Origin: Desulfuromonadaceae bacterium
GTDB lineage: Bacteria > Desulfobacterota > Desulfuromonadia > Desulfuromonadales > JAHYIW01
Length of the DNA stretch: 64,000 nt
Assembly (NCBI GenBank): GCA_019429445.1
Contig: JAHYIW010000012.1
Coordinates: 1 to 64,000 of the forward strand
Direction of reading: 5' to 3'
Part shown: in pieces, positions 1 through 64,000 of the stretch
Position numbering within the stretch: position 1 is the stretch's first letter
Layout: each line of letters begins with the position of its first letter
Made by a program: the position numbers and the translations under genes
The notes under the pieces: model-generated
Seen by the model: only the letters and a program-made list of their open reading frames with translations
What the model was told of the DNA's origin: nothing
The model's database searches: none

Positions 1-106
1 TCGGCAGAAGAAAACTCCACGGCAGTAAATGGTTTCAGATTTGAGCAGTGCGGATCCGGAGCGAGCACGCCCCGGCAATCTCGTGGCATGCTTGCGTCGG
101 CACATG

Positions 107-138
107 CAAAGGGGACTAAACTGTTACCCTTTGGCTTT
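107..138 (+). terminator. Stem-loop, possible terminator of an upstream gene
   Basis: A 7-bp perfect stem (CAAAGGG at 107-113, CCCTTTG at 127-133) encloses a 13-nt loop and is followed by GCTTTTC. It could end a gene lying left of the window. The loop is long and the T run short, so it is weak as an intrinsic terminator. The rest of 1-224 shows no gene or known riboswitch that I can recognise. Confidence 0.25.
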
Positions 139-224
139 TCGAATATACCTTTACAGGAGGCTCACATTATGCAAAATTAACTTTCGCCAATAATTAAAAT
201 GTAACTCTGTATGGAGGTCAAAAA

Positions 225-959
225 ATGCGTAAACTGCTGTTGATGGTGTTGGTCGGATTTCTTTCAGTCCTGTTAACTTCAACCACTGCACTTGCCGCAG
301 GGGGATACCAGGAGATCGATGCGGCAGAGACCAAAGCCTTAATGGAGAAGGAGGGGGCTCTGGTGGTGTTCCCGCTGAGTCCTATCGAATTCGATAACAA
401 GCACATCAAGGGGTCTGTAAATATCGTTATGGATAAGCTGGCGACTGATCTGCCTGCGGATAAAAACAGAAAGCTGGTTTTCTACTGTCTGGGAACCACG
501 TGTGTTGCTTCCTGGCGTGCTGCGGAAAAAGCTGTCGAACTGGGGTATAAGAATGTCTATGCCTTCCGAGAAGGCATTCCGGCCTGGCAGGCAGCCGGTT
601 ATCCAATGGTCACGGTCAAACCGCTGCCCGATGTTGCGGTCAAAAAGATCTCGACCGGTGAGCTGGCAAGCATGCTGGCTAACGACGACATCACTCTGGT
701 TGATATTAATCTCAATGAAGATGCCCACAAGTTCTATATCGATAATGCAAAACGGGTACACATCCCTCTTGATGAGCTGAATTCCCGCCTCGCAGAAATC
801 CCCAGGGACAAGAAGATTGTGGTGATCTGTCTGAAAGGAAAACGCTCTGCCACCGCCGTGAAATATCTGACCGGACAAGGCTACACAGATGTCGTCATGG
901 TCAGGGGTGGTCTGCAGCAGTGGGTTCTCGATGGTCGGCGGGTCAAACGCACCAACTGA
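225..959 (+). CDS. Exported double-rhodanese (sulfurtransferase) protein
   Basis: This 244-residue protein begins with a signal peptide (basic MRK, hydrophobic core to about residue 20, ALA-A cleavage region near 24), so it probably acts in the periplasm. Two rhodanese-like domains follow, about 28-130 and 138-240. Each keeps a candidate catalytic cysteine in its active loop: C88 (YCLGTTC, with a second Cys at 93) and C202 (ICLKGKRS). Both domains carry the late G-I/L-x-x-W motif (GIPAW, GLQQW). Rhodaneses move sulfane sulfur; the physiological donor and acceptor cannot be told here. The start is an ATG 6 nt after GGAGG. It stands alone upstream of the tRNA operon. Confidence 0.88.
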   Translation: MRKLLLMVLVGFLSVLLTSTTALAAGGYQEIDAAETKALMEKEGALVVFPLSPIEFDNKHIKGSVNIVMDKLATDLPADKNRKLVFYCLGTTCVASWRAAEKAVELGYKNVYAFREGIPAWQAAGYPMVTVKPLPDVAVKKISTGELASMLANDDITLVDINLNEDAHKFYIDNAKRVHIPLDELNSRLAEIPRDKKIVVICLKGKRSATAVKYLTGQGYTDVVMVRGGLQQWVLDGRRVKRTN

Positions 960-1000
960 GTCTGTCGTTACGGTCCGCTGTATATTCTTCCGGAAAAATA

Positions 1001-1030
1001 TTGACAAGCGAATATCTGCCGGTATATATA
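1001..1030 (+). promoter_or_regulatory. Distal sigma-70 promoter P1 of the tRNA-tufB operon
   Basis: A perfect -35 box TTGACA (1001-1006) is followed by overlapping TATATA -10 options at 16- or 18-nt spacing (1023-1030). A GC-rich stretch follows the -10. It lies 75 bp ahead of the first tRNA. Confidence 0.7.
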
Positions 1031-1064
1031 CGGTGTCCGCGCGGCAAAAAGGCGAATATTTTCC

Positions 1065-1093
1065 TTGCAATCGACTGATTGCTGGTGTATATA
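1065..1093 (+). promoter_or_regulatory. Proximal sigma-70 promoter P2 of the tRNA-tufB operon
   Basis: TTGCAA (1065-1070) and TATATA (1088-1093) are separated by exactly 17 nt. The downstream ACGCCCTC is a GC-rich discriminator of the kind found at stringently controlled stable-RNA promoters. The predicted start, near 1100, is only about 5 nt before the mature tRNA-Thr 5' end. Confidence 0.7.
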
Positions 1094-1104
1094 ACGCCCT
1101 CTGT

Positions 1105-1180
1105 GCTGGCGTAGCTCAATAGGTAGAGCAGCTGACTTGTAATCAGCAGGTTGCGGGTTCAATTCCTGTCGCCAGCTCCA
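1105..1180 (+). tRNA. tRNA-Thr (anticodon TGT)
   Basis: A 76-nt cloverleaf: acceptor GCTGGCG pairs with CGCCAGC, the anticodon loop CTTGTAA gives TGT, the T arm contains GGTTCAATTCC, and the 3' CCA is encoded. It is the first gene of a Thr-Tyr-Gly-Thr-tufB unit matching E. coli thrU-tyrU-glyT-thrT-tufB. Confidence 0.97.
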
Positions 1181-1245
1181 TTGAGCTGACGGGCGGCAAC
1201 GTCCATGAAATAAAAAAACTGAATAAAAACGAGAACGCGTCCCCT

Positions 1246-1330
1246 GGAGGGGTTCCCGAGTGGCCAAAGGGATCAGACTGTAAATCTGCCGTCGTAGACT
1301 TCGGAGGTTCGAATCCTCCCCCCTCCACCA
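1246..1330 (+). tRNA. tRNA-Tyr (anticodon GTA)
   Basis: An 85-nt class II tRNA with a long variable arm. The acceptor GGAGGGG pairs with CCCCTCC, the anticodon loop CTGTAAA gives GTA, the T loop is GGTTCGAATCC, and CCA is encoded. Confidence 0.97.
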
Positions 1331-1449
1331 TTTTTATTAACACGCCGGACAAACCAGCGGATGCGATTACCCCAGGAGACCTGTTGTGTCGGTCGTCAGT
1401 ACTGGTCGTCGATCTCTGGAGCGTCCATAGCGCTACAGATAGTTTTTGA

Positions 1450-1526
1450 GCGGGAGTAGCTCAGTTGGCTAGAGCGTCAGCCTTCCAAGCTGAGGGTCGC
1501 GGGTTCGAGTCCCGTTTCCCGCTCCA
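1450..1526 (+). tRNA. tRNA-Gly (anticodon TCC)
   Basis: A 77-nt cloverleaf: acceptor GCGGGAG, anticodon loop CTTCCAA giving TCC, T loop GGTTCGAGTCC, encoded CCA. The 119-nt spacer before it (1331-1449) shows no gene. Confidence 0.97.
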
Positions 1527-1567
1527 TTTTAAATGCGTCAATCCTTCGTTGAACAGATAGATGAGTT

Positions 1568-1643
<76 letters not shown>

Positions 1644-1762
1644 TCTGTTTGTCGGTGCGGGGAGTTACATCACGAAAAAAAGTCTATATTGTTGCTCCTT
1701 ATCGTTGATTGGTTCGCGCTGCGGGCCGGAATAAAAAATTGCTAAAAGGGTAATTAAAAAGG

Positions 1763-2967
1763 GAGGTTCAGGCATGGCCAAAGCAAAATTTGAGAGAACA
1801 AAGCCCCACGTCAATATTGGGACGATCGGTCACGTTGACCATGGCAAGACGACACTGACCGCCGCCATCACCAAGGTTTTGATGGAGCTGACCGGCAAAG
1901 GTGAATTCAAAGCCTTTGACGCCATCGACAACGCCCCGGAAGAGCGTGAGCGCGGGATTACTATCGCCACCGCCCACGTCGAGTACGAAACTTTAAATCG
2001 TCACTACGCACACGTTGACTGCCCCGGCCACGCCGACTATGTCAAGAACATGATCACCGGTGCCGCGCAGATGGACGGCGCGATTCTGGTCTGTTCCGCC
2101 GCCGACGGTCCGATGCCCCAGACCCGTGAGCATATCCTGCTGGCTCGTCAGGTCGGTGTCCCGGCCATGGTGGTCTTTTTGAACAAAGCCGACATGGTTG
2201 ACGACGAAGAGCTGCTGGAGCTGGTCGAGCTGGAAGTCCGCGAACTGCTGTCGTCCTACGATTTTCCCGGCGACGATATTCCGATCATTGCCGGATCTGC
2301 CCTGGCCGCTCTTGAAGGGCGCGATGATGCCATCGGCAAAGACAAGGTTCTCGAATTGATGGCCGCCGTTGACAGCTACATTCCCGAGCCGGAGCGCGCC
2401 ATTGACCGTCCGTTTTTGATGCCGGTTGAAGACGTCTTCTCGATCTCCGGGCGTGGTACGGTTGCCACCGGTCGGGTCGAGCGCGGCGTCATCAAGGTTC
2501 AGGATGAAGTCGAAATCGTCGGGATGAAGGCGACCGCCAAATCGGTTGTCACCGGCGTCGAGATGTTCCGCAAGCTGCTTGATCAAGGGCAGGCGGGAGA
2601 CAACTGCGGGATTCTGTTGCGCGGCGTCAAGCGCGAAGACATCGAGCGTGGTCAGGTTCTGGCCAAGCCCGGCAGCATCACCCCGCACACCAAGTTCGGT
2701 GCCGAGGCCTATATTCTGACCAAAGAAGAAGGTGGCCGTCACACCCCGTTCTTCAAGGGCTATCGTCCGCAGTTTTACTTCCGGACCACCGATGTGACCG
2801 GGATTTGCGAGCTGCCTGAAGGAATCGAGATGGTCATGCCGGGCGATAATGTCGCCATGACGGTCGACCTGATCACCCCGATCGCAATGGACGAAGGGCT
2901 GCGCTTTGCGATTCGCGAAGGTGGCCGTACCGTCGGCGCCGGCGTTGTTGCCAAAATTATTGAGTAA
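1763..2967 (+). repeat. tuf direct repeat, copy 1 (tufB)
   Basis: From GAGGTTCAGG, 11 nt before the ATG, to the TAA stop, this segment matches 17991-19195. The one difference I noticed is AAA versus AAG in the fourth codon before the stop (2955 versus 19183). Flanks diverge at once on both sides. This pattern is typical of concerted evolution of tuf pairs by gene conversion. Confidence 0.93.
1774..2967 (+). CDS. tufB: Elongation factor Tu (copy 1)
   Basis: EF-Tu is the GTPase that brings aminoacyl-tRNA to the ribosome. The 397-residue protein has the full G domain: GHVDHGKT P-loop near residue 19, RGITI effector region, DCPGH G3 and NKAD G4. Domains II and III follow, ending in VAKIIE. The length is that of the family. 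The ATG is preceded by GGGAGG. The gene closes the tRNA operon, so it probably shares the stable-RNA promoters. Its protein is identical to that of the second copy at 18002. Confidence 0.98.
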
Positions 2968-2983
2968 CTGGCTTGAAAGGCAC

Positions 2984-3009
2984 GCCCTCTTCGTTGCGGC
3001 GAAGAGGGC
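2984..3009 (+). other. Perfect hairpin between tufB and rpmG
   Basis: A 10-bp perfect stem (GCCCTCTTCG / CGAAGAGGGC) with a 6-nt loop lies 16 nt after tufB. No T run follows, so it is more likely a processing or mRNA-stabilising element, or a weak attenuator, than an intrinsic terminator. Confidence 0.5.
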
Positions 3010-3026
3010 CTGATTAGGAACATATT

Positions 3027-3176
3027 ATGCGGGACATTGTTACCCTTGCCTGTACTGAGTGCAAGCAGCGAAACTACACGACAACCAAGAACAAGCGGAA
3101 CACTCCGGACAAGCTTGAGTTCAGCAAGTATTGCCGGTTCTGCCGTAAGCACACGCCGCACAAGGAAACCAAGTAG
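3027..3176 (+). CDS. rpmG: 50S ribosomal protein L33
   Basis: A 49-residue large-subunit protein beginning [13 protein letters not shown]. It keeps two cysteine pairs (CTEC near residues 9-12 and CRFC near 36-39), so it is the zinc-binding form of L33. TAGGAA lies about 10 nt before the ATG. It sits between tufB and tRNA-Trp and ahead of secE, its usual place in this type of cluster. Confidence 0.95.
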
Positions 3177-3203
3177 CGGCTGTACGGCAAGTTTTTCTCG
3201 TGC

Positions 3204-3280
3204 AGGCCAGTAGCTCTAACGGCTAGAGCACCGGTCTCCAACACCGGGTGTTGGGGGTTCGAATCCCTCCTGGCCTGCCA
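3204..3280 (+). tRNA. tRNA-Trp (anticodon CCA)
   Basis: A 77-nt cloverleaf: acceptor AGGCCAG pairs with CTGGCCT, anticodon loop CTCCAAC gives CCA, T loop GGTTCGAATCC, encoded CCA. It lies in the short rpmG-secE gap, a common arrangement. Confidence 0.97.
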
Positions 3281-3321
3281 ATTTAAATATGCGAGTAAAT
3301 CCTTCATGGAGGATTGATATA

Positions 3322-3507
3322 GTGACTGACAAGACCACCGATTTTCTCACCAACGTTAAAGGTGAGCTGAAGAAGGTGACATGGCCGACGCGCAACGATA
3401 CTTACGGCTCAACGCTGGTGGTTATTGCGCTGGTAATGGCCGTAGCTGTATTTCTCTGGCTCGTTGATTCCGCGTTGTCGCGGATTGTTCGTTATCTGCT
3501 GAGCTGA
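3322..3507 (+). CDS. secE: Preprotein translocase subunit SecE
   Basis: SecE is the small clamp subunit of the SecYEG channel in the inner membrane. This is the short single-span form (61 residues): a cytoplasmic amphipathic segment with GELKKVTWPTR at about 10-20, then one membrane helix at about 28-50. I chose the GTG start at 3322 because GGAGG lies 9 nt upstream. An in-frame ATG at 3289 would add 11 residues without a comparable ribosome-binding site. nusG follows 22 nt later, the usual pairing. Confidence 0.93.
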   Translation: MTDKTTDFLTNVKGELKKVTWPTRNDTYGSTLVVIALVMAVAVFLWLVDSALSRIVRYLLS

Positions 3508-3529
3508 TTCGGCAAGGAAGCGTAGATCA

Positions 3530-4063
3530 ATGACGATGAAGTGGTACGGAGTGCATACTTACTCCGGATTTGAAAGCAAGGTTAAACTCAGTCTTGAGGA
3601 GCGGATTCGCTCTTTGGGGGTCGAGGACATGTTCGGTGCAGTGCTGATTCCGTCCGAAACGGTCGTCGAGCTAAAGAACGGTGAGCGGCGCACATCAACG
3701 CGCAAGTTCTTCCCCGGATATATCCTGGTGCAGATGGAGCTTAATGACGAGACCTGGCATGTCGTCAAGGGGACGGCCAAGGTGACCGGTTTTGTCGGTG
3801 GTGGCAACACTCCCCCCTCGATTCCTGATGCCGAGGTTGCCAAGATTACCAGTCGGATGGAGGAGGGGATTGAACATCCGAAGCCGAAAGTTGAATTCGA
3901 AGTTGGGGAGACCGTGCGTGTCGTTGACGGGCCGTTTCTTAACTTCACCGGAGTGGTCGAGGATGTGAAACCGGATAAAGCCAAGCTGAAAGTTATGGTC
4001 AGTATCTTTGGTCGTGTGACGCCGGTTGAGCTTGAATTTATACAAGTTGAAAAAACCAGTTGA
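3530..4063 (+). CDS. nusG: Transcription termination/antitermination factor NusG
   Basis: NusG binds RNA polymerase, reduces pausing, and couples it to Rho or the ribosome. The 177-residue protein has the N-terminal NGN domain (KWYGVHTYSGFE near 4-15, FFPGYILVQM near 62-71) and a C-terminal KOW domain (VGETVRVVDGPFLNFTGVV). An AAGGAAG motif precedes the ATG. A second ATG two codons in is also possible. It lies between secE and rplK in the conserved order. Confidence 0.97.
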   Translation: MTMKWYGVHTYSGFESKVKLSLEERIRSLGVEDMFGAVLIPSETVVELKNGERRTSTRKFFPGYILVQMELNDETWHVVKGTAKVTGFVGGGNTPPSIPDAEVAKITSRMEEGIEHPKPKVEFEVGETVRVVDGPFLNFTGVVEDVKPDKAKLKVMVSIFGRVTPVELEFIQVEKTS

Positions 4064-4093
4064 TCTGGTAGCAGATAAAATAAGGAGTAGCTC

Positions 4094-4516
4094 ATGGCCA
4101 AAAAGGTTATTGGATTAATAAAGTTGCAGATCCCCGCAGGCAAGGCGAACCCTTCGCCCCCGGTCGGCCCCGCGCTCGGTCAGCACGGAGTCAACATCAT
4201 GGAATTCTGCAAGGCATTCAATGCCAAAACCCAGGGTGAGGACGGGATGATTACTCCGGTCGTCATTACAGTTTATGCAGACCGTTCATTTTCGTTCATC
4301 ACCAAAACACCGCCGGCGGCGGTGCTGCTGATGAAGGCCGCAAAGATCCCCAAAGGGTCCGGTGTGCCGAACAAGGACAAGGTGGGCAAAATCACCAAAG
4401 ATCAGATTGCTGAAATTGCCAAGCTTAAAATGCCTGACCTGAACGCGTATAATCTCGAAGGGGCCATGAAGACCATTGAGGGTACTGCACGCAGTATGGG
4501 CCTTGAAGTCGTTTAA
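4094..4516 (+). CDS. rplK: 50S ribosomal protein L11
   Basis: L11 forms the base of the L7/L12 stalk with 23S rRNA and is needed for the RelA stringent response. The 140-residue protein shows the proline-rich N-terminal motif [13 protein letters not shown] (about 19-31) and a basic C-terminal RNA-binding domain. AAGGAG lies 8 nt before the ATG. The order rplK-rplA is conserved, and L1 usually represses this pair. Confidence 0.97.
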
Positions 4517-4542
4517 ATCTCTGTAGGATCGGAGTTGGATAA

Positions 4543-5247
4543 ATGTCTAAGGTAGGAAAACAACACAGCGCAGCAAAGGCAAAAGTTGATCGGGCGGTGG
4601 CGTACAACGTCGCTGAAGCAATCAGTCTGGTTAAAGATGTGTCTTTTGCTAAATTTGATGAAACGGTGGACGTTTGTGTGCGTCTTGGGGTTGATCCCCG
4701 CAAAGCCGATCAAATGGTTCGTGGTGCAGTCGTGCTCCCCAATGGTCTCGGTAAAACGATTCGCGTACTGGTTTTTGCCAAGGGGGAAAAAGCCCTCGAA
4801 GCGCAGGAAGCGGGCGCTGATTTCGTTGGCGGGGATGATCTGGTCGAGAAGATTAAAGAAGGCTGGTTCGAATTTGATACCGCCATTGCCACACCGGATA
4901 TGATGGGAACCGTCGGCAAGATTGGACGTGTTCTTGGTCCGCGTGGCCTGATGCCGAATCCCAAGGTCGGCACCGTGACTTTTGAAGTTGCTCGCGCGGT
5001 AAATGAAGCTAAGTCGGGCAAGATCGAGTATCGCGTTGAAAAAGCGGGTATCGTTCACGCGCCGGTCGGAAAGGTTTCGTTTGACGCTGACAAGCTGCAG
5101 GAAAACCTGTTGTCTCTGGTTGATGCCTTGATCAAGGCGAAACCGTCGACGGCCAAAGGTACTTATCTGCGAAAAATCAGCGTTTCCAGTACGATGGGCC
5201 CTGGTGTCGCTATTGACATCCCCACCGTTCAGGCACTGCTGAAATAA
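4543..5247 (+). CDS. rplA: 50S ribosomal protein L1
   Basis: L1 binds 23S rRNA at the E-site stalk and generally represses its own rplK-rplA mRNA. The 234-residue length fits the family, and the signature [12 protein letters not shown] is present near residue 130. It starts 26 nt after rplK, with GGAG about 8 nt ahead of the ATG. Confidence 0.97.
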
Positions 5248-5274
5248 TTAACCATTGATCAAACAGTCATGGTG

Positions 5275-5345
5275 ACTGTTGTAACCCGGTCAAAGACAGC
5301 AGGTGTGCTCCCGGAGCATTTAAATTTGCCTGCCGAGGCTGGAGG
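5275..5345 (+). promoter_or_regulatory. Ribosomal protein L10 leader
   Basis: The untranslated gap before rplJ contains the conserved L10-leader strings: CAAAGACAGCAGGTG at 5291-5305 and TGCCTGCCGAGG at 5327-5338. They can pair as GCAGG with CCTGC and place the conserved loop bases where the L10-L12 complex is known to bind. This should give feedback control of rplJ-rplL. The assignment rests on motif recognition; no covariance search was run. Confidence 0.8.
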
Positions 5346-5429
5346 ACTGATGACGATTGATAGTCAGGCTCCTCTGACTGGGACGGGATTCGCAAGATCC
5401 TGTAAATTTCCAAGAAAGGAGGAGAGACA

Positions 5430-5948
5430 TTGAACAGAACAACGAAAGAACAGGTTGTCGCTGAATTCTCCGAAAAGCTCAAAAAAGCGCAAGCCGCTTT
5501 CTTGACGAACTATCGCGGGTTGACGGTTGAGCAGGCAGATGATTTGCGTGGCAAGTTGCGTGCGACCGGAGTTGAGTACAGTGTTGTTAAAAACACGCTG
5601 TTGCGACTGGCTTCACGCGGGACCGACATGGAGTGCCTCGACGAGTACCTTGCCGGTCCGACATCATTGACGATTGTGCTGGATGATCCGGTAGCACCGG
5701 CCAAGGTGTTGTCCGACTTCGCCAAAGCTAACACTGCTTTTGAATTAAAGGTGGGTGTTCTGAACGGGACACTGCTCTCGGTTGATGACATCAAAGCTTT
5801 GGCAGACCTGCCGAGCCGCGACCAACTGCTGGCAAACATGCTCGGCTCGCTCAATGCGCCGGTGTCGAATTTCGTCGGCGTGCTGGCCGCTATACCGCGT
5901 TCTCTGGTACAGGTTCTCGGTGCCATTCAGGAACAAAAAGCTGCTTGA
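5430..5948 (+). CDS. rplJ: 50S ribosomal protein L10
   Basis: L10 anchors L12 dimers to the ribosomal stalk. The 172-residue protein has the N-terminal rRNA/L11-binding domain (FLTNYRGLTVEQADDLR near 22-38, then the VVKNTLLRLA segment) and a C-terminal helix for L12 binding. Translation starts at TTG; AAGGAGG lies 5-11 nt upstream, and no in-frame ATG fits the family. The L10 leader upstream makes autoregulation likely. Confidence 0.96.
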   Translation: MNRTTKEQVVAEFSEKLKKAQAAFLTNYRGLTVEQADDLRGKLRATGVEYSVVKNTLLRLASRGTDMECLDEYLAGPTSLTIVLDDPVAPAKVLSDFAKANTAFELKVGVLNGTLLSVDDIKALADLPSRDQLLANMLGSLNAPVSNFVGVLAAIPRSLVQVLGAIQEQKAA

Positions 5949-6010
5949 GGCAGCATCGCTTATTAACTTTATCTCGATACGAATAGATCAAAAAATACGG
6001 AGGATTCATC

Positions 6011-6391
6011 ATGGCTGACATTACCAAAGAGCAAGTGATTGCATTTATCGAAAACATGAGCGTTCTGGAGCTGGCTGGACTGGTCAAGGAACTCGAAGAA
6101 AAGTTTGGCGTTTCTGCCGCTGCGCCAGTTGCCGTTGTCGCCGCTCCTGCCGCCGGTGGCGAAGCCGCTGCGGAAGAAAAAGACGAGTTTGACGTTGTTT
6201 TGACCGCTGCTGGCGACAAAAAAATCAATGTCATCAAGGTGGTACGTACAGTGACCGGTCTGGGGCTCAAGGAAGCCAAGGATCTGGTTGATGGCGCCCC
6301 GCAAACGGTTAAAGAAGGGGTGTCGAAGGACGAAGCCGCAGAACTCAAGAAGCAGCTTGAGGAAGCCGGCGCAAGCGTTGAGCTCAAGTAA
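6011..6391 (+). CDS. rplL: 50S ribosomal protein L7/L12
   Basis: The stalk protein recruits translational GTPases. The 126-residue protein has an N-terminal dimerisation helix region (1-34), an Ala/Pro-rich hinge (about 36-56), and the C-terminal domain with [15 protein letters not shown] and a VELK end. ACGGAGGATTCATC precedes the ATG. It follows rplJ and is separated from rpoB by an attenuator-like hairpin. Confidence 0.98.
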
Positions 6392-6414
6392 CATTTTCCC
6401 TATAGCATCATCTC

Positions 6415-6445
6415 TAGCCAAGGTCGCTCTTAGCGGCCTTGGCTA
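6415..6445 (+). terminator. rplL-rpoB attenuator-like hairpin
   Basis: TAGCCAAGG / CCTTGGCTA form a perfect 9-bp stem extended by a T-G wobble and CGCT/AGCG around a CTT loop, about 14 bp in all. The tail TTCTACTTT is only moderately T-rich. In E. coli an attenuator and an RNase III site lie at this place and adjust rpoBC against rplJL; a similar role is inferred. Confidence 0.65.
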
Positions 6446-6474
6446 TTCTACTTTCGATACTCAAAGGAGACAAC

Positions 6475-9400
6475 ATGGCTTATTCGATTGCGAATAACCA
6501 GATGCTGCGGAAGCACTTCGATGATATCAAGAAAATTATTGATATTCCGAACCTGATCGATATCCAGAAGAATTCCTACCGACGTTTTTTGCAGGCCGAG
6601 CTGCCCTCGTCAGCGCGCCAGAATATCGGTCTGGAGGCCGTTTTCCGTTCAGTCTTTCCGATTCGTGATTTTAGTGAAACCAGCTCCTTGGAATATGTCT
6701 CGTACTCGCTGGGGACGCCGAAATATGACGTTGAGGAGTGCCATCAACGCGGCATGACGTTTGCCGCACCGATGAAGGTGCGGGTGCGCCTGCTTTCCTG
6801 GGATGTTGACAAAGAATCCGGCGGGCAGTCGATTCGTGACATCAAGGAGCAGGAAGTCTATTTTGGCGAAATTCCGCTGATGACCGAGAATGGCACTTTT
6901 ATCATTAACGGCACCGAGCGGGTTATCGTCAGTCAGTTGCACCGTTCCCCCGGTGTATTCTATGACCATGACAAGGGCAAAACCCATTCCAGTGGCAAGA
7001 TTCTTTATAACGCCCGGGTGATTCCTTATCGCGGCTCCTGGCTGGACTTTGATTTTGACCACAAAGATATTCTTTATGTACGTATAGACCGCCGTCGCAA
7101 GCTTCCGGCTACTGTCCTGCTCAAAGCGCTGGGATATTCAGCCGAAGAACTTCTCAATATTTACTATCAGGTTGAGGAGATTGTTTTCGACGGCGATAAT
7201 TATATGAAACGCTCCAACCCGGAGTTGTTGACCGGTCAGCGTGCCACCGTCGATATTGTCGATGATGACGGCGAAGTCATTGTTAAAGCGAACCGCAAGA
7301 TCACCAAAGCAGCGGTGCGCAAACTTGTTGAGCGCAGTGTCGAATTTGTCCCGTGTCTGGAGGAGGACCTCTTCGGGCGTATCACTTCGACGGATATTGT
7401 TGATGAATCGACCGGTGAAGTCGTCATTGAATGCAATGAGGAATTGACCGCCGATAAGCTGCTTCAGCTTAAAGAGCGGGGGATTAACTCGATCAAGGTC
7501 CTGTTTATCGATCATATGTATGTCGGCCCGTACCTGCGTGAAACGTTGCTGATCGACAAGGTCCAGACCCCTGAAGACGCGATGATCGAGATTTACCGGC
7601 GGCTGCGCCCCGGTGATCCGCCGACCATTCGCAGCGCGACCGCACTCTTTGAAAGCCTCTTTTTCAATGCCGAGCGTTATGATCTGTCAGCTGTCGGTCG
7701 CCTTAAAATAAATTTCAAGCTGGGCCTTGATACCCCCCTTGAGCACGCCACCCTCACCAAGGAAGATATCCTCGAAGTGGTTCGTTACCTGATCAATCTG
7801 CGTAACGGTAACGGGTCGATTGATGATATCGATCACCTCGGTAACCGCCGGGTGCGGGCCGTTGGTGAATTGCTGGAAAATCAGTATCGGGTCGGCCTGG
7901 TGCGGATGGAACGGGCGATCAAGGAGCGGATGAGTTTGCAAGAGATCGACAGCCTGATGCCGCATGACCTGATCAATTCCAAGCCAGTTTCAGCGGTGGT
8001 TAAGGAGTTTTTCGGTTCGTCGCAACTGTCACAATTTATGGATCAGACCAATCCACTCTCTGAAATTACGCATAAACGACGCCTTTCCGCCCTTGGACCT
8101 GGTGGTCTGACGCGTGAACGGGCCGGCTTTGAGGTGCGTGACGTACACCCGACCCACTATGGCCGGATGTGCCCGATCGAAACGCCGGAAGGCCCGAATA
8201 TCGGTTTGATTGCATCACTTTCGACGTACGCCCGGATCAACGAATATGGCTTTGTCGAAACGCCTTACCGCATCGTCAAGGAGGGGCAGGCGACAACTGA
8301 GATCAAGTATTTTTCCGCGCTGCAGGAAGAACGTCACGCGATCGCGCAGGCGAATGCCCCCCTTGATGCCAAGGGAAACTTTGTTAATGAACTGGTTAAT
8401 GCGCGTAAAGACGGCGAATTCATGTTGATGAACCGTGAGGATATCAGCCTGATGGACGTTTCGCCGAAGCAATTGGTGTCAGTTGCAGCGTCGTTGATCC
8501 CTTTTCTGGAAAATGATGATGCCAACCGGGCGCTGATGGGTTCGAACATGCAGCGTCAGGCGGTTCCCCTGCTGCGCGCCGATGCCCCCCTGGTAGGAAC
8601 CGGGATGGAGCGGATTGTTGCTCACGACTCTGGCGCGGCAGTGGTTGCACGTCACAGCGGGATCGTTGAGAAAGTCGATGCGAGCCGGATCGTGGTCAAG
8701 ATTGACGAAAAAGAAGACGATGAGACCGGTACCGGGGTTGATATCTACAACCTGACCAAGTTTATTCGCTCCAATCAGAATACCTGTTTGAACCAGAAAC
8801 CGATCGTCAAGGTTGGCGACCAGGTCAAGCGCGGCGAGATGATTGCTGACGGTCCTTCAACCCATTGGGGTGAACTGGCCCTGGGCCAGAATGTGCTGGT
8901 CGCATTCATGCCGTGGGAAGGGTATAACTTTGAAGACTCGATCCTGATTTCCGAAAAGCTGGTCAAGGAGGATCGTTATACGTCGATTCACATTGAGGAG
9001 TTTGAGGGGGTCGCACGCGATACCAAGCTCGGCAAGGAAGAAATTACTGACGATATTCCCAATCTGGGGGAAGATGCGCTGAAAGATCTGGACGAGAGCG
9101 GGATCATTCGTATCGGTGCCGAGGTCAAGCCCGGCGATATTCTGGTTGGCAAAATCACTCCGAAAGGGGAGACGCAACTTTCTCCGGAGGAGAAACTGTT
9201 GCGGGCCATCTTCGGAGAAAAGGCCGGTGATGTTCGTGATACGTCGTTGCGCGTGCCACCCGGGGTCGAGGGGGTGGTTATCGGCGCGCAGGTCTTTTCG
9301 CGCAAAGGTGCGGACAAAGACAGTCGTACCGAGTTGATCGAAAATGCCGATATCGAAAAACTGATCAAGGATCAGCGTGACGAAATCAACATCATCCGCG

Positions 9401-10578
9401 ATTCAGCCAAGAGCAAATTACTCAACATGCTGCTCGGGTGCAAGTCAGCCGTTGTCATTACTGATGAGTCAGGGGCAACACTGTTGCCAAAAGGCAAGAA
9501 ACTGACCGCGGAACTGCTTGAAAAAGTGCCGTTCCGCCGCTGGCAGGAAATTTCGCTGGAGGATGATGAAGAGACTGAAGATCGGGTGGCAAACCTGTTT
9601 CTGCGTCTTGCCGAGCGGGAAGAAGTCATTAAAAGCGTCTTTGCCGACAAAATTGAAAAGCTCAAGCGTGGTGACGACCTGCCGCCGGGTGTTATTAAGA
9701 TGGTCAAGGTGTATATCGCCATTAAACGCAAACTCCAGGTGGGTGACAAAATGGCCGGGCGCCACGGTAACAAAGGTGTCCTGTCGCGTGTTTTGCCGGT
9801 GGAGGATATGCCTTACATGGAAGATGGCACACCGGTTGAGATCGTCCTCAACCCGCTCGGGGTCCCTTCACGGATGAACGTCGGACAGATTCTGGAAACC
9901 CACCTCGGTCTGGGGGCCTGGGGGCTGGGAAAACAGATTCAGGCGATGCTTGATGCAGAATTCAACGTCAAAAAGCTCAAGACGAAAGTCAAGGAGATTT
10001 ATGATGACAAGAGTCTCAACAAGTTTATCGACGGGCTTGATGATGATGAGATTCGTGCACTGACAAAGCGCTTGGCGAACGGCGTGCCGATGGCCTCGCC
10101 GGTTTTTGAAGGGGTCAGTGAAGAACAGATGAAGGGCGAGATGGTCAAGGCCGGTTTTAAAAGTTCAGGGCAGATGACGCTCTACAACGGCAAGACCGGA
10201 ATCGCGTTTAAGGAACAGATCACGGTCGGTATCATGTATGTTCTCAAACTCCATCACCTGGTTGACGACAAGATTCATGCCCGGTCGATTGGCCCTTACA
10301 GTCTGGTGACGCAACAGCCGCTGGGCGGCAAGGCACAGTTCGGCGGCCAGCGCCTGGGTGAGATGGAGGTCTGGGCGATGGAGGCTTATGGTGCCGCGCA
10401 CGCTTTGCAGGAGTTCCTGACCGTCAAGTCGGATGATGTTGCCGGGCGGACACGAATTTATGAAGCCATCGTCAAGGGCAAGCATACTCTTGAAGCGGGA
10501 TTGCCGGAGTCGTTTAACGTCTTGATAAAAGAGCTTCAGTCGCTCTGTCTTGATGTCGAACTTCTGGAAGAAGAATAA
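6475..10578 (+). CDS. rpoB: RNA polymerase beta subunit
   Basis: Beta is the catalytic-cleft subunit of RNA polymerase and the rifampicin target. I set the start at the ATG at 6475 (MAYSIANNQ), 5 nt after AGGAGA, giving 1367 residues; a start 12 codons upstream lies within the attenuator. The rifampicin region ([14 protein letters not shown], then [14 protein letters not shown]) has the usual sensitive residues. The [12 protein letters not shown] and [11 protein letters not shown] motifs near the C-terminus are intact. rpoC follows 26 nt downstream. Confidence 0.99.
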
Positions 10579-10604
10579 CCACCATCCTATAAGGAGGATG
10601 CGCT

Positions 10605-13600
10605 GTGGAAGATATTTTCAGCCTCTTTGATCGACCGAATGATGCTTTGAATTTCAATGCAATCCGGCTGTCGATTTCTTCGCCGGAAAAGATTCGGGAA
10701 CGTTCTTTCGGTGAAGTAAAAAAACCGGAAACGATTAACTATCGTACCTTTAAGCCGGAACGTGATGGACTGTTCTGCGCGAAGATCTTCGGTCCGACCA
10801 AGGATTACGAGTGTAATTGCGGCAAGTACAAGCGGATGAAACACCGCGGGATTGTCTGCGAGAAGTGCGGGGTTGAAGTTATCCCGAGCAAGGTGCGCCG
10901 CGAGCGTCTTGGTCATATTGACCTGGCTTGTCCCGTTGCCCATATCTGGTTCCTGAAGTCATTGCCGTCACGGATTGGTACGCTCCTTGACATGACGCTC
11001 AAGGAGCTGGAAAAGATTCTTTATTTTGAAGCTTACGTGGTTCTTGATAAGGGTGATACGCCGCTGCTTGACGGTCAGATTCTCAGTGAAGACAAGTATC
11101 GCGAGCTGATGGATGAATATGCCGGTCAGTTCAGTGCCGGAATGGGGGCGGAAGCGATTCGCGAGCTACTCAGTGCGATCGATGTTGAGACGTTGGGTGC
11201 AGCTTTGCGCGAGGAGATGAAAGAGGCGACCAGCGAGGCGCGCCGTAAAAAGTTGTCAAAGCGGCTCAAGGTCGTTGAAGCGTTTCGCGAAAGTGGCAAT
11301 CGCCCCGAATGGATCATCCTCGAAACGCTCCCGGTCCTGCCGCCTGAGTTGCGACCACTGGTTCCGCTCGATGGCGGTCGGTTTGCGACGTCCGATCTGA
11401 ACGATCTTTATCGGCGGGTGATCAACCGTAATAACCGCCTTAAACGCCTGATGGAGCTGCGCGCTCCCGAAGTCATTATCCGCAATGAAAAGCGCATGTT
11501 GCAGGAATCGGTTGATGCCCTGTTTGATAATGGCCGTCGTGGTCGGGCGATCACCGGTCCGAACAAGCGCCCGCTGAAGTCGCTCTCCGATATGCTCAAG
11601 GGGAAAGGCGGGCGTTTCCGGCAGAACCTGCTGGGTAAACGGGTCGATTATTCCGGGCGTTCAGTTATCGTCGTCGGACCGGAATTGAAACTCCACCAGT
11701 GCGGGCTGCCCAAAAAGATGGCACTCGAACTTTTTAAGCCGTTTATCTACAACAAGCTGGAAGAAAAAGGCTTTTGTACCACGATCAAAAGTGCCAAAAA
11801 GATGGTGGAAAAGGAAAAAACCGAAGTATGGGACGTGCTGGAGGAGGTTATCAAGGAGCACCCGGTGATGCTCAACCGCGCGCCGACCTTGCACCGCCTT
11901 GGATTCCAGGCGTTCGAGCCGGTATTGATCGAGGGGAAGGCGATACAACTTCATCCGCTGGTTTGTACCGCATTCAATGCCGATTTTGACGGTGACCAGA
12001 TGGCGGTTCACCTGCCGTTGTCAATCGAAAGTCAGATTGAAGCGCGGGTTCTGATGATGTCGACGAATAATATTCTGTCGCCGGCGAACGGTAAGCCGAT
12101 CATCGTCCCTTCACAGGACATGGTTCTCGGCATCTATTACATGACCCGCGATCGGGCTTTCGTTGCCGGCGAAGGGAAGATTTTTTCTTCACCGGAAGAG
12201 GTCCGGATCGCGTTCGATGCGGGGGAAGCCGATCTGCAGGCCAAAATTATCGTGAGAATGCCCGCCGCGCAAGGAACGCCGGTTGAGCGCATTGAAACGA
12301 CGGTCGGGCGGGTGTTGTTGCGCGAAGTCATTCCGGCGGAGATTCCGTTTGAATGGGTCAATAAGGTCATGACCAAGAAACATGTCGCCGAATTGATTGA
12401 CGTGTGTTTCCGCCTGGCGGGCAACAAGGCGACCGTTATCCTGGCCGACCGCCTCAAGGAAACCGGTTTCCGCTATTCGACGATCGCCGGTATCTCGATC
12501 TGTCTTGATGACATGGTTATTCCGGAGAGTAAGGGGGCATTTATCGCTGCCGCAGTCGGTGAGGTTAAAGAAATTCAGCAGCAGTACACTGAAGGTCTGA
12601 TCACCGACGGTGAGCGTTATAACAAGGTTATCGATATCTGGGCCAAGTGTACGGAAGATATTGCCGGAACGATGCTTGGCGACTTGTCGGTCGATGAAAT
12701 GGTGTCGCCGGATGGCAAGACCACGATCAAGATCCCGTCGTTTAATGCTATCCACATGATGGCTGATTCTGGAGCTCGTGGTAGCGCCCAGCAGATTCGT
12801 CAGCTCGCAGGGATGCGGGGATTGATGGCCAAGCCTTCCGGTGAAATTATCGAGACACCGATTACCGCGAACTTCCGTGAAGGTCTGACCGTTCTGCAGT
12901 ACTTCATTTCGACACACGGCGCACGTAAAGGTCTGGCTGACACCGCGCTCAAGACGGCTAACTCCGGTTATCTGACGCGTCGACTGGTTGATGTCGCCCA
13001 GGATGCTATTATTACTGAACAAGATTGCGGGACAATCGACGGTATTACCGTTTCGTCGCTTACTGAAGGGGGCGAAGTTATCGAGCCGTTGGGCGATCGC
13101 ATCCTTGGTCGAACCACACTGGACGATGTTCTTGATCCGGTGACCGGCGAGGTTCTGGTCGAAGCCAATCAGCAAATCGACGAAGATCTGGTCAAGAAGA
13201 TTGAGACAGCAGGTCTGGAAAAACTGTCCATCCGTTCGGTGCTGACATGTCAAAGCCGTCGTGGTATTTGTGCCTCCTGTTACGGGCGTGATCTGGCTCG
13301 TGGTCACCTGGTTAACCTCGGCGAGGCGGTCGGAGTCATTGCTGCCCAGTCGATTGGTGAGCCTGGAACCCAGTTGACGATGCGGACCTTCCATATTGGC
13401 GGGACGGCGTCACGAAAGGCCGAGCAAACATCACTCGAAGCACGTTTTGAGGGGACACTCAAATACATCAACCTCAGTACGGTCGTCAACAGCCATGGTC
13501 TCCATGTTGTCATGAACCGTAACGCCGAAATAGCGGTGGTTGACGAAACCGGTCGCGAGCGCGAACGTTACGCGGTGGTTTACGGTGCCGTGTTGCGGAT

Positions 13601-14834
13601 CGCTGAAAACGGTCCGGTGAAACCCGCTGCTTTGCTGGCGGAGTGGGACCCGTACACCATTCCGATTCTGACCGAGATTCCGGGGCTTGTCCGTTTTGGC
13701 GATATCCTCGAAGGCGCCACCATGGAGGAGCAGGTTGACGAGGTTACCGGGCTGTCACGCAAGGTTATTGTCGAGTACAAAGATGCTGACAAACGGCCTC
13801 GACTGACCCTGAAGGGGGAGGACGGCAAGACAGCAAAACTGGGTAATGGCGCTCCCGCGCGTTATATGCTCCCGGTTGGCGCCAATATTTCAGTCTCCGA
13901 GGGTGATCTGGTCAGCGCCGGGGATATCCTGGCGAAAATTCCGCGGGAAACGACCAAGACCAAGGATATTACTGGTGGTCTGCCGCGCGTCGCCGAGCTT
14001 TTTGAGGCACGCAAGCCGAAAGAGTTCGCGGTTATCTCCGAAATTGACGGGGTCGTGTCTTTTGGCAAAGATTCGAAAGGCAAACGGAAAGTCGTCGTTA
14101 CCCCTGATCTTGGCGAGAGCAAGGAATATCTGATTCCGAAGGGCAAGCATATCAGCGTTCATGAAGGCGACTATGTCAAGGCCGGTGAGGCGCTGATGGA
14201 TGGTTCAAGTAACCCTCACGATATTCTGCGTGTTCTTGGTGAAAAGGAGCTGGCGAAATACCTGGTTGACGAAGTTCAGGAGGTTTACCGCCTGCAAGGG
14301 GTCAAAATCAACGATAAGCACATTGAGACGATCGTTCGTCAGATGCTGCGCCGGGTGAGTATCAAGCAGGTTGGTGATACCAAATTCTTGCTCGATGACC
14401 AGGTTGACCGGATTGAGTTTGAACTGGAGAACCAGCGCGTAATGAACGATGATGGTCAACCGGCAGTCGGTGAGCCGTTGATGTTGGGAATCACGAAGGC
14501 ATCTCTGTCGACTGAGTCCTTTATCTCGGCAGCATCGTTTCAGGAAACGACCAAGGTTCTCACGCAGGCGGCGATTGCCGGCAAGGTTGACTATCTGCGG
14601 GGGCTCAAGGAGAATGTCATTATGGGTCGTCTGATCCCGGCGGGAACCGGGGTCGCCAAGTATCGAAGTGCAACCCTGCTGATTGAGGAGCCGGAAGAAC
14701 GCGCGGAGGAGGTCGTGCGGATCGAAGGGCTTGATATCTTGGATGATCTGGATGATCCGTTGGTTGAAGAAGAGGATGTTGACCTTGATCTGGATGCCGT
14801 AGAGGCGGATCAGGGTGTGGTTTCTGAGGAGTAG
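10605..14834 (+). CDS. rpoC: RNA polymerase beta-prime subunit
   Basis: Beta-prime carries the active-site magnesium and the clamp. The 1409-residue protein has the N-terminal zinc motif (CNCG with VCEKCG, near residues 71-90), the [12 protein letters not shown] magnesium-binding loop (near 460), and the second zinc site (CQSRRGIC with CYGRD, near 890). Its length is like that of E. coli, with no large insertion. The C-terminus is very acidic. It starts at GTG with AAGGAGG 8 nt before. Confidence 0.99.
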
Positions 14835-14875
14835 TGCCACCCGGGAAGAAAAAGCGCATAAATAAAAAAAAGCGC

Positions 14876-14904
14876 TTGACAACGACCCGCCGGGTTGATA
14901 GATT
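14876..14904 (+). promoter_or_regulatory. Sigma-70 promoter of the str operon
   Basis: TTGACA (14876-14881) and TAGATT (14899-14904) are separated by exactly 17 nt in the 140-bp rpoC-rpsL gap. It probably starts transcription of rpsL-rpsG-fusA-tufA and of the ribosomal genes behind them. The same TAGATTC -10 occurs before guaB. Confidence 0.7.
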
Positions 14905-14974
14905 CGGCGAGTTTTCCTCTGGGGAACAAACGCTCTTTTGATAAGTGAAGACAAAGTGATTCGGGAGTAGTTTA

Positions 14975-15346
14975 ATGCCGACAATAAATCAGTTGATCCG
15001 TAATGGACGCCAGAAAAAAGAAAAGAAATCGACCACGCCTGCGCTAAAGGGTAATCCTCAGAAGCGCGGAGTATGTACGCGGGTTTATACGACGACTCCG
15101 AAGAAACCGAACTCAGCTTTGCGTAAAGTTGCCCGGGTTCGTTTGACCAACGGAATGGTTGTAACTTCATATATTCCGGGTGTCGGGCACAATCTTCAGG
15201 AGCACTCGGTGGTGTTGATTCGTGGTGGCCGGGTAAAGGACTTGCCGGGCGTGCGCTACACTATTGTGCGGGGGGCTCTTGACCTTGCCGGTGTAAAAAA
15301 TCGTATGAAGAGCCGCTCCAAGTACGGAGCCAAGCGGCCGAAGTAA
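14975..15346 (+). CDS. rpsL: 30S ribosomal protein S12
   Basis: S12 lies at the decoding centre and controls accuracy. The 123-residue protein has the [18 protein letters not shown] segment with the lysines where streptomycin-resistance changes usually fall, so a sensitive allele is expected. The second conserved loop ([12 protein letters not shown]) is intact. GGGAG lies 7 nt before the ATG. It is the first gene of the str block. Confidence 0.98.
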
Positions 15347-15359
15347 CAAGACGGGCTGA

Positions 15360-15839
<480 letters not shown>

Positions 15840-15878
15840 TCAATAAAGCGAACGCTTTTAGCGGGAGATTAGAATACC

Positions 15879-17957
15879 GTGGCACGTCAAGTTGCATTAA
15901 ATAAAACGCGTAATATAGGCATCATGGCCCATATTGATGCCGGTAAAACCACCACGACAGAACGGGTGCTTTATTATACCGGTGTCTCGCACAAGATTGG
16001 CGAAGTCCATGATGGTGCGGCGACCATGGATTGGATGGAGCAGGAGCAGGAGCGTGGGATTACCATCACCTCTGCTGCAACAACCTGTTTCTGGAAAGAC
16101 CATCGCATCAATATTATTGATACCCCCGGACACGTTGACTTCACTATCGAAGTAGAGCGCTCCCTTAAAGTGCTTGATGGTGCCGTAGCGGTTTTCTGTT
16201 CCGTCGGCGGCGTTGAGCCCCAGTCTGAGACCGTCTGGCGTCAGGCTGACAAGTATCATGTCCCCCGTATTGCCTTTGTCAACAAGATGGATCGCATCGG
16301 TGCCGATTTTATGCATGGCGTGCAGATGATGAAAGACCGTCTTGGTGCCAACCCCGTTCCCATTCAGCTGCCTATCGGCAAAGAAGATTATTTCACCGGG
16401 ATTGTCGATCTGGTCGAGATGAAAGCAATTATCTATGACGATGCATCGATGGGTGCCGAGTTCGAAATTGCTGAAATCCCTGCCGATATGGCCGACGAAG
16501 TTGCTGCTGCTCGTGAAGTCATACTCGAAGAAATTTCCTCTAACGATGAAACGTTGATGGAGAAATATCTCGGTGGCGAGGAGTTGAGCATCGCTGAGGT
16601 TAAAGCCGGGATTCGTCGCGCAACAATCAATCTTGAAATCAATCCGGTGCTCTGTGGTTCGGCATTCAAGAACAAGGGCGTACAGCCGTTGTTGGATGCG
16701 GTTATCGACTACATGCCTTCTCCGCTCGATGTTCCCGCAATTCCTGGAACGACGACGGATGGAACGCAGGAGTTAACGCGCCCCGCGTCAGATGAAGAAC
16801 CGTTTGCCGCGCTGGCATTCAAGGTCATGTCTGACCCGTTTGTCGGGCAGTTGACTTTCTTCCGCGTCTATTCCGGTGTTGCTGAGTCTGGCGCGCATGT
16901 GCTGAATGCCAATAAAGATAAAAAAGAGCGTTTCGGTCGCCTGCTGAAGATGCATGCCAACAAGCGTGAAGAAATCAAACAGGTTTACGCTGGTGATATC
17001 GCCGCAGCGGTCGGCCTCAAGTACTCGACGACCGGTGATACCCTGTGTGATATCAAGCAACCCTGTCTTCTGGAGTCGATGGACTTCCCGGTACCGGTTA
17101 TCAGTATTGCGGTTGAACCGAAGACCAAGAGTGATCAGGAGAAGATGGGTGCTGCGATCGCTAAGCTGGTACAGGAAGATCCATCCCTGACTATCTTTAC
17201 TGATGAAGAAACCGGACAGACGATCCTCTCGGGGATGGGTGAGCTGCATCTTGAGATCATCATTGACCGGATGAAGCGTGAGTTTAAGGTCGAAGCGAAT
17301 ATCGGTCAGCCGCAAGTGGCTTATCGCGAGACGATTACCAAGTCGGTTGAAGTGCAGGGCAAGTTTGTGCGTCAGTCAGGTGGCCGTGGGCAATACGGCG
17401 ACTGCTGGTTGCGTATCGAGCCGCAGGAGCCCGGTGCCGGATTTGAGTTTATCGACGCCATTAAAGGCGGGGTTATTCCGCGTGAATATATTCCTGCCGT
17501 CGGTGCGGGGGCGCGTGAGGCCTCTGAGAATGGTGTCCTGGCAGGGTTTCCGATTGCCGACGTCAAGGTTACCTGCTTTGACGGTTCCTATCATGATGTT
17601 GACTCTTCGGAGATGGCATTCAAGATTGCTGGTTCGATGGGTTTCAAGGAAGGGGCCAAGAAAGCCGGTCCGGTTTTGCTGGAACCGATCATGGCCGTCG
17701 AGGTCGTCGTTCCTGAAGAGTATATGGGTGACGTGATTGGCGATCTGAACAGTCGTCGCGGGCGTATCATGGGAATGGAATCACGCGGTAATGCCCAGGT
17801 CATCAAGGCGCAGGTGCCGCTGTCCAATATGTTCGGATATGCGACCGATGTGCGCAGCGCCACCCAGGGGCGCGCGACCTATACGATGACATTTGAGCAC
17901 TACGAGCAGGTACCGAAGGCAATTGCTGAAGAAGTTATCGCAAAAATCAAGGGTTAA
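15879..17957 (+). CDS. fusA: Elongation factor G
   Basis: EF-G is the translocation GTPase. The 692-residue protein has the [14 protein letters not shown]-loop (near 17), RGITITSAA switch region, [10 protein letters not shown]3 and NKMDR G4, followed by domains II-V ([10 protein letters not shown] in domain [18 protein letters not shown] in IV/V). The start is GTG, with GGGAG upstream. The order rpsG-fusA-tufA is conserved. Confidence 0.98.
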
Positions 17958-17990
17958 CTACATTTCCCGAGAGTAATAAATAGTCGGAAA

Positions 17991-19195
17991 GAGGTTCAGG
18001 CATGGCCAAAGCAAAATTTGAGAGAACAAAGCCCCACGTCAATATTGGGACGATCGGTCACGTTGACCATGGCAAGACGACACTGACCGCCGCCATCACC
18101 AAGGTTTTGATGGAGCTGACCGGCAAAGGTGAATTCAAAGCCTTTGACGCCATCGACAACGCCCCGGAAGAGCGTGAGCGCGGGATTACTATCGCCACCG
18201 CCCACGTCGAGTACGAAACTTTAAATCGTCACTACGCACACGTTGACTGCCCCGGCCACGCCGACTATGTCAAGAACATGATCACCGGTGCCGCGCAGAT
18301 GGACGGCGCGATTCTGGTCTGTTCCGCCGCCGACGGTCCGATGCCCCAGACCCGTGAGCATATCCTGCTGGCTCGTCAGGTCGGTGTCCCGGCCATGGTG
18401 GTCTTTTTGAACAAAGCCGACATGGTTGACGACGAAGAGCTGCTGGAGCTGGTCGAGCTGGAAGTCCGCGAACTGCTGTCGTCCTACGATTTTCCCGGCG
18501 ACGATATTCCGATCATTGCCGGATCTGCCCTGGCCGCTCTTGAAGGGCGCGATGATGCCATCGGCAAAGACAAGGTTCTCGAATTGATGGCCGCCGTTGA
18601 CAGCTACATTCCCGAGCCGGAGCGCGCCATTGACCGTCCGTTTTTGATGCCGGTTGAAGACGTCTTCTCGATCTCCGGGCGTGGTACGGTTGCCACCGGT
18701 CGGGTCGAGCGCGGCGTCATCAAGGTTCAGGATGAAGTCGAAATCGTCGGGATGAAGGCGACCGCCAAATCGGTTGTCACCGGCGTCGAGATGTTCCGCA
18801 AGCTGCTTGATCAAGGGCAGGCGGGAGACAACTGCGGGATTCTGTTGCGCGGCGTCAAGCGCGAAGACATCGAGCGTGGTCAGGTTCTGGCCAAGCCCGG
18901 CAGCATCACCCCGCACACCAAGTTCGGTGCCGAGGCCTATATTCTGACCAAAGAAGAAGGTGGCCGTCACACCCCGTTCTTCAAGGGCTATCGTCCGCAG
19001 TTTTACTTCCGGACCACCGATGTGACCGGGATTTGCGAGCTGCCTGAAGGAATCGAGATGGTCATGCCGGGCGATAATGTCGCCATGACGGTCGACCTGA
19101 TCACCCCGATCGCAATGGACGAAGGGCTGCGCTTTGCGATTCGCGAAGGTGGCCGTACCGTCGGCGCCGGCGTTGTTGCCAAGATTATTGAGTAA
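17991..19195 (+). repeat. tuf direct repeat, copy 2 (tufA)
   Basis: Partner of 1763-2967, in the same orientation about 16.2 kb downstream. Identity starts 11 nt before the ATG and stops at the termination codon. Recombination between the copies could in principle delete the intervening essential genes, which selection would remove. Confidence 0.93.
18002..19195 (+). CDS. tufA: Elongation factor Tu (copy 2)
   Basis: This second EF-Tu gene encodes a 397-residue protein identical to that at 1774, with all G motifs. Its position at the end of the str block (rpsL-rpsG-fusA-tuf) makes it tufA by E. coli usage. It is followed by rpsJ after only 14 nt, so str and S10 gene sets run on without a visible break. 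One synonymous difference from the other copy was seen at 19183. Confidence 0.98.
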
Positions 19196-19209
19196 TATGA
19201 GGAAGAATT

Positions 19210-19518
19210 ATGTCGAATCAGAAAATTAGAATTCGCTTGAAGGCTTATGATCATAAGCTTCTTGATGTGTCGGTAAGTGAAATTGTGGATACAGCAAAGC
19301 GCACCGGTGCACGGGTTGCTGGTCCGATTCCGCTCCCCACAATCATCAATAAGTATTGTGTGCTGCGCGGGCCTCATGTGGACAAAAAGAGTCGTGAGCA
19401 GTTTGAGATGCGGACTCACAAGCGTCTGCTCGATATCCTTGAACCGACTCAGCAGACGGTTGATGCGTTGATGAAACTCGATCTTTCTGCTGGTGTGGAC
19501 GTCGAAATTAAACTCTAG
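19210..19518 (+). CDS. rpsJ: 30S ribosomal protein S10
   Basis: S10 is a 30S head protein and also NusE, the NusB partner in antitermination. The 102-residue protein begins [19 protein letters not shown] and contains the conserved GPIPLPT loop. GAGGAAG lies just upstream of the ATG. No S10-type leader fits in the 14-nt gap after tufA. Confidence 0.98.
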
Positions 19519-19555
19519 CGACATCTGTTGACGATAGAGCATAAAGGTACAGACA

Positions 19556-20194
19556 ATGGTAAATGGAATTCTGGGAAAAAAACTTGGTATGACTCAGGTT
19601 TTCACTGCTGATGGCAAGCGTGTTCCGGTGACGGTTGTTGAAACCGGACCCTGTGTCATTGTACAGAAAAAGACAGTGGAACGTGACGGTTATAATGCTC
19701 TCCAGCTTGGATTTCAAACGAAACTCCAGCAGCGCGTCAGCAAGCCGGAAGCTGGGCATTTCCAGTTGGCCGGTAAGGGGGCATTTAAGTTTCTTCGTGA
19801 AGTTCCTGTCGATGAAGCTGATAATTACCGGGTTGGCGACGAGATTACCTGCGGTGAGTTTTTAAGTGTTGGTGAACAGGTTGATGTGACTGGAACCAGT
19901 AAGGGGAAGGGGTTCCAGGGGGTCATCAAACGCTGGGGGTTCTCCGGCGGACGCGGTTCGCACGGTTCACATTTTCATCGTGCACCCGGTTCAATTGGTT
20001 GTAGTGCCTGGCCAAGTCGCGTGTTCAAAGGGAAAAAGATGCCTGGCCAGATGGGCAACGTACGGGTGACGACACAAAACCTTCAGGTCGTTGAAGTTCG
20101 TGCTGAGCAAAATCTGGTATTGATTAAGGGTGCTGTCCCTGGGTCAAAAAATGGCATAGTGATGATTCGTAAAAGTAGCAAGAGCGTCAAGTAA
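19556..20194 (+). CDS. rplC: 50S ribosomal protein L3
   Basis: L3 is an early-assembly protein whose extension reaches toward the peptidyl transferase centre. The 212-residue protein has the [13 protein letters not shown] start and the central [11 protein letters not shown] and [13 protein letters not shown] motifs. It begins 37 nt after rpsJ. Confidence 0.98.
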
Positions 20195-20221
20195 GCGCGA
20201 CACGACGTTCAGGAGATAATC

Positions 20222-20845
20222 ATGGCAAAAGTAGCAGTTTACGATATTCAACGCAATCAGGTCTCTGAGCGTGAGCTGGCCGATGCTGTCTTCGGCGCCG
20301 ACGTCAAGGGTTATCTGATTCATGACATGGTCCGCTATCAACTGGCCGCACGTCGTCAGGGGACCTCATCGACCAAGAGTCGTGGTGAGGTGCGTGGTGG
20401 CGGCAAGAAGCCTTATAAACAAAAAGGCACCGGTAACGCCCGCCAGGGGACTATTCGTGCCCCTCACTTTGTCGGCGGGGGCGTTGCTTTTGGCCCCAAA
20501 CCGCGTGACTACAGGTTTAAATTGAACCGCAAGGTGAAAAAGTCGGCACTGTGCAGTGCCCTTTCCGCGCGGGTCAAGGGTGAGAAGCTCACGGTGTTAA
20601 ACACAATTGAACTTGAAACGATCAGCACCAAGGCGTTTGCCGAGGTATTGAAACGCTTTGAACTTCAAAACGCTTTGATTGTGATCGATGAAGCGGATGT
20701 GAAGATTGAGCTTTCCGCCCGCAACCTTCCTCATGTGAAGGTTCTGCGCGCGGATGGGGTGAATGTTTATGACGTGCTCAAATATGGCAATTTGGTTATT
20801 ACTGAAGCGGCCATTGAGCGTTTGGAAGGATCATTGGGATCATGA
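20222..20845 (+). CDS. rplD: 50S ribosomal protein L4
   Basis: L4 lines the exit tunnel; in enterobacteria it also represses the S10 operon. The 207-residue protein has the conserved tunnel-loop region ([18 protein letters not shown]). AGGAG lies upstream of the ATG. Its stop overlaps the rplW start (ATGA), so the two are translationally coupled. Confidence 0.97.
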
Positions 20846-21126
20846 AGCAGCTACATCAGATACTCAAAAAACCTCTCATTACCGAGAAAACCAATGAGCA
20901 AAAAGAAATTGGACAAGTGGTAGCCTTTGAGGTTGCGCTTGATGCCAACAAAATCGAGATCAAACAAGCCGTTGAAAAGGCCTTTGATGTCAAGGTCAAG
21001 AACGTGAATACCGTTCTGGTGGCTGGCAAAAGAAAGCGTGTCGGGCGCAATTTTGGTAAGCGTTCGAACTGGAAGAAAGCATACGTCACTTTGGCAGACG
21101 GCGATATCGATTTCTTCGGCGTGTAA
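20842..21126 (+). CDS. rplW: 50S ribosomal protein L23
   Basis: L23 sits at the tunnel exit and docks SRP and trigger factor. The 94-residue protein shows [11 protein letters not shown] at the start and [15 protein letters not shown] later. It overlaps rplD by 4 nt. Confidence 0.96.
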
Positions 21127-21164
21127 GAGACGAACTCTATTTTAAGTGATACGGAGTTTCTATA

Positions 21165-21989
21165 ATGGCGATCAAAAAGTATAAACCGACCTCGCCGGGC
21201 CGTCGCAACATGACGAGCTCGACTTTTGAGGAAATTACCAAGACCACGCCTGAAAAGTCGTTGTTGGCACCGCTGAGCAAAACTGGCGGGCGTAATAACT
21301 ATGGCCGGATTACCAAGCGGCACACCGGCGGCGGTCACAAACGCAAATATCGGATTATCGATTTTTGTCGCGACAAAGCTGATGTCCCGGCCAAAGTTGC
21401 TTCGATTGAGTATGACCCGAACCGCAGTGCACGTATTGCTCTTCTGGTTTATGCAGATGGAGAAAAAGGCTACATTCTTGCTCCGGTTGGCCTGGATGTC
21501 GGGACTACCGTGATCACCAGCGAACAGGCTGATATCAAGCCTGGCAATGCCATGTCGATTCGCTCGATTCCGCTGGGCACCTGGGTTCATAACATCGAGC
21601 TTAAGCCGGGCAAGGGAGGGCAGTTGGCGCGCAGTGCCGGAACTTATGCGATGATTGCAGCTAAAGAGGGGAAATATGCTCAGCTTCGCCTGCCCTCTGG
21701 CGAGGTTCGTCTGGTGATGCAGGAATGCCGGGTAACGATTGGCCAGGTTGGCAATACTGATCATGAGAATGTCAAGATTGGTAAGGCCGGTCGTAATCGT
21801 TGGCTCGGGAAGCGTCCTCAATCGCGCGGTGTTGCGATGAACCCGGTCGATCACCCGCACGGCGGTGGTGAGGGTAAAAGTTCTGGTGGACGTCATCCGG
21901 TCACTCCCTGGGGTGTGCCGACTAAAGGTTATAAGACACGTTCTAGCAAGCGTACGGATCGGTTCATTGTACGTAAAAGAACAAAATAA
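21165..21989 (+). CDS. rplB: 50S ribosomal protein L2
   Basis: L2 is among the most conserved large-subunit proteins, needed for subunit joining and the peptidyl transferase region. The 274-residue protein contains [19 protein letters not shown] (near 44-62) and the C-terminal [14 protein letters not shown] motif with the conserved histidine. A GGAG-containing site precedes the ATG. Confidence 0.98.
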
Positions 21990-22012
21990 AGCGGTAGAGT
22001 AAGGAGACAACA

Positions 22013-22288
22013 GTGTCGAGATCTATCAAAAAAGGTCCTTACGTTGAAGAAAGTCTGGCGCGGAAGGTTGATGCAACCAGTGCCGGATCCCATAAAGTGA
22101 TCAAGACCTGGTCGCGGCGATCGACCATTCTCCCCGAGTTTGTCGGGCTGACCTTTGCCGTCCACAATGGACGCAAGTTTATTCCGGTCTTTGTGACGGA
22201 AAACATGGTTGGTCACAAATTAGGTGAATTTGCACCGACACGGACCTATTACGGTCACGGGGCGGACAAGAAAAGCAAGCGCAAGTAA
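22013..22288 (+). CDS. rpsS: 30S ribosomal protein S19
   Basis: S19 binds 16S rRNA in the 30S head next to S13. The 91-residue protein starts at GTG (AAGGAGAC upstream), reads [13 protein letters not shown], and keeps the [16 protein letters not shown] motif. Confidence 0.97.
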
Positions 22289-22308
22289 GTCCGTAAGGAG
22301 CCGATTTC

Positions 22309-22641
22309 ATGGAAGCGAAAGCAAAATTGAGATACGTCCGGATGTCCGCGCAGAAAACGCGGCTGGTTGCCGACATGGTACGTGGCAAACAGGTCCAGGA
22401 GGCGTTAAATATTCTCCGGTTTTCACCGCAAAAAGCGGCGCCGGTTTTGACAAAGTTGGTTAATTCTGCAGTTGCGAACGCGGAACAGAGCGGGGTCTCT
22501 GATGTTGACCGTCTTTACCTGAAAACAATCACTGTGGATCAGGGCCCAGCACTCAAGCGTTTTATGCCGCGTGCTCAAGGTCGAGCAACCCGTATCCGTA
22601 AACCAACCAGCCACATTTTTGTGGTTCTGGATGAGAGATAG
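22309..22641 (+). CDS. rplV: 50S ribosomal protein L22
   Basis: L22 lines the narrow part of the exit tunnel. The 110-residue protein has the VRMSAQKTRLVADMVRGK N-terminal motif and the tunnel-loop tail (RAQGRATRIRKPTSHI). The ATG follows AAGGAG. Confidence 0.97.
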   Translation: MEAKAKLRYVRMSAQKTRLVADMVRGKQVQEALNILRFSPQKAAPVLTKLVNSAVANAEQSGVSDVDRLYLKTITVDQGPALKRFMPRAQGRATRIRKPTSHIFVVLDER

Positions 22642-22657
22642 TTGAGGAGGTGTAGGT

Positions 22658-23296
22658 TTGGGCCAGAAAGTTCACCCAATAGGCTTCCGTCTGGGGGTCA
22701 TTCGTACCTGGGACTCGCGCTGGTACGCTGAAAAAGATTACGCTGCGTTGTTGCATGAGGATATCAAGCTTCGCGATTATCTGAAGAAGCGACTTTTTCA
22801 CGCCGGAATTGCCAAGATAGAAATTGAACGCGCTGCAAATAAGGCAAAATTGAATATTTTTGCGGCCCGACCAGGAATTATTATCGGCAAAAAAGGTGCT
22901 GAGGTTGAAGCGCTGAAGCGCGACCTGGCCAAAATTACCGATAAAGAGGTCTTCATCAATATTCAGGAAGTTCGTAAACCTGAAGTTAATGCTCAACTGG
23001 TTGCGGAGAACGTAGCGTTGCAACTGGAGCGGCGGGTGGCGTTCCGTCGGGCGATGAAAAAGAGTGTGACACAGGCGCTTAAATTCGGAGCTCAAGGGAT
23101 CAAGATCAATTGTGCCGGTCGCCTTGGTGGTGCAGAAATGAGTCGCACTGAATGGTATCGTGAGGGCCGGGTGCCCTTGCACACCCTCCGCGCGGATATT
23201 GATTACGGATTTGCTGAAGCAAAAACCACCTATGGAATTATTGGGGTCAAGGTTCTGATTTTCAAAGGTGAAGTTCTGCAGCGTGAGCAGCAGTAA
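22658..23296 (+). CDS. rpsC: 30S ribosomal protein S3
   Basis: S3 is at the mRNA entry channel. The 212-residue protein has the [12 protein letters not shown] start, a KH domain with [14 protein letters not shown] (about 72-85), and the C-terminal [17 protein letters not shown] motif. Translation begins at TTG, 6 nt after GAGGAGG; no nearby ATG fits. Confidence 0.97.
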
Positions 23297-23318
23297 GATT
23301 GGATAGGAGTTTTCTGTC

Positions 23319-23744
23319 ATGCTAATGCCTAAAAAGGTTAAACATAGAAAGCAGTTCAAGGGGCGCATGACCGGAGCTGCTCCCGGCGGTGTCGAATTGA
23401 CTTTCGGCGACTATGGTCTGCAGGCGTTGACCTGTGGTTGGCTGTCTTCCCGCCAGATTGAAGCAGCTCGTCGTGCCATGACCCGTTATATAAAACGGGG
23501 GGGTAAGATTTGGATTCGCGTGTTTCCCGATAAACCATTGACCAGCAAGCCCGCCGAAACACGGATGGGGAAAGGTAAAGGATCTCCTGACAGTTGGGTT
23601 GCTGTGATCCGGCCCGGGGTCATACTTTATGAAATGCAGGGTGTTACGGAGGAAATCGCACGCGAGGCGTTGCGTCTTGCGGCACATAAACTTCCGGTCA
23701 GGACCAAGTTTGTGGCCAGGGAGGAGCTAGGTCATGAAGGTTAA
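23319..23744 (+). CDS. rplP: 50S ribosomal protein L16
   Basis: L16 binds near the A site of the large subunit. The 141-residue protein begins [17 protein letters not shown] and has [15 protein letters not shown] in the middle. Its 3' end overlaps rpmC by 11 nt, which suggests coupled translation. Confidence 0.97.
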
Positions 23745-23934
23745 TGAAATGAATGAACTCAGTACCTCCGAGTTGAATAAGAAGGAGCAGGAGCTGCACC
23801 AGGAGATGTTCAATCTCCGCTTTCAGCTCCATACCGGACATTTGGAAAACACCGCCCGGATTTCTCAGGTGAGACGAGATATTGCTCGGGTTAAAACCGT
23901 GCTTCGCAAGAAGCAGGGTGAAGCGGAAGCGTGA
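23734..23934 (+). CDS. rpmC: 50S ribosomal protein L29
   Basis: L29 is a small helical-hairpin protein at the tunnel exit. The 66 residues include [19 protein letters not shown] and [12 protein letters not shown], typical of the family. GGAGG lies about 7 nt before the ATG, inside rplP. Confidence 0.96.
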
Positions 23935-23942
23935 GGATGAAG

Positions 23943-24209
23943 ATGGCACAAGAGCGAGGCAATCGGAAGACCCAAGTCGGGATTGTCGTAAGTGACAAAA
24001 TGGACAAGACCGTGGTTGTTAACGTCGATCAACTGGCCAAACACCCGATTTACAAGAAATATATCAAACGGCGAACCAAGTATAAAGCGCACGACGAATT
24101 GAATAACTGCGGAATCGGTGACAAGGTTCTGATTGTTGAATGCCGTCCGTTGTCACGTGACAAACGTTGGCGGGTGCGCGAAATTCTTGAAAAGAACGTC
24201 ATTGTTTAG
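23943..24209 (+). CDS. rpsQ: 30S ribosomal protein S17
   Basis: S17 is an early-binding OB-fold protein of the 30S body. I chose the ATG at 23943 ([13 protein letters not shown], 88 residues) because GAGG lies 6 nt upstream and the family usually starts here. GTG at 23931 and ATG at 23937 are in frame and would add 4 or 2 residues. The [10 protein letters not shown] motif is present. Confidence 0.93.
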
Positions 24210-24221
24210 GAGATATCAGCC

Positions 24222-24590
24222 ATGATTCAGATGCAGTCCATGCTTGATGTGGCGGATAATTCCGGTGCTCGGAAACTCTGCTGTATCAAAGTACTTGGCG
24301 GGTCGAAACGCAAGTATGCAGGCATTGGGGATATAATTGTCTGCTCCGTCAAGGAAGCAATGCCCAATTCAAAAGTAAAAAAGGGTGATGTTGTGCGGGC
24401 AGTCATCGTAAGAACGGCGAAAGAAGTTGGTCGCCCTGATGGCTCCTACATACGTTTTGACAAAAACTCTGCGGTCGTTGTTAACGCCGCAGGGGAACCG
24501 GTCGGTACGCGTATTTTCGGTCCGGTTGCTCGTGAATTGCGAGCCCGGCGTTTTATGAAGATCGTTTCACTGGCACCGGAAGTTCTTTAA
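24222..24590 (+). CDS. rplN: 50S ribosomal protein L14
   Basis: L14 forms an intersubunit bridge. The 122-residue protein has the [17 protein letters not shown] start and the RGDVV-type basic strand ([13 protein letters not shown]). It opens the spc-type gene set, 12 nt after rpsQ with no terminator between. Confidence 0.98.
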
Positions 24591-24613
24591 TACAAGTTGG
24601 GAGACGGATTACA

Positions 24614-24943
24614 ATGGCGGCAATCAAGCTTCATGTCAAAAAAGATGACATGGTGATGATTATAGCGGGTAAAGATAAAGGGAAAACCGGGCGCGTACTG
24701 AAGGTGATTCCTGAAAAAGAACGCGTTATGGTGGAAAACCTGAACGTGGTCAAGCGTCACACCCGTCCGACACAGTCGAATAATGAGGGCGGTATTATTG
24801 AGAAGGAAGCACCGATGGCCGTATCCAATGTTCAATTGGTGTGTCCGGCGTGTAATAAACCGACTCGCACCGGAGTCCGCATTCTTGACGATGGCGGCAA
24901 GGTACGCTTCTGCAAGAAGTGCAATGAAATCGTCGATAAGTAA
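24614..24943 (+). CDS. rplX: 50S ribosomal protein L24
   Basis: L24 starts 50S assembly. The 109-residue protein has a KOW motif (VMIIAGKDKGKTGRVLKV, about 13-30) and a C-terminal zinc-ribbon-like pair of CPAC and CKKC, a form found in many non-enteric bacteria. Confidence 0.97.
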   Translation: MAAIKLHVKKDDMVMIIAGKDKGKTGRVLKVIPEKERVMVENLNVVKRHTRPTQSNNEGGIIEKEAPMAVSNVQLVCPACNKPTRTGVRILDDGGKVRFCKKCNEIVDK

Positions 24944-24955
24944 CGGAGTAGCTTC

Positions 24956-25495
24956 ATGGCCAGATTAATGGAAAAATATCGGACTGAACTGGCACCCAAA
25001 TTGATGGGTGGCCTGCAACTGAAGAACGTGATGCAGGTTCCCAGAATTGACAAAGTTGTTGTCAATATGGGGCTCGGGGAGGCCATTCAGAATATCAAGG
25101 TGCTGGAGTCTGCGGTTGAAGAACTCGGCTTGATTACCGGGCAAAAAGCTGTGATTACCCGCGCTAAACGTTCGATCGCTCAATTCAAGTTGCGAGAGGG
25201 GATGCCGATCGGTTGCATGGTGACCCTGCGTCGCGAACGTGCTTATGAGTTCCTGGATCGTTTGATCAATGTCGCCCTGCCGCGCGTCCGTGACTTCAAG
25301 GGGGTTTCGCCCAAGGGGTTTGATGGGCGTGGCAACTACACCATGGGGATCCAGGAACAGATCATTTTTCCGGAAATTGATCTGGAAAAAATTGATAAGG
25401 TTAAAGGGCTTAATGTGACCGTCGTCACATCGGCTGGGAATGATGAGGGTGGCCGTGCGTTACTCTCCAGTCTTGGCATGCCCTTCCGTAAATAA
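24956..25495 (+). CDS. rplE: 50S ribosomal protein L5
   Basis: L5 binds 5S rRNA in the central protuberance. The 179-residue protein contains MGLGEA, the [19 protein letters not shown] segment and the late [16 protein letters not shown] motif. Length and position are those of the family. Confidence 0.98.
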
Positions 25496-25515
25496 GAAGA
25501 GTAGCGGAGGAAATA

Positions 25516-25701
25516 GTGGCGAAAAAATCAATGATACTCAAGGCACAGCGGACGCCGAAGTTCAAAGTAAGACAAAATAACCGCTGTCCGCTCTGCGGAC
25601 GTCCGCGGGCCTATTATCGTAAATTCAATATGTGCCGGATCTGTCTGCGAAAACTGGCGTCTGAAGGCAAAATCCCCGGCGTGATCAAATCGAGCTGGTG
25701 A
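25516..25701 (+). CDS. rpsN: 30S ribosomal protein S14, zinc-binding type
   Basis: This short, 61-residue S14 has four cysteines in two pairs (CPLC near 24-27 and CRIC near 40-43), marking the zinc-dependent form rather than the about 100-residue enteric form. It starts at GTG with CGGAGG upstream. No second, zinc-free paralogue is visible in the window. Confidence 0.96.
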
Positions 25702-25717
25702 ACAAGGAGTACTATCG

Positions 25718-26116
25718 ATGGGAATGACAGACCCGATTGCGGATTTGTTGACACGCATCAGGAACGCCGGAGTGGCGAAGCATCAGAAAATTGATATGCC
25801 ATCTTCTAATTTGAAGGTTGCGATTGCAACTGTTCTTAAGGAGCAGGGGTACATCAAGAACTTCAAGACCACAAGTGACGATAAACAGGGCGTGTTGCGT
25901 ATTTATTTAAAGTATGACGATAACAATCAGCACATTATTCACGAGATCCAGCGCGTTTCAAAGCCCGGTCGTCGCTCGTTTGTCGGGTGCAGTGAAATTC
26001 CGCAAGTGAAAAACGGCCTGGGTTGTTCGATTCTGTCGACCTCGAAGGGGGTCATGCACGATGTGGCAGCTCGTGAGGCTCAGGTTGGTGGTGAGGTGTT
26101 GTTTACCGTCTGGTAA
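25718..26116 (+). CDS. rpsH: 30S ribosomal protein S8
   Basis: S8 binds the central domain of 16S rRNA and often represses the spc operon. The 132-residue protein begins [17 protein letters not shown] and ends with the STSKGVMHD...GGEVLFTVW region. AAGGAG lies 9 nt before the first ATG. Confidence 0.97.
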
Positions 26117-26139
26117 CAACCGTTTAAGGAGTTCCTAGC

Positions 26140-26679
26140 ATGTCAAGAATCGGGAAAAAACCCATTATTATACCTTCAGGCGTGAGGGTTGCGCTTGATG
26201 GTGGTACGTTGAGCGTTCAGGGTACAAAAGGTAAACTGAGCAAGGTTGTGCCACCGGGCGTCAAAGTTGATGTCGGTGCAGATTTGATTACCGTGTCTCT
26301 GGCTGATGCCACGCAAACAAATACGGCGATGCTTGGTTTGGCTCGTACTCTGTTGGCGAATATGGTTGACGGTGTCGTGACCGGCTTCAGCAAGGTGCTT
26401 GAAATCAGCGGTGTGGGTTACCGGGCCGATCTTAAAGGAACCGTGTTAAACCTGGCTTTGGGCTATTCTCATCCGATAGAGTATCCCTTGCCTGCCGGGA
26501 TTGAAGCTGAAGTTGAGAAACAAACAAAAATCACGATTCGCGGGACTGATAAGGAATTGGTCGGGGCGACAGCCGCGAAGATACGTTCTTTTCGTGAGCC
26601 TGAGCCGTATAAAGGCAAAGGGATTAAGTACGCTGATGAGCGGATTGTTCGTAAGGCCGGCAAGACTGGTAAAAAATAA
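26140..26679 (+). CDS. rplF: 50S ribosomal protein L6
   Basis: L6 sits near the sarcin-ricin loop. The 179-residue protein starts [15 protein letters not shown], has the duplicated L6 fold, and keeps the C-terminal [14 protein letters not shown] motif. Confidence 0.97.
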
Positions 26680-26709
26680 GTCTACAGTTTAAGTTTAAGG
26701 AGAACAACT

Positions 26710-27078
26710 GTGAACGTTGCAAAAACAAGACGTTTGGGCAGAATGAAGCGCCAAGTGCGGGTTCGGCAGAAGGTGACAGGCACCACCGAGAGACCCCGGC
26801 TTTGTGTGTTTCGCAGTGCCAAACATATTTACGCTCAGATTATCGAAGATTCGACCGGTAGCACGCTGGCGTCAGTCTCCACTACTTCTGCTGCGGTTTA
26901 CGGCGATTTAAAATCTACCGGAAATGTTGCTGCGGCGAAAGCGGTTGGCAAGGCGATTGCCGAGTTGGCGCTCGCCAGGGATATCAGGAAAGTTGTATTT
27001 GACCGTAACGGGTTTCTGTACCACGGCCGTGTTAAAGCACTGGCTGAGGCTGCACGTGAAGCCGGTTTGACGTTTTAA
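26710..27078 (+). CDS. rplR: 50S ribosomal protein L18
   Basis: L18 binds 5S rRNA with L5. The 122-residue protein has an Arg/Lys-rich tail at the N-terminus, [16 protein letters not shown], and the [17 protein letters not shown]-terminal motif. It starts at GTG, after AAGGAGA. Confidence 0.97.
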
Positions 27079-27089
27079 AGGAGGATCTC

Positions 27090-27587
27090 TTGCATCGTAT
27101 CGATCCGAACGAATTGGACCTGACCGACCGCGTAGTTCATATTAATCGTTGCGCAAAAGTTGTGAAGGGTGGTCGGCGTTTCAGCTTTTCCGCGCTTGTT
27201 GTTGTCGGTGACGGCCAGGGTTGTGTGGGATATGGACTCGGCAAGGCCCGCGAGGTGCCTGAAGCCATCCGTAAAGGAGTTGAAGCTGCAAAACGCAACA
27301 TGATTAGAGTTCCGTTGCAAGGCAAATCGATTCCTTTTGATGTGATCGGCAAGTACGGTGCGGGAAAGGTGTTGTTGAAACCCGCCTCGGCTGGTACCGG
27401 TGTGATCGCAGGAGGGGCGGCACGCGCTGTTCTTGAGGCAGCCGGAGTCGCAGATATTCTTTCGAAGTGCCTGGGGTCGAACAATCCGCATAATGTTGTC
27501 AAGGCAACCCTGAATGCTTTGAGCCGACTGAAAAGTCCAGAAGAAATCATGCAACGACGCGGCCTGTCCGCAGCGGCGGCGGAATAA
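27090..27587 (+). CDS. rpsE: 30S ribosomal protein S5
   Basis: S5 contributes to decoding fidelity and mRNA entry. The 165-residue protein has the N-terminal double-stranded RNA-binding-like domain ([19 protein letters not shown]) and the [17 protein letters not shown] segment. It starts at TTG with AAAGGAGG 6 nt before; the product begins one turn shorter than the E. coli protein. Confidence 0.97.
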
Positions 27588-27609
27588 TCTCGACGCCAGG
27601 GAGATGGTC

Positions 27610-27789
27610 ATGGTTGGTAAAATTAAAGTAACGCTGAAGCGTAGTCCGATCGGGCGCAAAGAATATTTTGCCAAGGTGCTCAAAGGACTGCAATTGACGA
27701 AACTGCAGAAAACGGTGACTTTGCCGGATACTCCTGAAATCCGGGGTATGATTCGCAAAGTTGAGCACATGGTAGCGGTAGAGGACTAG
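27610..27789 (+). CDS. rpmD: 50S ribosomal protein L30
   Basis: L30 is a small peripheral 50S protein. I chose the ATG at 27610 (MVGKIKVTLKRSPIG, 59 residues) because AGGGAG lies 6 nt upstream. The in-frame ATG at 27604 abuts the same Shine-Dalgarno and is unlikely. The core IRGMIRKVEHMV is typical. Confidence 0.94.
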   Translation: MVGKIKVTLKRSPIGRKEYFAKVLKGLQLTKLQKTVTLPDTPEIRGMIRKVEHMVAVED

Positions 27790-27798
27790 GAAATAGCG

Positions 27799-28239
27799 AT
27801 GGATTTAAGTAATCTGCAACCGGCAATCGGTTCGACAAAAAACAGAAAACGTATTGGTCGTGGAGCGGGCTCAGGAATGGGCAAAACTTCCGGCAAAGGT
27901 CACAAGGGGCAGAATGCGCGTTCTGGCGGAGGAGTCAAACCCGGGTTTGAAGGGGGTCAGATGCCGCTTCAGCGCCGTTTGCCGAAACGGGGTTTTTGTC
28001 CGCTTAGCCGCAAGGTTTACGCGCTCGTTAATTTGCGCGATCTGAATGAATTTACAGCCGGAAGCGTGGTCGATCTGGAAGCGATGAGCCAGGCTGGGTT
28101 GTTCGGTCAAATTAATGACGGTGTCAAGATTCTTGCTGACGGAGAGTTGACCAAGGCACTCACGATCAAAGCCCATAAATTCAGTAAGGCTGCGGTGACC
28201 AAAATTGAAGCTGCAGGCGGAACGATAGAGGTCCTGTAA
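27799..28239 (+). CDS. rplO: 50S ribosomal protein L15
   Basis: L15 is a late-assembly protein with a long basic, glycine-rich N-terminal extension ([20 protein letters not shown]). The 146 residues fit the family. The ribosome-binding site of secY (GAGGT) lies inside its last codons, so the two are coupled. Confidence 0.97.
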
Positions 28240-28240
28240 A

Positions 28241-29551
28241 TTGATTCGGAGTCTTCAGAATATTTTCAGCATCCCCGAATTACGGCGCCGGGTTATTTTT
28301 ACCTTGGTCATGCTGGCTGTTTATCGGGTTGGATGTCATGTTCCGACGCCAGGAGTTGACGGATCGGTTCTCGCCAAGTTTTTTGCGGGGACTGAAGGGA
28401 CACTTCTCGGTTTGGTCAGTGCATTTACTGGTGGTGCGCTTGAGCGCATGACCGTTTTTGCTCTGGGGATCATGCCTTACATCAGTGCCTCGATTATTTT
28501 GCAATTGCTCACGGTTGTTTTTGAACCGGTTGAGAAACTGGCGAAAGAAGGTGAGCAGGGGCGGCGTACGATCACCAAGTGGACACGCTATGGTACGATC
28601 GTTCTCTCTGTGATTCAGGGTGCCGGGATCGCCATCGGTCTGCAGACGATGCGCGGGCCAGCGGGAGAATTCGTGGTTCCTGACCAAGGTGTCGGATTTA
28701 TTTTATTGACTATCGTTACGTTGACTGCCGGGACCGCATTTATTATGTGGCTGGGGGAGCAGATTACCGAGCGGGGCATTGGGAATGGTATCTCGCTGAT
28801 CATTTTCGCCGGCATCGTGGCGAATATTCCGTCGGCAATAGTGAATACGATACGTCTTGTCAAGACCGGTGCGTTGTCAATTTTTGTGCTGATTGTCATT
28901 TTTGGTGTGATGTTCGGTGTCATTTGGGCGATTATATTTATGGAGCGCGCTCAACGCCGGGTACCGATTCATTATGCGAAACGCGTTGCCGGTGCCGGGG
29001 CTACAGGGCAGACGAGCCATCTTCCTCTTAAGATCAATATGAGCGGTGTTATTCCACCAATCTTTGCCAGCTCGATCATTATGTTTCCGGTGACCGTGGC
29101 CCAGGTTGTTGATGTGCCCTGGGTTCAAACTATCGCCAATATGATGAATCCGGGGAATTGGCTTTACAATGTCTTTTTCGTTGCCTTTATCGTCTTCTTC
29201 TGTTATTTCTACACGGCTGTAACGTTCAACCCCGTTGATGTTGCTGACAACATCAAGCGGCAGGGTGGTTATGTGCCGGGGATTCGTCCAGGCAAGGCGA
29301 CTGCCGAGTATCTTGACACCGTGCTGAGCCGACTGACGTTTGTCGGGGCCATCTACGTTTCGGCGGTCTGTGTGCTTCCGACGATCCTTTATGGGCAGTT
29401 CAACTTGCCGTTTTACTTTGGTGGAACGTCGTTGTTGATTGTTGTCGGGGTTGGGATGGATACCGCATCACAAATCGAAGCGCATCTGATTTCGCGGTCG
29501 TATGAAGGGTTCATGAAAGGTGTGACGCTGAAAAGTCGCGCTGGACGATAG
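28241..29551 (+). CDS. secY: Preprotein translocase subunit SecY
   Basis: SecY is the protein-conducting channel. The 436-residue protein has ten hydrophobic segments and family motifs such as GIMPYISASIILQLL, ERGIGNGISLIIFAGI and NPVDVADNIKRQGGYVPGIRPG. The likely start is TTG 1 nt after the rplO stop, with GAGGT 8 nt before it. Together with SecE (3322) it gives two of the three core Sec subunits here. Confidence 0.98.
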   Translation: MIRSLQNIFSIPELRRRVIFTLVMLAVYRVGCHVPTPGVDGSVLAKFFAGTEGTLLGLVSAFTGGALERMTVFALGIMPYISASIILQLLTVVFEPVEKLAKEGEQGRRTITKWTRYGTIVLSVIQGAGIAIGLQTMRGPAGEFVVPDQGVGFILLTIVTLTAGTAFIMWLGEQITERGIGNGISLIIFAGIVANIPSAIVNTIRLVKTGALSIFVLIVIFGVMFGVIWAIIFMERAQRRVPIHYAKRVAGAGATGQTSHLPLKINMSGVIPPIFASSIIMFPVTVAQVVDVPWVQTIANMMNPGNWLYNVFFVAFIVFFCYFYTAVTFNPVDVADNIKRQGGYVPGIRPGKATAEYLDTVLSRLTFVGAIYVSAVCVLPTILYGQFNLPFYFGGTSLLIVVGVGMDTASQIEAHLISRSYEGFMKGVTLKSRAGR

Positions 29552-29562
29552 GATAGCTAGTC

Positions 29563-30207
29563 ATGAAATTGATTCTTCTCGGTCCTCCGGGGGCCGGTAA
29601 AGGCACACAAGCAAAAATATTGACTGATCGTTATAATATTCCGCAAATATCGACGGGTGATATTTTGCGTGCTGCGGTCAAGAACAAAACCGCAATGGGG
29701 ATCAAGGCGAAGGAGTTTATGGATTCCGGCGCGCTGGTTCCTGACGAGGTCGTGGTTGGCATTGTCAGTGACCGTTTGCTCGATCCGGACTGTACAGCGG
29801 GGTTTATTCTTGATGGTTTCCCGCGGACGGTTCCTCAGGCTGAAGCTCTTGCAGCAACATTGTCCCGCATGGGGCGTGATCTGGATAAGGTGATTTCGCT
29901 TGAGGTTGATCCGAAGGCACTTGTTGAGCGCCTGACCGGTCGCAGAACCTGTCGCGAGTGTGGTGCAGGGTATCATATAAGCTTTGACCCGCCGCAAAAA
30001 GATGGTGTCTGCAATCTCTGCGGGGGGGAACTTTTTCAGCGCGATGACGACAATGAAGAGACGATTCGTAAGCGACTTGATGTCTACCTGCAACAAACCG
30101 CGCCGTTGATCTCTTTTTATGAGAGGGCCGGGATTCTCAGTTCGCTGGATGGTTTACGTTCGATCGCTGATGTTGAACAGGAAATTCAGCACCTGCTTCA
30201 GGCTTAA
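29563..30207 (+). CDS. adk: Adenylate kinase
   Basis: Adenylate kinase interconverts ATP + AMP and 2 ADP. The 214-residue protein has the P-loop GPPGAGKGTQA (about 7-17), the AMP-binding DGFPRT, and a long LID with two Cys pairs (CREC and CNLC), which suggests a structural zinc as in Gram-positive enzymes. It follows secY by 11 nt. Confidence 0.98.
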   Translation: MKLILLGPPGAGKGTQAKILTDRYNIPQISTGDILRAAVKNKTAMGIKAKEFMDSGALVPDEVVVGIVSDRLLDPDCTAGFILDGFPRTVPQAEALAATLSRMGRDLDKVISLEVDPKALVERLTGRRTCRECGAGYHISFDPPQKDGVCNLCGGELFQRDDDNEETIRKRLDVYLQQTAPLISFYERAGILSSLDGLRSIADVEQEIQHLLQA

Positions 30208-30957
30208 GTGGTGATTACGCTTAAATCTCGCGCCGAGATTAAAAAAATGCGAAGCGCGGGGAAAATTGTCGCTGAAATACTTGCTCTATTGAAAGAGTGT
30301 GTCGCCCCTGGGATCACTTCGCTGGAACTCGACAGTCTGGCGGAGGCGGAGTGTAAAAAATACAGGGCCCGTCCGGCCTTTAAAGGCTATGGCGGGTTTC
30401 CCTATTGCATCTGCGCATCACCGAACGAAAAGGTTGTTCATGGGTTTCCGAATTCTTCCCCTCTGGACGATGGTGATTTTATCAGTATAGATTTCGGCGT
30501 CATCTATAACGGCTATTATGGTGATGCTGCGCTGACCATACCGGTCGGCAAGGTGTCAGCGGAAAAGCAGCACCTGATGGATGTCACCGAGTGCTCTTTA
30601 CGTGCGGCGATCGAAAAAGCGGTCGTGGGAAACAGAATATCAGATATTTCTCACGCGGTGCAAAGTACGGTTGAATATGAAGGGTACAGTGTCGTTCGGG
30701 AATTCGTCGGTCATGGTATTGGCAAACGCCTGCATGAAGCTCCGCAAGTCCCGAATTTTGGCTTGCCTGGGCAGGGGCCACGTCTGAAAGCTGGCATGAC
30801 ATTGGCGATTGAACCGATGATTAATGCCGGATGCCCCGAAATCAGGATACTGAGTGATGGCTGGACGGCGGTCACGCAAGACAGCCGACCATCGGCACAT
30901 TTTGAACATACGGTCGCTGTTACAGAGGATGGTCCGGAAATTCTGACTGTTTTGTGA
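30208..30957 (+). CDS. map: Methionine aminopeptidase, type I
   Basis: It removes N-terminal methionine from new proteins using two metal ions. The 249-residue protein shows the metal ligands in order: SIDFGV and GDAALT (Asp), FVGHGIGKRLHEAP (His), TLAIEPM (Glu), FEHTVAVTEDG (Glu). GTG directly follows the adk stop; a second GTG is next to it, so the exact start is uncertain by one codon. rpmJ follows, with no infA between. Confidence 0.96.
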   Translation: MVITLKSRAEIKKMRSAGKIVAEILALLKECVAPGITSLELDSLAEAECKKYRARPAFKGYGGFPYCICASPNEKVVHGFPNSSPLDDGDFISIDFGVIYNGYYGDAALTIPVGKVSAEKQHLMDVTECSLRAAIEKAVVGNRISDISHAVQSTVEYEGYSVVREFVGHGIGKRLHEAPQVPNFGLPGQGPRLKAGMTLAIEPMINAGCPEIRILSDGWTAVTQDSRPSAHFEHTVAVTEDGPEILTVL

Positions 30958-30990
30958 CGGCGCAAGATAACCCCGCTGAGGAACTGAAAA

Positions 30991-31104
30991 ATGAAAGTTA
31001 GAAGTTCAGTAAAGAAGATCTGCGACAAATGTAAGGTGATCAAGCGCAAAGGCGTAGTCAGGATCATCTGCGAGAACCCCAAACATAAGCAACGTCAGGG
31101 GTAA
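30991..31104 (+). CDS. rpmJ: 50S ribosomal protein L36
   Basis: A 37-residue protein, [15 protein letters not shown]..., with C-x2-C, a third Cys and a His (CENPKHKQ), the zinc-ribbon form of L36. It sits just before rpsM, its normal position. Confidence 0.96.
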
Positions 31105-31124
31105 AGACGTAGGAGGAGCATACA

Positions 31125-31493
31125 TTGGCACGCATAGCTGGGATAGATTTACCGCGCAATAAGCGCATCGAAGTGGCACTCACTTATATTTTCGGCATTG
31201 GTCGTTCGTCGGCGCAGAAGATTCTGACGGCGGCGGGCGTTGAGTATGATACGCGTTCCGACGATCTGAATGAGGCCGAAGTCGCAAAAATTCGTGAAGT
31301 TATCGACGGTGGGTTCAAGGTCGAAGGTGACTTGCGGCGGGATGTTACCATGAACATCAAGCGGCTGATGGATCTGGGTTGCTATCGTGGTCTTCGTCAT
31401 CGTCGGGGACTCCCCGTTCGTGGTCAAAAAACCAAGACCAATGCTCGGACCCGTAAAGGTCCGCGCAAGACTGTCGCCGGTAAGAAGAAATAA
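31125..31493 (+). CDS. rpsM: 30S ribosomal protein S13
   Basis: S13 contacts the 50S subunit and P-site tRNA. The 122-residue protein reads [22 protein letters not shown] and has the C-terminal [20 protein letters not shown] tail. It starts at TTG, with AGGAGGA 6 nt ahead. Confidence 0.98.
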
Positions 31494-31505
31494 TCTGGAG
31501 GAACC

Positions 31506-31901
31506 ATGGCTAAGCCTGGCAAAAAAGCAACAAAACAAAAAAAAGAGAAGAAGAATATTGCCAAAGGAGTGGCGCACATCCAGGCAACTTTCAATAACAC
31601 CATCGTTACGATTGCTGATGTCAGCGGTAATGCGATTTCTTGGGCGACTGCCGGCGGGATGGGTTTCAAGGGGTCTCGCAAGAGTACTCCTTTTGCGGCT
31701 CAGATGGCAGCTGAAGAAGCCGCCAAAAAAGCAATGGAACACGGTTTGCGGACGGTTGAGGTTTTCGTAAAGGGACCGGGTTCCGGTCGTGAATCAGCAT
31801 TGCGTGCGCTGCAGACGGCGGGTCTGGCGATTACTTTAATCAAGGATGTTACCCCGATTCCACATAACGGGTGCCGTCCGCCGAAACGCAGAAGAGTATA
31901 A
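31506..31901 (+). CDS. rpsK: 30S ribosomal protein S11
   Basis: S11 lies on the 30S platform by the E site. The 131-residue protein has [16 protein letters not shown], the [14 protein letters not shown] motif and the [13 protein letters not shown] end. The ATG follows TGGAGG. Confidence 0.98.
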
Positions 31902-31918
31902 CACAAGGAGGACAAACG

Positions 31919-32548
31919 TTGGCTAGATATACCGGACCCGTCTGCCGTCAGTGCAGAAGGGAAAATATGAAGTTGTTTTTGAAAGGTGACCGTTGCCACA
32001 CCGACAAGTGTGCCGTTGAGCGACGTAATTATGCTCCGGGGCAGCACGGTCAGGGGCGGGTCAAGGTTTCTGATTACGGTACGCAATTGCGTGAAAAACA
32101 ACGTGTCAAACGTACCTATGGTCTGCTTGAAAAACAATTCCGAGCTTATTTTACCGAAGCTGACCGGATGAAGGGTGTGACCGGCGAGAACTTGCTGGTA
32201 CTTCTTGAACGTCGCCTTGATTGTATCGTTTATCGTCTTGGTTTTGCCAGCTCTCGCAATGAAGCTCGCAGTCTTGTCCGGCAGGGACACTTCAAAGTCA
32301 ATGGGCGAAGAGTGAATATCCCTTCGTATCAGGTGCGCCCCGCTGACGTTTTGGAACTTCGTGAAAAGAGCCGTACCGTTGCGCGGATCAATGAGTCTCT
32401 TGACGGTGTTATGCGGCGTGGAATTCCGTCCTGGGTCGAAATCGATCGGGCGAACTTTTCCGGCAAGATGAAAACCTTGCCGGTTCGTGACGAGATGACC
32501 ACCCCGGTATTCCAGGAGCAATTGATTGTCGAATTGTACTCCAAGTAA
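31919..32548 (+). CDS. rpsD: 30S ribosomal protein S4
   Basis: S4 starts 30S assembly and, in E. coli, represses the alpha operon. I set the start at TTG 31919 ([18 protein letters not shown], 209 residues), 6 nt after AAGGAGG; the open frame upstream overlaps rpsK and lacks a site. The N-terminus has the four-Cys zinc form (CRQC ... CHTDKC). The S4 RNA-binding domain ([26 protein letters not shown]) is intact. Confidence 0.97.
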
Positions 32549-32586
32549 TTACTGCTGAAAGAACAGCATTTAGATGGAGGATATGG

Positions 32587-33603
32587 ATGTATAAAAACTG
32601 GAGAGACCTGATCAGACCAAAGCGCCTCCAGATTGATTCCGATACGCTGACCGGAGCTTATGGCAAGTTTGAGGCTGAGCCGTTTGAGCGTGGCTTCGGG
32701 ACGACCCTTGGCAACTCGCTGCGGCGGGTACTCTTGTCATCCTTGCAGGGAGCAGCAATTACGTCGGTGCGCGTCAAAGGTGTATTGCACGAATTCTCGA
32801 CGATTCCCGGTGTGACCGAGGATATGACCGATATTATTCTGAATCTGAAAGGGGTTCTGCTGCGCCTCCATGGTCACGATATGCGTAATATCCGTATCGT
32901 AAAAAAAGGGGCAGGTCCGATTGTTGCCGGTGATATTGTCACTGACAACAACGTAGAGATTCTCAACCCCGATCACCATATTGCCACTTGCGGTAAAGAA
33001 GCAGATGTCGAGATGGATATGACCGTAGCGTTGGGCAAAGGTTACGTGCCTGCTGACCGTAATCGGGACGAAAAATTTCCGGTCGGGACGATTCCGATTG
33101 ATTCGATTTTTTCTCCGATCAAAAAAGTCAATTTTGCGGTAACCAATGCTCGGGTCGGTCAGATTACCGATTATGACAAGTTGACCCTCGAAGTTTGGAC
33201 CGATGCCAGTATCCGTCCTGATGATGCTGTTGCTTACGCAGCAAAAATTTTGAAAGAGCAGCTGCAAATTTTTATCAACTTTGATGAGAATATCGAGCCT
33301 GCGCCAGACGAGCGTGAAGATGAATCGCGCAAGATCAATGAAAACCTCTATCGGAGTGTTGAGGAACTTGAGCTGTCGGTGCGCAGTGCGAACTGCCTGA
33401 AAAATGCAGATATTCATTTGATCGGTGAACTGGTTCAGAAAACTGAAGCCGAGATGCTTAAAACGCAGAATTTTGGTCGCAAATCCTTGAATGAAATTAA
33501 GGATACTATGGCTGAAATGGGGCTCACTCTCGGGATGCAGGTCGACAATTTCCCCGATCCGGATTATATGAAGATGATGCAGAAGGCTGAAGAAGAAGAG
33601 TGA
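32587..33603 (+). CDS. rpoA: RNA polymerase alpha subunit
   Basis: Alpha dimerises to start polymerase assembly and its C-terminal domain contacts UP elements and activators. The 338-residue protein has the N-terminal domain with [20 protein letters not shown] (about 36-55) and the C-terminal domain with [20 protein letters not shown], joined by an acidic linker. A GGAGG site precedes the ATG. Confidence 0.99.
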
Positions 33604-33643
33604 TTTTCAGCCCGGTGATATTTAGGAAAGGAATCGTTAAACG

Positions 33644-34177
33644 ATGCGTCACAATAATACAGGCAGACGGCTCGGTCGTAACTCCAGCCACCGCAAGTCG
33701 ATGCTGCGCAACATGGTAACATCCCTGTTTGAGCACGAGAAAATTACCACCACTGATGCGCGTGCCAAAGAACTGCGGAAGTTGGCAGACAAGCTCATTA
33801 CCCTTGGCAAACGCGGTGATCTGCATGCCCGTCGTCAAGCTCTGGAAGTTGTTTTCGACAAGACCATTGTCGCCAAACTTTTTGAACGGATAGCCCCGCG
33901 TTATGCAGATCGTCCTGGCGGTTATACCCGGATTGTCAAGCTCGGTTCGCGTTCTGGAGATAATGCTTCAACATCGATTATTGAGCTTGTGGAAGAGAAC
34001 TTCACCCCGAAACCGAAAAAAGCCAAGCCCGTTGTTGCCGAATCGGGTGTTGCTGAGCCTGGTGCAGAGGCAGTTGAGGAAATTTCCAGCGTCGAAGAGG
34101 TTGCTGCGGAGACTGTTGAGCCTGCGACCGATGATGTTACGGAAGACGAGCAAAAAGACGAGCAAAAAGACGCTTGA
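33644..34177 (+). CDS. rplQ: 50S ribosomal protein L17 with long acidic tail
   Basis: L17 lies near the tunnel exit. Residues 1-116 or so form a normal L17 ([50 protein letters not shown]). The protein then continues for about 60 residues rich in Glu, Ala and Val, ending [11 protein letters not shown], for 177 in all. The tail is probably disordered. It is the last gene of the cluster; an intrinsic terminator follows. Confidence 0.96.
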
Positions 34178-34198
34178 GATTCACTTTATAACGCATAA

Positions 34199-34236
34199 AA
34201 AAGGCAGGGTCCGTGTGACCTTGCCTTTTATTATAT
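34199..34236 (+). terminator. Rho-independent terminator of the ribosomal supercluster
   Basis: A 13-bp stem (34199-34211 with 34217-34229, one G-T pair) closes a CGTGT loop and is followed by TTTTATTATAT. It lies 22 nt after rplQ. Confidence 0.85.
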
Positions 34237-34338
34237 GCTGAAAAATTTCTGAGGTTGGCTTCCAATAGTGGACACACTGTAAGGGCCGGACATTACATCT
34301 GGCCTTGTTTGCCCATCATTCACGAAAACATTTAAGGT

Positions 34339-34503
34339 TCAAAACCCCACCCCGCCGCCGACCGACAGGTGAACGAATGTGTCAACATATTCGTCTTTTA
34401 CCGTCACCGAGCGGTAGTCAATTTTGACGACTTCCAGCCACTCGTCGCTGATCTTGTCGCATTCTCCATAGGATAGAGTAAGAGGCAGGGGATACCTGCC
34501 CAT
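34339..34503 (-). pseudogene. Short coding remnant, possibly the C-terminus of an outer-membrane protein
   Basis: A 54-codon minus-strand frame ends with alternating hydrophobic/polar residues and a terminal Gly-Phe (VDTFVHLSVGGGVGF), as seen at the ends of outer-membrane beta-barrels. An in-frame stop lies 6 codons upstream of its ATG and no signal peptide is present. It is therefore either a truncated 3' fragment of a barrel gene or a chance frame. No homologue is recognised. Confidence 0.3.
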
Positions 34504-34650
34504 CCTCACCAAACCGTGTCATGAGGTCCTGTTTCCCTATGCCCCGACGATGCAGATGCAATCGCTTGATTATGGTGTCTCGCGTAAACTATCTTGTCCG
34601 GTTTGACGACAATTAAGAGGGCCGGTTGATTTTCGTTATTTTCTTAGGTG

Positions 34651-34791
34651 TTACTTCTTCCGATAGCTCTCTCCTTCGATTTCAATAATGCTGGCATGAT
34701 GAATAAGCCGGTCGATCACGGCCACGGTCATCAACGTATCGACAAAGATTTGATCCCATTGGCTGCCGAAGTTTGACACTCTCAACGACAT
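34651..34791 (-). pseudogene. IstB (IS21-family helper ATPase) C-terminal remnant
   Basis: The minus-strand frame ends with SQWDQIFVDTLMTVAVIDR, then LIHHASIIEIEGESYRKK and a stop. This matches the last about 40 residues of IstB-type ATP-binding proteins of IS21 elements (the x-QW-D-IF-D...IDRLIHHA...EGESYR pattern). The Walker A/B part and the IstA transposase are absent. Only a 46-codon frame is left, so the element is a dead scar in the rplQ-pyc gap. Confidence 0.75.
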
Positions 34792-34810
34792 GAATTCCAA
34801 ACTAAACTAG

Positions 34811-34854
34811 GGGACTTTCAGTCACTAAGAAACCGATGCACTTTCAGTGCATAG
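34811..34854. repeat. Twin short palindromes next to the IS scar
   Basis: GACTTTCAGTC and ATGCACTTTCAGTGCAT occur within about 40 bp and share the core ACTTTCAGT. The second forms a 7-bp stem with a 3-nt loop. On the minus strand they follow pyc and could act as a weak 3' end; alternatively they belong to the IS scar. The rest of 34237-34650 shows no intact gene. Confidence 0.4.
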
Positions 34855-34858
34855 TGCT

Positions 34859-37800
34859 TTACTCAAGGACAATCAGTAAATCACCCTGATCGATCTGATC
34901 TCCTTCTTTAAAGCGGACCTCCGCAACGACGCCATCAGTTTTGGCTTTGACATTGGTCTCCATCTTCATTGCTTCGGTCGTCAGCACGGTTTCTCCCGCT
35001 GTGACCGTTTCTCCGACAGTCACCAGCAGTTTGAAAATTTTGCCCGGCATTGGCGCGCCGATCTGCTTGTCATCCCCCGAATCGGCTTTGTCATGCGTTA
35101 CTTCGCTCGATTCGACAGACAGATCCTTGACCACGATCTGGCGTGGTTCACCGTTGAGTTCAAAGTAAATGTTGCGTGTGGCGTCGTCCTGAATTCGCCC
35201 GATGGCGTTGAGCTTGATAATCAGGGTTTTGCCCGGCTGGATGTCGATGGAAACCTCGTCCCCAGGTTCCAGCCCGTAGAAAAAGACGGGGGTCGGGAGG
35301 ACCGATGTGTCGCTGAATTCCTGACGATGCCGATCAAATTCCTCAAAGACCCCCGGATAGAGAACCGCTGACAGAACATCTCCAGCGTTGGCCGGGTGAC
35401 CAATCCGGCTTTCCAGTTCCTGCTTTTTGGCCGCAAAGTCCACCGGTTCCAACAGTTCGCCGGGACGGCAGGTGAGTGGTTCTTCCCCTTTGAGAATAAT
35501 CTTCTGCAACTCTGGAGGGAACCCGCCGTAGGGCTGACCAATCATCCCTTTGAAGAAATCGACCACCCCTTGCGGAAAGGCCAGGTCGGCACCACGCTCG
35601 AACACGTCTTTGGGCTCCAAATTGTTCTGCACCATGAACATCGCCATATCGCCGACGATTTTTGAAGAGGGGGTTACCTTGACCAGATCGCCAAACATAT
35701 CGTTCACTTTACGATACATCTCCTTGCATTCTTCCCAGCGGTGACCGAGCCCGAGTCCTTCGACCTGCGGCTTGTAGTTTGAATATTGCCCACCGGGAAT
35801 CTCGTGATGGTACACCTGTGCCGTGCCGCTGCGCAGCTCGGATTCGAAGGGTGCGTAATAGGTGCGAACCGTCTCCCAGTAGTTGGCGAGGAGTTGCATG
35901 TTTTTTTGATCGAGTTTTGGATCCCAGATGGTGCCTTCAAACGTTGCCAGCATCGCGTTGAGATTCGGTTGCGCAGTCAGGCCGGAGATCGAGGAGAGGG
36001 CCGCGTCGACGATATCGCATCCCGCCTGGGCGGCCATCATCAGCATCGCACCACCGTTGCTTGAGGTGTCGTGGGTGTGGAGGTGAATCGGAATCCCGAT
36101 CTCCTGTTTGAGTGCCTTGACCAGCTTTTCAGCGGCGAACGGTTTGAGCAACCCGGCCATATCCTTGATCGCCAGAATATGTGCGCCCATATTCTCCAGC
36201 TCTTTCGCCATCGACACATAATAGGAGAGGGGGTATTTGTCACGTTTTGGATCGAGGATGTCGCCGGTATAGCAGATTGATGCTTCGCACACGGCGTTGG
36301 TTTGTTCACGCACGGCGTCCATGGCCACCTGCATCCCCTTGACCCAGTTCAGCGAATCAAAAATCCGGAAGATGTCGATGCCGCTGTTCTCCGCCTTGAT
36401 GACGAACTCCTGGACCACGTTGTCCGCATAATTGGTGTATCCCACCGCGTTGGAGCCGCGCAGCAACATCTGAAAGAGAATGTTCGGTACTTTCTTGCGC
36501 AACCGTTCCAGCCGTTTCCAGGGGTCTTCGCGCAAAAAGCGCATCGAGACGTCGTAGGTTGCTCCCCCCCACATTTCAAGTGAGAACAGTCCACCACCGA
36601 GATGGGCGGTCGCTTCAGCAATCCGCTCAAGGTCATAGGTTCGGATGCGGGTTGCCATCAGCGACTGGTGGGCATCACGCCAGGTGGTGTCGGTAACCAG
36701 GAGCTGTTTGTTGGCAAGTGCCCACTCTGCCAGTCCCTGCGGACCTTTGGCGAGCAGGATGTCGCGGGTGCCGCGCGGGTGTTGTTGGTTGTATGGAATC
36801 TCCGGTACTTCCGGTTCGCGCAAATCTTTGAAGCGCAGTGCGTTCCCCTGTTTGATGCCGGGGTAGCCGTTGACCGAAATGTTGCCGATGAAACTGAGCA
36901 GCTTGTTGGCGCGATCTTGCTTGACCGGCAATTTAAACACTTCCGGGTGTTCATCAAGGAATGACGTGTCACATTCCCCGGCGAGAAAGAGCGGATGCGT
37001 GATGACGCGCTCCAGAAAGCCGATATTGGTCTTGACTCCGCGAATACGGAATTCCTGCAGCGCGCGATCCATGGTGCGCGAGGCATCGCGAAAAGTTAAT
37101 CCCCAGGTTGAGATCTTGACCAGCAAGGAGTCGTAGTGCGGGGTGATGATTGCTCCGGCGTAACCGGCGGCGGCGTCAAGACGTACCCCGAACCCGGCGG
37201 CGGTGCGATAGGCTTTGATAATTCCAAAATCCGGGGCGAAATTATTGTTCGGATCTTCGGTCGTAATGCGTGCCTGGATCGCAAAGCCCCGCAGTTCAAT
37301 GTCCTTCTGACTTTTGATGCCGATCTCCGGGTCAGAGAGCTTGTGCCCCTGGGCAATGCGAATCTGGGCCTGCACCAGGTTGCGCATCGTCACCAGTTCG
37401 GTTACGGTATGCTCAACCTGGATGCGGGGATTGACTTCGATAAAGTAAAAATCGCCGTTCTTGTCCATCAGAAATTCAATTGTACCGGCATTGACATAGT
37501 TGACCGCTCCGGCGATTTTCAGCGCATAGGCGCACAGCTGCTCACGTTTCTTTTTAGTCAGGTAGAGTGACGGAGCGATTTCAATGACTTTTTGATGGCG
37601 GCGCTGGATCGAACAGTCGCGTTCGTAAAAATGGACCAGGTTGCCGTGCTTGTCGCCGAGGATCTGAACCTCGACATGTTTCGGCTTTTCGATATATTTT
37701 TCGAGAAAAATGGTGGCATTGCCGAACGCCGCCTGTGCCTCCGAGGCGGCTGACTTAAGTCCTTCGAGCAGTTCCTTCTGATTCTGGGCCACCCGCATAC

Positions 37801-38314
37801 CACGGCCACCGCCTCCGGCCGAAGCCTTGACAATGATCGGATAGCCACACGATTTGGCGAAGATCAGGGCCTCCTCTTCGCTGGTGACCGGATCTTTCGT
37901 GCCCGGTACCACCGGGACTCCGGCCTCGGTTGCAACCTTGCGCCCGGAAACCTTGTCACCGAGAAGACGCTGAATCTCGGGGGTGGGGCCAATGAATGCA
38001 ATCCCCGCACGCTCACATGCTTCGGCAAAATCGGCATTTTCCGATAAAAAACCGTAGCCAGGGTGAATCGCGTCGACATCTTTGCGGCGTGCCAGGTCGA
38101 TGATTTCGTCGATACTCAGATAGACGTCGACCGGCCCCTTGCCTTTGCCGATCTGGTAGGCCTCGTCAGCTTTGTAACGATGCAGTGACAGCTTGTCTCC
38201 CTCCGAATAGATCGCTACCGTGTTCATTCCCAGTTCGGTGCAGGCGCGAAAAATCCGGATCGCAATTTCGCCGCGGTTAGCTGCCATGACTTTCTTGAAT
38301 TTCTTTACTGTCAT
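34859..38314 (-). CDS. pyc: Pyruvate carboxylase
   Basis: It makes oxaloacetate from pyruvate, bicarbonate and ATP, refilling the TCA cycle. The 1151-residue single-chain enzyme has biotin carboxylase first (KVMAANRGEIAIRIFRACTELG; glycine-rich ATP loop KASAGGGGRGMR; RDCSIQRRHQKV), then the carboxyltransferase barrel from about 520 (DTTWRDAHQSLMATR, HTHDTSSNG), and a C-terminal biotinyl domain with EAMKMETNV, the lysine being the biotin site. I chose ATG 38314 with TTGGAG 9 nt upstream. It is divergent from the tetR operon across a 557-bp palindrome-rich gap. Confidence 0.97.
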   Translation of the reverse strand: MTVKKFKKVMAANRGEIAIRIFRACTELGMNTVAIYSEGDKLSLHRYKADEAYQIGKGKGPVDVYLSIDEIIDLARRKDVDAIHPGYGFLSENADFAEACERAGIAFIGPTPEIQRLLGDKVSGRKVATEAGVPVVPGTKDPVTSEEEALIFAKSCGYPIIVKASAGGGGRGMRVAQNQKELLEGLKSAASEAQAAFGNATIFLEKYIEKPKHVEVQILGDKHGNLVHFYERDCSIQRRHQKVIEIAPSLYLTKKKREQLCAYALKIAGAVNYVNAGTIEFLMDKNGDFYFIEVNPRIQVEHTVTELVTMRNLVQAQIRIAQGHKLSDPEIGIKSQKDIELRGFAIQARITTEDPNNNFAPDFGIIKAYRTAAGFGVRLDAAAGYAGAIITPHYDSLLVKISTWGLTFRDASRTMDRALQEFRIRGVKTNIGFLERVITHPLFLAGECDTSFLDEHPEVFKLPVKQDRANKLLSFIGNISVNGYPGIKQGNALRFKDLREPEVPEIPYNQQHPRGTRDILLAKGPQGLAEWALANKQLLVTDTTWRDAHQSLMATRIRTYDLERIAEATAHLGGGLFSLEMWGGATYDVSMRFLREDPWKRLERLRKKVPNILFQMLLRGSNAVGYTNYADNVVQEFVIKAENSGIDIFRIFDSLNWVKGMQVAMDAVREQTNAVCEASICYTGDILDPKRDKYPLSYYVSMAKELENMGAHILAIKDMAGLLKPFAAEKLVKALKQEIGIPIHLHTHDTSSNGGAMLMMAAQAGCDIVDAALSSISGLTAQPNLNAMLATFEGTIWDPKLDQKNMQLLANYWETVRTYYAPFESELRSGTAQVYHHEIPGGQYSNYKPQVEGLGLGHRWEECKEMYRKVNDMFGDLVKVTPSSKIVGDMAMFMVQNNLEPKDVFERGADLAFPQGVVDFFKGMIGQPYGGFPPELQKIILKGEEPLTCRPGELLEPVDFAAKKQELESRIGHPANAGDVLSAVLYPGVFEEFDRHRQEFSDTSVLPTPVFFYGLEPGDEVSIDIQPGKTLIIKLNAIGRIQDDATRNIYFELNGEPRQIVVKDLSVESSEVTHDKADSGDDKQIGAPMPGKIFKLLVTVGETVTAGETVLTTEAMKMETNVKAKTDGVVAEVRFKEGDQIDQGDLLIVLE

Positions 38315-38440
38315 TGAATGGTTCTCCAAAAGTGGTTGCTGAAACAGATTTTTGATTCTATCAAAGTTTTAAACAAAATCAGCATAATTGAAATTTTTAC
38401 TAACGCTAAATAATCTTTTAATTGCAATGGTTTATGAAAG

Positions 38441-38448
38441 TTGTATAC
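38441..38448. promoter_or_regulatory. TTGTATAC half-site upstream of pyc
   Basis: The octamer TTGTATAC, identical to one arm of the palindrome at 38672, lies about 127 bp upstream of the pyc start, where a pyc promoter could be. It may be a second, weaker binding site for the same regulator. Confidence 0.3.
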
Positions 38449-38497
38449 GCCGTGGACTATAATATCTGAACAACTGTACTGTCAAGGGACAATCGAT

Positions 38498-38540
38498 GTT
38501 GAAATATACGAACAATCGACAAATAGTGCTATATTTCAAC
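38498..38540. repeat. 11-bp perfect inverted repeat in the pyc-tetR gap
   Basis: GTTGAAATATA (38498-38508) and TATATTTCAAC (38530-38540) are perfect inverted copies separated by 21 nt. The arms are AT-rich and two helical turns or so apart, like a looping operator, or they form a stem in RNA. Confidence 0.5.
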
Positions 38541-38671
38541 TCATTTAATTCTAAATTAGTGCTGTCGCGATCAGGTCGACGCAGTTTCGAAACGATTAAA
38601 AACTATTTAAATCCAGTATTTTGTGGCGATTTATTTGCATTATTAACAGACATGATGGCAGATGATTTATT

Positions 38672-38688
38672 TTGTATACAGTATACAA
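38672..38688. promoter_or_regulatory. 17-bp perfect palindrome, operator candidate
   Basis: TTGTATACAGTATACAA is a perfect palindrome around a central A. TTGTATAC-type sites resemble operators of GntR/FadR-family regulators, but no such regulator is encoded in the window, so the binding protein is unknown. The surrounding gap (38315-38871) has no convincing gene. Confidence 0.5.
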
Positions 38689-38804
38689 TAACCACTTTTT
38701 TATGTGCTTTAAACTTTTTTTCGCGAGCTTTGTTCGTTGTGTTGTCTCATCGTTGTCAGCGACGTTCCGGCATGGCGCTACGGTGAGGTGCTGCGTAAAG
38801 TTTC

Positions 38805-38832
38805 TTGACATCCTGGAGTCAGCTGGTATTAA
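38805..38832 (+). promoter_or_regulatory. Sigma-70 promoter of the tetR operon
   Basis: TTGACA (38805-38810) and TATTAA (38827-38832) are separated by 16 nt. The predicted start lies inside the adjacent inverted repeat. Confidence 0.6.
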
Positions 38833-38834
38833 TA

Positions 38835-38858
38835 AAAAAACAGGATGGTCTGTTTTTT
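38835..38858. promoter_or_regulatory. Inverted repeat at the tetR transcription start, likely autoregulatory operator
   Basis: AAAAAACAG and CTGTTTTTT are perfect 9-bp inverted arms around GATGGT. The repeat begins 2 nt after the -10 box and ends just before the ribosome-binding site of the TetR gene. This is a typical repressor position. A terminator-like hairpin is the other reading. Confidence 0.55.
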
Positions 38859-38871
38859 CGGAGGTCGAATT

Positions 38872-39459
38872 ATGGCAACCAAGGGTGAAATCACGCGGAC
38901 AAAAATTCTTGATGAAGCCGCGCAAGTTTTTCAGCGCAAAGGATTCTTGACCACGACTATTAACGATCTGCTGGATGCAACCGGCATAACCAAAGGAAAT
39001 CTCTATTTTCACTTTGCCAGCAAGGAAGAGGTCGGTCTCGAAGTTTTGCGGCAGGCGCAAGCTGCCTTCCGGCTATTTCTGGACGACGCCCTGCACGGGG
39101 ACACCCCCGGAGCGAGGCTGGATAATTTTTTCCGTCATGCCCTGGAGCGAAATCGCAGCAAAGGATTTGTCGGCGGTTGCCTGTTCGGCAACACGGCGCT
39201 CGAAACCTGCGACAATGCGCCACCTTTTGCGGCACTGGTCAGCGAGGTTTTTGCCGAATGGATCGGCAAACTGGAAGAAACGATTCGAGCCGCCCAGGCG
39301 AGCGGCGAGCTCCGTCAGGATCTGCCCGCCGACCAGCTGGCCGAACTCGTGGTGGAAACGATTGAAGGCGGGATCATGCAATCCCGGCTGAAAAAAGAGG
39401 GAGCCCCGCTCAAGCGGGCACTTGACTCATTGCGGGTTCTGCTCGAACTCAAATCTTGA
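38872..39459 (+). CDS. TetR-family regulator, NemR/AcuR-like
   Basis: This 195-residue protein has an N-terminal TetR helix-turn-helix (TRTKILDEAAQVFQRKGF then TTTINDLLDATGITKGNLYFHF, about 9-48). The ligand domain contains GGCLFGNTALETCD with Cys103 and Cys113. The GC-x-x-GN-x-x-x-E signature is shared with NemR/AcuR-type regulators, where a cysteine near this place senses electrophiles or oxidants. I chose ATG 38872 because GGAGG lies 7 nt before it. It heads an operon with the radical SAM and flavoprotein genes and probably represses it through the inverted repeat at its start. The inducer is unknown. Confidence 0.88.
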   Translation: MATKGEITRTKILDEAAQVFQRKGFLTTTINDLLDATGITKGNLYFHFASKEEVGLEVLRQAQAAFRLFLDDALHGDTPGARLDNFFRHALERNRSKGFVGGCLFGNTALETCDNAPPFAALVSEVFAEWIGKLEETIRAAQASGELRQDLPADQLAELVVETIEGGIMQSRLKKEGAPLKRALDSLRVLLELKS

Positions 39460-39500
39460 CACGCACACAAAGAAGATCAGGAAACTACCGGAGAGCTTTT

Positions 39501-40418
39501 ATGAAGATGAACAGCACTGACGACACCTGGTTCACCACCAGCCAAAATGAGCCACGTGGTTATATTCAGCCCCGGCTGCTTGACGAGCTTTGGTTTCACA
39601 CCGGAACCAACTGCAACCTGCGCTGCCCGTTCTGTTTTGAAGGCGCAAGGCCGGGGGACAACCGCATCGAGTTTCTGACCCTGGCAGATGCCCGGTGCTT
39701 TATCGACGAAGCGCTGGAACTCGGGGTCAAAAAGTTTTCCTTCACCGGCGGTGAGCCGTTTGTCAACCCGCAGTTTGTTACCATTTTAGAGACCGCTTTG
39801 GAGCATCGTCCCTGCCTGGTGTTGACCAACGCCACCGAGCCGCTGATGAACCGCATGGCCAAGGTGGTTGGGCTGGCCAATAAGCCGAATCCGCTCAAGT
39901 TCCGGGTCAGCCTGGATCATCCCGACCCGGCCAGACACGACGCGGCACGCGGCACGGGGAATTTCAACAAAGCGCTCGACACGCTGGGACGGCTCCATCG
40001 GGCCGGTTTTGGTGTCTCTATCGCCCGTCTGATGCTTCCGGACGAGGACAGCGCCGTCGTGGATCGCAGCTATGTTCCCTTTTTCCGCAGTGTCGGTGTT
40101 CCCGACGATATCACCATCATCAAGTTTCCGGAATTTCATCTGTCCGGCTCTTCCCATCAGGTCCCGGAGATCACCGAAACCTGTATGAGCCATTATTTGA
40201 GCGCCGAGCAGCGTGCCGCCTTCATGTGTCATTTCAGCAAGATGATTGTGCGTAAAAACGGGCAGTGTGGCGTATATGCCTGTACCCTGGTGGATGACGT
40301 CCAGGGGTACGATCTGGGACCAACGCTGAAGGCCGCCATGGACAGGCGGGTCATGCTCGGTCATCACCGCTGTTATTCCTGTTTCGCCTGTGGTGCCAGC
40401 TGTTCGGAAAACGAATAA
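39501..40418 (+). CDS. Radical SAM protein with cysteine-rich C-terminus
   Basis: The 305-residue protein has the radical SAM cluster motif C38-x3-C42-x2-C45 (CNLRCPFC) and the glycine-rich SAM-binding strand FSFTGGEP (about 75-82). The C-terminus ends in a dense cysteine group (C291, C294, C297, C301), with further Cys in CHFSK and CGVYAC, which suggests at least one auxiliary iron-sulfur cluster as in SPASM/twitch enzymes. Substrate and product cannot be assigned. GGAG lies 8 nt before ATG 39501. It lies 41 nt after the TetR gene and 11 nt before the flavoprotein gene, so all three are probably co-transcribed. Confidence 0.85.
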   Translation: MKMNSTDDTWFTTSQNEPRGYIQPRLLDELWFHTGTNCNLRCPFCFEGARPGDNRIEFLTLADARCFIDEALELGVKKFSFTGGEPFVNPQFVTILETALEHRPCLVLTNATEPLMNRMAKVVGLANKPNPLKFRVSLDHPDPARHDAARGTGNFNKALDTLGRLHRAGFGVSIARLMLPDEDSAVVDRSYVPFFRSVGVPDDITIIKFPEFHLSGSSHQVPEITETCMSHYLSAEQRAAFMCHFSKMIVRKNGQCGVYACTLVDDVQGYDLGPTLKAAMDRRVMLGHHRCYSCFACGASCSENE

Positions 40419-40429
40419 AGGGGTTCATC

Positions 40430-42571
40430 ATGTCGAATCGCTGGAAAAAAACCCTGGTTATCATGGCCATTGCCGTACTGGTCGTGACGTTCTTTGTTTT
40501 CGATCTGCAGCGCTACCTGACTCTCGCCGAACTGAAGACCCGTCAGGCGGAGTTCCAGGACTTCTATGCGGCTCATCGACTGCTGACTTTGGGGCTTTAT
40601 TTTGTTCTTTATGTCCTGGTAACCGCCTTGTCGCTGCCAGGGGCGGCGGTCATGACCCTGGCCGGTGGCGCACTGTTCAGTTTCTTGCCTGCGCTGGTGG
40701 TGGTCTCCTTCGCCAGCAGCATCGGCGCAACCCTGGCCTTTCTGGTCAGCCGCTTTCTGTTGCGCGACTGGGTGCAAAATCGCTTCCACGATCGGCTGGC
40801 GGCGATCAACCGGGGGGTTGAAAAAGAGGGGGCGTTCTACCTGTTCACCCTGCGGCTGGTGCCGATCTTTCCGTTTTTCATCATCAACCTGGTGATGGGG
40901 CTGACCCCGATGCGCACGTTGACCTTTTACTGGGTCAGTCAGGTCGGTATGCTCGCGGGGACCGCCGTGTATGTCAACGCCGGCACCCAGCTCGGTCAGA
41001 TCAACAGCCTGGGCGGGATTCTTTCTCCCGGCCTGCTGTTTTCCTTTGTCCTGCTTGGTGTTTTTCCGCTCATTGCCCGCAAGGGGGTCGAGATCATGAA
41101 GAAACGTCAGACGCTCAAGAATTTTCCTCAGCCGAAAAAATTTGCATATAACGTTATCGTCTTCGGCGCCGGTTCCGCCGGGCTGGTTTCGAGTTACATC
41201 GCTGCGGCGGTCAAGGCCAAAGTTGCGCTCATCGAGAAGCACAAGATGGGGGGCGACTGCCTCAATACCGGTTGCGTCCCGAGCAAGGCGCTGATTCGCT
41301 CTGCAAAGATGCTCGCCTACGGTCGCCGCGCCACCGAGTTCGGTTTCCGCAAGACTGAAACCGAATTCGAGTTCGGCGAAGTGATGGAGCGGGTGCAGCG
41401 GGTGGTGGGCAAGGTCGAGCCGCACGATTCGGTGGAGCGTTATACCGGACTGGGGGTTGCCTGCATACAAGGTGATGCGCGTATCACCTCGCCCTACACG
41501 GTCGAGGTGGATGGCCGTACCCTGACGACGCGCAGCATCATTGTTGCCACAGGTGCCTCGCCATTTGTGCCGCCGATCCCCGGACTTGAGCAGGTCGATT
41601 ATCTGACCTCTGACAACCTCTGGCAACTGCGGGAGTTGCCGCAGCGTCTGGTGGTGCTGGGCGGTGGGCCGATCGGTTGCGAGATGACTCAGGCGTTCGC
41701 CCGCTTCGGCGCACAGGTGACGCAGGTTGAAATGGGTGAGCAGATCATGGGGCGGGAAGATCCGGATGTTGCCACATTTGTCCGTCAGCGTTTCGAGACC
41801 GAAGGGGTGAATGTGCTGACCGGCCATGCGGCCAAACAGGTCCTTACCGAAGACGGGGAACACATCCTCGTCTGCGCACACCAGGGTGAGCAGGTACGTG
41901 TCCCATTTGACCGGATTCTGGTCGCGGTTGGTCGACGACCGAACGTCAAAGACTTTGGTCTGGAAGAACTGGGGGTGCGATTAAGTGACCGTGGCACAGT
42001 CGAGACCGACGGCTTTCTGCGCACCAACATCCCCAACATCTTCTGCGCCGGAGATGTCGCCGGGCCGTACCAGTTCACCCATACCGCCGGGCATCAGGCC
42101 TGGTACGCCAGCGTCAATGCCCTGTTCGGCGATTTCAAAAAGTTCCCGGTTGACTATCGGGTCATCCCCTGGGTCACCTTCACTGATCCGGAGGTCGCCC
42201 GGGTCGGCCTGAATGAAACGGAGGCCAGGCAGCAGAATATCGCTCACGAGGTCACCGTGTTCGAACTGGCCGAACTGGATCGCGCCATTGCCGAAAGTGA
42301 AGACCATGGCTGGCTCAAGATCATTACCCCGCCCGGCAAGGATAAAATCCTTGGTGTCACCATCGTTGGCACTCACGCTGGCGACCTGCTCGCCGAATAT
42401 ATTCTGGCGATGAAGCATGGTCTCGGCCTGAATAAAATTCTCGGCACCATCCACCCCTATCCGACCCTGGCCGAGGCCAACAAGATGGCGGCCGGGGAAT
42501 GGAAGAAGGCACATGTCCCGGAAAAATTGTTGGCCTGGGTGGAGAAATTCCATGCCTGGCGACGCAAGTGA
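40430..42571 (+). CDS. Fusion of VTT/TVP38 membrane domain and FAD disulfide oxidoreductase
   Basis: This 713-residue protein has two parts. Residues 1 to about 225 are a VTT (TVP38/DedA-like) membrane domain with the RLVPIFPFFIINLVMG motif and several membrane helices. From about 238 a complete pyridine nucleotide-disulfide oxidoreductase follows: FAD loop GAGSAG (246-251), redox pair C277-x4-C282 (GGDCLNTGCVPSK), NAD(P) loop VLGGGPIGCE, second FAD motif FCAGDVAG, and C-terminal HPYPTLAE with the His-Glu pair. It lacks the HMA domain and C-terminal Cys-Cys of true mercuric reductase, so that name would be wrong. A membrane-tethered thiol or quinone reductase is plausible. Confidence 0.9.
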   Translation: MSNRWKKTLVIMAIAVLVVTFFVFDLQRYLTLAELKTRQAEFQDFYAAHRLLTLGLYFVLYVLVTALSLPGAAVMTLAGGALFSFLPALVVVSFASSIGATLAFLVSRFLLRDWVQNRFHDRLAAINRGVEKEGAFYLFTLRLVPIFPFFIINLVMGLTPMRTLTFYWVSQVGMLAGTAVYVNAGTQLGQINSLGGILSPGLLFSFVLLGVFPLIARKGVEIMKKRQTLKNFPQPKKFAYNVIVFGAGSAGLVSSYIAAAVKAKVALIEKHKMGGDCLNTGCVPSKALIRSAKMLAYGRRATEFGFRKTETEFEFGEVMERVQRVVGKVEPHDSVERYTGLGVACIQGDARITSPYTVEVDGRTLTTRSIIVATGASPFVPPIPGLEQVDYLTSDNLWQLRELPQRLVVLGGGPIGCEMTQAFARFGAQVTQVEMGEQIMGREDPDVATFVRQRFETEGVNVLTGHAAKQVLTEDGEHILVCAHQGEQVRVPFDRILVAVGRRPNVKDFGLEELGVRLSDRGTVETDGFLRTNIPNIFCAGDVAGPYQFTHTAGHQAWYASVNALFGDFKKFPVDYRVIPWVTFTDPEVARVGLNETEARQQNIAHEVTVFELAELDRAIAESEDHGWLKIITPPGKDKILGVTIVGTHAGDLLAEYILAMKHGLGLNKILGTIHPYPTLAEANKMAAGEWKKAHVPEKLLAWVEKFHAWRRK

Positions 42572-42585
42572 ACGATGCTGCAAAT

Positions 42586-43746
42586 TCAGGACAACCGGCC
42601 TTTGAAATCCTCGTAACCGAAGCTTTTCACTAATTCCAGAGAACCGTCTTTTCTGCCGTAATAGATTGCTGGCAGTTTAACGCCGTTAAAGGTGTTGGTT
42701 TTGACCATCGAATAGATTGCCATATCGAGAAAAACCAGACGGTCATCGATGGCGAGAGGGTGGTCGAAGGAATAATCACCGATGATATCGCCAGCGAGAC
42801 ACGATAACCCGCCCAGGCGGTAGGTATGGGCTTTCTCGCCCGGCTTGCCCGCACCGATGATTTCGGGACGATAAGGCATCTCCAGGACATCGGGCATGTG
42901 ACAGGAAGCCGATGTATCGAGGATGGCGTTTTCGGTGGCGTGATTGCGGGTGAGGTCGAGGACACTGGCAACCAGAATCCCGGCGTTCAGGGCAACCGCT
43001 TCCCCCGGTTCGAGATAGACGGTTAAATGGGGGTGACGCTGACGAAATGCGCGGATAACGCGAATCAACCTTGCGACGTCGTATCCCGGTCGGGTGATAT
43101 GATGACCGCCACCGAAGTTGACCCAGCGCAATGGTGCCAGACAGGCCCCGAATTTCTCTTCAAACGCGGCCAGGGTCCGCTCCAGAGCGTCAGCATCATC
43201 CTGGCACAGGGTGTGAAAGTGCAGGCCGCTGATCCCTTCAAGGGCCAAGGGATCGAATTCGTCGGCAATGATCCCCAAACGGGAACCGGGGGCGCAGGGG
43301 TTGTAGATATCAACTTCAGTTTCGCGATGTTCCGGGTTACAGCGCAAGCCGCAGTCGATCTCCGGGTTAAGCTGTCTGGCCACCGGACCGAGCCTTTGCC
43401 ACTGGGAGATTGAGTTGAACACCAGATGGTTGGCGTAAGGGGCCACGGCGCGCATATCGGCGGCGCTGAAAGCGCTGGCGAAAACGTGAACTTCGCCTGG
43501 AAAGAGTTCGCGACCGAGCATGGCTTCATGCAGGCCACTGGCGCAGGTGCCGTGGAGTGTTTTGCTCAGCAGCGGAAAGCAGTGATGCATGGCGAAGCCC
43601 TTCAGCGCCAGCAGGATCCGCGCACCGCAGCCATCCATCACCTGTTGCAGAATCGCCAGATTATGCTCTAACGCTTCCTCGTAAACGACGAAAGCCGGAG
43701 TCTGTATTTTACTCAGGTCAGTTTTTGCGGCGCAGATCTTATCCAT
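42586..43746 (-). CDS. nspC: Carboxynorspermidine/carboxyspermidine decarboxylase
   Basis: A PLP enzyme of the alanine racemase/ornithine decarboxylase fold, which removes CO2 from carboxy(nor)spermidine to give (nor)spermidine. The 386-residue protein has the PLP lysine in ILLALKGFAMHH (K49), FGGGHH (the PLP phosphate loop), LEPGEA, and the C-terminal GGLSCLAGDIIGDY with the catalytic Cys/Asp region. It lies 41 nt downstream of its dehydrogenase partner; the pair replaces the speE route. Its 3' end converges on the flavoprotein gene with only 14 nt between. Confidence 0.93.
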   Translation of the reverse strand: MDKICAAKTDLSKIQTPAFVVYEEALEHNLAILQQVMDGCGARILLALKGFAMHHCFPLLSKTLHGTCASGLHEAMLGRELFPGEVHVFASAFSAADMRAVAPYANHLVFNSISQWQRLGPVARQLNPEIDCGLRCNPEHRETEVDIYNPCAPGSRLGIIADEFDPLALEGISGLHFHTLCQDDADALERTLAAFEEKFGACLAPLRWVNFGGGHHITRPGYDVARLIRVIRAFRQRHPHLTVYLEPGEAVALNAGILVASVLDLTRNHATENAILDTSASCHMPDVLEMPYRPEIIGAGKPGEKAHTYRLGGLSCLAGDIIGDYSFDHPLAIDDRLVFLDMAIYSMVKTNTFNGVKLPAIYYGRKDGSLELVKSFGYEDFKGRLS

Positions 43747-43787
43747 CGTTACTCACCGATGCCCCAGGGGGTGACACAGGGTATATC

Positions 43788-44978
43788 TCAAAAGCCTGCG
43801 ACGAAGACCTCTGTCCACGGCAAGCCATGGCGGTTGAGATCTTCCATGAATGGATCAGGATCCAATTGTTCAACGTTGAAGACTCCCTGTCCCTGCCACT
43901 TTCCGGTCACCATCTGCTTGGCACCGATCATTGCCGGAACCCCCGCGGTATAAGAAATTGCCTGTGATTTAACTTTGGCATAACAGCTCTGATGATCGCA
44001 AATGTTGTAGATAAAATATTTGCGGAACTTGCCGTCTTTAACCCCTTCAACCTCAACCCCGATACAGGTGTGCCCCGTAGTTTTCGGCCCGAGGGAGGCG
44101 GGATCGGGAAGAAGTGCCTTGAGAAATTGCAAGGGCACAATCTGCTGTCCCTGAAACGCGACCGGTTCAATCCCGGTCATGCCGACGTTCTGCAACACTT
44201 CGAGGTGTTTGAGATAATTATCGGAAAAGCTCATCCAGAAACGCGCGCGTTTTAAACCGGGAACAAACCGGGCGAGAGATTCGAGCTCCTCGTGGTACAT
44301 CAGATAGATGTCGAGTGAGCCGAGGTTCTCCGGCATTGTGTAGGCCTGTTTGACCGACAGCGGAGCGGTTTCCACCCATTCCCCCTTTTCCCAGTAACGC
44401 CCTTTGGCCGTTACTTCACGGATGTTGATTTCCGGGTTGAAGTTGGTGGCGAACGGCATACCGTGATTGCCGGCGTTGCAATCGATGATATCGAGATGAT
44501 GAATTTCATCAAAATAGTGCTTGAGTGCATACATGGTCATGACACTGGTGACGCCCGGGTCGAAGCCGCTGCCGAGCAGCGCCATAATCCCCTTGTCGCA
44601 AAAACGTTCCTGATAATTCCACTGCCAGCTGTATTCGAATTTTGCTGTTTCGGGCGGTTCGTAATTCGCCGTGTCGAGGTAATCAACCCCCGTTGCAAGG
44701 CAGGCCTCCATCAGATTCAGATCCTGGTAGGGGAGCGCCAGATTGATCACCAGGTCGGGCTTGACCTGGTTGATCAGCGCGACCGTCTCGGCAAGGTTGT
44801 CGGCGTCGACCTGCGCAGTATTGATCGGGCGCGGTAACAGCGCGGCAATCTGATCACACTTTGATTTGGTGCGACTGGCCAGGGTGATCTCTGTAAAAAC
44901 TTCTGGCAGCATGGCGCATTTCCAGGTGGTCACCTGGCTTACGCCGCCAGCACCGATAATCAGTAGTTTTTTTCCCAT
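43788..44978 (-). CDS. Carboxynorspermidine/carboxyspermidine dehydrogenase (saccharopine dehydrogenase family)
   Basis: It reductively condenses aspartate semialdehyde with diaminopropane or putrescine. The 396-residue protein has an N-terminal Rossmann motif (LLIIGAGGVSQV, about 4-15), the saccharopine dehydrogenase-like core (DLVINLALPYQDLNLMEACL, GFDPGVTSV), and the C-terminal HTCIGVEVEGVKDG. I chose ATG 44978 (MGKKLLII), because upstream residues are not family-like; the ribosome-binding site is weak (GAGAAAG). It is followed by nspC in the same operon. Which diamine is used is not visible. Confidence 0.92.
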   Translation of the reverse strand: MGKKLLIIGAGGVSQVTTWKCAMLPEVFTEITLASRTKSKCDQIAALLPRPINTAQVDADNLAETVALINQVKPDLVINLALPYQDLNLMEACLATGVDYLDTANYEPPETAKFEYSWQWNYQERFCDKGIMALLGSGFDPGVTSVMTMYALKHYFDEIHHLDIIDCNAGNHGMPFATNFNPEINIREVTAKGRYWEKGEWVETAPLSVKQAYTMPENLGSLDIYLMYHEELESLARFVPGLKRARFWMSFSDNYLKHLEVLQNVGMTGIEPVAFQGQQIVPLQFLKALLPDPASLGPKTTGHTCIGVEVEGVKDGKFRKYFIYNICDHQSCYAKVKSQAISYTAGVPAMIGAKQMVTGKWQGQGVFNVEQLDPDPFMEDLNRHGLPWTEVFVAGF

Positions 44979-45443
44979 GTAGTTTCTTTCTCTGAGATCA
45001 AAAACACGTTGGTTCTGTCTCTCTTTACCACCCGGCTCATGCAGGATCAATAAAAACTGGTTGCGGAGCTGCCAGGTTGAATTGAAACGACTGGCGGCGT
45101 CTCCATTTAAGTTTACGAAAGAGCGTTTTTACCGTAATGCCCCATCCAAGTCAAATCATTTGCTGAGGCAAACTTCCCGGTTTTGTCAGCTGACTCCAAA
45201 AACTACCGGCGACGCCCCTCCCGCCCCGCTGCCAGCTGCTTTTCTATGTCGCCCTATGTTTTGTCGACTCTTTTTTATGTAATGGATTGTAAAACATTAT
45301 TTTTAAAATGATTGAAATTAATAAAATGACGATTATGGGTGTATATAGTGGAAAAATTAGCATTATATCATATAGTTACTTAATCACACTGCTATCGTCC
45401 GGAAGCGTTGCATGAGAGCAACAGCCATGGCAGTAAAATCGAC

Positions 45444-45471
45444 TTGACAAAAATAAAACATCGTATTAATT
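45444..45471 (+). promoter_or_regulatory. Candidate sigma-70 promoter of iclR
   Basis: TTGACA (45444-45449) is followed after 16 nt by TTAATT (45466-45471), 57 bp before the regulator start. The -10 is weak. The remaining part of the 550-bp divergent gap (44979-45528) is AT-rich at 45280-45400 and holds no gene that I can support. Confidence 0.4.
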
Positions 45472-45528
45472 TCGTTGTGCTGGATGTTGTTGCGGGTTGG
45501 TGGTGCCGACGACGTGGAGAACTTCATT

Positions 45529-46302
45529 ATGCCGGTCAGGGGAAAAAAATCATACAGTATTCAGTCGGTTGAAAATGCGCTTGATGTCCTGGAGGCGCTG
45601 TGCGCTGAAGAAGAGGATGTCAGTCTTACGCGACTGAGTGAGCGTCTGGGGATGAACAAGGCCAGCGTCTTTCGCTTGCTTGCAACATTCGAAGGGCGCG
45701 GCTACGTTGAGCACTGTGCCGGGAGCGGCAAGTATCGTTTGAGCCTAGCGGCTTTTGAGGTCGGGCAGCGGCTGTTGTCACGCATGACACTGCTCCGTCA
45801 GGCGCATCCGGTTATGGAACAATTGGTCCGTGAATGCAACGAGGCTGCGTACCTGGTGGTGCGTCGCGGCCGGGAAGCGCTGTTTTTTGATGTCGTGGAA
45901 ACCTCACAACAGGTCAAGGTGTTTTCGTTGGTGGGGCATCGTGTTCAACTTGAGTCATCTCCTGTCGGGCAGATATTTCTGGCGTATGAAGCGCTTCCGT
46001 CTGCCCATTTGTCCGCGTCCCGATCTGTTGCAGATAGCCTGAAAAATATTCGCGCGGCAGGTTTTTGTGTGGGGGCGACCGGGATCGATGAAAGTGTAGC
46101 ATGCGCCGCCGTTCCATTGTTTTCGGAAAAAGGTGTTGTCGTCGGTTCCCTGGCGTTGGTATGGCCCGAATTCAGGGCGGATACCGCGCAGGTCGAAAGC
46201 GTTCTGCTCCCGGCGTTGCGGCGGTCCGGCGAAACCATCTCTTCCAAGCTGGGGTATCTTGGTCATTACCTTGGACGTGACATGACGCAACAGCTTAATT
46301 GA
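45529..46302 (+). CDS. IclR-family transcriptional regulator
   Basis: The 257-residue protein has an N-terminal winged helix-turn-helix (SIQSVENALDVLEALCAEEEDV, then LTRLSERLGMNKASVFRLLATF, about 10-57) and a C-terminal GAF-like effector domain (LVVRRGREALFFDVVETSQQV). I chose ATG 45529 because GGAG lies 9 nt upstream; the longer frame has no such site. It precedes the sodium:solute symporter operon in the same orientation, so control of that transporter is a reasonable guess. The effector is unknown. Confidence 0.88.
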   Translation: MPVRGKKSYSIQSVENALDVLEALCAEEEDVSLTRLSERLGMNKASVFRLLATFEGRGYVEHCAGSGKYRLSLAAFEVGQRLLSRMTLLRQAHPVMEQLVRECNEAAYLVVRRGREALFFDVVETSQQVKVFSLVGHRVQLESSPVGQIFLAYEALPSAHLSASRSVADSLKNIRAAGFCVGATGIDESVACAAVPLFSEKGVVVGSLALVWPEFRADTAQVESVLLPALRRSGETISSKLGYLGHYLGRDMTQQLN

Positions 46303-46332
46303 TGTGGGTGGATTGTGTTGATAGGGATGACA

Positions 46333-46350
46333 ACGGCACGAGCGCTGCTA
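46333..46350 (+). promoter_or_regulatory. Sigma-54-like promoter candidate
   Basis: CGGCACGAGCGCTGCT has GG (46335-46336) and GC (46347-46348) exactly 10 nt apart, the invariant spacing of -24/-12 promoters. The -24 box GGCACG is a full match; the -12 box CTGC has one mismatch. It lies just after iclR and about 630 bp before the symporter genes, which is far. Confidence 0.3.
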
Positions 46351-46639
46351 CGCTGATAAAAAAATACCATTAATGTTATCCGGGGGCTTGAATTTGTCTC
46401 CTGATCGGTTAGTATGGATCCAGACTTTTGTTTTAGGCGTATTGTGGATGGTTGTTTGTTTCGATGTTTCATCTTTTGCACAGTCGTTTTTTTGTGGTAT
46501 GAATTCTCTGCTAAAAAAATGTTTGTTTACAATTTTTTTCAAGTTTCTGAAAATAAAGGATTTTGTCGATAAATTAGTAGCTTGCGTATATAAATTGCAC
46601 CCTTTTCGGAAAGACATAAAACGTGGTTATATTTTTTTA

Positions 46640-46667
46640 TTGACTGTTTTGTTTTTTGCGGTTAAAT
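46640..46667 (+). promoter_or_regulatory. Candidate sigma-70 promoter upstream of the symporter operon
   Basis: TTGACT (46640-46645) and TTAAAT (46662-46667) are separated by 16 nt. It implies a leader of about 300 nt. The 678-bp gap 46303-46980 is AT-rich in its middle and contains no convincing gene. Confidence 0.35.
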
Positions 46668-46980
46668 TTCGTAAAACGGTATTTGAAAGATTCCGGCAGT
46701 CAGGGGGGTGGGCTGTCATGGTGAGTGATAAATTAGTTTTGTGCGCCGCGCGCGAAGGTTCGGTTCGGGGCAGCGGGTCAAATTAATCTTCGAAATGTTT
46801 TCTTGGATGTCTCGACCTATGACGGGCCGCAGATTTAAAAACGATAACCTGTTTAATGTCAGAAAGGAGAGAAGCCTGCGTACGATTGAAAGTTAAGCGG
46901 TTCGGCGATTGCGACGAACCACGTATTTCACGTTAGGGTTTCACGGAAACTCACTGTTTTTTGAGAGGAGGTTAAACACT

Positions 46981-47235
46981 ATGGATAAATCTGGAAAAGC
47001 TTATTGGAAGGCAGTGCTGACGCTTATCGCGCAAGTGCTGGCAGTTTGGTTTGTGGTCTCGTATGGGGCCGGCATCCTGTTTGCGCCGGAACTCAACAAT
47101 ATCCGCTTGGGTGGTTATCCGCTGGGGTTCTGGTTTGCCCAGCAGGGTTCGATGTATATTTTCGTCATTCAGATCTTCGTCTATGCCAAATTGATGGGGA
47201 AAATTGACGAAAAATTTGACGTTCACGAAGAATGA
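46981..47235 (+). CDS. Sodium:solute symporter small subunit (DUF4212)
   Basis: An 84-residue membrane protein with two hydrophobic helices (about 12-37 and 53-70) and the family core IRLGGYPLGFWFAQQGSMYI. Proteins of this type pair with VC_2705-type symporter large subunits, which follow here after 15 nt. I chose ATG 46981, with GAGGAGG 10 nt upstream. The small subunit is probably needed for assembly or transport; its exact role is not established by the sequence. Confidence 0.92.
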   Translation: MDKSGKAYWKAVLTLIAQVLAVWFVVSYGAGILFAPELNNIRLGGYPLGFWFAQQGSMYIFVIQIFVYAKLMGKIDEKFDVHEE

Positions 47236-47250
47236 GGAGGACAATAAACT

Positions 47251-49065
47251 ATGGATCTTCAAACCTTAACGTATATTGTTGTTGGCCTCACGTTCTCCCT
47301 GTATGTCGGCATTGCCGTCTGGGCGCGTGCAGGCAGTACCAGTGAATTCTACGCTGCTGGCGGCGCGGTACACCCGGTTCTGAACGGGATGGCGACCGGT
47401 GCTGACTGGATGTCGGCGGCGTCGTTTATCTCCATGGCCGGTCTGATTTCCAACATGGGTTATGGCGGTGGGCTCTTCCTGATGGGATGGACCGGCGGTT
47501 ACGTCCTGTTGGCGATGTTGCTGGCCCCTTACTTGCGGAAATTCGGCAAGTTTACCGTGCCGCAGTTTTTCGGTGATCGTTATTATTCCCAAGCGGCCAG
47601 TATGGTTGGCGTTCTCTGCCTGCTGATGGCTTCGTTGACCTACATCATCGGTCAGATGACCGGTGTCGGGGTTGCGTTCTCTCGCTTCCTCGGGGTTTCC
47701 AACCATACCGGGATTTTCATCGGGATGGCGATTGTTTTCATGTACGCGGTGTTCGGCGGCATGAAAGGGATTACCTACACCCAGGTTGCCCAGTACTGCG
47801 TGTTGATTCTCGCTTATACGATCCCCGCGATCTTCATCTCCCTGCAGCTGACCGGTAACCCGATTCCGCAGTTCGGCCTCGGTGGTGACTTTGTCGGCAC
47901 CGACATGACTCTGCTCGGCAAGCTCGATCAGGTCGTTACCGACCTCGGTTTCGGCAAGTATACCGAGACGACACGTTACAGCACACTGAACATGTTTGTT
48001 TACACCGCGTCGCTGATGATCGGTACCGCCGGTCTGCCGCACGTTATCATGCGCTTCTTCACCGTTCCGACGGTCAAGGCTGCCCGCTCTTCCGCCGGTT
48101 GGGCGCTGGTCTTCATTGCGATCCTGTACACCACCGCTCCGGCCGTTGCCGCCATGGCGCGGTTGAATCTGCATGCTACGATTAACTCCGCAGTCAAATC
48201 TGGCGGTGATATCTATGCCACCGAAAGCGCTCTTGTCTATGAAGATCGCCCGGACTGGATGAAGCGTTGGGAAATTACCGGTCTGCTCAAGTTTGAAGAC
48301 AAGAATGGCGACGGTCGTATCCAGTACTACAATGACAAGTCGAAGAATGAGGCGTTCAATGCCAAAGCGGCTGCTGCTGGCTGGAAAGGGAGCGAACTGA
48401 AGGTCAACGCCGATATCATGGTTCTCGCCAATCCTGAAATCGCCATGTTGCCGGACTGGGTTATTGCTCTGGTTGCCGCCGGTGGTCTTGCCGCTGCTCT
48501 GTCGACCGCAGCCGGTCTGCTCTTGGCGATCTCTTCAGCGATTTCTCACGACTTGTTCAAGAACATCCTGATGCCTGGCTTGACCGAGAAGGGTGAGCTG
48601 ATGGCCGGTAAAATCACCATGGCATGCTCGATCCTGGTGGCCGGTTGGCTCGGCCTGAATCCTCCGGGCTTCGCTGCCGGGACCGTGGCGATTGCCTTCG
48701 GTCTGGCTGCCAGCTCGATCTTCCCGGCCCTGATGATGGGGATTTTCAACAAGAAGATGAACAAGGAAGGCGCCATGGCCGGAATGGTCGCCGGTATCGG
48801 CGTGACCATGTTCTACGTCTTTGCGCATAAAGGGATCTTCTTTATCAAAGGGACGGAGTTCCTCGGTATGTTCGGTGGTAAAGCGAACTTCTTCATGGGG
48901 ATTGAGCCGAACGCTTTCGGTGGTATCGGAGCGATTGTTAACTTTATCGTTGCCTATATTGTCAGCAAAGTGACTCCGGCATGTCCCGAGCATATTCAGC
49001 ATATGGTCGAGAATGTACGTACCCCGCGTGGTGCCAAGGCTGTTGATGGATCCCACGCACACTGA
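47251..49065 (+). CDS. Sodium:solute symporter, large subunit (VC_2705 type)
   Basis: A 604-residue SSS-family transporter in the inner membrane with about 12-13 hydrophobic segments. The early motif GAVHPVLNGMATGADWMSAA and the GLGLAASS-like late region fit the acetate/monocarboxylate symporter branch. A hydrophilic insert of about 90 residues (about 310-400) contains DKNGDGRIQYYN (350-361), which matches an EF-hand calcium loop. GAGGAGG precedes the ATG. It forms an operon with DUF4212, ended by a strong terminator. Acetate or pyruvate is a plausible substrate. Confidence 0.92.
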   Translation: MDLQTLTYIVVGLTFSLYVGIAVWARAGSTSEFYAAGGAVHPVLNGMATGADWMSAASFISMAGLISNMGYGGGLFLMGWTGGYVLLAMLLAPYLRKFGKFTVPQFFGDRYYSQAASMVGVLCLLMASLTYIIGQMTGVGVAFSRFLGVSNHTGIFIGMAIVFMYAVFGGMKGITYTQVAQYCVLILAYTIPAIFISLQLTGNPIPQFGLGGDFVGTDMTLLGKLDQVVTDLGFGKYTETTRYSTLNMFVYTASLMIGTAGLPHVIMRFFTVPTVKAARSSAGWALVFIAILYTTAPAVAAMARLNLHATINSAVKSGGDIYATESALVYEDRPDWMKRWEITGLLKFEDKNGDGRIQYYNDKSKNEAFNAKAAAAGWKGSELKVNADIMVLANPEIAMLPDWVIALVAAGGLAAALSTAAGLLLAISSAISHDLFKNILMPGLTEKGELMAGKITMACSILVAGWLGLNPPGFAAGTVAIAFGLAASSIFPALMMGIFNKKMNKEGAMAGMVAGIGVTMFYVFAHKGIFFIKGTEFLGMFGGKANFFMGIEPNAFGGIGAIVNFIVAYIVSKVTPACPEHIQHMVENVRTPRGAKAVDGSHAH

Positions 49066-49109
49066 TTTTCAGTGCAGATGCTGATCTGAGCTTCTTGTCC
49101 GATCAATCA

Positions 49110-49138
49110 CCCCGCCGGTGCGCCGGCGGGGTTTTTTT
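49110..49138 (+). terminator. Rho-independent terminator of the symporter operon
   Basis: CCCCGCCGG / CCGGCGGGG form a perfect 9-bp stem with a TGCG loop, followed by seven T residues. Confidence 0.93.
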
Positions 49139-49228
49139 AAATTATTTTATTGCCTGACAAGCAATCATCAGGTAATAGATAGCGCGGATTGTTTCTACCT
49201 GGTGTGAATCGATAGACGGGAGTAATAG

Positions 49229-49597
49229 ATGGTTTTTGATGTCAGCATCGTGATTACCTGGCTGCTTTTCTTGTCGTTGTTTCCGATGGCGTTCATCTGG
49301 CTGCGGCGAGCGTGGCGGATATTTTTTAAACACGATTATTCAGAGGTTGCGCTCAAGCGCGGCGAAGCACCGCCCAACCCAAAACGTTGGGCGCCCGCCA
49401 CCGGGATCGTCAATCTGGCGGCCGGGAGCATGGCGGTTTTCATTATCGTCGGTGTGGTGCTGGCGCTTTTCCCCTATAAAGTCTGGAGCACTTTGGCCGG
49501 CTCAACTTTATGGATCAAGATATTTGCGGATTATATCGTCAGTCGTCAGGCCCATCCATTTATGATCGGGAAAAACAAGAAAGATCAGACGGACTGA
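49229..49597 (+). CDS. Small membrane protein of unknown function
   Basis: A 122-residue protein with two predicted membrane helices, about 5-27 (ITWLLFLSLFPMAFIWL) and 60-82 (LAAGSMAVFIIVGVVLALF), and short polar ends; the middle loop is basic and proline-rich (RGEAPPNPKRWAP). I do not recognise the family. GGGAG lies 8 nt before the ATG and a terminator follows, so it seems a real single gene. It sits next to the symporter operon, but the terminator between them argues against co-transcription. Confidence 0.75.
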   Translation: MVFDVSIVITWLLFLSLFPMAFIWLRRAWRIFFKHDYSEVALKRGEAPPNPKRWAPATGIVNLAAGSMAVFIIVGVVLALFPYKVWSTLAGSTLWIKIFADYIVSRQAHPFMIGKNKKDQTD

Positions 49598-49637
49598 TTT
49601 TGCTGAATGAGAGTTTATATCGAAGAAGAGACAGCAC

Positions 49638-49668
49638 GGCCTCCCCAACGGGAGGCCATTGTTATTTC
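49638..49668 (+). terminator. Rho-independent terminator after the small membrane protein gene
   Basis: GGCCTCCC / GGGAGGCC form an 8-bp perfect stem with a CAAC loop, followed by ATTGTTATTT. It lies between convergent genes and may serve one or both. Confidence 0.75.
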
Positions 49669-49704
49669 GGGCATGGAGGGAGGAGCGTCACAAGATGAAG
49701 TGGA

Positions 49705-50271
49705 TCAGCGGGGAGGGAATAGATCGTCGTTGAATATTTGCGCATTAAAAATATAGATATCTGCATTATCGTCCTGCCAGGCGTTTACTGGAAGCCCCGC
49801 TTTAACGCAGGTTTGACGTAAAAATGTTTCCCGGTCCCAACCGTTTTCCGTTGCAACCTGGGGCAACAGCACCCCGCGATGGTAATTCTTTTCCAGATAG
49901 ATGCCGTCACGACCGATACTGATCTCATCGATCGATTCAATTTTTTCCAAAGGGCCAAGGACAGAAATTTCGAGGAAAAAGTCGTTTAGATCGGCTGTCG
50001 TCATGGGAGTAAAACGGGGGTCTTGGGTTGCCGAGACAATTGCCATTTCGGCAACTTCCTTGAAGAGCGGTTTTTCCGACTGAAAGTTTCCGATGCAGCC
50101 ACGCAGCTTGCGCCCCTTCTTGATGGTTACAAAACAGCCGCTACGGCTGTTCAGTGCCATTTCCTCGCGTGGTTCAACGTAAACCACCCCGTTGCAGACC
50201 TGTGCAGTGATGGCATCACGCGCAATTTTTAAAAGAATCTTTTGTTCCTCAACGTTAAGCTGTTGGTTCAT
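49705..50271 (-). CDS. AMMECR1 domain protein
   Basis: The 188-residue protein has the AMMECR1 signature: GCFVTIKKGRKLRGCIGNFQ (about 44-63), then FTPMTTADL and ISVLGPLEKI. AMMECR1 proteins are widespread, often next to MEMO1-like or radical SAM genes, and their biochemical role is poorly known. Neither neighbour type is adjacent here. I preferred the second of two adjacent ATG codons because AGGAG lies 5 nt before it; the first would add one residue. Confidence 0.9.
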   Translation of the reverse strand: MNQQLNVEEQKILLKIARDAITAQVCNGVVYVEPREEMALNSRSGCFVTIKKGRKLRGCIGNFQSEKPLFKEVAEMAIVSATQDPRFTPMTTADLNDFFLEISVLGPLEKIESIDEISIGRDGIYLEKNYHRGVLLPQVATENGWDRETFLRQTCVKAGLPVNAWQDDNADIYIFNAQIFNDDLFPPR

Positions 50272-50358
50272 CATGACTCCTGATAGGCCTCATTGGCTGA
50301 TGGTCTGCCGCTGCAATGTGGCACACATAAAGGGCAGTGAAATCTTTCCAGAGTTGAC

Positions 50359-51435
50359 TTAATCGGGAATAAACATCGCTTTGTTATCAATTTTGTTGAG
50401 TACCGCTGTCAACAGCTGAACGGTATGTTCCAGATCGGTCAACGATAAAAGTTCGACAGGCGTATGCATGTAGCGCAGCGGAACACTGACCAGCGCGGTC
50501 GCGACGCCGCCACGCGACAGCTGTATGACATTGGCATCGGTTCCGGTGGCGCGAGGAGCAGCCATGACCTGGCAGGGAATCCCTTCAGCGCGCGCCGTTT
50601 CAAGCAAGAGACGAAAAAGAACCGGATTGATATTCGGACCACGGCCAATAATCGGGCCGCCGCCGACTTTGATATGTCCGATATCTTTTTTGTCCATTTC
50701 CGGATAATCGGTGGCGAAACCGACTTCAACGGCAATCCCGACATCCGGCTTGATCCCGTAAACACTGGTCGCCCCGCCGCGTAGCCCCACTTCTTCCTGA
50801 ACGGTTGACACGCCGATCAGTTCAACGGGGGAAGCACCTTGCGCATGGATATTGCGCAGCACGCGGGTGATAATGTAGGCTCCCATTTTGTCATCAAGGG
50901 CCCGGGAGGTGACGCGGTCGCCACCCAAACGTTCCAGACCGACGGCAAAGGTGATGGGGTCACCAACCGCGACCAAATCTTCGGTTGCGGCACGACTGCT
51001 GCTACCGATATCGATAAAAAGCTGCTTGAGCTTGAGGACCGTGTCACGATCTTTGGGCTCGATCATATGTATCGGTTTTTTGCCGATCACCCCCAAAAGT
51101 GGCTGGCGCGCGGTGTGGATATGAACTCTCTGTCCAGGGACCAGGTGGGCATCAATGCCGCCGATCGGGGCAAAATAGATGAACCCTTGTTCGTCAATAT
51201 ATTTCACCATGAAACCAACTTCATCGCAATGTCCGGCGAGCATCACCCGTGGTGCATCGTCGCGGTCAGCACGAATCCGCGCAATAACGTTACCCATGAC
51301 ATCGGTTTCCAGCAGATCGACCAGCGGTTCCAGCTCACGGCGGATGATTCGTTGCGCCGGTTGCTCGTAGCCGGAGGGACTGGGGGCTTCGACCAGTTCT
51401 TTAAGCAGTTTAAAATCGTGCTCGTGCATTGTCAT
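50359..51435 (-). CDS. M42-family metal aminopeptidase
   Basis: The 358-residue protein is like glutamyl/deblocking aminopeptidases and FrvX, which use two metals and form large tetrahedral shells in the cytoplasm. Motifs: LVEAPSPSGYE near the start, AGHCDEVGFMV (metal His/Asp), RALDDKMGAYI (bridging Asp), VSTVQEEVGLRGA (catalytic Glu pair), and AAPRATGTDANVIQLS. Start is either ATG 51435 or the one two codons later. It lies 4 nt after the PHP gene, in one operon with miaB. Confidence 0.93.
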   Translation of the reverse strand: MTMHEHDFKLLKELVEAPSPSGYEQPAQRIIRRELEPLVDLLETDVMGNVIARIRADRDDAPRVMLAGHCDEVGFMVKYIDEQGFIYFAPIGGIDAHLVPGQRVHIHTARQPLLGVIGKKPIHMIEPKDRDTVLKLKQLFIDIGSSSRAATEDLVAVGDPITFAVGLERLGGDRVTSRALDDKMGAYIITRVLRNIHAQGASPVELIGVSTVQEEVGLRGGATSVYGIKPDVGIAVEVGFATDYPEMDKKDIGHIKVGGGPIIGRGPNINPVLFRLLLETARAEGIPCQVMAAPRATGTDANVIQLSRGGVATALVSVPLRYMHTPVELLSLTDLEHTVQLLTAVLNKIDNKAMFIPD

Positions 51436-51439
51436 TGAC

Positions 51440-52090
51440 CTAACTGAGGGCCGCTGCGACGAGCGCAGCAGAATTCTGCAAACAGGTGTCAAATTGATCG
51501 TTGCTTAAGCCGGCACCGTTGGCAACTTTTCGGGCGAATTCTTTCGGGGACAGATCGCCTGGCGCGTGGGCATCGCTGTTGACGACCAGTCTGGCCCCGA
51601 CCTGCAACGCCAGTTTTGCCACATGGCCGTTGCAATAAGCGTGGCCTTTGCGCGTTGTTATTTCCAGGCAGACCCCCAGTTCAGCGGCGAGCTTAACGTC
51701 TTCAAGGGAGATCAGTCCGGGATGAGAAAGGATGTTGACCCCCGCCTTGATGGCCGCCCGGTTGGTCCCCGGCGCGACCGGCTCGACGATCGTCTCGCCG
51801 TGGCAAACGATAATTTTTGCTCCAAGTTCACGTGCATGGCGGGTCGCGGCGGCAATGTCGGGGGGGGCAATGTGGGTCAGTTCAATCCCCGGAATGATGG
51901 TAATCCCCCACGCGGCCCCGAGATCTTCAGCGACTGCGGCAATACGCGGGATGATCAGATCAAAATTCGACATGTCGCCGTGGTCGGTCATCGCCAGTGC
52001 GCGATAGCCAAGAACGGAAGCTCGACGGGCCAGTTCGGCGGGGATCAGCTCGCCGTCGCTGAAGAGGGTATGGGTATGCAAGTCGATCAT
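51440..52090 (-). CDS. PHP-domain phosphoesterase
   Basis: The 216-residue protein begins MIDLHTHTLFSDGEL, the H-x-H motif 1 of PHP domains. MTDHGDMSNFD (motif 2), IVCHGETI and HPGLIS (motif 3), and NSDAHAPGDL (motif 4) follow, so the metal ligands are complete. Histidinol phosphatase- or nucleotidase-like activity is possible, but the substrate cannot be told. ATG 52090 has GGGAGAG upstream and overlaps the miaB stop by 4 nt (ATGA); translation is probably coupled. Confidence 0.92.
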   Translation of the reverse strand: MIDLHTHTLFSDGELIPAELARRASVLGYRALAMTDHGDMSNFDLIIPRIAAVAEDLGAAWGITIIPGIELTHIAPPDIAAATRHARELGAKIIVCHGETIVEPVAPGTNRAAIKAGVNILSHPGLISLEDVKLAAELGVCLEITTRKGHAYCNGHVAKLALQVGARLVVNSDAHAPGDLSPKEFARKVANGAGLSNDQFDTCLQNSAALVAAALS

Positions 52091-53409
52091 GAGAGCTCTC
52101 CCAGTTGCGAGTTTTTCAAAGATTTGATGATCCGTACCGGCTGAACAGAACCGATCAGGGAATCGTCTCCGGCGAAATGAGCGATTCTGTTCCAGGTTGT
52201 GCGCCCGAACAGTTGACCACTTTTCTGACGCCCGCGTCCCTCCACCAGAACCGGCAGGGTTTTGCCGACATCTTCGTGCCAGACTTCCTGGCTGATGGTG
52301 CACTGCATGGCCAGCATACGGTCAAAACGTTCCTGCTTGACCGCCTTGGGAATGTCATCGACCAGCGCCGCCGCAGCGGTTCCGGGGCGTGGTGAATACT
52401 GAAAGAGGTACAGGTCGGCGTAACGTACCTGCTCAATCAGGGACAAGGTTGCCGCCGCGTCCTCCTCGGTCTCACCGGGAAAGCCGACGATGATATCGGA
52501 GGTCAGGCGGATATCGGGACGCGCCTGGCGCAGCTTGGCAACTTTTTTCAGGTATTCCTCGCGGGTGTATCCCCGATTCATCCGTTTCAGGATGGGCGAC
52601 GACCCGCACTGTACCGGCAGGTGCAGATGATTGCACAAGGTATCAATTTCGCCGAACGTTGCGATCAAATCGTCGGAAAGATCCTTCGGATGCGAGGTGG
52701 TAAATCGCAATCGTTCAATGCCTTTAATGAGAGCGACCTTGCGCAGTAGCATGGCAAAGGATATTTCGGTTTCATCCTTGCCCCCGTAGGAGTTGACGTT
52801 CTGGCCAATCAGGGTGACTTCTTTCACCCCCTGGGCGGCCAGCCCTTCAATTTCGCGCATGATTTCCGTGCTCGGGCGACTGATTTCCCGCCCGCGGACG
52901 TGAGGGACAATGCAGAACGAACAGAAGTTGTCGCAGCCTTGCATGATGGTGACAAAACGGGTGACGCCGCCGCTAATGTTGGCGCGATTCGGCCACAGCT
53001 GCAAGCGGGTTTCACGATCAAGGAAGCCGGTTTCGTGACAACGCACCCGGTCCTGTTCGACGGCGGTAACCATGGCGGGGAGTTTGTGGATGTTATGCGT
53101 ACCGAAAACAAGATCGAGAAAGGGGATATTGGTGAGCAGCTGTTCGCCTTCTTGCTGTGCGACGCAGCCGCCGACGCCGATAATCAGTTCGGGATTGGCA
53201 CTTTTGAGTGGTTTGAAGCTGCCCAGATGGCCGTAGACCTTGCGCTCCGCCTTGTCCCGTACCGAACAGGTGTTGAGCAGAATGAGGTTGGCGTTGTCGA
53301 CGTGTTCGGTGCGATAATAACCAATTTCGGCCAGCAAGTGACAGATGCGTTCGGAATCGACCACATTCATCTGGCAGCCGAACGTTTCGAGAAAAAAAGT
53401 TTTATTCAT
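52087..53409 (-). CDS. miaB: tRNA-2-methylthio-N6-dimethylallyladenosine synthase MiaB
   Basis: MiaB adds a methylthio group to i6A37 of tRNA. The 440-residue protein has three N-terminal Cys for the auxiliary cluster (C12 in FGCQMNVVDSE, C48 in NTCSVRDKAE, C82 in GGCVAQ), the radical SAM triad C159-x3-C163-x2-C166 (CDNFCSFC), and a C-terminal TRAM domain. QMN in place of other family patterns favours MiaB over RimO. It heads an operon with the PHP and M42 genes. Confidence 0.97.
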   Translation of the reverse strand: MNKTFFLETFGCQMNVVDSERICHLLAEIGYYRTEHVDNANLILLNTCSVRDKAERKVYGHLGSFKPLKSANPELIIGVGGCVAQQEGEQLLTNIPFLDLVFGTHNIHKLPAMVTAVEQDRVRCHETGFLDRETRLQLWPNRANISGGVTRFVTIMQGCDNFCSFCIVPHVRGREISRPSTEIMREIEGLAAQGVKEVTLIGQNVNSYGGKDETEISFAMLLRKVALIKGIERLRFTTSHPKDLSDDLIATFGEIDTLCNHLHLPVQCGSSPILKRMNRGYTREEYLKKVAKLRQARPDIRLTSDIIVGFPGETEEDAAATLSLIEQVRYADLYLFQYSPRPGTAAAALVDDIPKAVKQERFDRMLAMQCTISQEVWHEDVGKTLPVLVEGRGRQKSGQLFGRTTWNRIAHFAGDDSLIGSVQPVRIIKSLKNSQLGELS

Positions 53410-53460
53410 GGCTTATCTTTCAGGCGGAGTGGACAGGCGCCGATGTTCGCAAAGCAGTGA

Positions 53461-54000
53461 TTAAAAGTCAACAGCTTTCGAGGCGCATTCAGGCGCAGCG
53501 AGCCGCTGCCCGGAGCGGCTCATGGCCGCTTCCAGGAGGGCGGTTGCTTTGGTCGGATACTCGATACATTCAAGCATCAGTCGGTGTTCTGTCGATCCGG
53601 CGAAAATTTCGAGTGATCCCAGCTGGTTGCCGTGGAAGTTCAGTTTGAAGTAACTGATGTTGCACAGCTCAAGGGCAGTGACGCAATGGTTATCAAAGCG
53701 GAGGACCCGCAAGTCGCTGATGGCATAAAAAAGTTTTTCCCAGCGCCGCCTCGCGCTGAACAGCTGGCCAATGCTCAGGGAGTATCCAGCGAAAATGAAG
53801 GGGAGGGGGAGCAGGGGCAGCCAGAAGGGGTAGCCGCTGGCCGCAAGGCGCATCCCCTGAAAAAACCAGTGGCCGGAAAGTGCCAGGATGGGGATTCCGA
53901 ACAGTGCCGGTTTCCACCGTTTGAATACGTAACAGCGGGGCATGGGGCAGCCTTCCCAGTGCAAAGTTTCTCCCGCCAGAAGATACTCATGCCAGTTCAT
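53461..54000 (-). CDS. Membrane protein with bacterial PH-like domain
   Basis: A 179-residue protein. Two hydrophobic stretches (about 31-50 and 57-80) are followed by LFYAISDLRVLRFDNH (about 88-103), a strand pattern like the Y-x-I-T-x-x-R motif of bacterial PH-like domains. The initial EYLLAGETLHWEG fits the short strand before the helices in such proteins. Function is unknown. Its ATG overlaps the stop of the M48 protease gene by 4 nt, so the two are probably co-translated. Confidence 0.72.
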   Translation of the reverse strand: MNWHEYLLAGETLHWEGCPMPRCYVFKRWKPALFGIPILALSGHWFFQGMRLAASGYPFWLPLLPLPFIFAGYSLSIGQLFSARRRWEKLFYAISDLRVLRFDNHCVTALELCNISYFKLNFHGNQLGSLEIFAGSTEHRLMLECIEYPTKATALLEAAMSRSGQRLAAPECASKAVDF

Positions 54001-55319
54001 TGTTTGGCGCCATGGCTTTCGGTCAATTGTGCAATGCGTGCCGCAGCAGCCTGACCGAGGGTGGTTTGTGGTTCCTGTGCGGCGACCTGATGATAATATC
54101 TGAGTGCTTCAGCGGTTTGCCCCGATTTCTCAAAAGTCTCGGCAAGCAGGTAGGTTCCTCTGGTGGTCGGTAGCAGCTTTTGAGCAGCACGCAGGTGGAG
54201 CAGGGCGCGCGGATAATTGGCCTCAAGTTGATAGAGATAACCGAGCCCCAGGCGCGATTGATAGTAGTTCTCGTCAAGCAGGACGGCCTGCCGCAGCTGG
54301 CGTTTTGCCGCGATCCGGTCCCCGGCACGCAGTTGGGCCATGCCGAGGGCATGTCTCAACAGGGCTTCCTCCGGCGCTGTGGTGGCTGCCTGCAGGTAGA
54401 GGACTATGGCGTCACGGGGATGCCCCTGGCGTTCCAGAGCGACAGCTTTGTCGTGCCGGACATAGGCTTCACGGGTGTCTCTGAGGCGTGTTGTCGCGCG
54501 GCGGAAATTTGTTGTGCGGTGAGCCTTGTCGGTGATGGTGGCTGACGGCAATGACGCCAGATAGGCGCGGTTTTGTCTGAGTCGATCGTTCGAGAAGGGG
54601 TGGGTGCGAAACAGTTTTTCGAGTTGATTGCCACTGCGCCCGCCTTCGACCTCGCGATAGAAGAATTCCTGCAACTCAACGGCGCCCTGTGGATCGTAGC
54701 CGGCGATAACCATAGAGTTGATGCCGAGACGATCCGCGTCCGCTTCCTGCGTGCGCGAGTAGGTTCGGTCGAGCAGAGTGGCCGTCAGCTGCCCCGCTTG
54801 CAAGGAGAGCGCAGCGTAATCACCGTCAGCGCTGGCATTCGCCAGGACGGTCATTCCCAGGTCAAAGAGCACGCCCCGATTGATCCCCTGCAGCGCATGC
54901 CGGGCGGTAACGTGCCCAATCTCGTGGCCTAGTACCGCCGCGAGTTGTTCTTCATTGGTCAGGTTGGCCAGCAAGCCGCGGGTGATGGCGATCTGCCCGC
55001 CGGGGAGGGCAAAGGCGTTAGGAGTCGAAGCGTTGACGACGGCGAACTGAAAAGGCAGATCGGGGCGTTCGCACCCTTGCGCCAGACGTTTGCCGACGGC
55101 ATGAACGTAGTCCTGCAAGGCTTCATCCGGATAGCGGCCTCCCGATTGCTGCATCGCAACGGGAAAGGTTTTTCGGCCGAGTTCAACTTCCTGTTCGGTG
55201 GAAACTTTGACCAGAGACAACTCTTGTCGTCCGGTGACCGGATTGGTGGCGCAACTGACAAGCAGGGTCATGATGAGCAGGAGACTGACGATGTGATGGA
55301 AACGAATGGCTAAATGCAT
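53997..55319 (-). CDS. M48-family lipoprotein metalloprotease with TPR-like tail (BepA/YfgC type)
   Basis: The 440-residue protein starts with a lipoprotein signal whose lipobox LLVSC puts Cys23 at the mature N-terminus. The zinc motif HEIGH is at 132-136 in AAVLGHEIGHVTARHA, and RTQEADADRLG supplies the third ligand Glu. From about 270 the sequence is helical and Ala-rich with TPR-like units (REAYVRHDKAVALERQGHPR, ALGMAQLRAGDRIAAKRQ). BepA-type enzymes control outer-membrane protein quality in the periplasm; that role is inferred from architecture. Confidence 0.93.
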   Translation of the reverse strand: MHLAIRFHHIVSLLLIMTLLVSCATNPVTGRQELSLVKVSTEQEVELGRKTFPVAMQQSGGRYPDEALQDYVHAVGKRLAQGCERPDLPFQFAVVNASTPNAFALPGGQIAITRGLLANLTNEEQLAAVLGHEIGHVTARHALQGINRGVLFDLGMTVLANASADGDYAALSLQAGQLTATLLDRTYSRTQEADADRLGINSMVIAGYDPQGAVELQEFFYREVEGGRSGNQLEKLFRTHPFSNDRLRQNRAYLASLPSATITDKAHRTTNFRRATTRLRDTREAYVRHDKAVALERQGHPRDAIVLYLQAATTAPEEALLRHALGMAQLRAGDRIAAKRQLRQAVLLDENYYQSRLGLGYLYQLEANYPRALLHLRAAQKLLPTTRGTYLLAETFEKSGQTAEALRYYHQVAAQEPQTTLGQAAAARIAQLTESHGAKQ

Positions 55320-55414
55320 TGGTTGATGTCCTTGTTTGTCGACATAGTAGCCTGCTTTGTGGTCGGCGGCAAGCAGGATGGCGTCGCAAAAAGTCCGCCC
55401 TACTGCGTTACGCT

Positions 55415-55465
55415 GGTTTTTCAGGACATCGACCTGCCTGATCTAGGCCTGGCCCCTGAAAAACC
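55415..55465. repeat. 11-bp inverted repeat, possible dispersed intergenic repeat
   Basis: GGTTTTTCAGG (55415-55425) and CCTGAAAAACC (55455-55465) are perfect inverted arms around a GC-rich 29-nt centre, which itself has short pairing segments. It sits in the 363-bp divergent gap between the M48 gene and typA, which shows no gene. Only one copy is present, so membership of a repeat family cannot be shown here. Confidence 0.55.
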
Positions 55466-55682
55466 TCCAAACCTTGCAGGACGAAATTTTTGCCTGGCCA
55501 TCTCATTGTTGCGAGTGCGGCAAGTATGCGCGGCGGATTTTGCTCCGGCGATTATTTTTAGCTGGTATTTCAGTCGAATGTTGTTTATTATTCTCCGTTT
55601 ACCAAGAACACCGTAATAGAAGTTGGTCGGGGCTTTGCCTGATCGACTAAAAGGCCACAGAGTCATTGGAGATAGTGTACGT

Positions 55683-57494
55683 ATGTCTGAACAAATTCGT
55701 AACATTGCCATTATTGCCCACGTTGACCACGGCAAGACCACGCTGGTGGATGCCATGCTGGTGCAGTCGGGGGTTTTTCGTGAGAACCAACAAATCACCG
55801 AGCGGGTGATGGATAGCAACGATCTGGAAAAAGAGCGGGGAATTACTATTCTGGCCAAGAATCTTTCGGTCCAGCACGGTGGTCTGAAAATCAACATTGT
55901 TGATACCCCCGGTCATGCCGATTTTGGTGGCGAGGTCGAGCGTGTGCTGAAGATGGTCGATTCGGTATTGTTGCTGGTCGATGCTTTTGACGGGCCGATG
56001 CCGCAGACCCGTTTCGTGTTGAAGAAATCGCTTGAGCTCGGACTCAAACCGATTGTTGTTATTAACAAGATCGACCGCCCTGGCGCGCGCCCCGAGCCGG
56101 TCGTCAATATGGTTTTCGATCTTTTTTGTGAATTGAATGCCGACGAACAACAGCTTGATTTTCCGATTGTATATGCCAGCGCCAAGCTTGGTTTTGCCAA
56201 GGTGGAAATGTCTGATGATTCGGACAATCTCGAACCGTTGTTTGATGTTATTCGCGACCGGGTCGATCCGCCGACCGGCGATCCAGCCGCACCCTTTCAG
56301 CTGCTGGTCAGTAATATCGATTACAATAAATTTATCGGTCGCACCGCGACCGGGAAAATTGTTAACGGGACGGTCAAGGCGGGCGAGACGGTGGCGCACA
56401 TTGATTGCAACGGAATCATCAAAAACGGCCGCATCAGCAAGTTGCTCGGCTACCAGGGGTTGCAGCAGATTGAAATTGCCTCGGCTGAGGCAGGCGATAT
56501 TGTTACGATTGCCGGTTTTGAAGAGCTGGGGATCGGTGAAACTCTGGCCTGCGCTGATGCGCCGGTGGCGCTCCCTTATGTCGCCATCGATGAGCCGACC
56601 CTGTCAATGAATTTTATTGTCAACAGCTCCCCCTTTGCCGGGACTGAGGGGAAGTTTGTTACCTCACGCAATATTCGCGACCGGTTGATGAAGGAACTGC
56701 GCACCAACGTGGCGCTAAGAGTTGAGGATACCGACAATACCGACACCTTCAAGGTCAGCGGGCGTGGTGAGCTCCATCTCTCGATTCTGATCGAGAATAT
56801 GCGTCGCGAGGGGTTTGAGCTGGCGGTTTCCAAGCCGCAGGTTATTTTTCGTGAAATCGATGGAGTGCGTTGCGAACCGATGGAATATCTGACCATTGAT
56901 GTCCCGGAGGAGTATCAGGGGACAGTTATCGAAAAACTTGGCACACGCAAGGCGGAAATGGTGTCGATGTCCTCCATGGATGGAGTCAACCGACTTGAAT
57001 TTGTCATTCCGTCGCGCGGGTTGATCGGGTACCGCACTGAATTTATGACCGACACCCGTGGTACCGGAGTCCTCAATCATGTTTTTCATGAGTATGCTCC
57101 CTACAAGGGGGAGATCGAGGGACGCAAGAACGGTGTGCTGATTGCGATGGATTCCGGTGAAACAGTGGCTTATTCGCTGTTTAATCTACAGGATCGCGGG
57201 ATTCTTTTTGTCGGCCCCGGGGTCAAATTCTATGATGGTATGATTATCGGTCAGCATGCCAAGGAGAACGATCTGGTCGTCAACTGCAGCCGCGGGAAAA
57301 AGCTGACCAACGTGCGTTCTTCCGGCACCGATGAGGCGGTGCGGATTATCCCGCCGCGAATTCTCAGCCTCGAACAGGCGCTCGAATTTATCGGCGATGA
57401 TGAACTGGTTGAAGTCACGCCGAAATCGATCCGGCTGCGCAAGCGCTATCTTGATGCCAATGAGCGCAAAAAAATGGAAAAAAAGAAACAGTGA
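55683..57494 (+). CDS. typA: Ribosome-associated GTPase TypA/BipA
   Basis: A translational GTPase related to EF-G that helps ribosome assembly and stress growth. The 603-residue protein has [15 protein letters not shown] (P-loop), [37 protein letters not shown], and the BipA-specific C-terminal half ([35 protein letters not shown]). I chose ATG 55683 ([11 protein letters not shown]); GGAG is 11 nt upstream, a long spacing. The longer frame from 55623 is not family-like. Confidence 0.97.
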
Positions 57495-57526
57495 AGAAAT
57501 GATGAAATTGAACATTTGATCAACAG

Positions 57527-57556
57527 AAGGGGTGTACTGTGGCACGCCCTTTTTGC
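57527..57556 (+). terminator. Rho-independent terminator after typA
   Basis: AAGGGGTGT pairs with CACGCCCTT (one bulged base, one G-T pair) around ACTGTGG, followed by TTTTTGC. It lies 32 nt after typA. Confidence 0.65.
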
Positions 57557-57594
57557 TTATCAGCAAGGAAAATGCCGCCAAAAGAGAAAAATAA

Positions 57595-59178
<1,584 letters not shown>

Positions 59179-59183
59179 GTCGC

Positions 59184-60743
59184 ATGTCAAACATCCATGA
59201 CGAGAAGATTCTGATCCTCGATTTCGGTTCGCAGTATTCCCAGCTGATTGCCCGCCGGGTCCGTGAAGCGCACGTCTACTGCGAGTTGCACCCCTTCGAC
59301 ATGCATATCGATGCGATCAGAGCGTTTCGACCGCAAGGGATTATCCTTTCCGGAGGACCCAAGTCGGTCTATGAAGAAGGTGCCCCGCAGGTTGCCGAGG
59401 AACTGTTCGATCTGGGTGTGCCGGTGTTTGCTATCTGTTACGGCATGCAACTCCTCAGTCGTCATTTCGGCGGCGCGGTGGTTGCTGCCGGAAAACGTGA
59501 ATTCGGTCATGCCGACGTGCACTCCCAAGGGGTCCCCGGTCCACTGTTTGACGGTTTTTTTACCGAGGGACACAGCCCGGTATGGATGAGTCACGGCGAT
59601 CATGTCGCAGTGGTTCCGCCTGCTTTTGACGTTGTGGCGATTACTGACAATGCCCCGGTGTGTGCGATTCAGAATGTCCAGCGTCACCTGTACGGCGTCC
59701 AGTTTCACCCTGAGGTCAACCACACCCCGCACGGTGAGCAACTGCTGAACAATTTTGTGCGTTCTGTCTGCAAATGTAGCGGAAAATGGACTCCGGGACG
59801 TATTATTGATGATGCGATTCAACGCATTCGAGAACAGGTCGGGGCGGAACAAGTGATTCTCGGCTTGTCCGGCGGGGTCGATTCGTCCGTTGCGGCCGCC
59901 TTGATCCATCGCGCAATCGGTGATCAACTGATTTGCGTCTTTGTCGACAATGGTTTGCTGCGCCTCAGCGAAGGCGACCAGGTGATGGCGACCTTTGCCG
60001 AAAGTCTCGGGGTTAAAGTGCTCCGGGTCGATGCCGAAGAGCGCTTTCTGAAGGGGTTGGAAGGAGAAACCGATCCGGAGAAAAAACGCAAGATTATCGG
60101 CAATCTGTTTGTCGAGATATTTGAGGAAGAATCCGCGAAGTTAGCCAATGCACAGTGGCTGGCACAGGGGACGATCTATCCCGATGTGATCGAGTCTGCC
60201 GGAGCGAAAACCGGCAAGGCGCACAATATCAAAAGTCATCATAATGTTGGCGGATTGCCCGACTATATGAAGTTGCAATTGCTGGAGCCGTTGCGCGAAC
60301 TGTTCAAAGATGAGGTCCGGGCGATCGGGGAAGAGCTTGGCTTGCCGCATCGCATGGTCTGGCGGCACCCGTTCCCTGGTCCGGGACTTGGCGTGCGCAT
60401 TCTTGGCGAGGTCAGAAAAGAGTTTTGTGATATTCTGCGTCAGGCCGATGCAATTTACATCGAAGAACTTTACAACTCCGGGCATTACGACAAGATCAGC
60501 CAGGCTTTTGCCGTCTTTCTGCCGGTTAAAAGTGTCGGGGTTATGGGGGATGGTCGCACCTACGAATATGTCATTGCCCTGCGGGCAGTTGAAACCAGGG
60601 ATTTTATGACTGCGGGGTGGTACCCGATGCCGTACGCCGATCTGGCGCGGATCAGTAACCGGATTATCAACGAAGTGCGCGGAGTGAACCGTGTTACCTA
60701 CGACATCTCAAGCAAGCCGCCCGCGACGATTGAGTGGGAATAG
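59184..60743 (+). CDS. guaA: GMP synthase (glutamine-hydrolysing)
   Basis: It converts XMP to GMP using ATP and glutamine. The 519-residue protein has a class I amidotransferase domain (catalytic Cys in [11 protein letters not shown]; His/Glu in [11 protein letters not shown], about 1-195), the PP-loop ATP pyrophosphatase motif [13 protein letters not shown] (about 228-240), and a C-terminal dimerisation domain ending [15 protein letters not shown]. It is coupled to guaB. Confidence 0.98.
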
Positions 60744-60794
60744 CTTTTCGTTTTCTCTGCTTTTGGTCGGCAACCTGGGCGCGCCTGGATAATA

Positions 60795-61397
60795 TTAGCG
60801 AATCTTGCGTCGCCCCCATATCCACAGAACCGTTATCACGACTGCCATCCCGATGAAGATTGTCAGTCGTCCCGTCCAGTCCTGTACATTTTTCCAACTG
60901 GCACCCGCAGCATAACCGAGACCGGGGTAGGCTAACCCCCAAAGCACGACGCTGACTGCGGTCCAGGCGAGAAAGCTGCCCGGACGCATGCGGGCGCCGC
61001 CAGCGACAAACGGGGTAAATCCGCGGATCGGGCCAATAAAGCGCCCGAAAAAGATACTTTTACCGCCATGTTCGAGGAAAAAAAGCTCGGTTTTCCGGTA
61101 GAGGGTGGTACGGCTACGCAGTAAGCGCGAGGTGACAAGATACGGGCCGAAGCGCGCGCCGAGCCAGTAGCTGACAACATCTCCGCAGAATGATCCCAGC
61201 GCCGCGACGCACATAATCGACCCGATATCACCTTTACCGTGCAGGGCGAGGAACCCGGCGAAAACAGTCAAGGTGCTGCCGGGGACGATCAGGCCGATAC
61301 CAACCAGCGATTCGCAAAAAGCAATCAGGCCGATCAGCAGAACATAGAGGCCACTTTCCGGTAACAAGGAAAAAAGTTGCTGTAACCACTCTGCCAT
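60795..61397 (-). CDS. DedA-family membrane protein
   Basis: The 200-residue inner-membrane protein has the DedA/VTT core: GLIVPGSTLTVFAGFLA (about 33-50), GDVVSYWLGARFG, and FFGRFIGPIRGFTPFVAGGARM with the conserved Arg residues, plus a C-terminal hydrophobic helix. DedA proteins take part in lipid carrier recycling and membrane homeostasis. It is the second VTT-type protein of the window; the other is fused to a flavoprotein at 40430. Confidence 0.93.
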   Translation of the reverse strand: MAEWLQQLFSLLPESGLYVLLIGLIAFCESLVGIGLIVPGSTLTVFAGFLALHGKGDIGSIMCVAALGSFCGDVVSYWLGARFGPYLVTSRLLRSRTTLYRKTELFFLEHGGKSIFFGRFIGPIRGFTPFVAGGARMRPGSFLAWTAVSVVLWGLAYPGLGYAAGASWKNVQDWTGRLTIFIGMAVVITVLWIWGRRKIR

Positions 61398-61435
61398 GCG
61401 CGCACTCCGTTGCTGGCGGGACAGTTGCTATTTTA

Positions 61436-62020
61436 TCAGGTCCGATCAGCCACGTCACAAAATTGTGCGTGCCAGTCGTCAAAACGGGCCACCTTGCTGG
61501 CACCAAATTTTTTCAATGAGGCCCGAACTTCATCGACACTGCGCTCCACAACTCCCGGGGTTTTTGAAAAAAACAGATCTGCATAGGCAATAACCCGCTC
61601 TTCGAGGGTGAGTGGAAGCATATCACGTTTCGGCAGTGGCAACGATTGACGGCGAATATCTTCCGCCGAGAGACCGACCCCGATATGACGTTCACAGACC
61701 AGAGCATGGCGGGGCAGCCCCTCGGATTCGAGCAGTTCGCGTCCCTTCCAGGTGTGGGCGAGGTAGGGGAACTCACCGTGACAACCGAGTGTTCGGGCAT
61801 TGGTGAAACGGATGCCGATGTCGTGGAGGAGTGCGGCCTCTTCAACAAACGCGACATCGATCGAAGTTGTCCGGGCCAGTCGCGTTGCAATCGCTACGGC
61901 TTTATCTGCGACCTGGCGGCTGTGCTCCAGCAGGGTTTGTCGCGCCGGATCGCCGGGCGGGTAATATTTGTCGAGCAGGGCGCGAGGATCAACGCTGTGG
62001 TCATGCTGTGCTCTGGTCAT
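61436..62020 (-). CDS. HD-domain phosphohydrolase
   Basis: The 194-residue protein has the HD-domain metal ligands in order: LLEHSRQVAD (His33), ALLHDIGI (His66-Asp67), and a downstream Asp in YADLFFSK. This is the small HDIG-type branch, acting on nucleotides or phosphates of unknown identity. Its ATG overlaps the stop of the NtrC-type gene by 4 nt, so the protein may be co-expressed with that two-component system. Confidence 0.88.
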   Translation of the reverse strand: MTRAQHDHSVDPRALLDKYYPPGDPARQTLLEHSRQVADKAVAIATRLARTTSIDVAFVEEAALLHDIGIRFTNARTLGCHGEFPYLAHTWKGRELLESEGLPRHALVCERHIGVGLSAEDIRRQSLPLPKRDMLPLTLEERVIAYADLFFSKTPGVVERSVDEVRASLKKFGASKVARFDDWHAQFCDVADRT

Positions 62021-63438
62021 TTTTTGACATCGATCATAAGGGTCTGGATTTTTTTGCGCAGGGTATTGCGGTTGATCCCCAGAATCTCGGCGGTGCGCAC
62101 CTGATTGCCCCGTGTCTTTTCAAGCACGATATTAATCAGCGGGCGCTCCATCTGGTAGAGAACCATCTCATACAGATTGTCGAGCTCCTGAACATTCATG
62201 TGCATCAGTGAATTGCGCAACTTGCGGTCAATCAATGCTTCCAGGGAATCTTCGCTAGTGGTGTCGGCACTGACGAGCATTGAAAAATCGGTCGGAGTCA
62301 GGATCGGGTCGGGCGACAGCAGTGCCGCGCGCTGGATGATGTTTTCCAGTTCGCGGATGTTTCCCGGCCAGTCGTAGCTGCTGAGCAGCCGGAGTGCCTC
62401 TTTGGAACAGCCCTGAGTGGTGGTGCCGAATTCTTCCCGACATTCGCGAATAAAGTGATCAACCAGCGTCGGGATATCTTCGCGACGTTCGCGCAGTGGT
62501 GGCAGAGTGATCGGCACGACGTTGAGCCGGTAGAAAAGGTCTTCGCGGAACTCTTTGTTGCGGACTTGTTCCGGCAGATTCTGGTTGGTTGCTGCGACAA
62601 TGCGCACGTTAACCTTCTGGGTTGTGCCGCCCGTCCGGGTGATTTCTTTTTCCTGCAAGACCCGTAACAGTTTTGCTTGCAACTCAACCGGCATGTCGCC
62701 GATTTCATCCAGGAAGATGGTGCCGCCGTTGGCCTGCTCGAATTTACCGGCTCTGCGTTCAGTGGCACCGGTAAATGCGCCTTTTTCGAAACCGAACAGT
62801 TCACTTTCCAGCAGCTCGCGCGGGATCGCTGCACAGTTGATTGCCAAAAAAGGTTTGCCGAGGCGCGGGCTGTTATAGTGCAGGGCGCGGGCAATCAGTT
62901 CCTTGCCGGTACCGGACTCTCCGGTGATCAGTACGGTCACGTCAGCAGGGGCGATGCGCCCCAGAACTTTATAGATATCTTGCATCGGCTGGCTGTGACC
63001 GATGATGGCGCACTTAAGCTGATAGCGTTCCTTCAGCTCATCCTTGAGCCGCCCCATATCTTCACTCGCTTGTGACGCCTTCTCAACCTTGACGATAATC
63101 GCATCAATGACACTTAAATCGAAGGGTTTGATGATGTAGTCGTAAGCGCCCATCTTCATCGCTGTCACGGCGTTTTTCATCGTTGATTCCGCCGTCATCA
63201 CGACGGTGAGCATTTCCGTCGATTTTTCGTGAAACTTTTCGAGTAATTCCAGACCACTTAAACCCGGCATGCGGATATCAATGAAGGCCATGTCGTAGCG
63301 TTGTTTGCGAAATAATGCCAACGCCTCGGTACCGTCGGCAGCAAGATCGACGGTGAACCCCTGTTTGGTCAGTGCTTTTGACAGAACCCAGCGAATGCTC
63401 TCTTCGTCATCGGCAATGAGGATGCGTTTAATCGCCAT
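62017..63438 (-). CDS. NtrC-type sigma-54-dependent response regulator
   Basis: The 473-residue activator has a receiver domain (phosphoacceptor D54 in MAFIDIRMPG; acidic pair at 10-12), an AAA+ domain with Walker A GESGTGKE, the sigma-54 contact loop GAFTGATERRAGKFEQA, and Walker B GGTIFLDEIGDMP, and a Fis-type C-terminal helix-turn-helix (RTAEILGINRNTLRKKIQ). The architecture and the adjacent kinase suggest NtrC itself, but other NtrC-like roles cannot be excluded. It lies 30 nt after the kinase gene. Confidence 0.95.
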   Translation of the reverse strand: MAIKRILIADDEESIRWVLSKALTKQGFTVDLAADGTEALALFRKQRYDMAFIDIRMPGLSGLELLEKFHEKSTEMLTVVMTAESTMKNAVTAMKMGAYDYIIKPFDLSVIDAIIVKVEKASQASEDMGRLKDELKERYQLKCAIIGHSQPMQDIYKVLGRIAPADVTVLITGESGTGKELIARALHYNSPRLGKPFLAINCAAIPRELLESELFGFEKGAFTGATERRAGKFEQANGGTIFLDEIGDMPVELQAKLLRVLQEKEITRTGGTTQKVNVRIVAATNQNLPEQVRNKEFREDLFYRLNVVPITLPPLRERREDIPTLVDHFIRECREEFGTTTQGCSKEALRLLSSYDWPGNIRELENIIQRAALLSPDPILTPTDFSMLVSADTTSEDSLEALIDRKLRNSLMHMNVQELDNLYEMVLYQMERPLINIVLEKTRGNQVRTAEILGINRNTLRKKIQTLMIDVKK

Positions 63439-63468
63439 GATTACGTGTTCCTTTCGTGCTGCATCGGT

Positions 63469-64000
63469 TTAACGGCGGAGTGGAAGATAGACGGAAAAAC
63501 TTGTCCCGCCAGCCGGGTCACTGTCAACCTTGATAAAGCCGTCGTGCTCGGTGATAATCTTCTGACACATGACCAGCCCCAGACCGTTACCGCTTTTGCG
63601 GGTGGTAAAGAAGGGGGTGAAAAGACGTTTCATCGTTTCCGGCGGAATCCCCGTGCCATTGTCCTTGATCTCGATGTGAATCAGCGATGCCGGGCGATCG
63701 GCTTCGCTGCGCGTCTGGTATTCGCTGGTCATGCGGGTGCTGATGGTGACTGCACCCGTGTCCTCGATTGCTTCCGCGGCATTTTTGATCAGATTCAGAA
63801 ACAGCCGCGTCAACAGTCGTTCGTCACCGATCAACTCCGGGATACTCGGGTCGAGGTTGAGGATAAATTGAATGTTCTTGTCACGATGAGCTTCTTTTTG
63901 CAGAAGAACGATATCGTTGAGCACTTTACTCAAATTGACTGCGGAGTTTTCTGCACTACGCGGTCGACTGAGATTCATTAACTCTTCAATAATCCCGTCT
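63469..64000 (-). CDS. NtrB-like sensor histidine kinase, 3' part (cut by window edge)
   Basis: The frame is open to the right edge, so only about 177 C-terminal residues are visible. They contain the end of the dimerisation region and a full HATPase domain: N box RLFLNLIKNAAEAI, G1 IKDNGTGIPPE, F box LFTPFFTTR, G2 GNGLGLVMCQKII, and the final GTSFSVYLPL. No sensory domain is seen. It is the probable kinase for the downstream NtrC-type regulator. Confidence 0.92.
   Translation of the reverse strand, partial: DGIIEELMNLSRPRSAENSAVNLSKVLNDIVLLQKEAHRDKNIQFILNLDPSIPELIGDERLLTRLFLNLIKNAAEAIEDTGAVTISTRMTSEYQTRSEADRPASLIHIEIKDNGTGIPPETMKRLFTPFFTTRKSGNGLGLVMCQKIITEHDGFIKVDSDPAGGTSFSVYLPLRR

Follow-up and report, generated by a model that had tools for sequence, protein, structure and literature searches.

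The consulted passages of PMC12159101 name two radical SAM reactions forming carbon-arsenic (C-As) bonds, in oxo-arsenosugar and arsinothricin biosynthesis, and together with passages of PMC8552651 they give the precedent for this chemistry. As the latter passages describe, arsL alone in E. coli converts As(III) to hydroxyarsinothricin without ArsM; ArsL, the arsinothricin radical SAM enzyme, adjoins ArsM, as do many members of the family described here, and differs from that family in having 428 aa and just three conserved cysteines. A second arsenosugar radical SAM family was not found in the literature covered, that is, titles, abstract openings and passages, with most subscription papers outside this scope.

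We describe a plus-strand operon in a 64,000-nt stretch of a Desulfuromonadaceae genome (the window), in which a TetR regulator gene is followed by a radical SAM gene and by a fusion of a VTT membrane domain with a flavin disulfide oxidoreductase. ArsS (TIGR04167) shares with this operon and its radical SAM protein, P0002, the operon position, the TetR gene, the operator box, the size and the radical SAM core, and has a C-terminal cysteine set in similar order.

Layout and control of the operon

The features of the locus are as follows:
38805..38832, plus strand: promoter-like TTGACA (38805-38810), N16, TATTAA (38827-38832), read by eye, consensus match only
38837..38856, plus strand: TetR operator-like inverted repeat AAAACAG-N6-CTGTTTT, predicted, with a similar box upstream of tetR in relatives
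38872..39459, plus strand: TetR_C_13-type regulator of 195 aa (P0001, trimmed), whose TetR_N and TetR_C_13 domains pass their cut-offs
39501..40418, plus strand: radical SAM enzyme, 305 aa (P0002), proposed non-orthologous ArsS substitute, Pfam Radical_SAM 71 bits
39612..39635, plus strand: CX3CX2C for the SAM-binding 4Fe-4S cluster, residues 38/42/45, cysteines invariant in 45 sequences
40227..40403, plus strand: predicted C-terminal auxiliary-cluster region, C243, C261, C291 and C294 invariant, C301 nearly so
40430..42571, plus strand: VTT membrane domain and flavin pyridine-nucleotide disulfide oxidoreductase, 713 aa (P0003), domains over cut-off

The three genes, their coordinates and their intergenic gaps of 41 and 11 nt, first given by a sequence-only reading of this DNA, were all borne out on re-reading the sequence. 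That reading also had the promoter overlap the inverted repeat; the repeat lies just downstream of the promoter-like TTGACA-N16-TATTAA, a pair missing from the consensus-scan list owing to the final A of the second hexamer. The repeat has its sole exact match in the window at 38837-38856 and, with two mismatches, one further site (0.34 expected at up to 2 mismatches). A box similar to it was found upstream of tetR in 8 of 8 intact cases, the window counted, and the operon is in this respect the conserved unit it was supposed to be.

The three proteins

The start of the TetR gene is more likely 38872 than 38845, judging by GGAGG at 38860 ahead of it and by relatives that start the same way (MxxKGE or similar). 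A NemR-like GC-x-x-GN signature with two cysteines had been noted in this protein; the cysteine of the signature (GGCLFGN) is kept in 8/8 TetRs, but the second one (CDNAPP) in just 2/8, the window and its congener, with Ser at that position in the other six, and NemR-like two-cysteine sensing of electrophiles or oxidants is on this ground not supported. Selection on all three operon proteins is purifying, with dN/dS of about 0.20 for TetR and 0.18 for P0002 (both against locus L012) and about 0.08 for the fusion (against L014).

The C-terminal cysteine cluster ascribed to P0002 was confirmed in an alignment of 45 sequences, among them that of the window, for C243, C261, C291 and C294, all invariant, and for C301, kept in at least 90%, but not for C297, which is not conserved. 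P0002 passes no NCBIfam cut-off among the best 25 of its 39 matches, from which ArsL is also absent. Its best score, 89 bits over residues 29-207 to the Rv1681-family radical SAM model (NF049973), is far under the cut-off of 380 and leaves the C-terminal third unmatched. Relatives with at least 50% identity come from genomes of Desulfuromonadales, Nitrosomonas/Nitrosospira, Methylotenera, Verrucomicrobiota-type bacteria and others (80 of 110 relatives kept in the scan).

In P0003 the VTT domain (76 bits), Pyr_redox_2 and the dimerisation domains all score over cut-off. It resembles oxidoreductases of the MerA and dihydrolipoyl dehydrogenase type in both oxidoreductase domains and in the GGDCLNTGC redox-pair motif and the HPYPTLAE motif; it differs from them by the VTT fusion and in having no cysteine near the C-terminus. 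Identity with mercury reductase was rejected, as the MerA score (TIGR02053) is under cut-off (394.8 vs 454.45 bits), and that for lipoamide dehydrogenase is under cut-off as well (394.5 vs 408.8 bits).

Genes around the radical SAM family and the position of ArsS

Gene neighbourhoods were counted at 83 loci of the P0002 family, leaving out L026 and L030 (duplicates of L013 and L016) as well as L014, whose radical SAM gene is a remnant. AS3MT-type ArsM occurs at 53 of them and a TIGR04282 and/or TIGR04283 glycosyltransferase also at 53 (each of the two at 50); one or the other of these functions is found at 63/83, so that the family at large has the content of an arsenosugar-type cluster. A VTT domain together with an oxidoreductase, the partnership expected from the window, is widespread, occurring at 41/83 loci against 0/20 control stretches, and at least one marker (ArsM, arsenosugar glycosyltransferase or VTT with oxidoreductase) stands at 73/83 against 0/20, where the controls are round coordinates on known contigs (19 from P0002-family genomes, one from an ArsS genome, G014), score thresholds were set by hand, and the profiles, being built from P0002-family loci, may overlook types of another kind in the ArsS regions and the controls. 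The ten loci with no marker comprise seven stretches under 10 kb, L012 with a broken fusion, and the long L053 and L062. Long open frames around the L010 and L011 matches were taken, by eye, as frame artefacts of GC-rich DNA; they do not read as fused proteins and were rejected as such.

Among 77 loci with a clustered radical SAM gene, ArsM is the adjacent upstream gene in 31, where it has the orientation of the radical SAM gene and in most cases overlaps it or lies within 10 nt of it (by the ORF starts assigned here), and the VTT-oxidoreductase group is the adjacent downstream gene in 29. One representative methyltransferase gives 354 bits to the arsenite methyltransferase PDB 5evj, and 49/49 clustered methyltransferases match that representative at 49-100% identity. 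The glycosyltransferase and MTAP labels are curated names, and the 'arsenosugar' names of TIGR04282 and TIGR04283 themselves presumably rest on co-occurrence.

In two relatives, genomes of the same taxonomic order as the window, the corresponding operon carries ArsS in place of the P0002 family. Locus L171 reads TetR-AhpD-Crp-TIGR04169-ArsS-fusion-DUF547, with TIGR04169 and ArsS confirmed by model, and L172 is arranged alike, except that Crp is reduced to a remnant and DUF547 to a weak piece. With 82-83% identity to the fusion of the window, their fusions fall within the clade of fusions from P0002-family loci (midpoint-rooted tree, in which L074 forms a long branch), and the box before their tetR resembles the window's. 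ArsS scores over cut-off in 0/40 P0002-family genomes, against 119/395 genomes of the phylum, a statistically weak contrast as the genomes are related and 33 of the 40 have no stated completeness. In 20 ArsS regions, hand-picked from the 119 genomes with near relatives and high scores favoured, VTT and oxidoreductase partners are present in 8 and lacking in 12, and ArsM or a glycosyltransferase was found by the same profiles in just 3.

By sequence P0002 is not an ArsS: it scores 52.3 bits, and the L063 homologue 36.6, against a cut-off of 300, and DUF3641 (PF12345), C-terminal in both ArsS proteins scanned, is absent from P0002 and both scanned relatives. A special kinship was rejected, since the near-full-length profile match (98.7%) is approached by five unrelated radical SAM proteins (94.7-98.0%); the ArsS profile covers other radical SAM cores about as well, so the match was not used. 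In profile comparison P0002 stands no closer to ArsS than it does to other members of the radical SAM superfamily. Fold comparison, with BlsE and SkfB as top two matches for both P0002 and ArsS, was set aside as too generic.

Proposed function

Of the redox module suggested by the sequence-only reading, the conserved unit with a VTT-oxidoreductase is supported and the general redox role is not. The neighbours, namely ArsM of the AS3MT type, glycosyltransferases of arsenosugar type and, in two relatives, ArsS in the matching operon slot, point to organoarsenic biosynthesis. We propose, at a probability of roughly 0.6, that the operon is a reduced arsenosugar-type (organoarsenical) cluster whose radical SAM family stands in for ArsS. 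The arsenic-gene neighbourhoods and the ArsS slot in related operons suggest that the P0002 family is probably a second organoarsenic route, and P0002 itself would probably be a non-orthologous ArsS substitute, for which we infer 5'-deoxyadenosyl transfer to trivalent arsenic.

In this scheme the N-terminal 4Fe-4S cluster of P0002 would cleave SAM, and the 5'-deoxyadenosyl radical would be coupled to trivalent arsenic, which may be dimethylarsinite where ArsM is present and, in its absence, imported methylated arsenic or unmodified arsenite; the product would be a 5'-arsinoyl-5'-deoxyadenosine, which a phosphorylase and two glycosyltransferases, where present, would take on to arsenosugars. 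At the membrane, the fusion may hold arsenic or a carrier thiol in the reduced state and/or assist the passage of the product or its lipid, and TetR would repress the operon from 38837-38856 until released by an arsenical or metabolite.

The family may also serve organoarsenic metabolism at another step or bond, for instance by placing a different alkyl radical on arsenic, like ArsL, or by modification after adenosylation. Failure in the ArsS model and lack of DUF3641 leave room for such a reaction, the activity of arsL alone on As(III) (passages of PMC8552651) is consistent with it, and so is a plasmid cluster with a pair of adjacent radical SAM genes; we nevertheless consider it unlikely, because the ArsS found in the equivalent operon slot of two relatives and the 0/40 genomes with both favour the same step.

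The Desulfuromonadales deserve separate discussion. By profile count ArsM and arsenosugar glycosyltransferases occur in none of 16 loci of their type, nor in the 24-kb stretch of the window, which is without arsenosugar-type cluster content. An ArsM match at E <= 1e-10 is also missing from the window's genome, which therefore shows no source of methylated arsenic; these points tell against the main proposal. Among 15 genomes of this type, 12 are without an ArsM match at this threshold, two match at 41-49 bits and one at 160 bits, by a profile built from P0002-family loci that may miss other types. These absences, and the stress-related look of some neighbours (AhpD-like, Crp-like, cytochrome P460), would suit an operon repurposed here as a stress or redox unit making no arsenical, with organoarsenic work confined to ArsM-bearing lineages. 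Such repurposing seems to us improbable: ArsS itself occupies the corresponding operon of L171 and L172 beside an AhpD-like gene, an ArsM match is likewise missing, by the same profile, from 14/21 ArsS genomes (hand-picked as above), and P0002 keeps its catalytic and auxiliary cysteines under purifying selection. A role as a SPASM/twitch-type maturase of peptides or proteins, suggested by SkfB (a RiPP maturase) and SuiB among the best structural matches, is very improbable, as ArsS yields the same top two matches, the neighbours are of arsenic type, and the mostly tight gene packing leaves little space for a precursor gene (ORFs of at least 80 aa searched).

Carried further, the proposal of an ArsS substitute would make P0002 a second, independently recruited radical SAM family forming C-As bonds, mutually exclusive with ArsS, in ammonia oxidisers, methylotrophs and Verrucomicrobiota-type bacteria, while the ArsM-less Desulfuromonadales would turn arsenite or imported methylarsenic into an undescribed organoarsenical with the fusion as membrane partner; we offer this extended version tentatively, with the odds somewhat against it as a whole. 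If true, it would add a third C-As-forming family, found in nitrifiers and anaerobes, and widen the range of likely producers of organic arsenic, provide environmental surveys with a marker gene, and present a natural swap experiment in which two radical SAM scaffolds arrive at one reaction. The VTT-oxidoreductase fusion would thereby gain a likely context.

The window's genome has one TIGR04283 protein on another contig, C14 (185-186 bits, cut-off 182), and 14/17 P0002-family genomes, including all 10 of Desulfuromonadales type, have one over cut-off; this was not relied on, since just 1 of the 14 control genomes is without the family, too few for a background, and the window's copy lies outside arsenic genes. 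MTA phosphorylase-type genes stand at 6/83 P0002-family loci, in favour of the arsenosugar reading; that MTAP could merely recycle 5'-deoxyadenosine counts against it.

Layout of the operon and the organoarsenic reading

The sequence-only reading had placed three genes 41 and 11 nt apart, and both these positions on re-examination of the sequence and the composition of all three proteins in a domain scan agree with it:

38872-39459, TetR regulator (38872 being the better placed start)
39501-40418, radical SAM enzyme (P0002)
40430-42571, VTT membrane domain fused to a flavin disulfide oxidoreductase

According to their dN and dS values, all three genes are under purifying selection. Within the window the inverted repeat has its sole exact match at 38837-38856, and tetR is preceded by a box resembling AAACCGAACGGTCTGTTTTT in 8/8 intact cases, including two operons with ArsS, the known arsenosugar radical SAM enzyme (TIGR04167); by eye, the left half of the window's box deviates most. 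A general redox module, as had been suggested for these genes, is not our interpretation; we read the operon instead as a reduced arsenosugar-type unit, built on a radical SAM family without a name, which stands in for ArsS.

Gene neighbourhoods of the radical SAM family

The radical SAM gene has a patchy distribution. It was found in 5/58 genomes of the search among relatives and in 4/395 genomes of the phylum (the window's own counted in both, and two of the latter matches having just 31-33% identity), and a scan of named genomes gave 110 relatives, of which 80 with 50-84% identity were kept, from Desulfuromonadales, Verrucomicrobiota/Kiritimatiellae/Lentisphaeria, Omnitrophota, Uabimicrobium, Nitrosomonas, Nitrosospira, Methylotenera, gammaproteobacteria and others.

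When the neighbouring ORFs were clustered, the four leading groups, the radical SAM gene aside, were an AS3MT-type arsenite methyltransferase (ArsM), the VTT/oxidoreductase, and the 'arsenosugar' glycosyltransferases TIGR04283 and TIGR04282. The methyltransferase representative, matched by 49/49 members at 49-100% identity, reaches 354 bits to PDB 5evj and stays under the NCBIfam arsenite methyltransferase cut-offs (best 185 vs 263). The TIGR04283 representative scores 194.6 bits (cut-off 182), and for TIGR04282 (cut-off 134) the representative in L091 lies below with 112 bits and another protein, in L190, above with 208. Across 83 loci the profiles found ArsM in 53, TIGR04282 in 50, TIGR04283 in 50 and any marker in 73, and all these counts were zero with the same profiles in 20 control stretches of 20 kb. 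The conserved co-occurrence of the radical SAM gene with VTT and oxidoreductase, proposed earlier as a check, is borne out by 41/83 loci vs 0/20 controls.

Loci of the Nitrosomonadaceae/Methylotenera type have both ArsM and TIGR04283 in 30/30 cases, the gamma/alpha/other group has ArsM or a glycosyltransferase in 23/23, and the Verrucomicrobiota-type and others have ArsM in 10/14. Desulfuromonadales-type loci, two 'Deltaproteobacteria' MAGs counted in, show ArsM or a glycosyltransferase in 0/16 and VTT with oxidoreductase in 10/16. In 77 loci the radical SAM gene fell within its cluster; 31 of these have ArsM as the nearest gene upstream on the same strand, mostly overlapping or at most 10 nt away by our own ORF starts, and 29 have the VTT-oxidoreductase group as the nearest gene downstream. 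MTA phosphorylase-type genes occur in 6/83 loci, both examined ones being just above the MTAP cut-off.

Several other neighbours were seen. A cytochrome P460-type protein, assigned by clustering, adjoins the radical SAM gene in L016 (8891-9385) and, downstream, in L013; another, a Pfam match, lies about 5 kb away (L053:4504-4992). Nine Nitrosospira/Nitrosomonas-type loci (L056, L060, L063, L066, L068, L069, L072, L082, L105) have nearby a periplasmic binding protein gene (PBP_like_2 in the one scanned) with apparent phosphate-type ABC transporter genes, perhaps a link to arsenate/phosphate uptake. Roseomonas plasmid p546-1 (L129) carries two radical SAM genes side by side, the other being nearest to the TrsS model (100 bits vs 490), together with TIGR04282, two DUF547 genes, VTT, a flavin oxidoreductase and a phosphonate-type ABC transporter. 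On Marinobacter plasmid pHP-187 (L128:11806-12895) an unannotated radical SAM homologue is divided between two frames, with a sodium:solute symporter after it.

Relation of P0002 to ArsS

That P0002 is ArsS itself is refuted by its sequence. Against the ArsS model, whose cut-off is 300 bits, it reaches 52; the Rv1681 model gives 89 (cut-off 380), and none of the best 25 of its 39 NCBIfam matches is over the cut-off. DUF3641, present in the scanned ArsS proteins, is absent from it. Invariant in 45 family sequences are, among others, the CX3CX2C cysteines, C243, C261, H288, C291 and C294, with C301 kept in at least 90%, and 15 ArsS proteins have a set of similar order (C235, C250, H286, C287, C290, C298). 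The predicted models of P0002 (mean pLDDT 91.4) and ArsS (87.0) both best resemble SkfB and BlsE, and when solved structures were searched with profiles of the two families, nothing but other radical SAM enzymes came up, matched mainly in the core. The family probably works like ArsS.

Radical SAM formation of C-As bonds is known for arsenosugars (adenosylation) and arsinothricin (3-amino-3-carboxypropyl) (PMC12159101, PMC8552651). Because of the gene's place, its partners and its exclusivity with ArsS, adenosylation of trivalent arsenic would be the most likely reaction of the P0002 family; the fusion, as we guess from its domains, may act at the membrane as a reductant of arsenic or thiols, or may move products.

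ArsS exceeds its cut-off in 119/395 phylum genomes and in 0/40 genomes with the present family, two of these having only the 31-33% homologues. Among 20 ArsS regions, VTT and oxidoreductase are near ArsS in 8, and the same profiles find ArsM or a glycosyltransferase in only 3. Two regions from the window's order have a corresponding operon:

L171: TetR, AhpD-like, Crp-like, TIGR04169 (187 bits), ArsS (360 bits), VTT-oxidoreductase fusion, DUF547
L172: order as in L171, Crp being a remnant and DUF547 a weak piece; an AS3MT-type ArsM lies a few kb away

Their fusions share 82-83% identity with that of the window, and a tree of 19 fusions places them within the clade from present-family loci (support 97/95 for an 8-row and 99/98 for a 13-row group). 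So the same regulator and fusion are found in an operon with one enzyme or the other.

The window's own lineage

The weak point of the organoarsenic reading is the window's own lineage. Its genome, 99.99% complete, has zero matches to the AS3MT-type ArsM profile, and the operon contains no arsenosugar glycosyltransferase; one TIGR04283 protein is encoded elsewhere in the genome. Genomes with ArsS usually lack this ArsM as well, as just 7/21 of them match the profile, three strongly. The Omnitrophota genome that contains L045 has a DUF547-ArsM-TIGR04283-TIGR04282 run on a different contig.

In the congener G001 the syntenic VTT-oxidoreductase copy is broken (L012:5980-7238), a second locus (L014:6700-8800) keeps an intact fusion with just a radical SAM remnant, and a second radical SAM copy, on a short contig (L013), is intact. 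Contig C30 of the window's genome (L025:7882-9378) encodes a free-standing oxidoreductase with 60% identity to the flavin part of the fusion, followed by what we read as a carbonic anhydrase gene. ArsM-like matches in two other genomes (G280:C1:476022-476531 and G413:C400:11020-11481) have one in-frame TGA each, perhaps selenocysteine.
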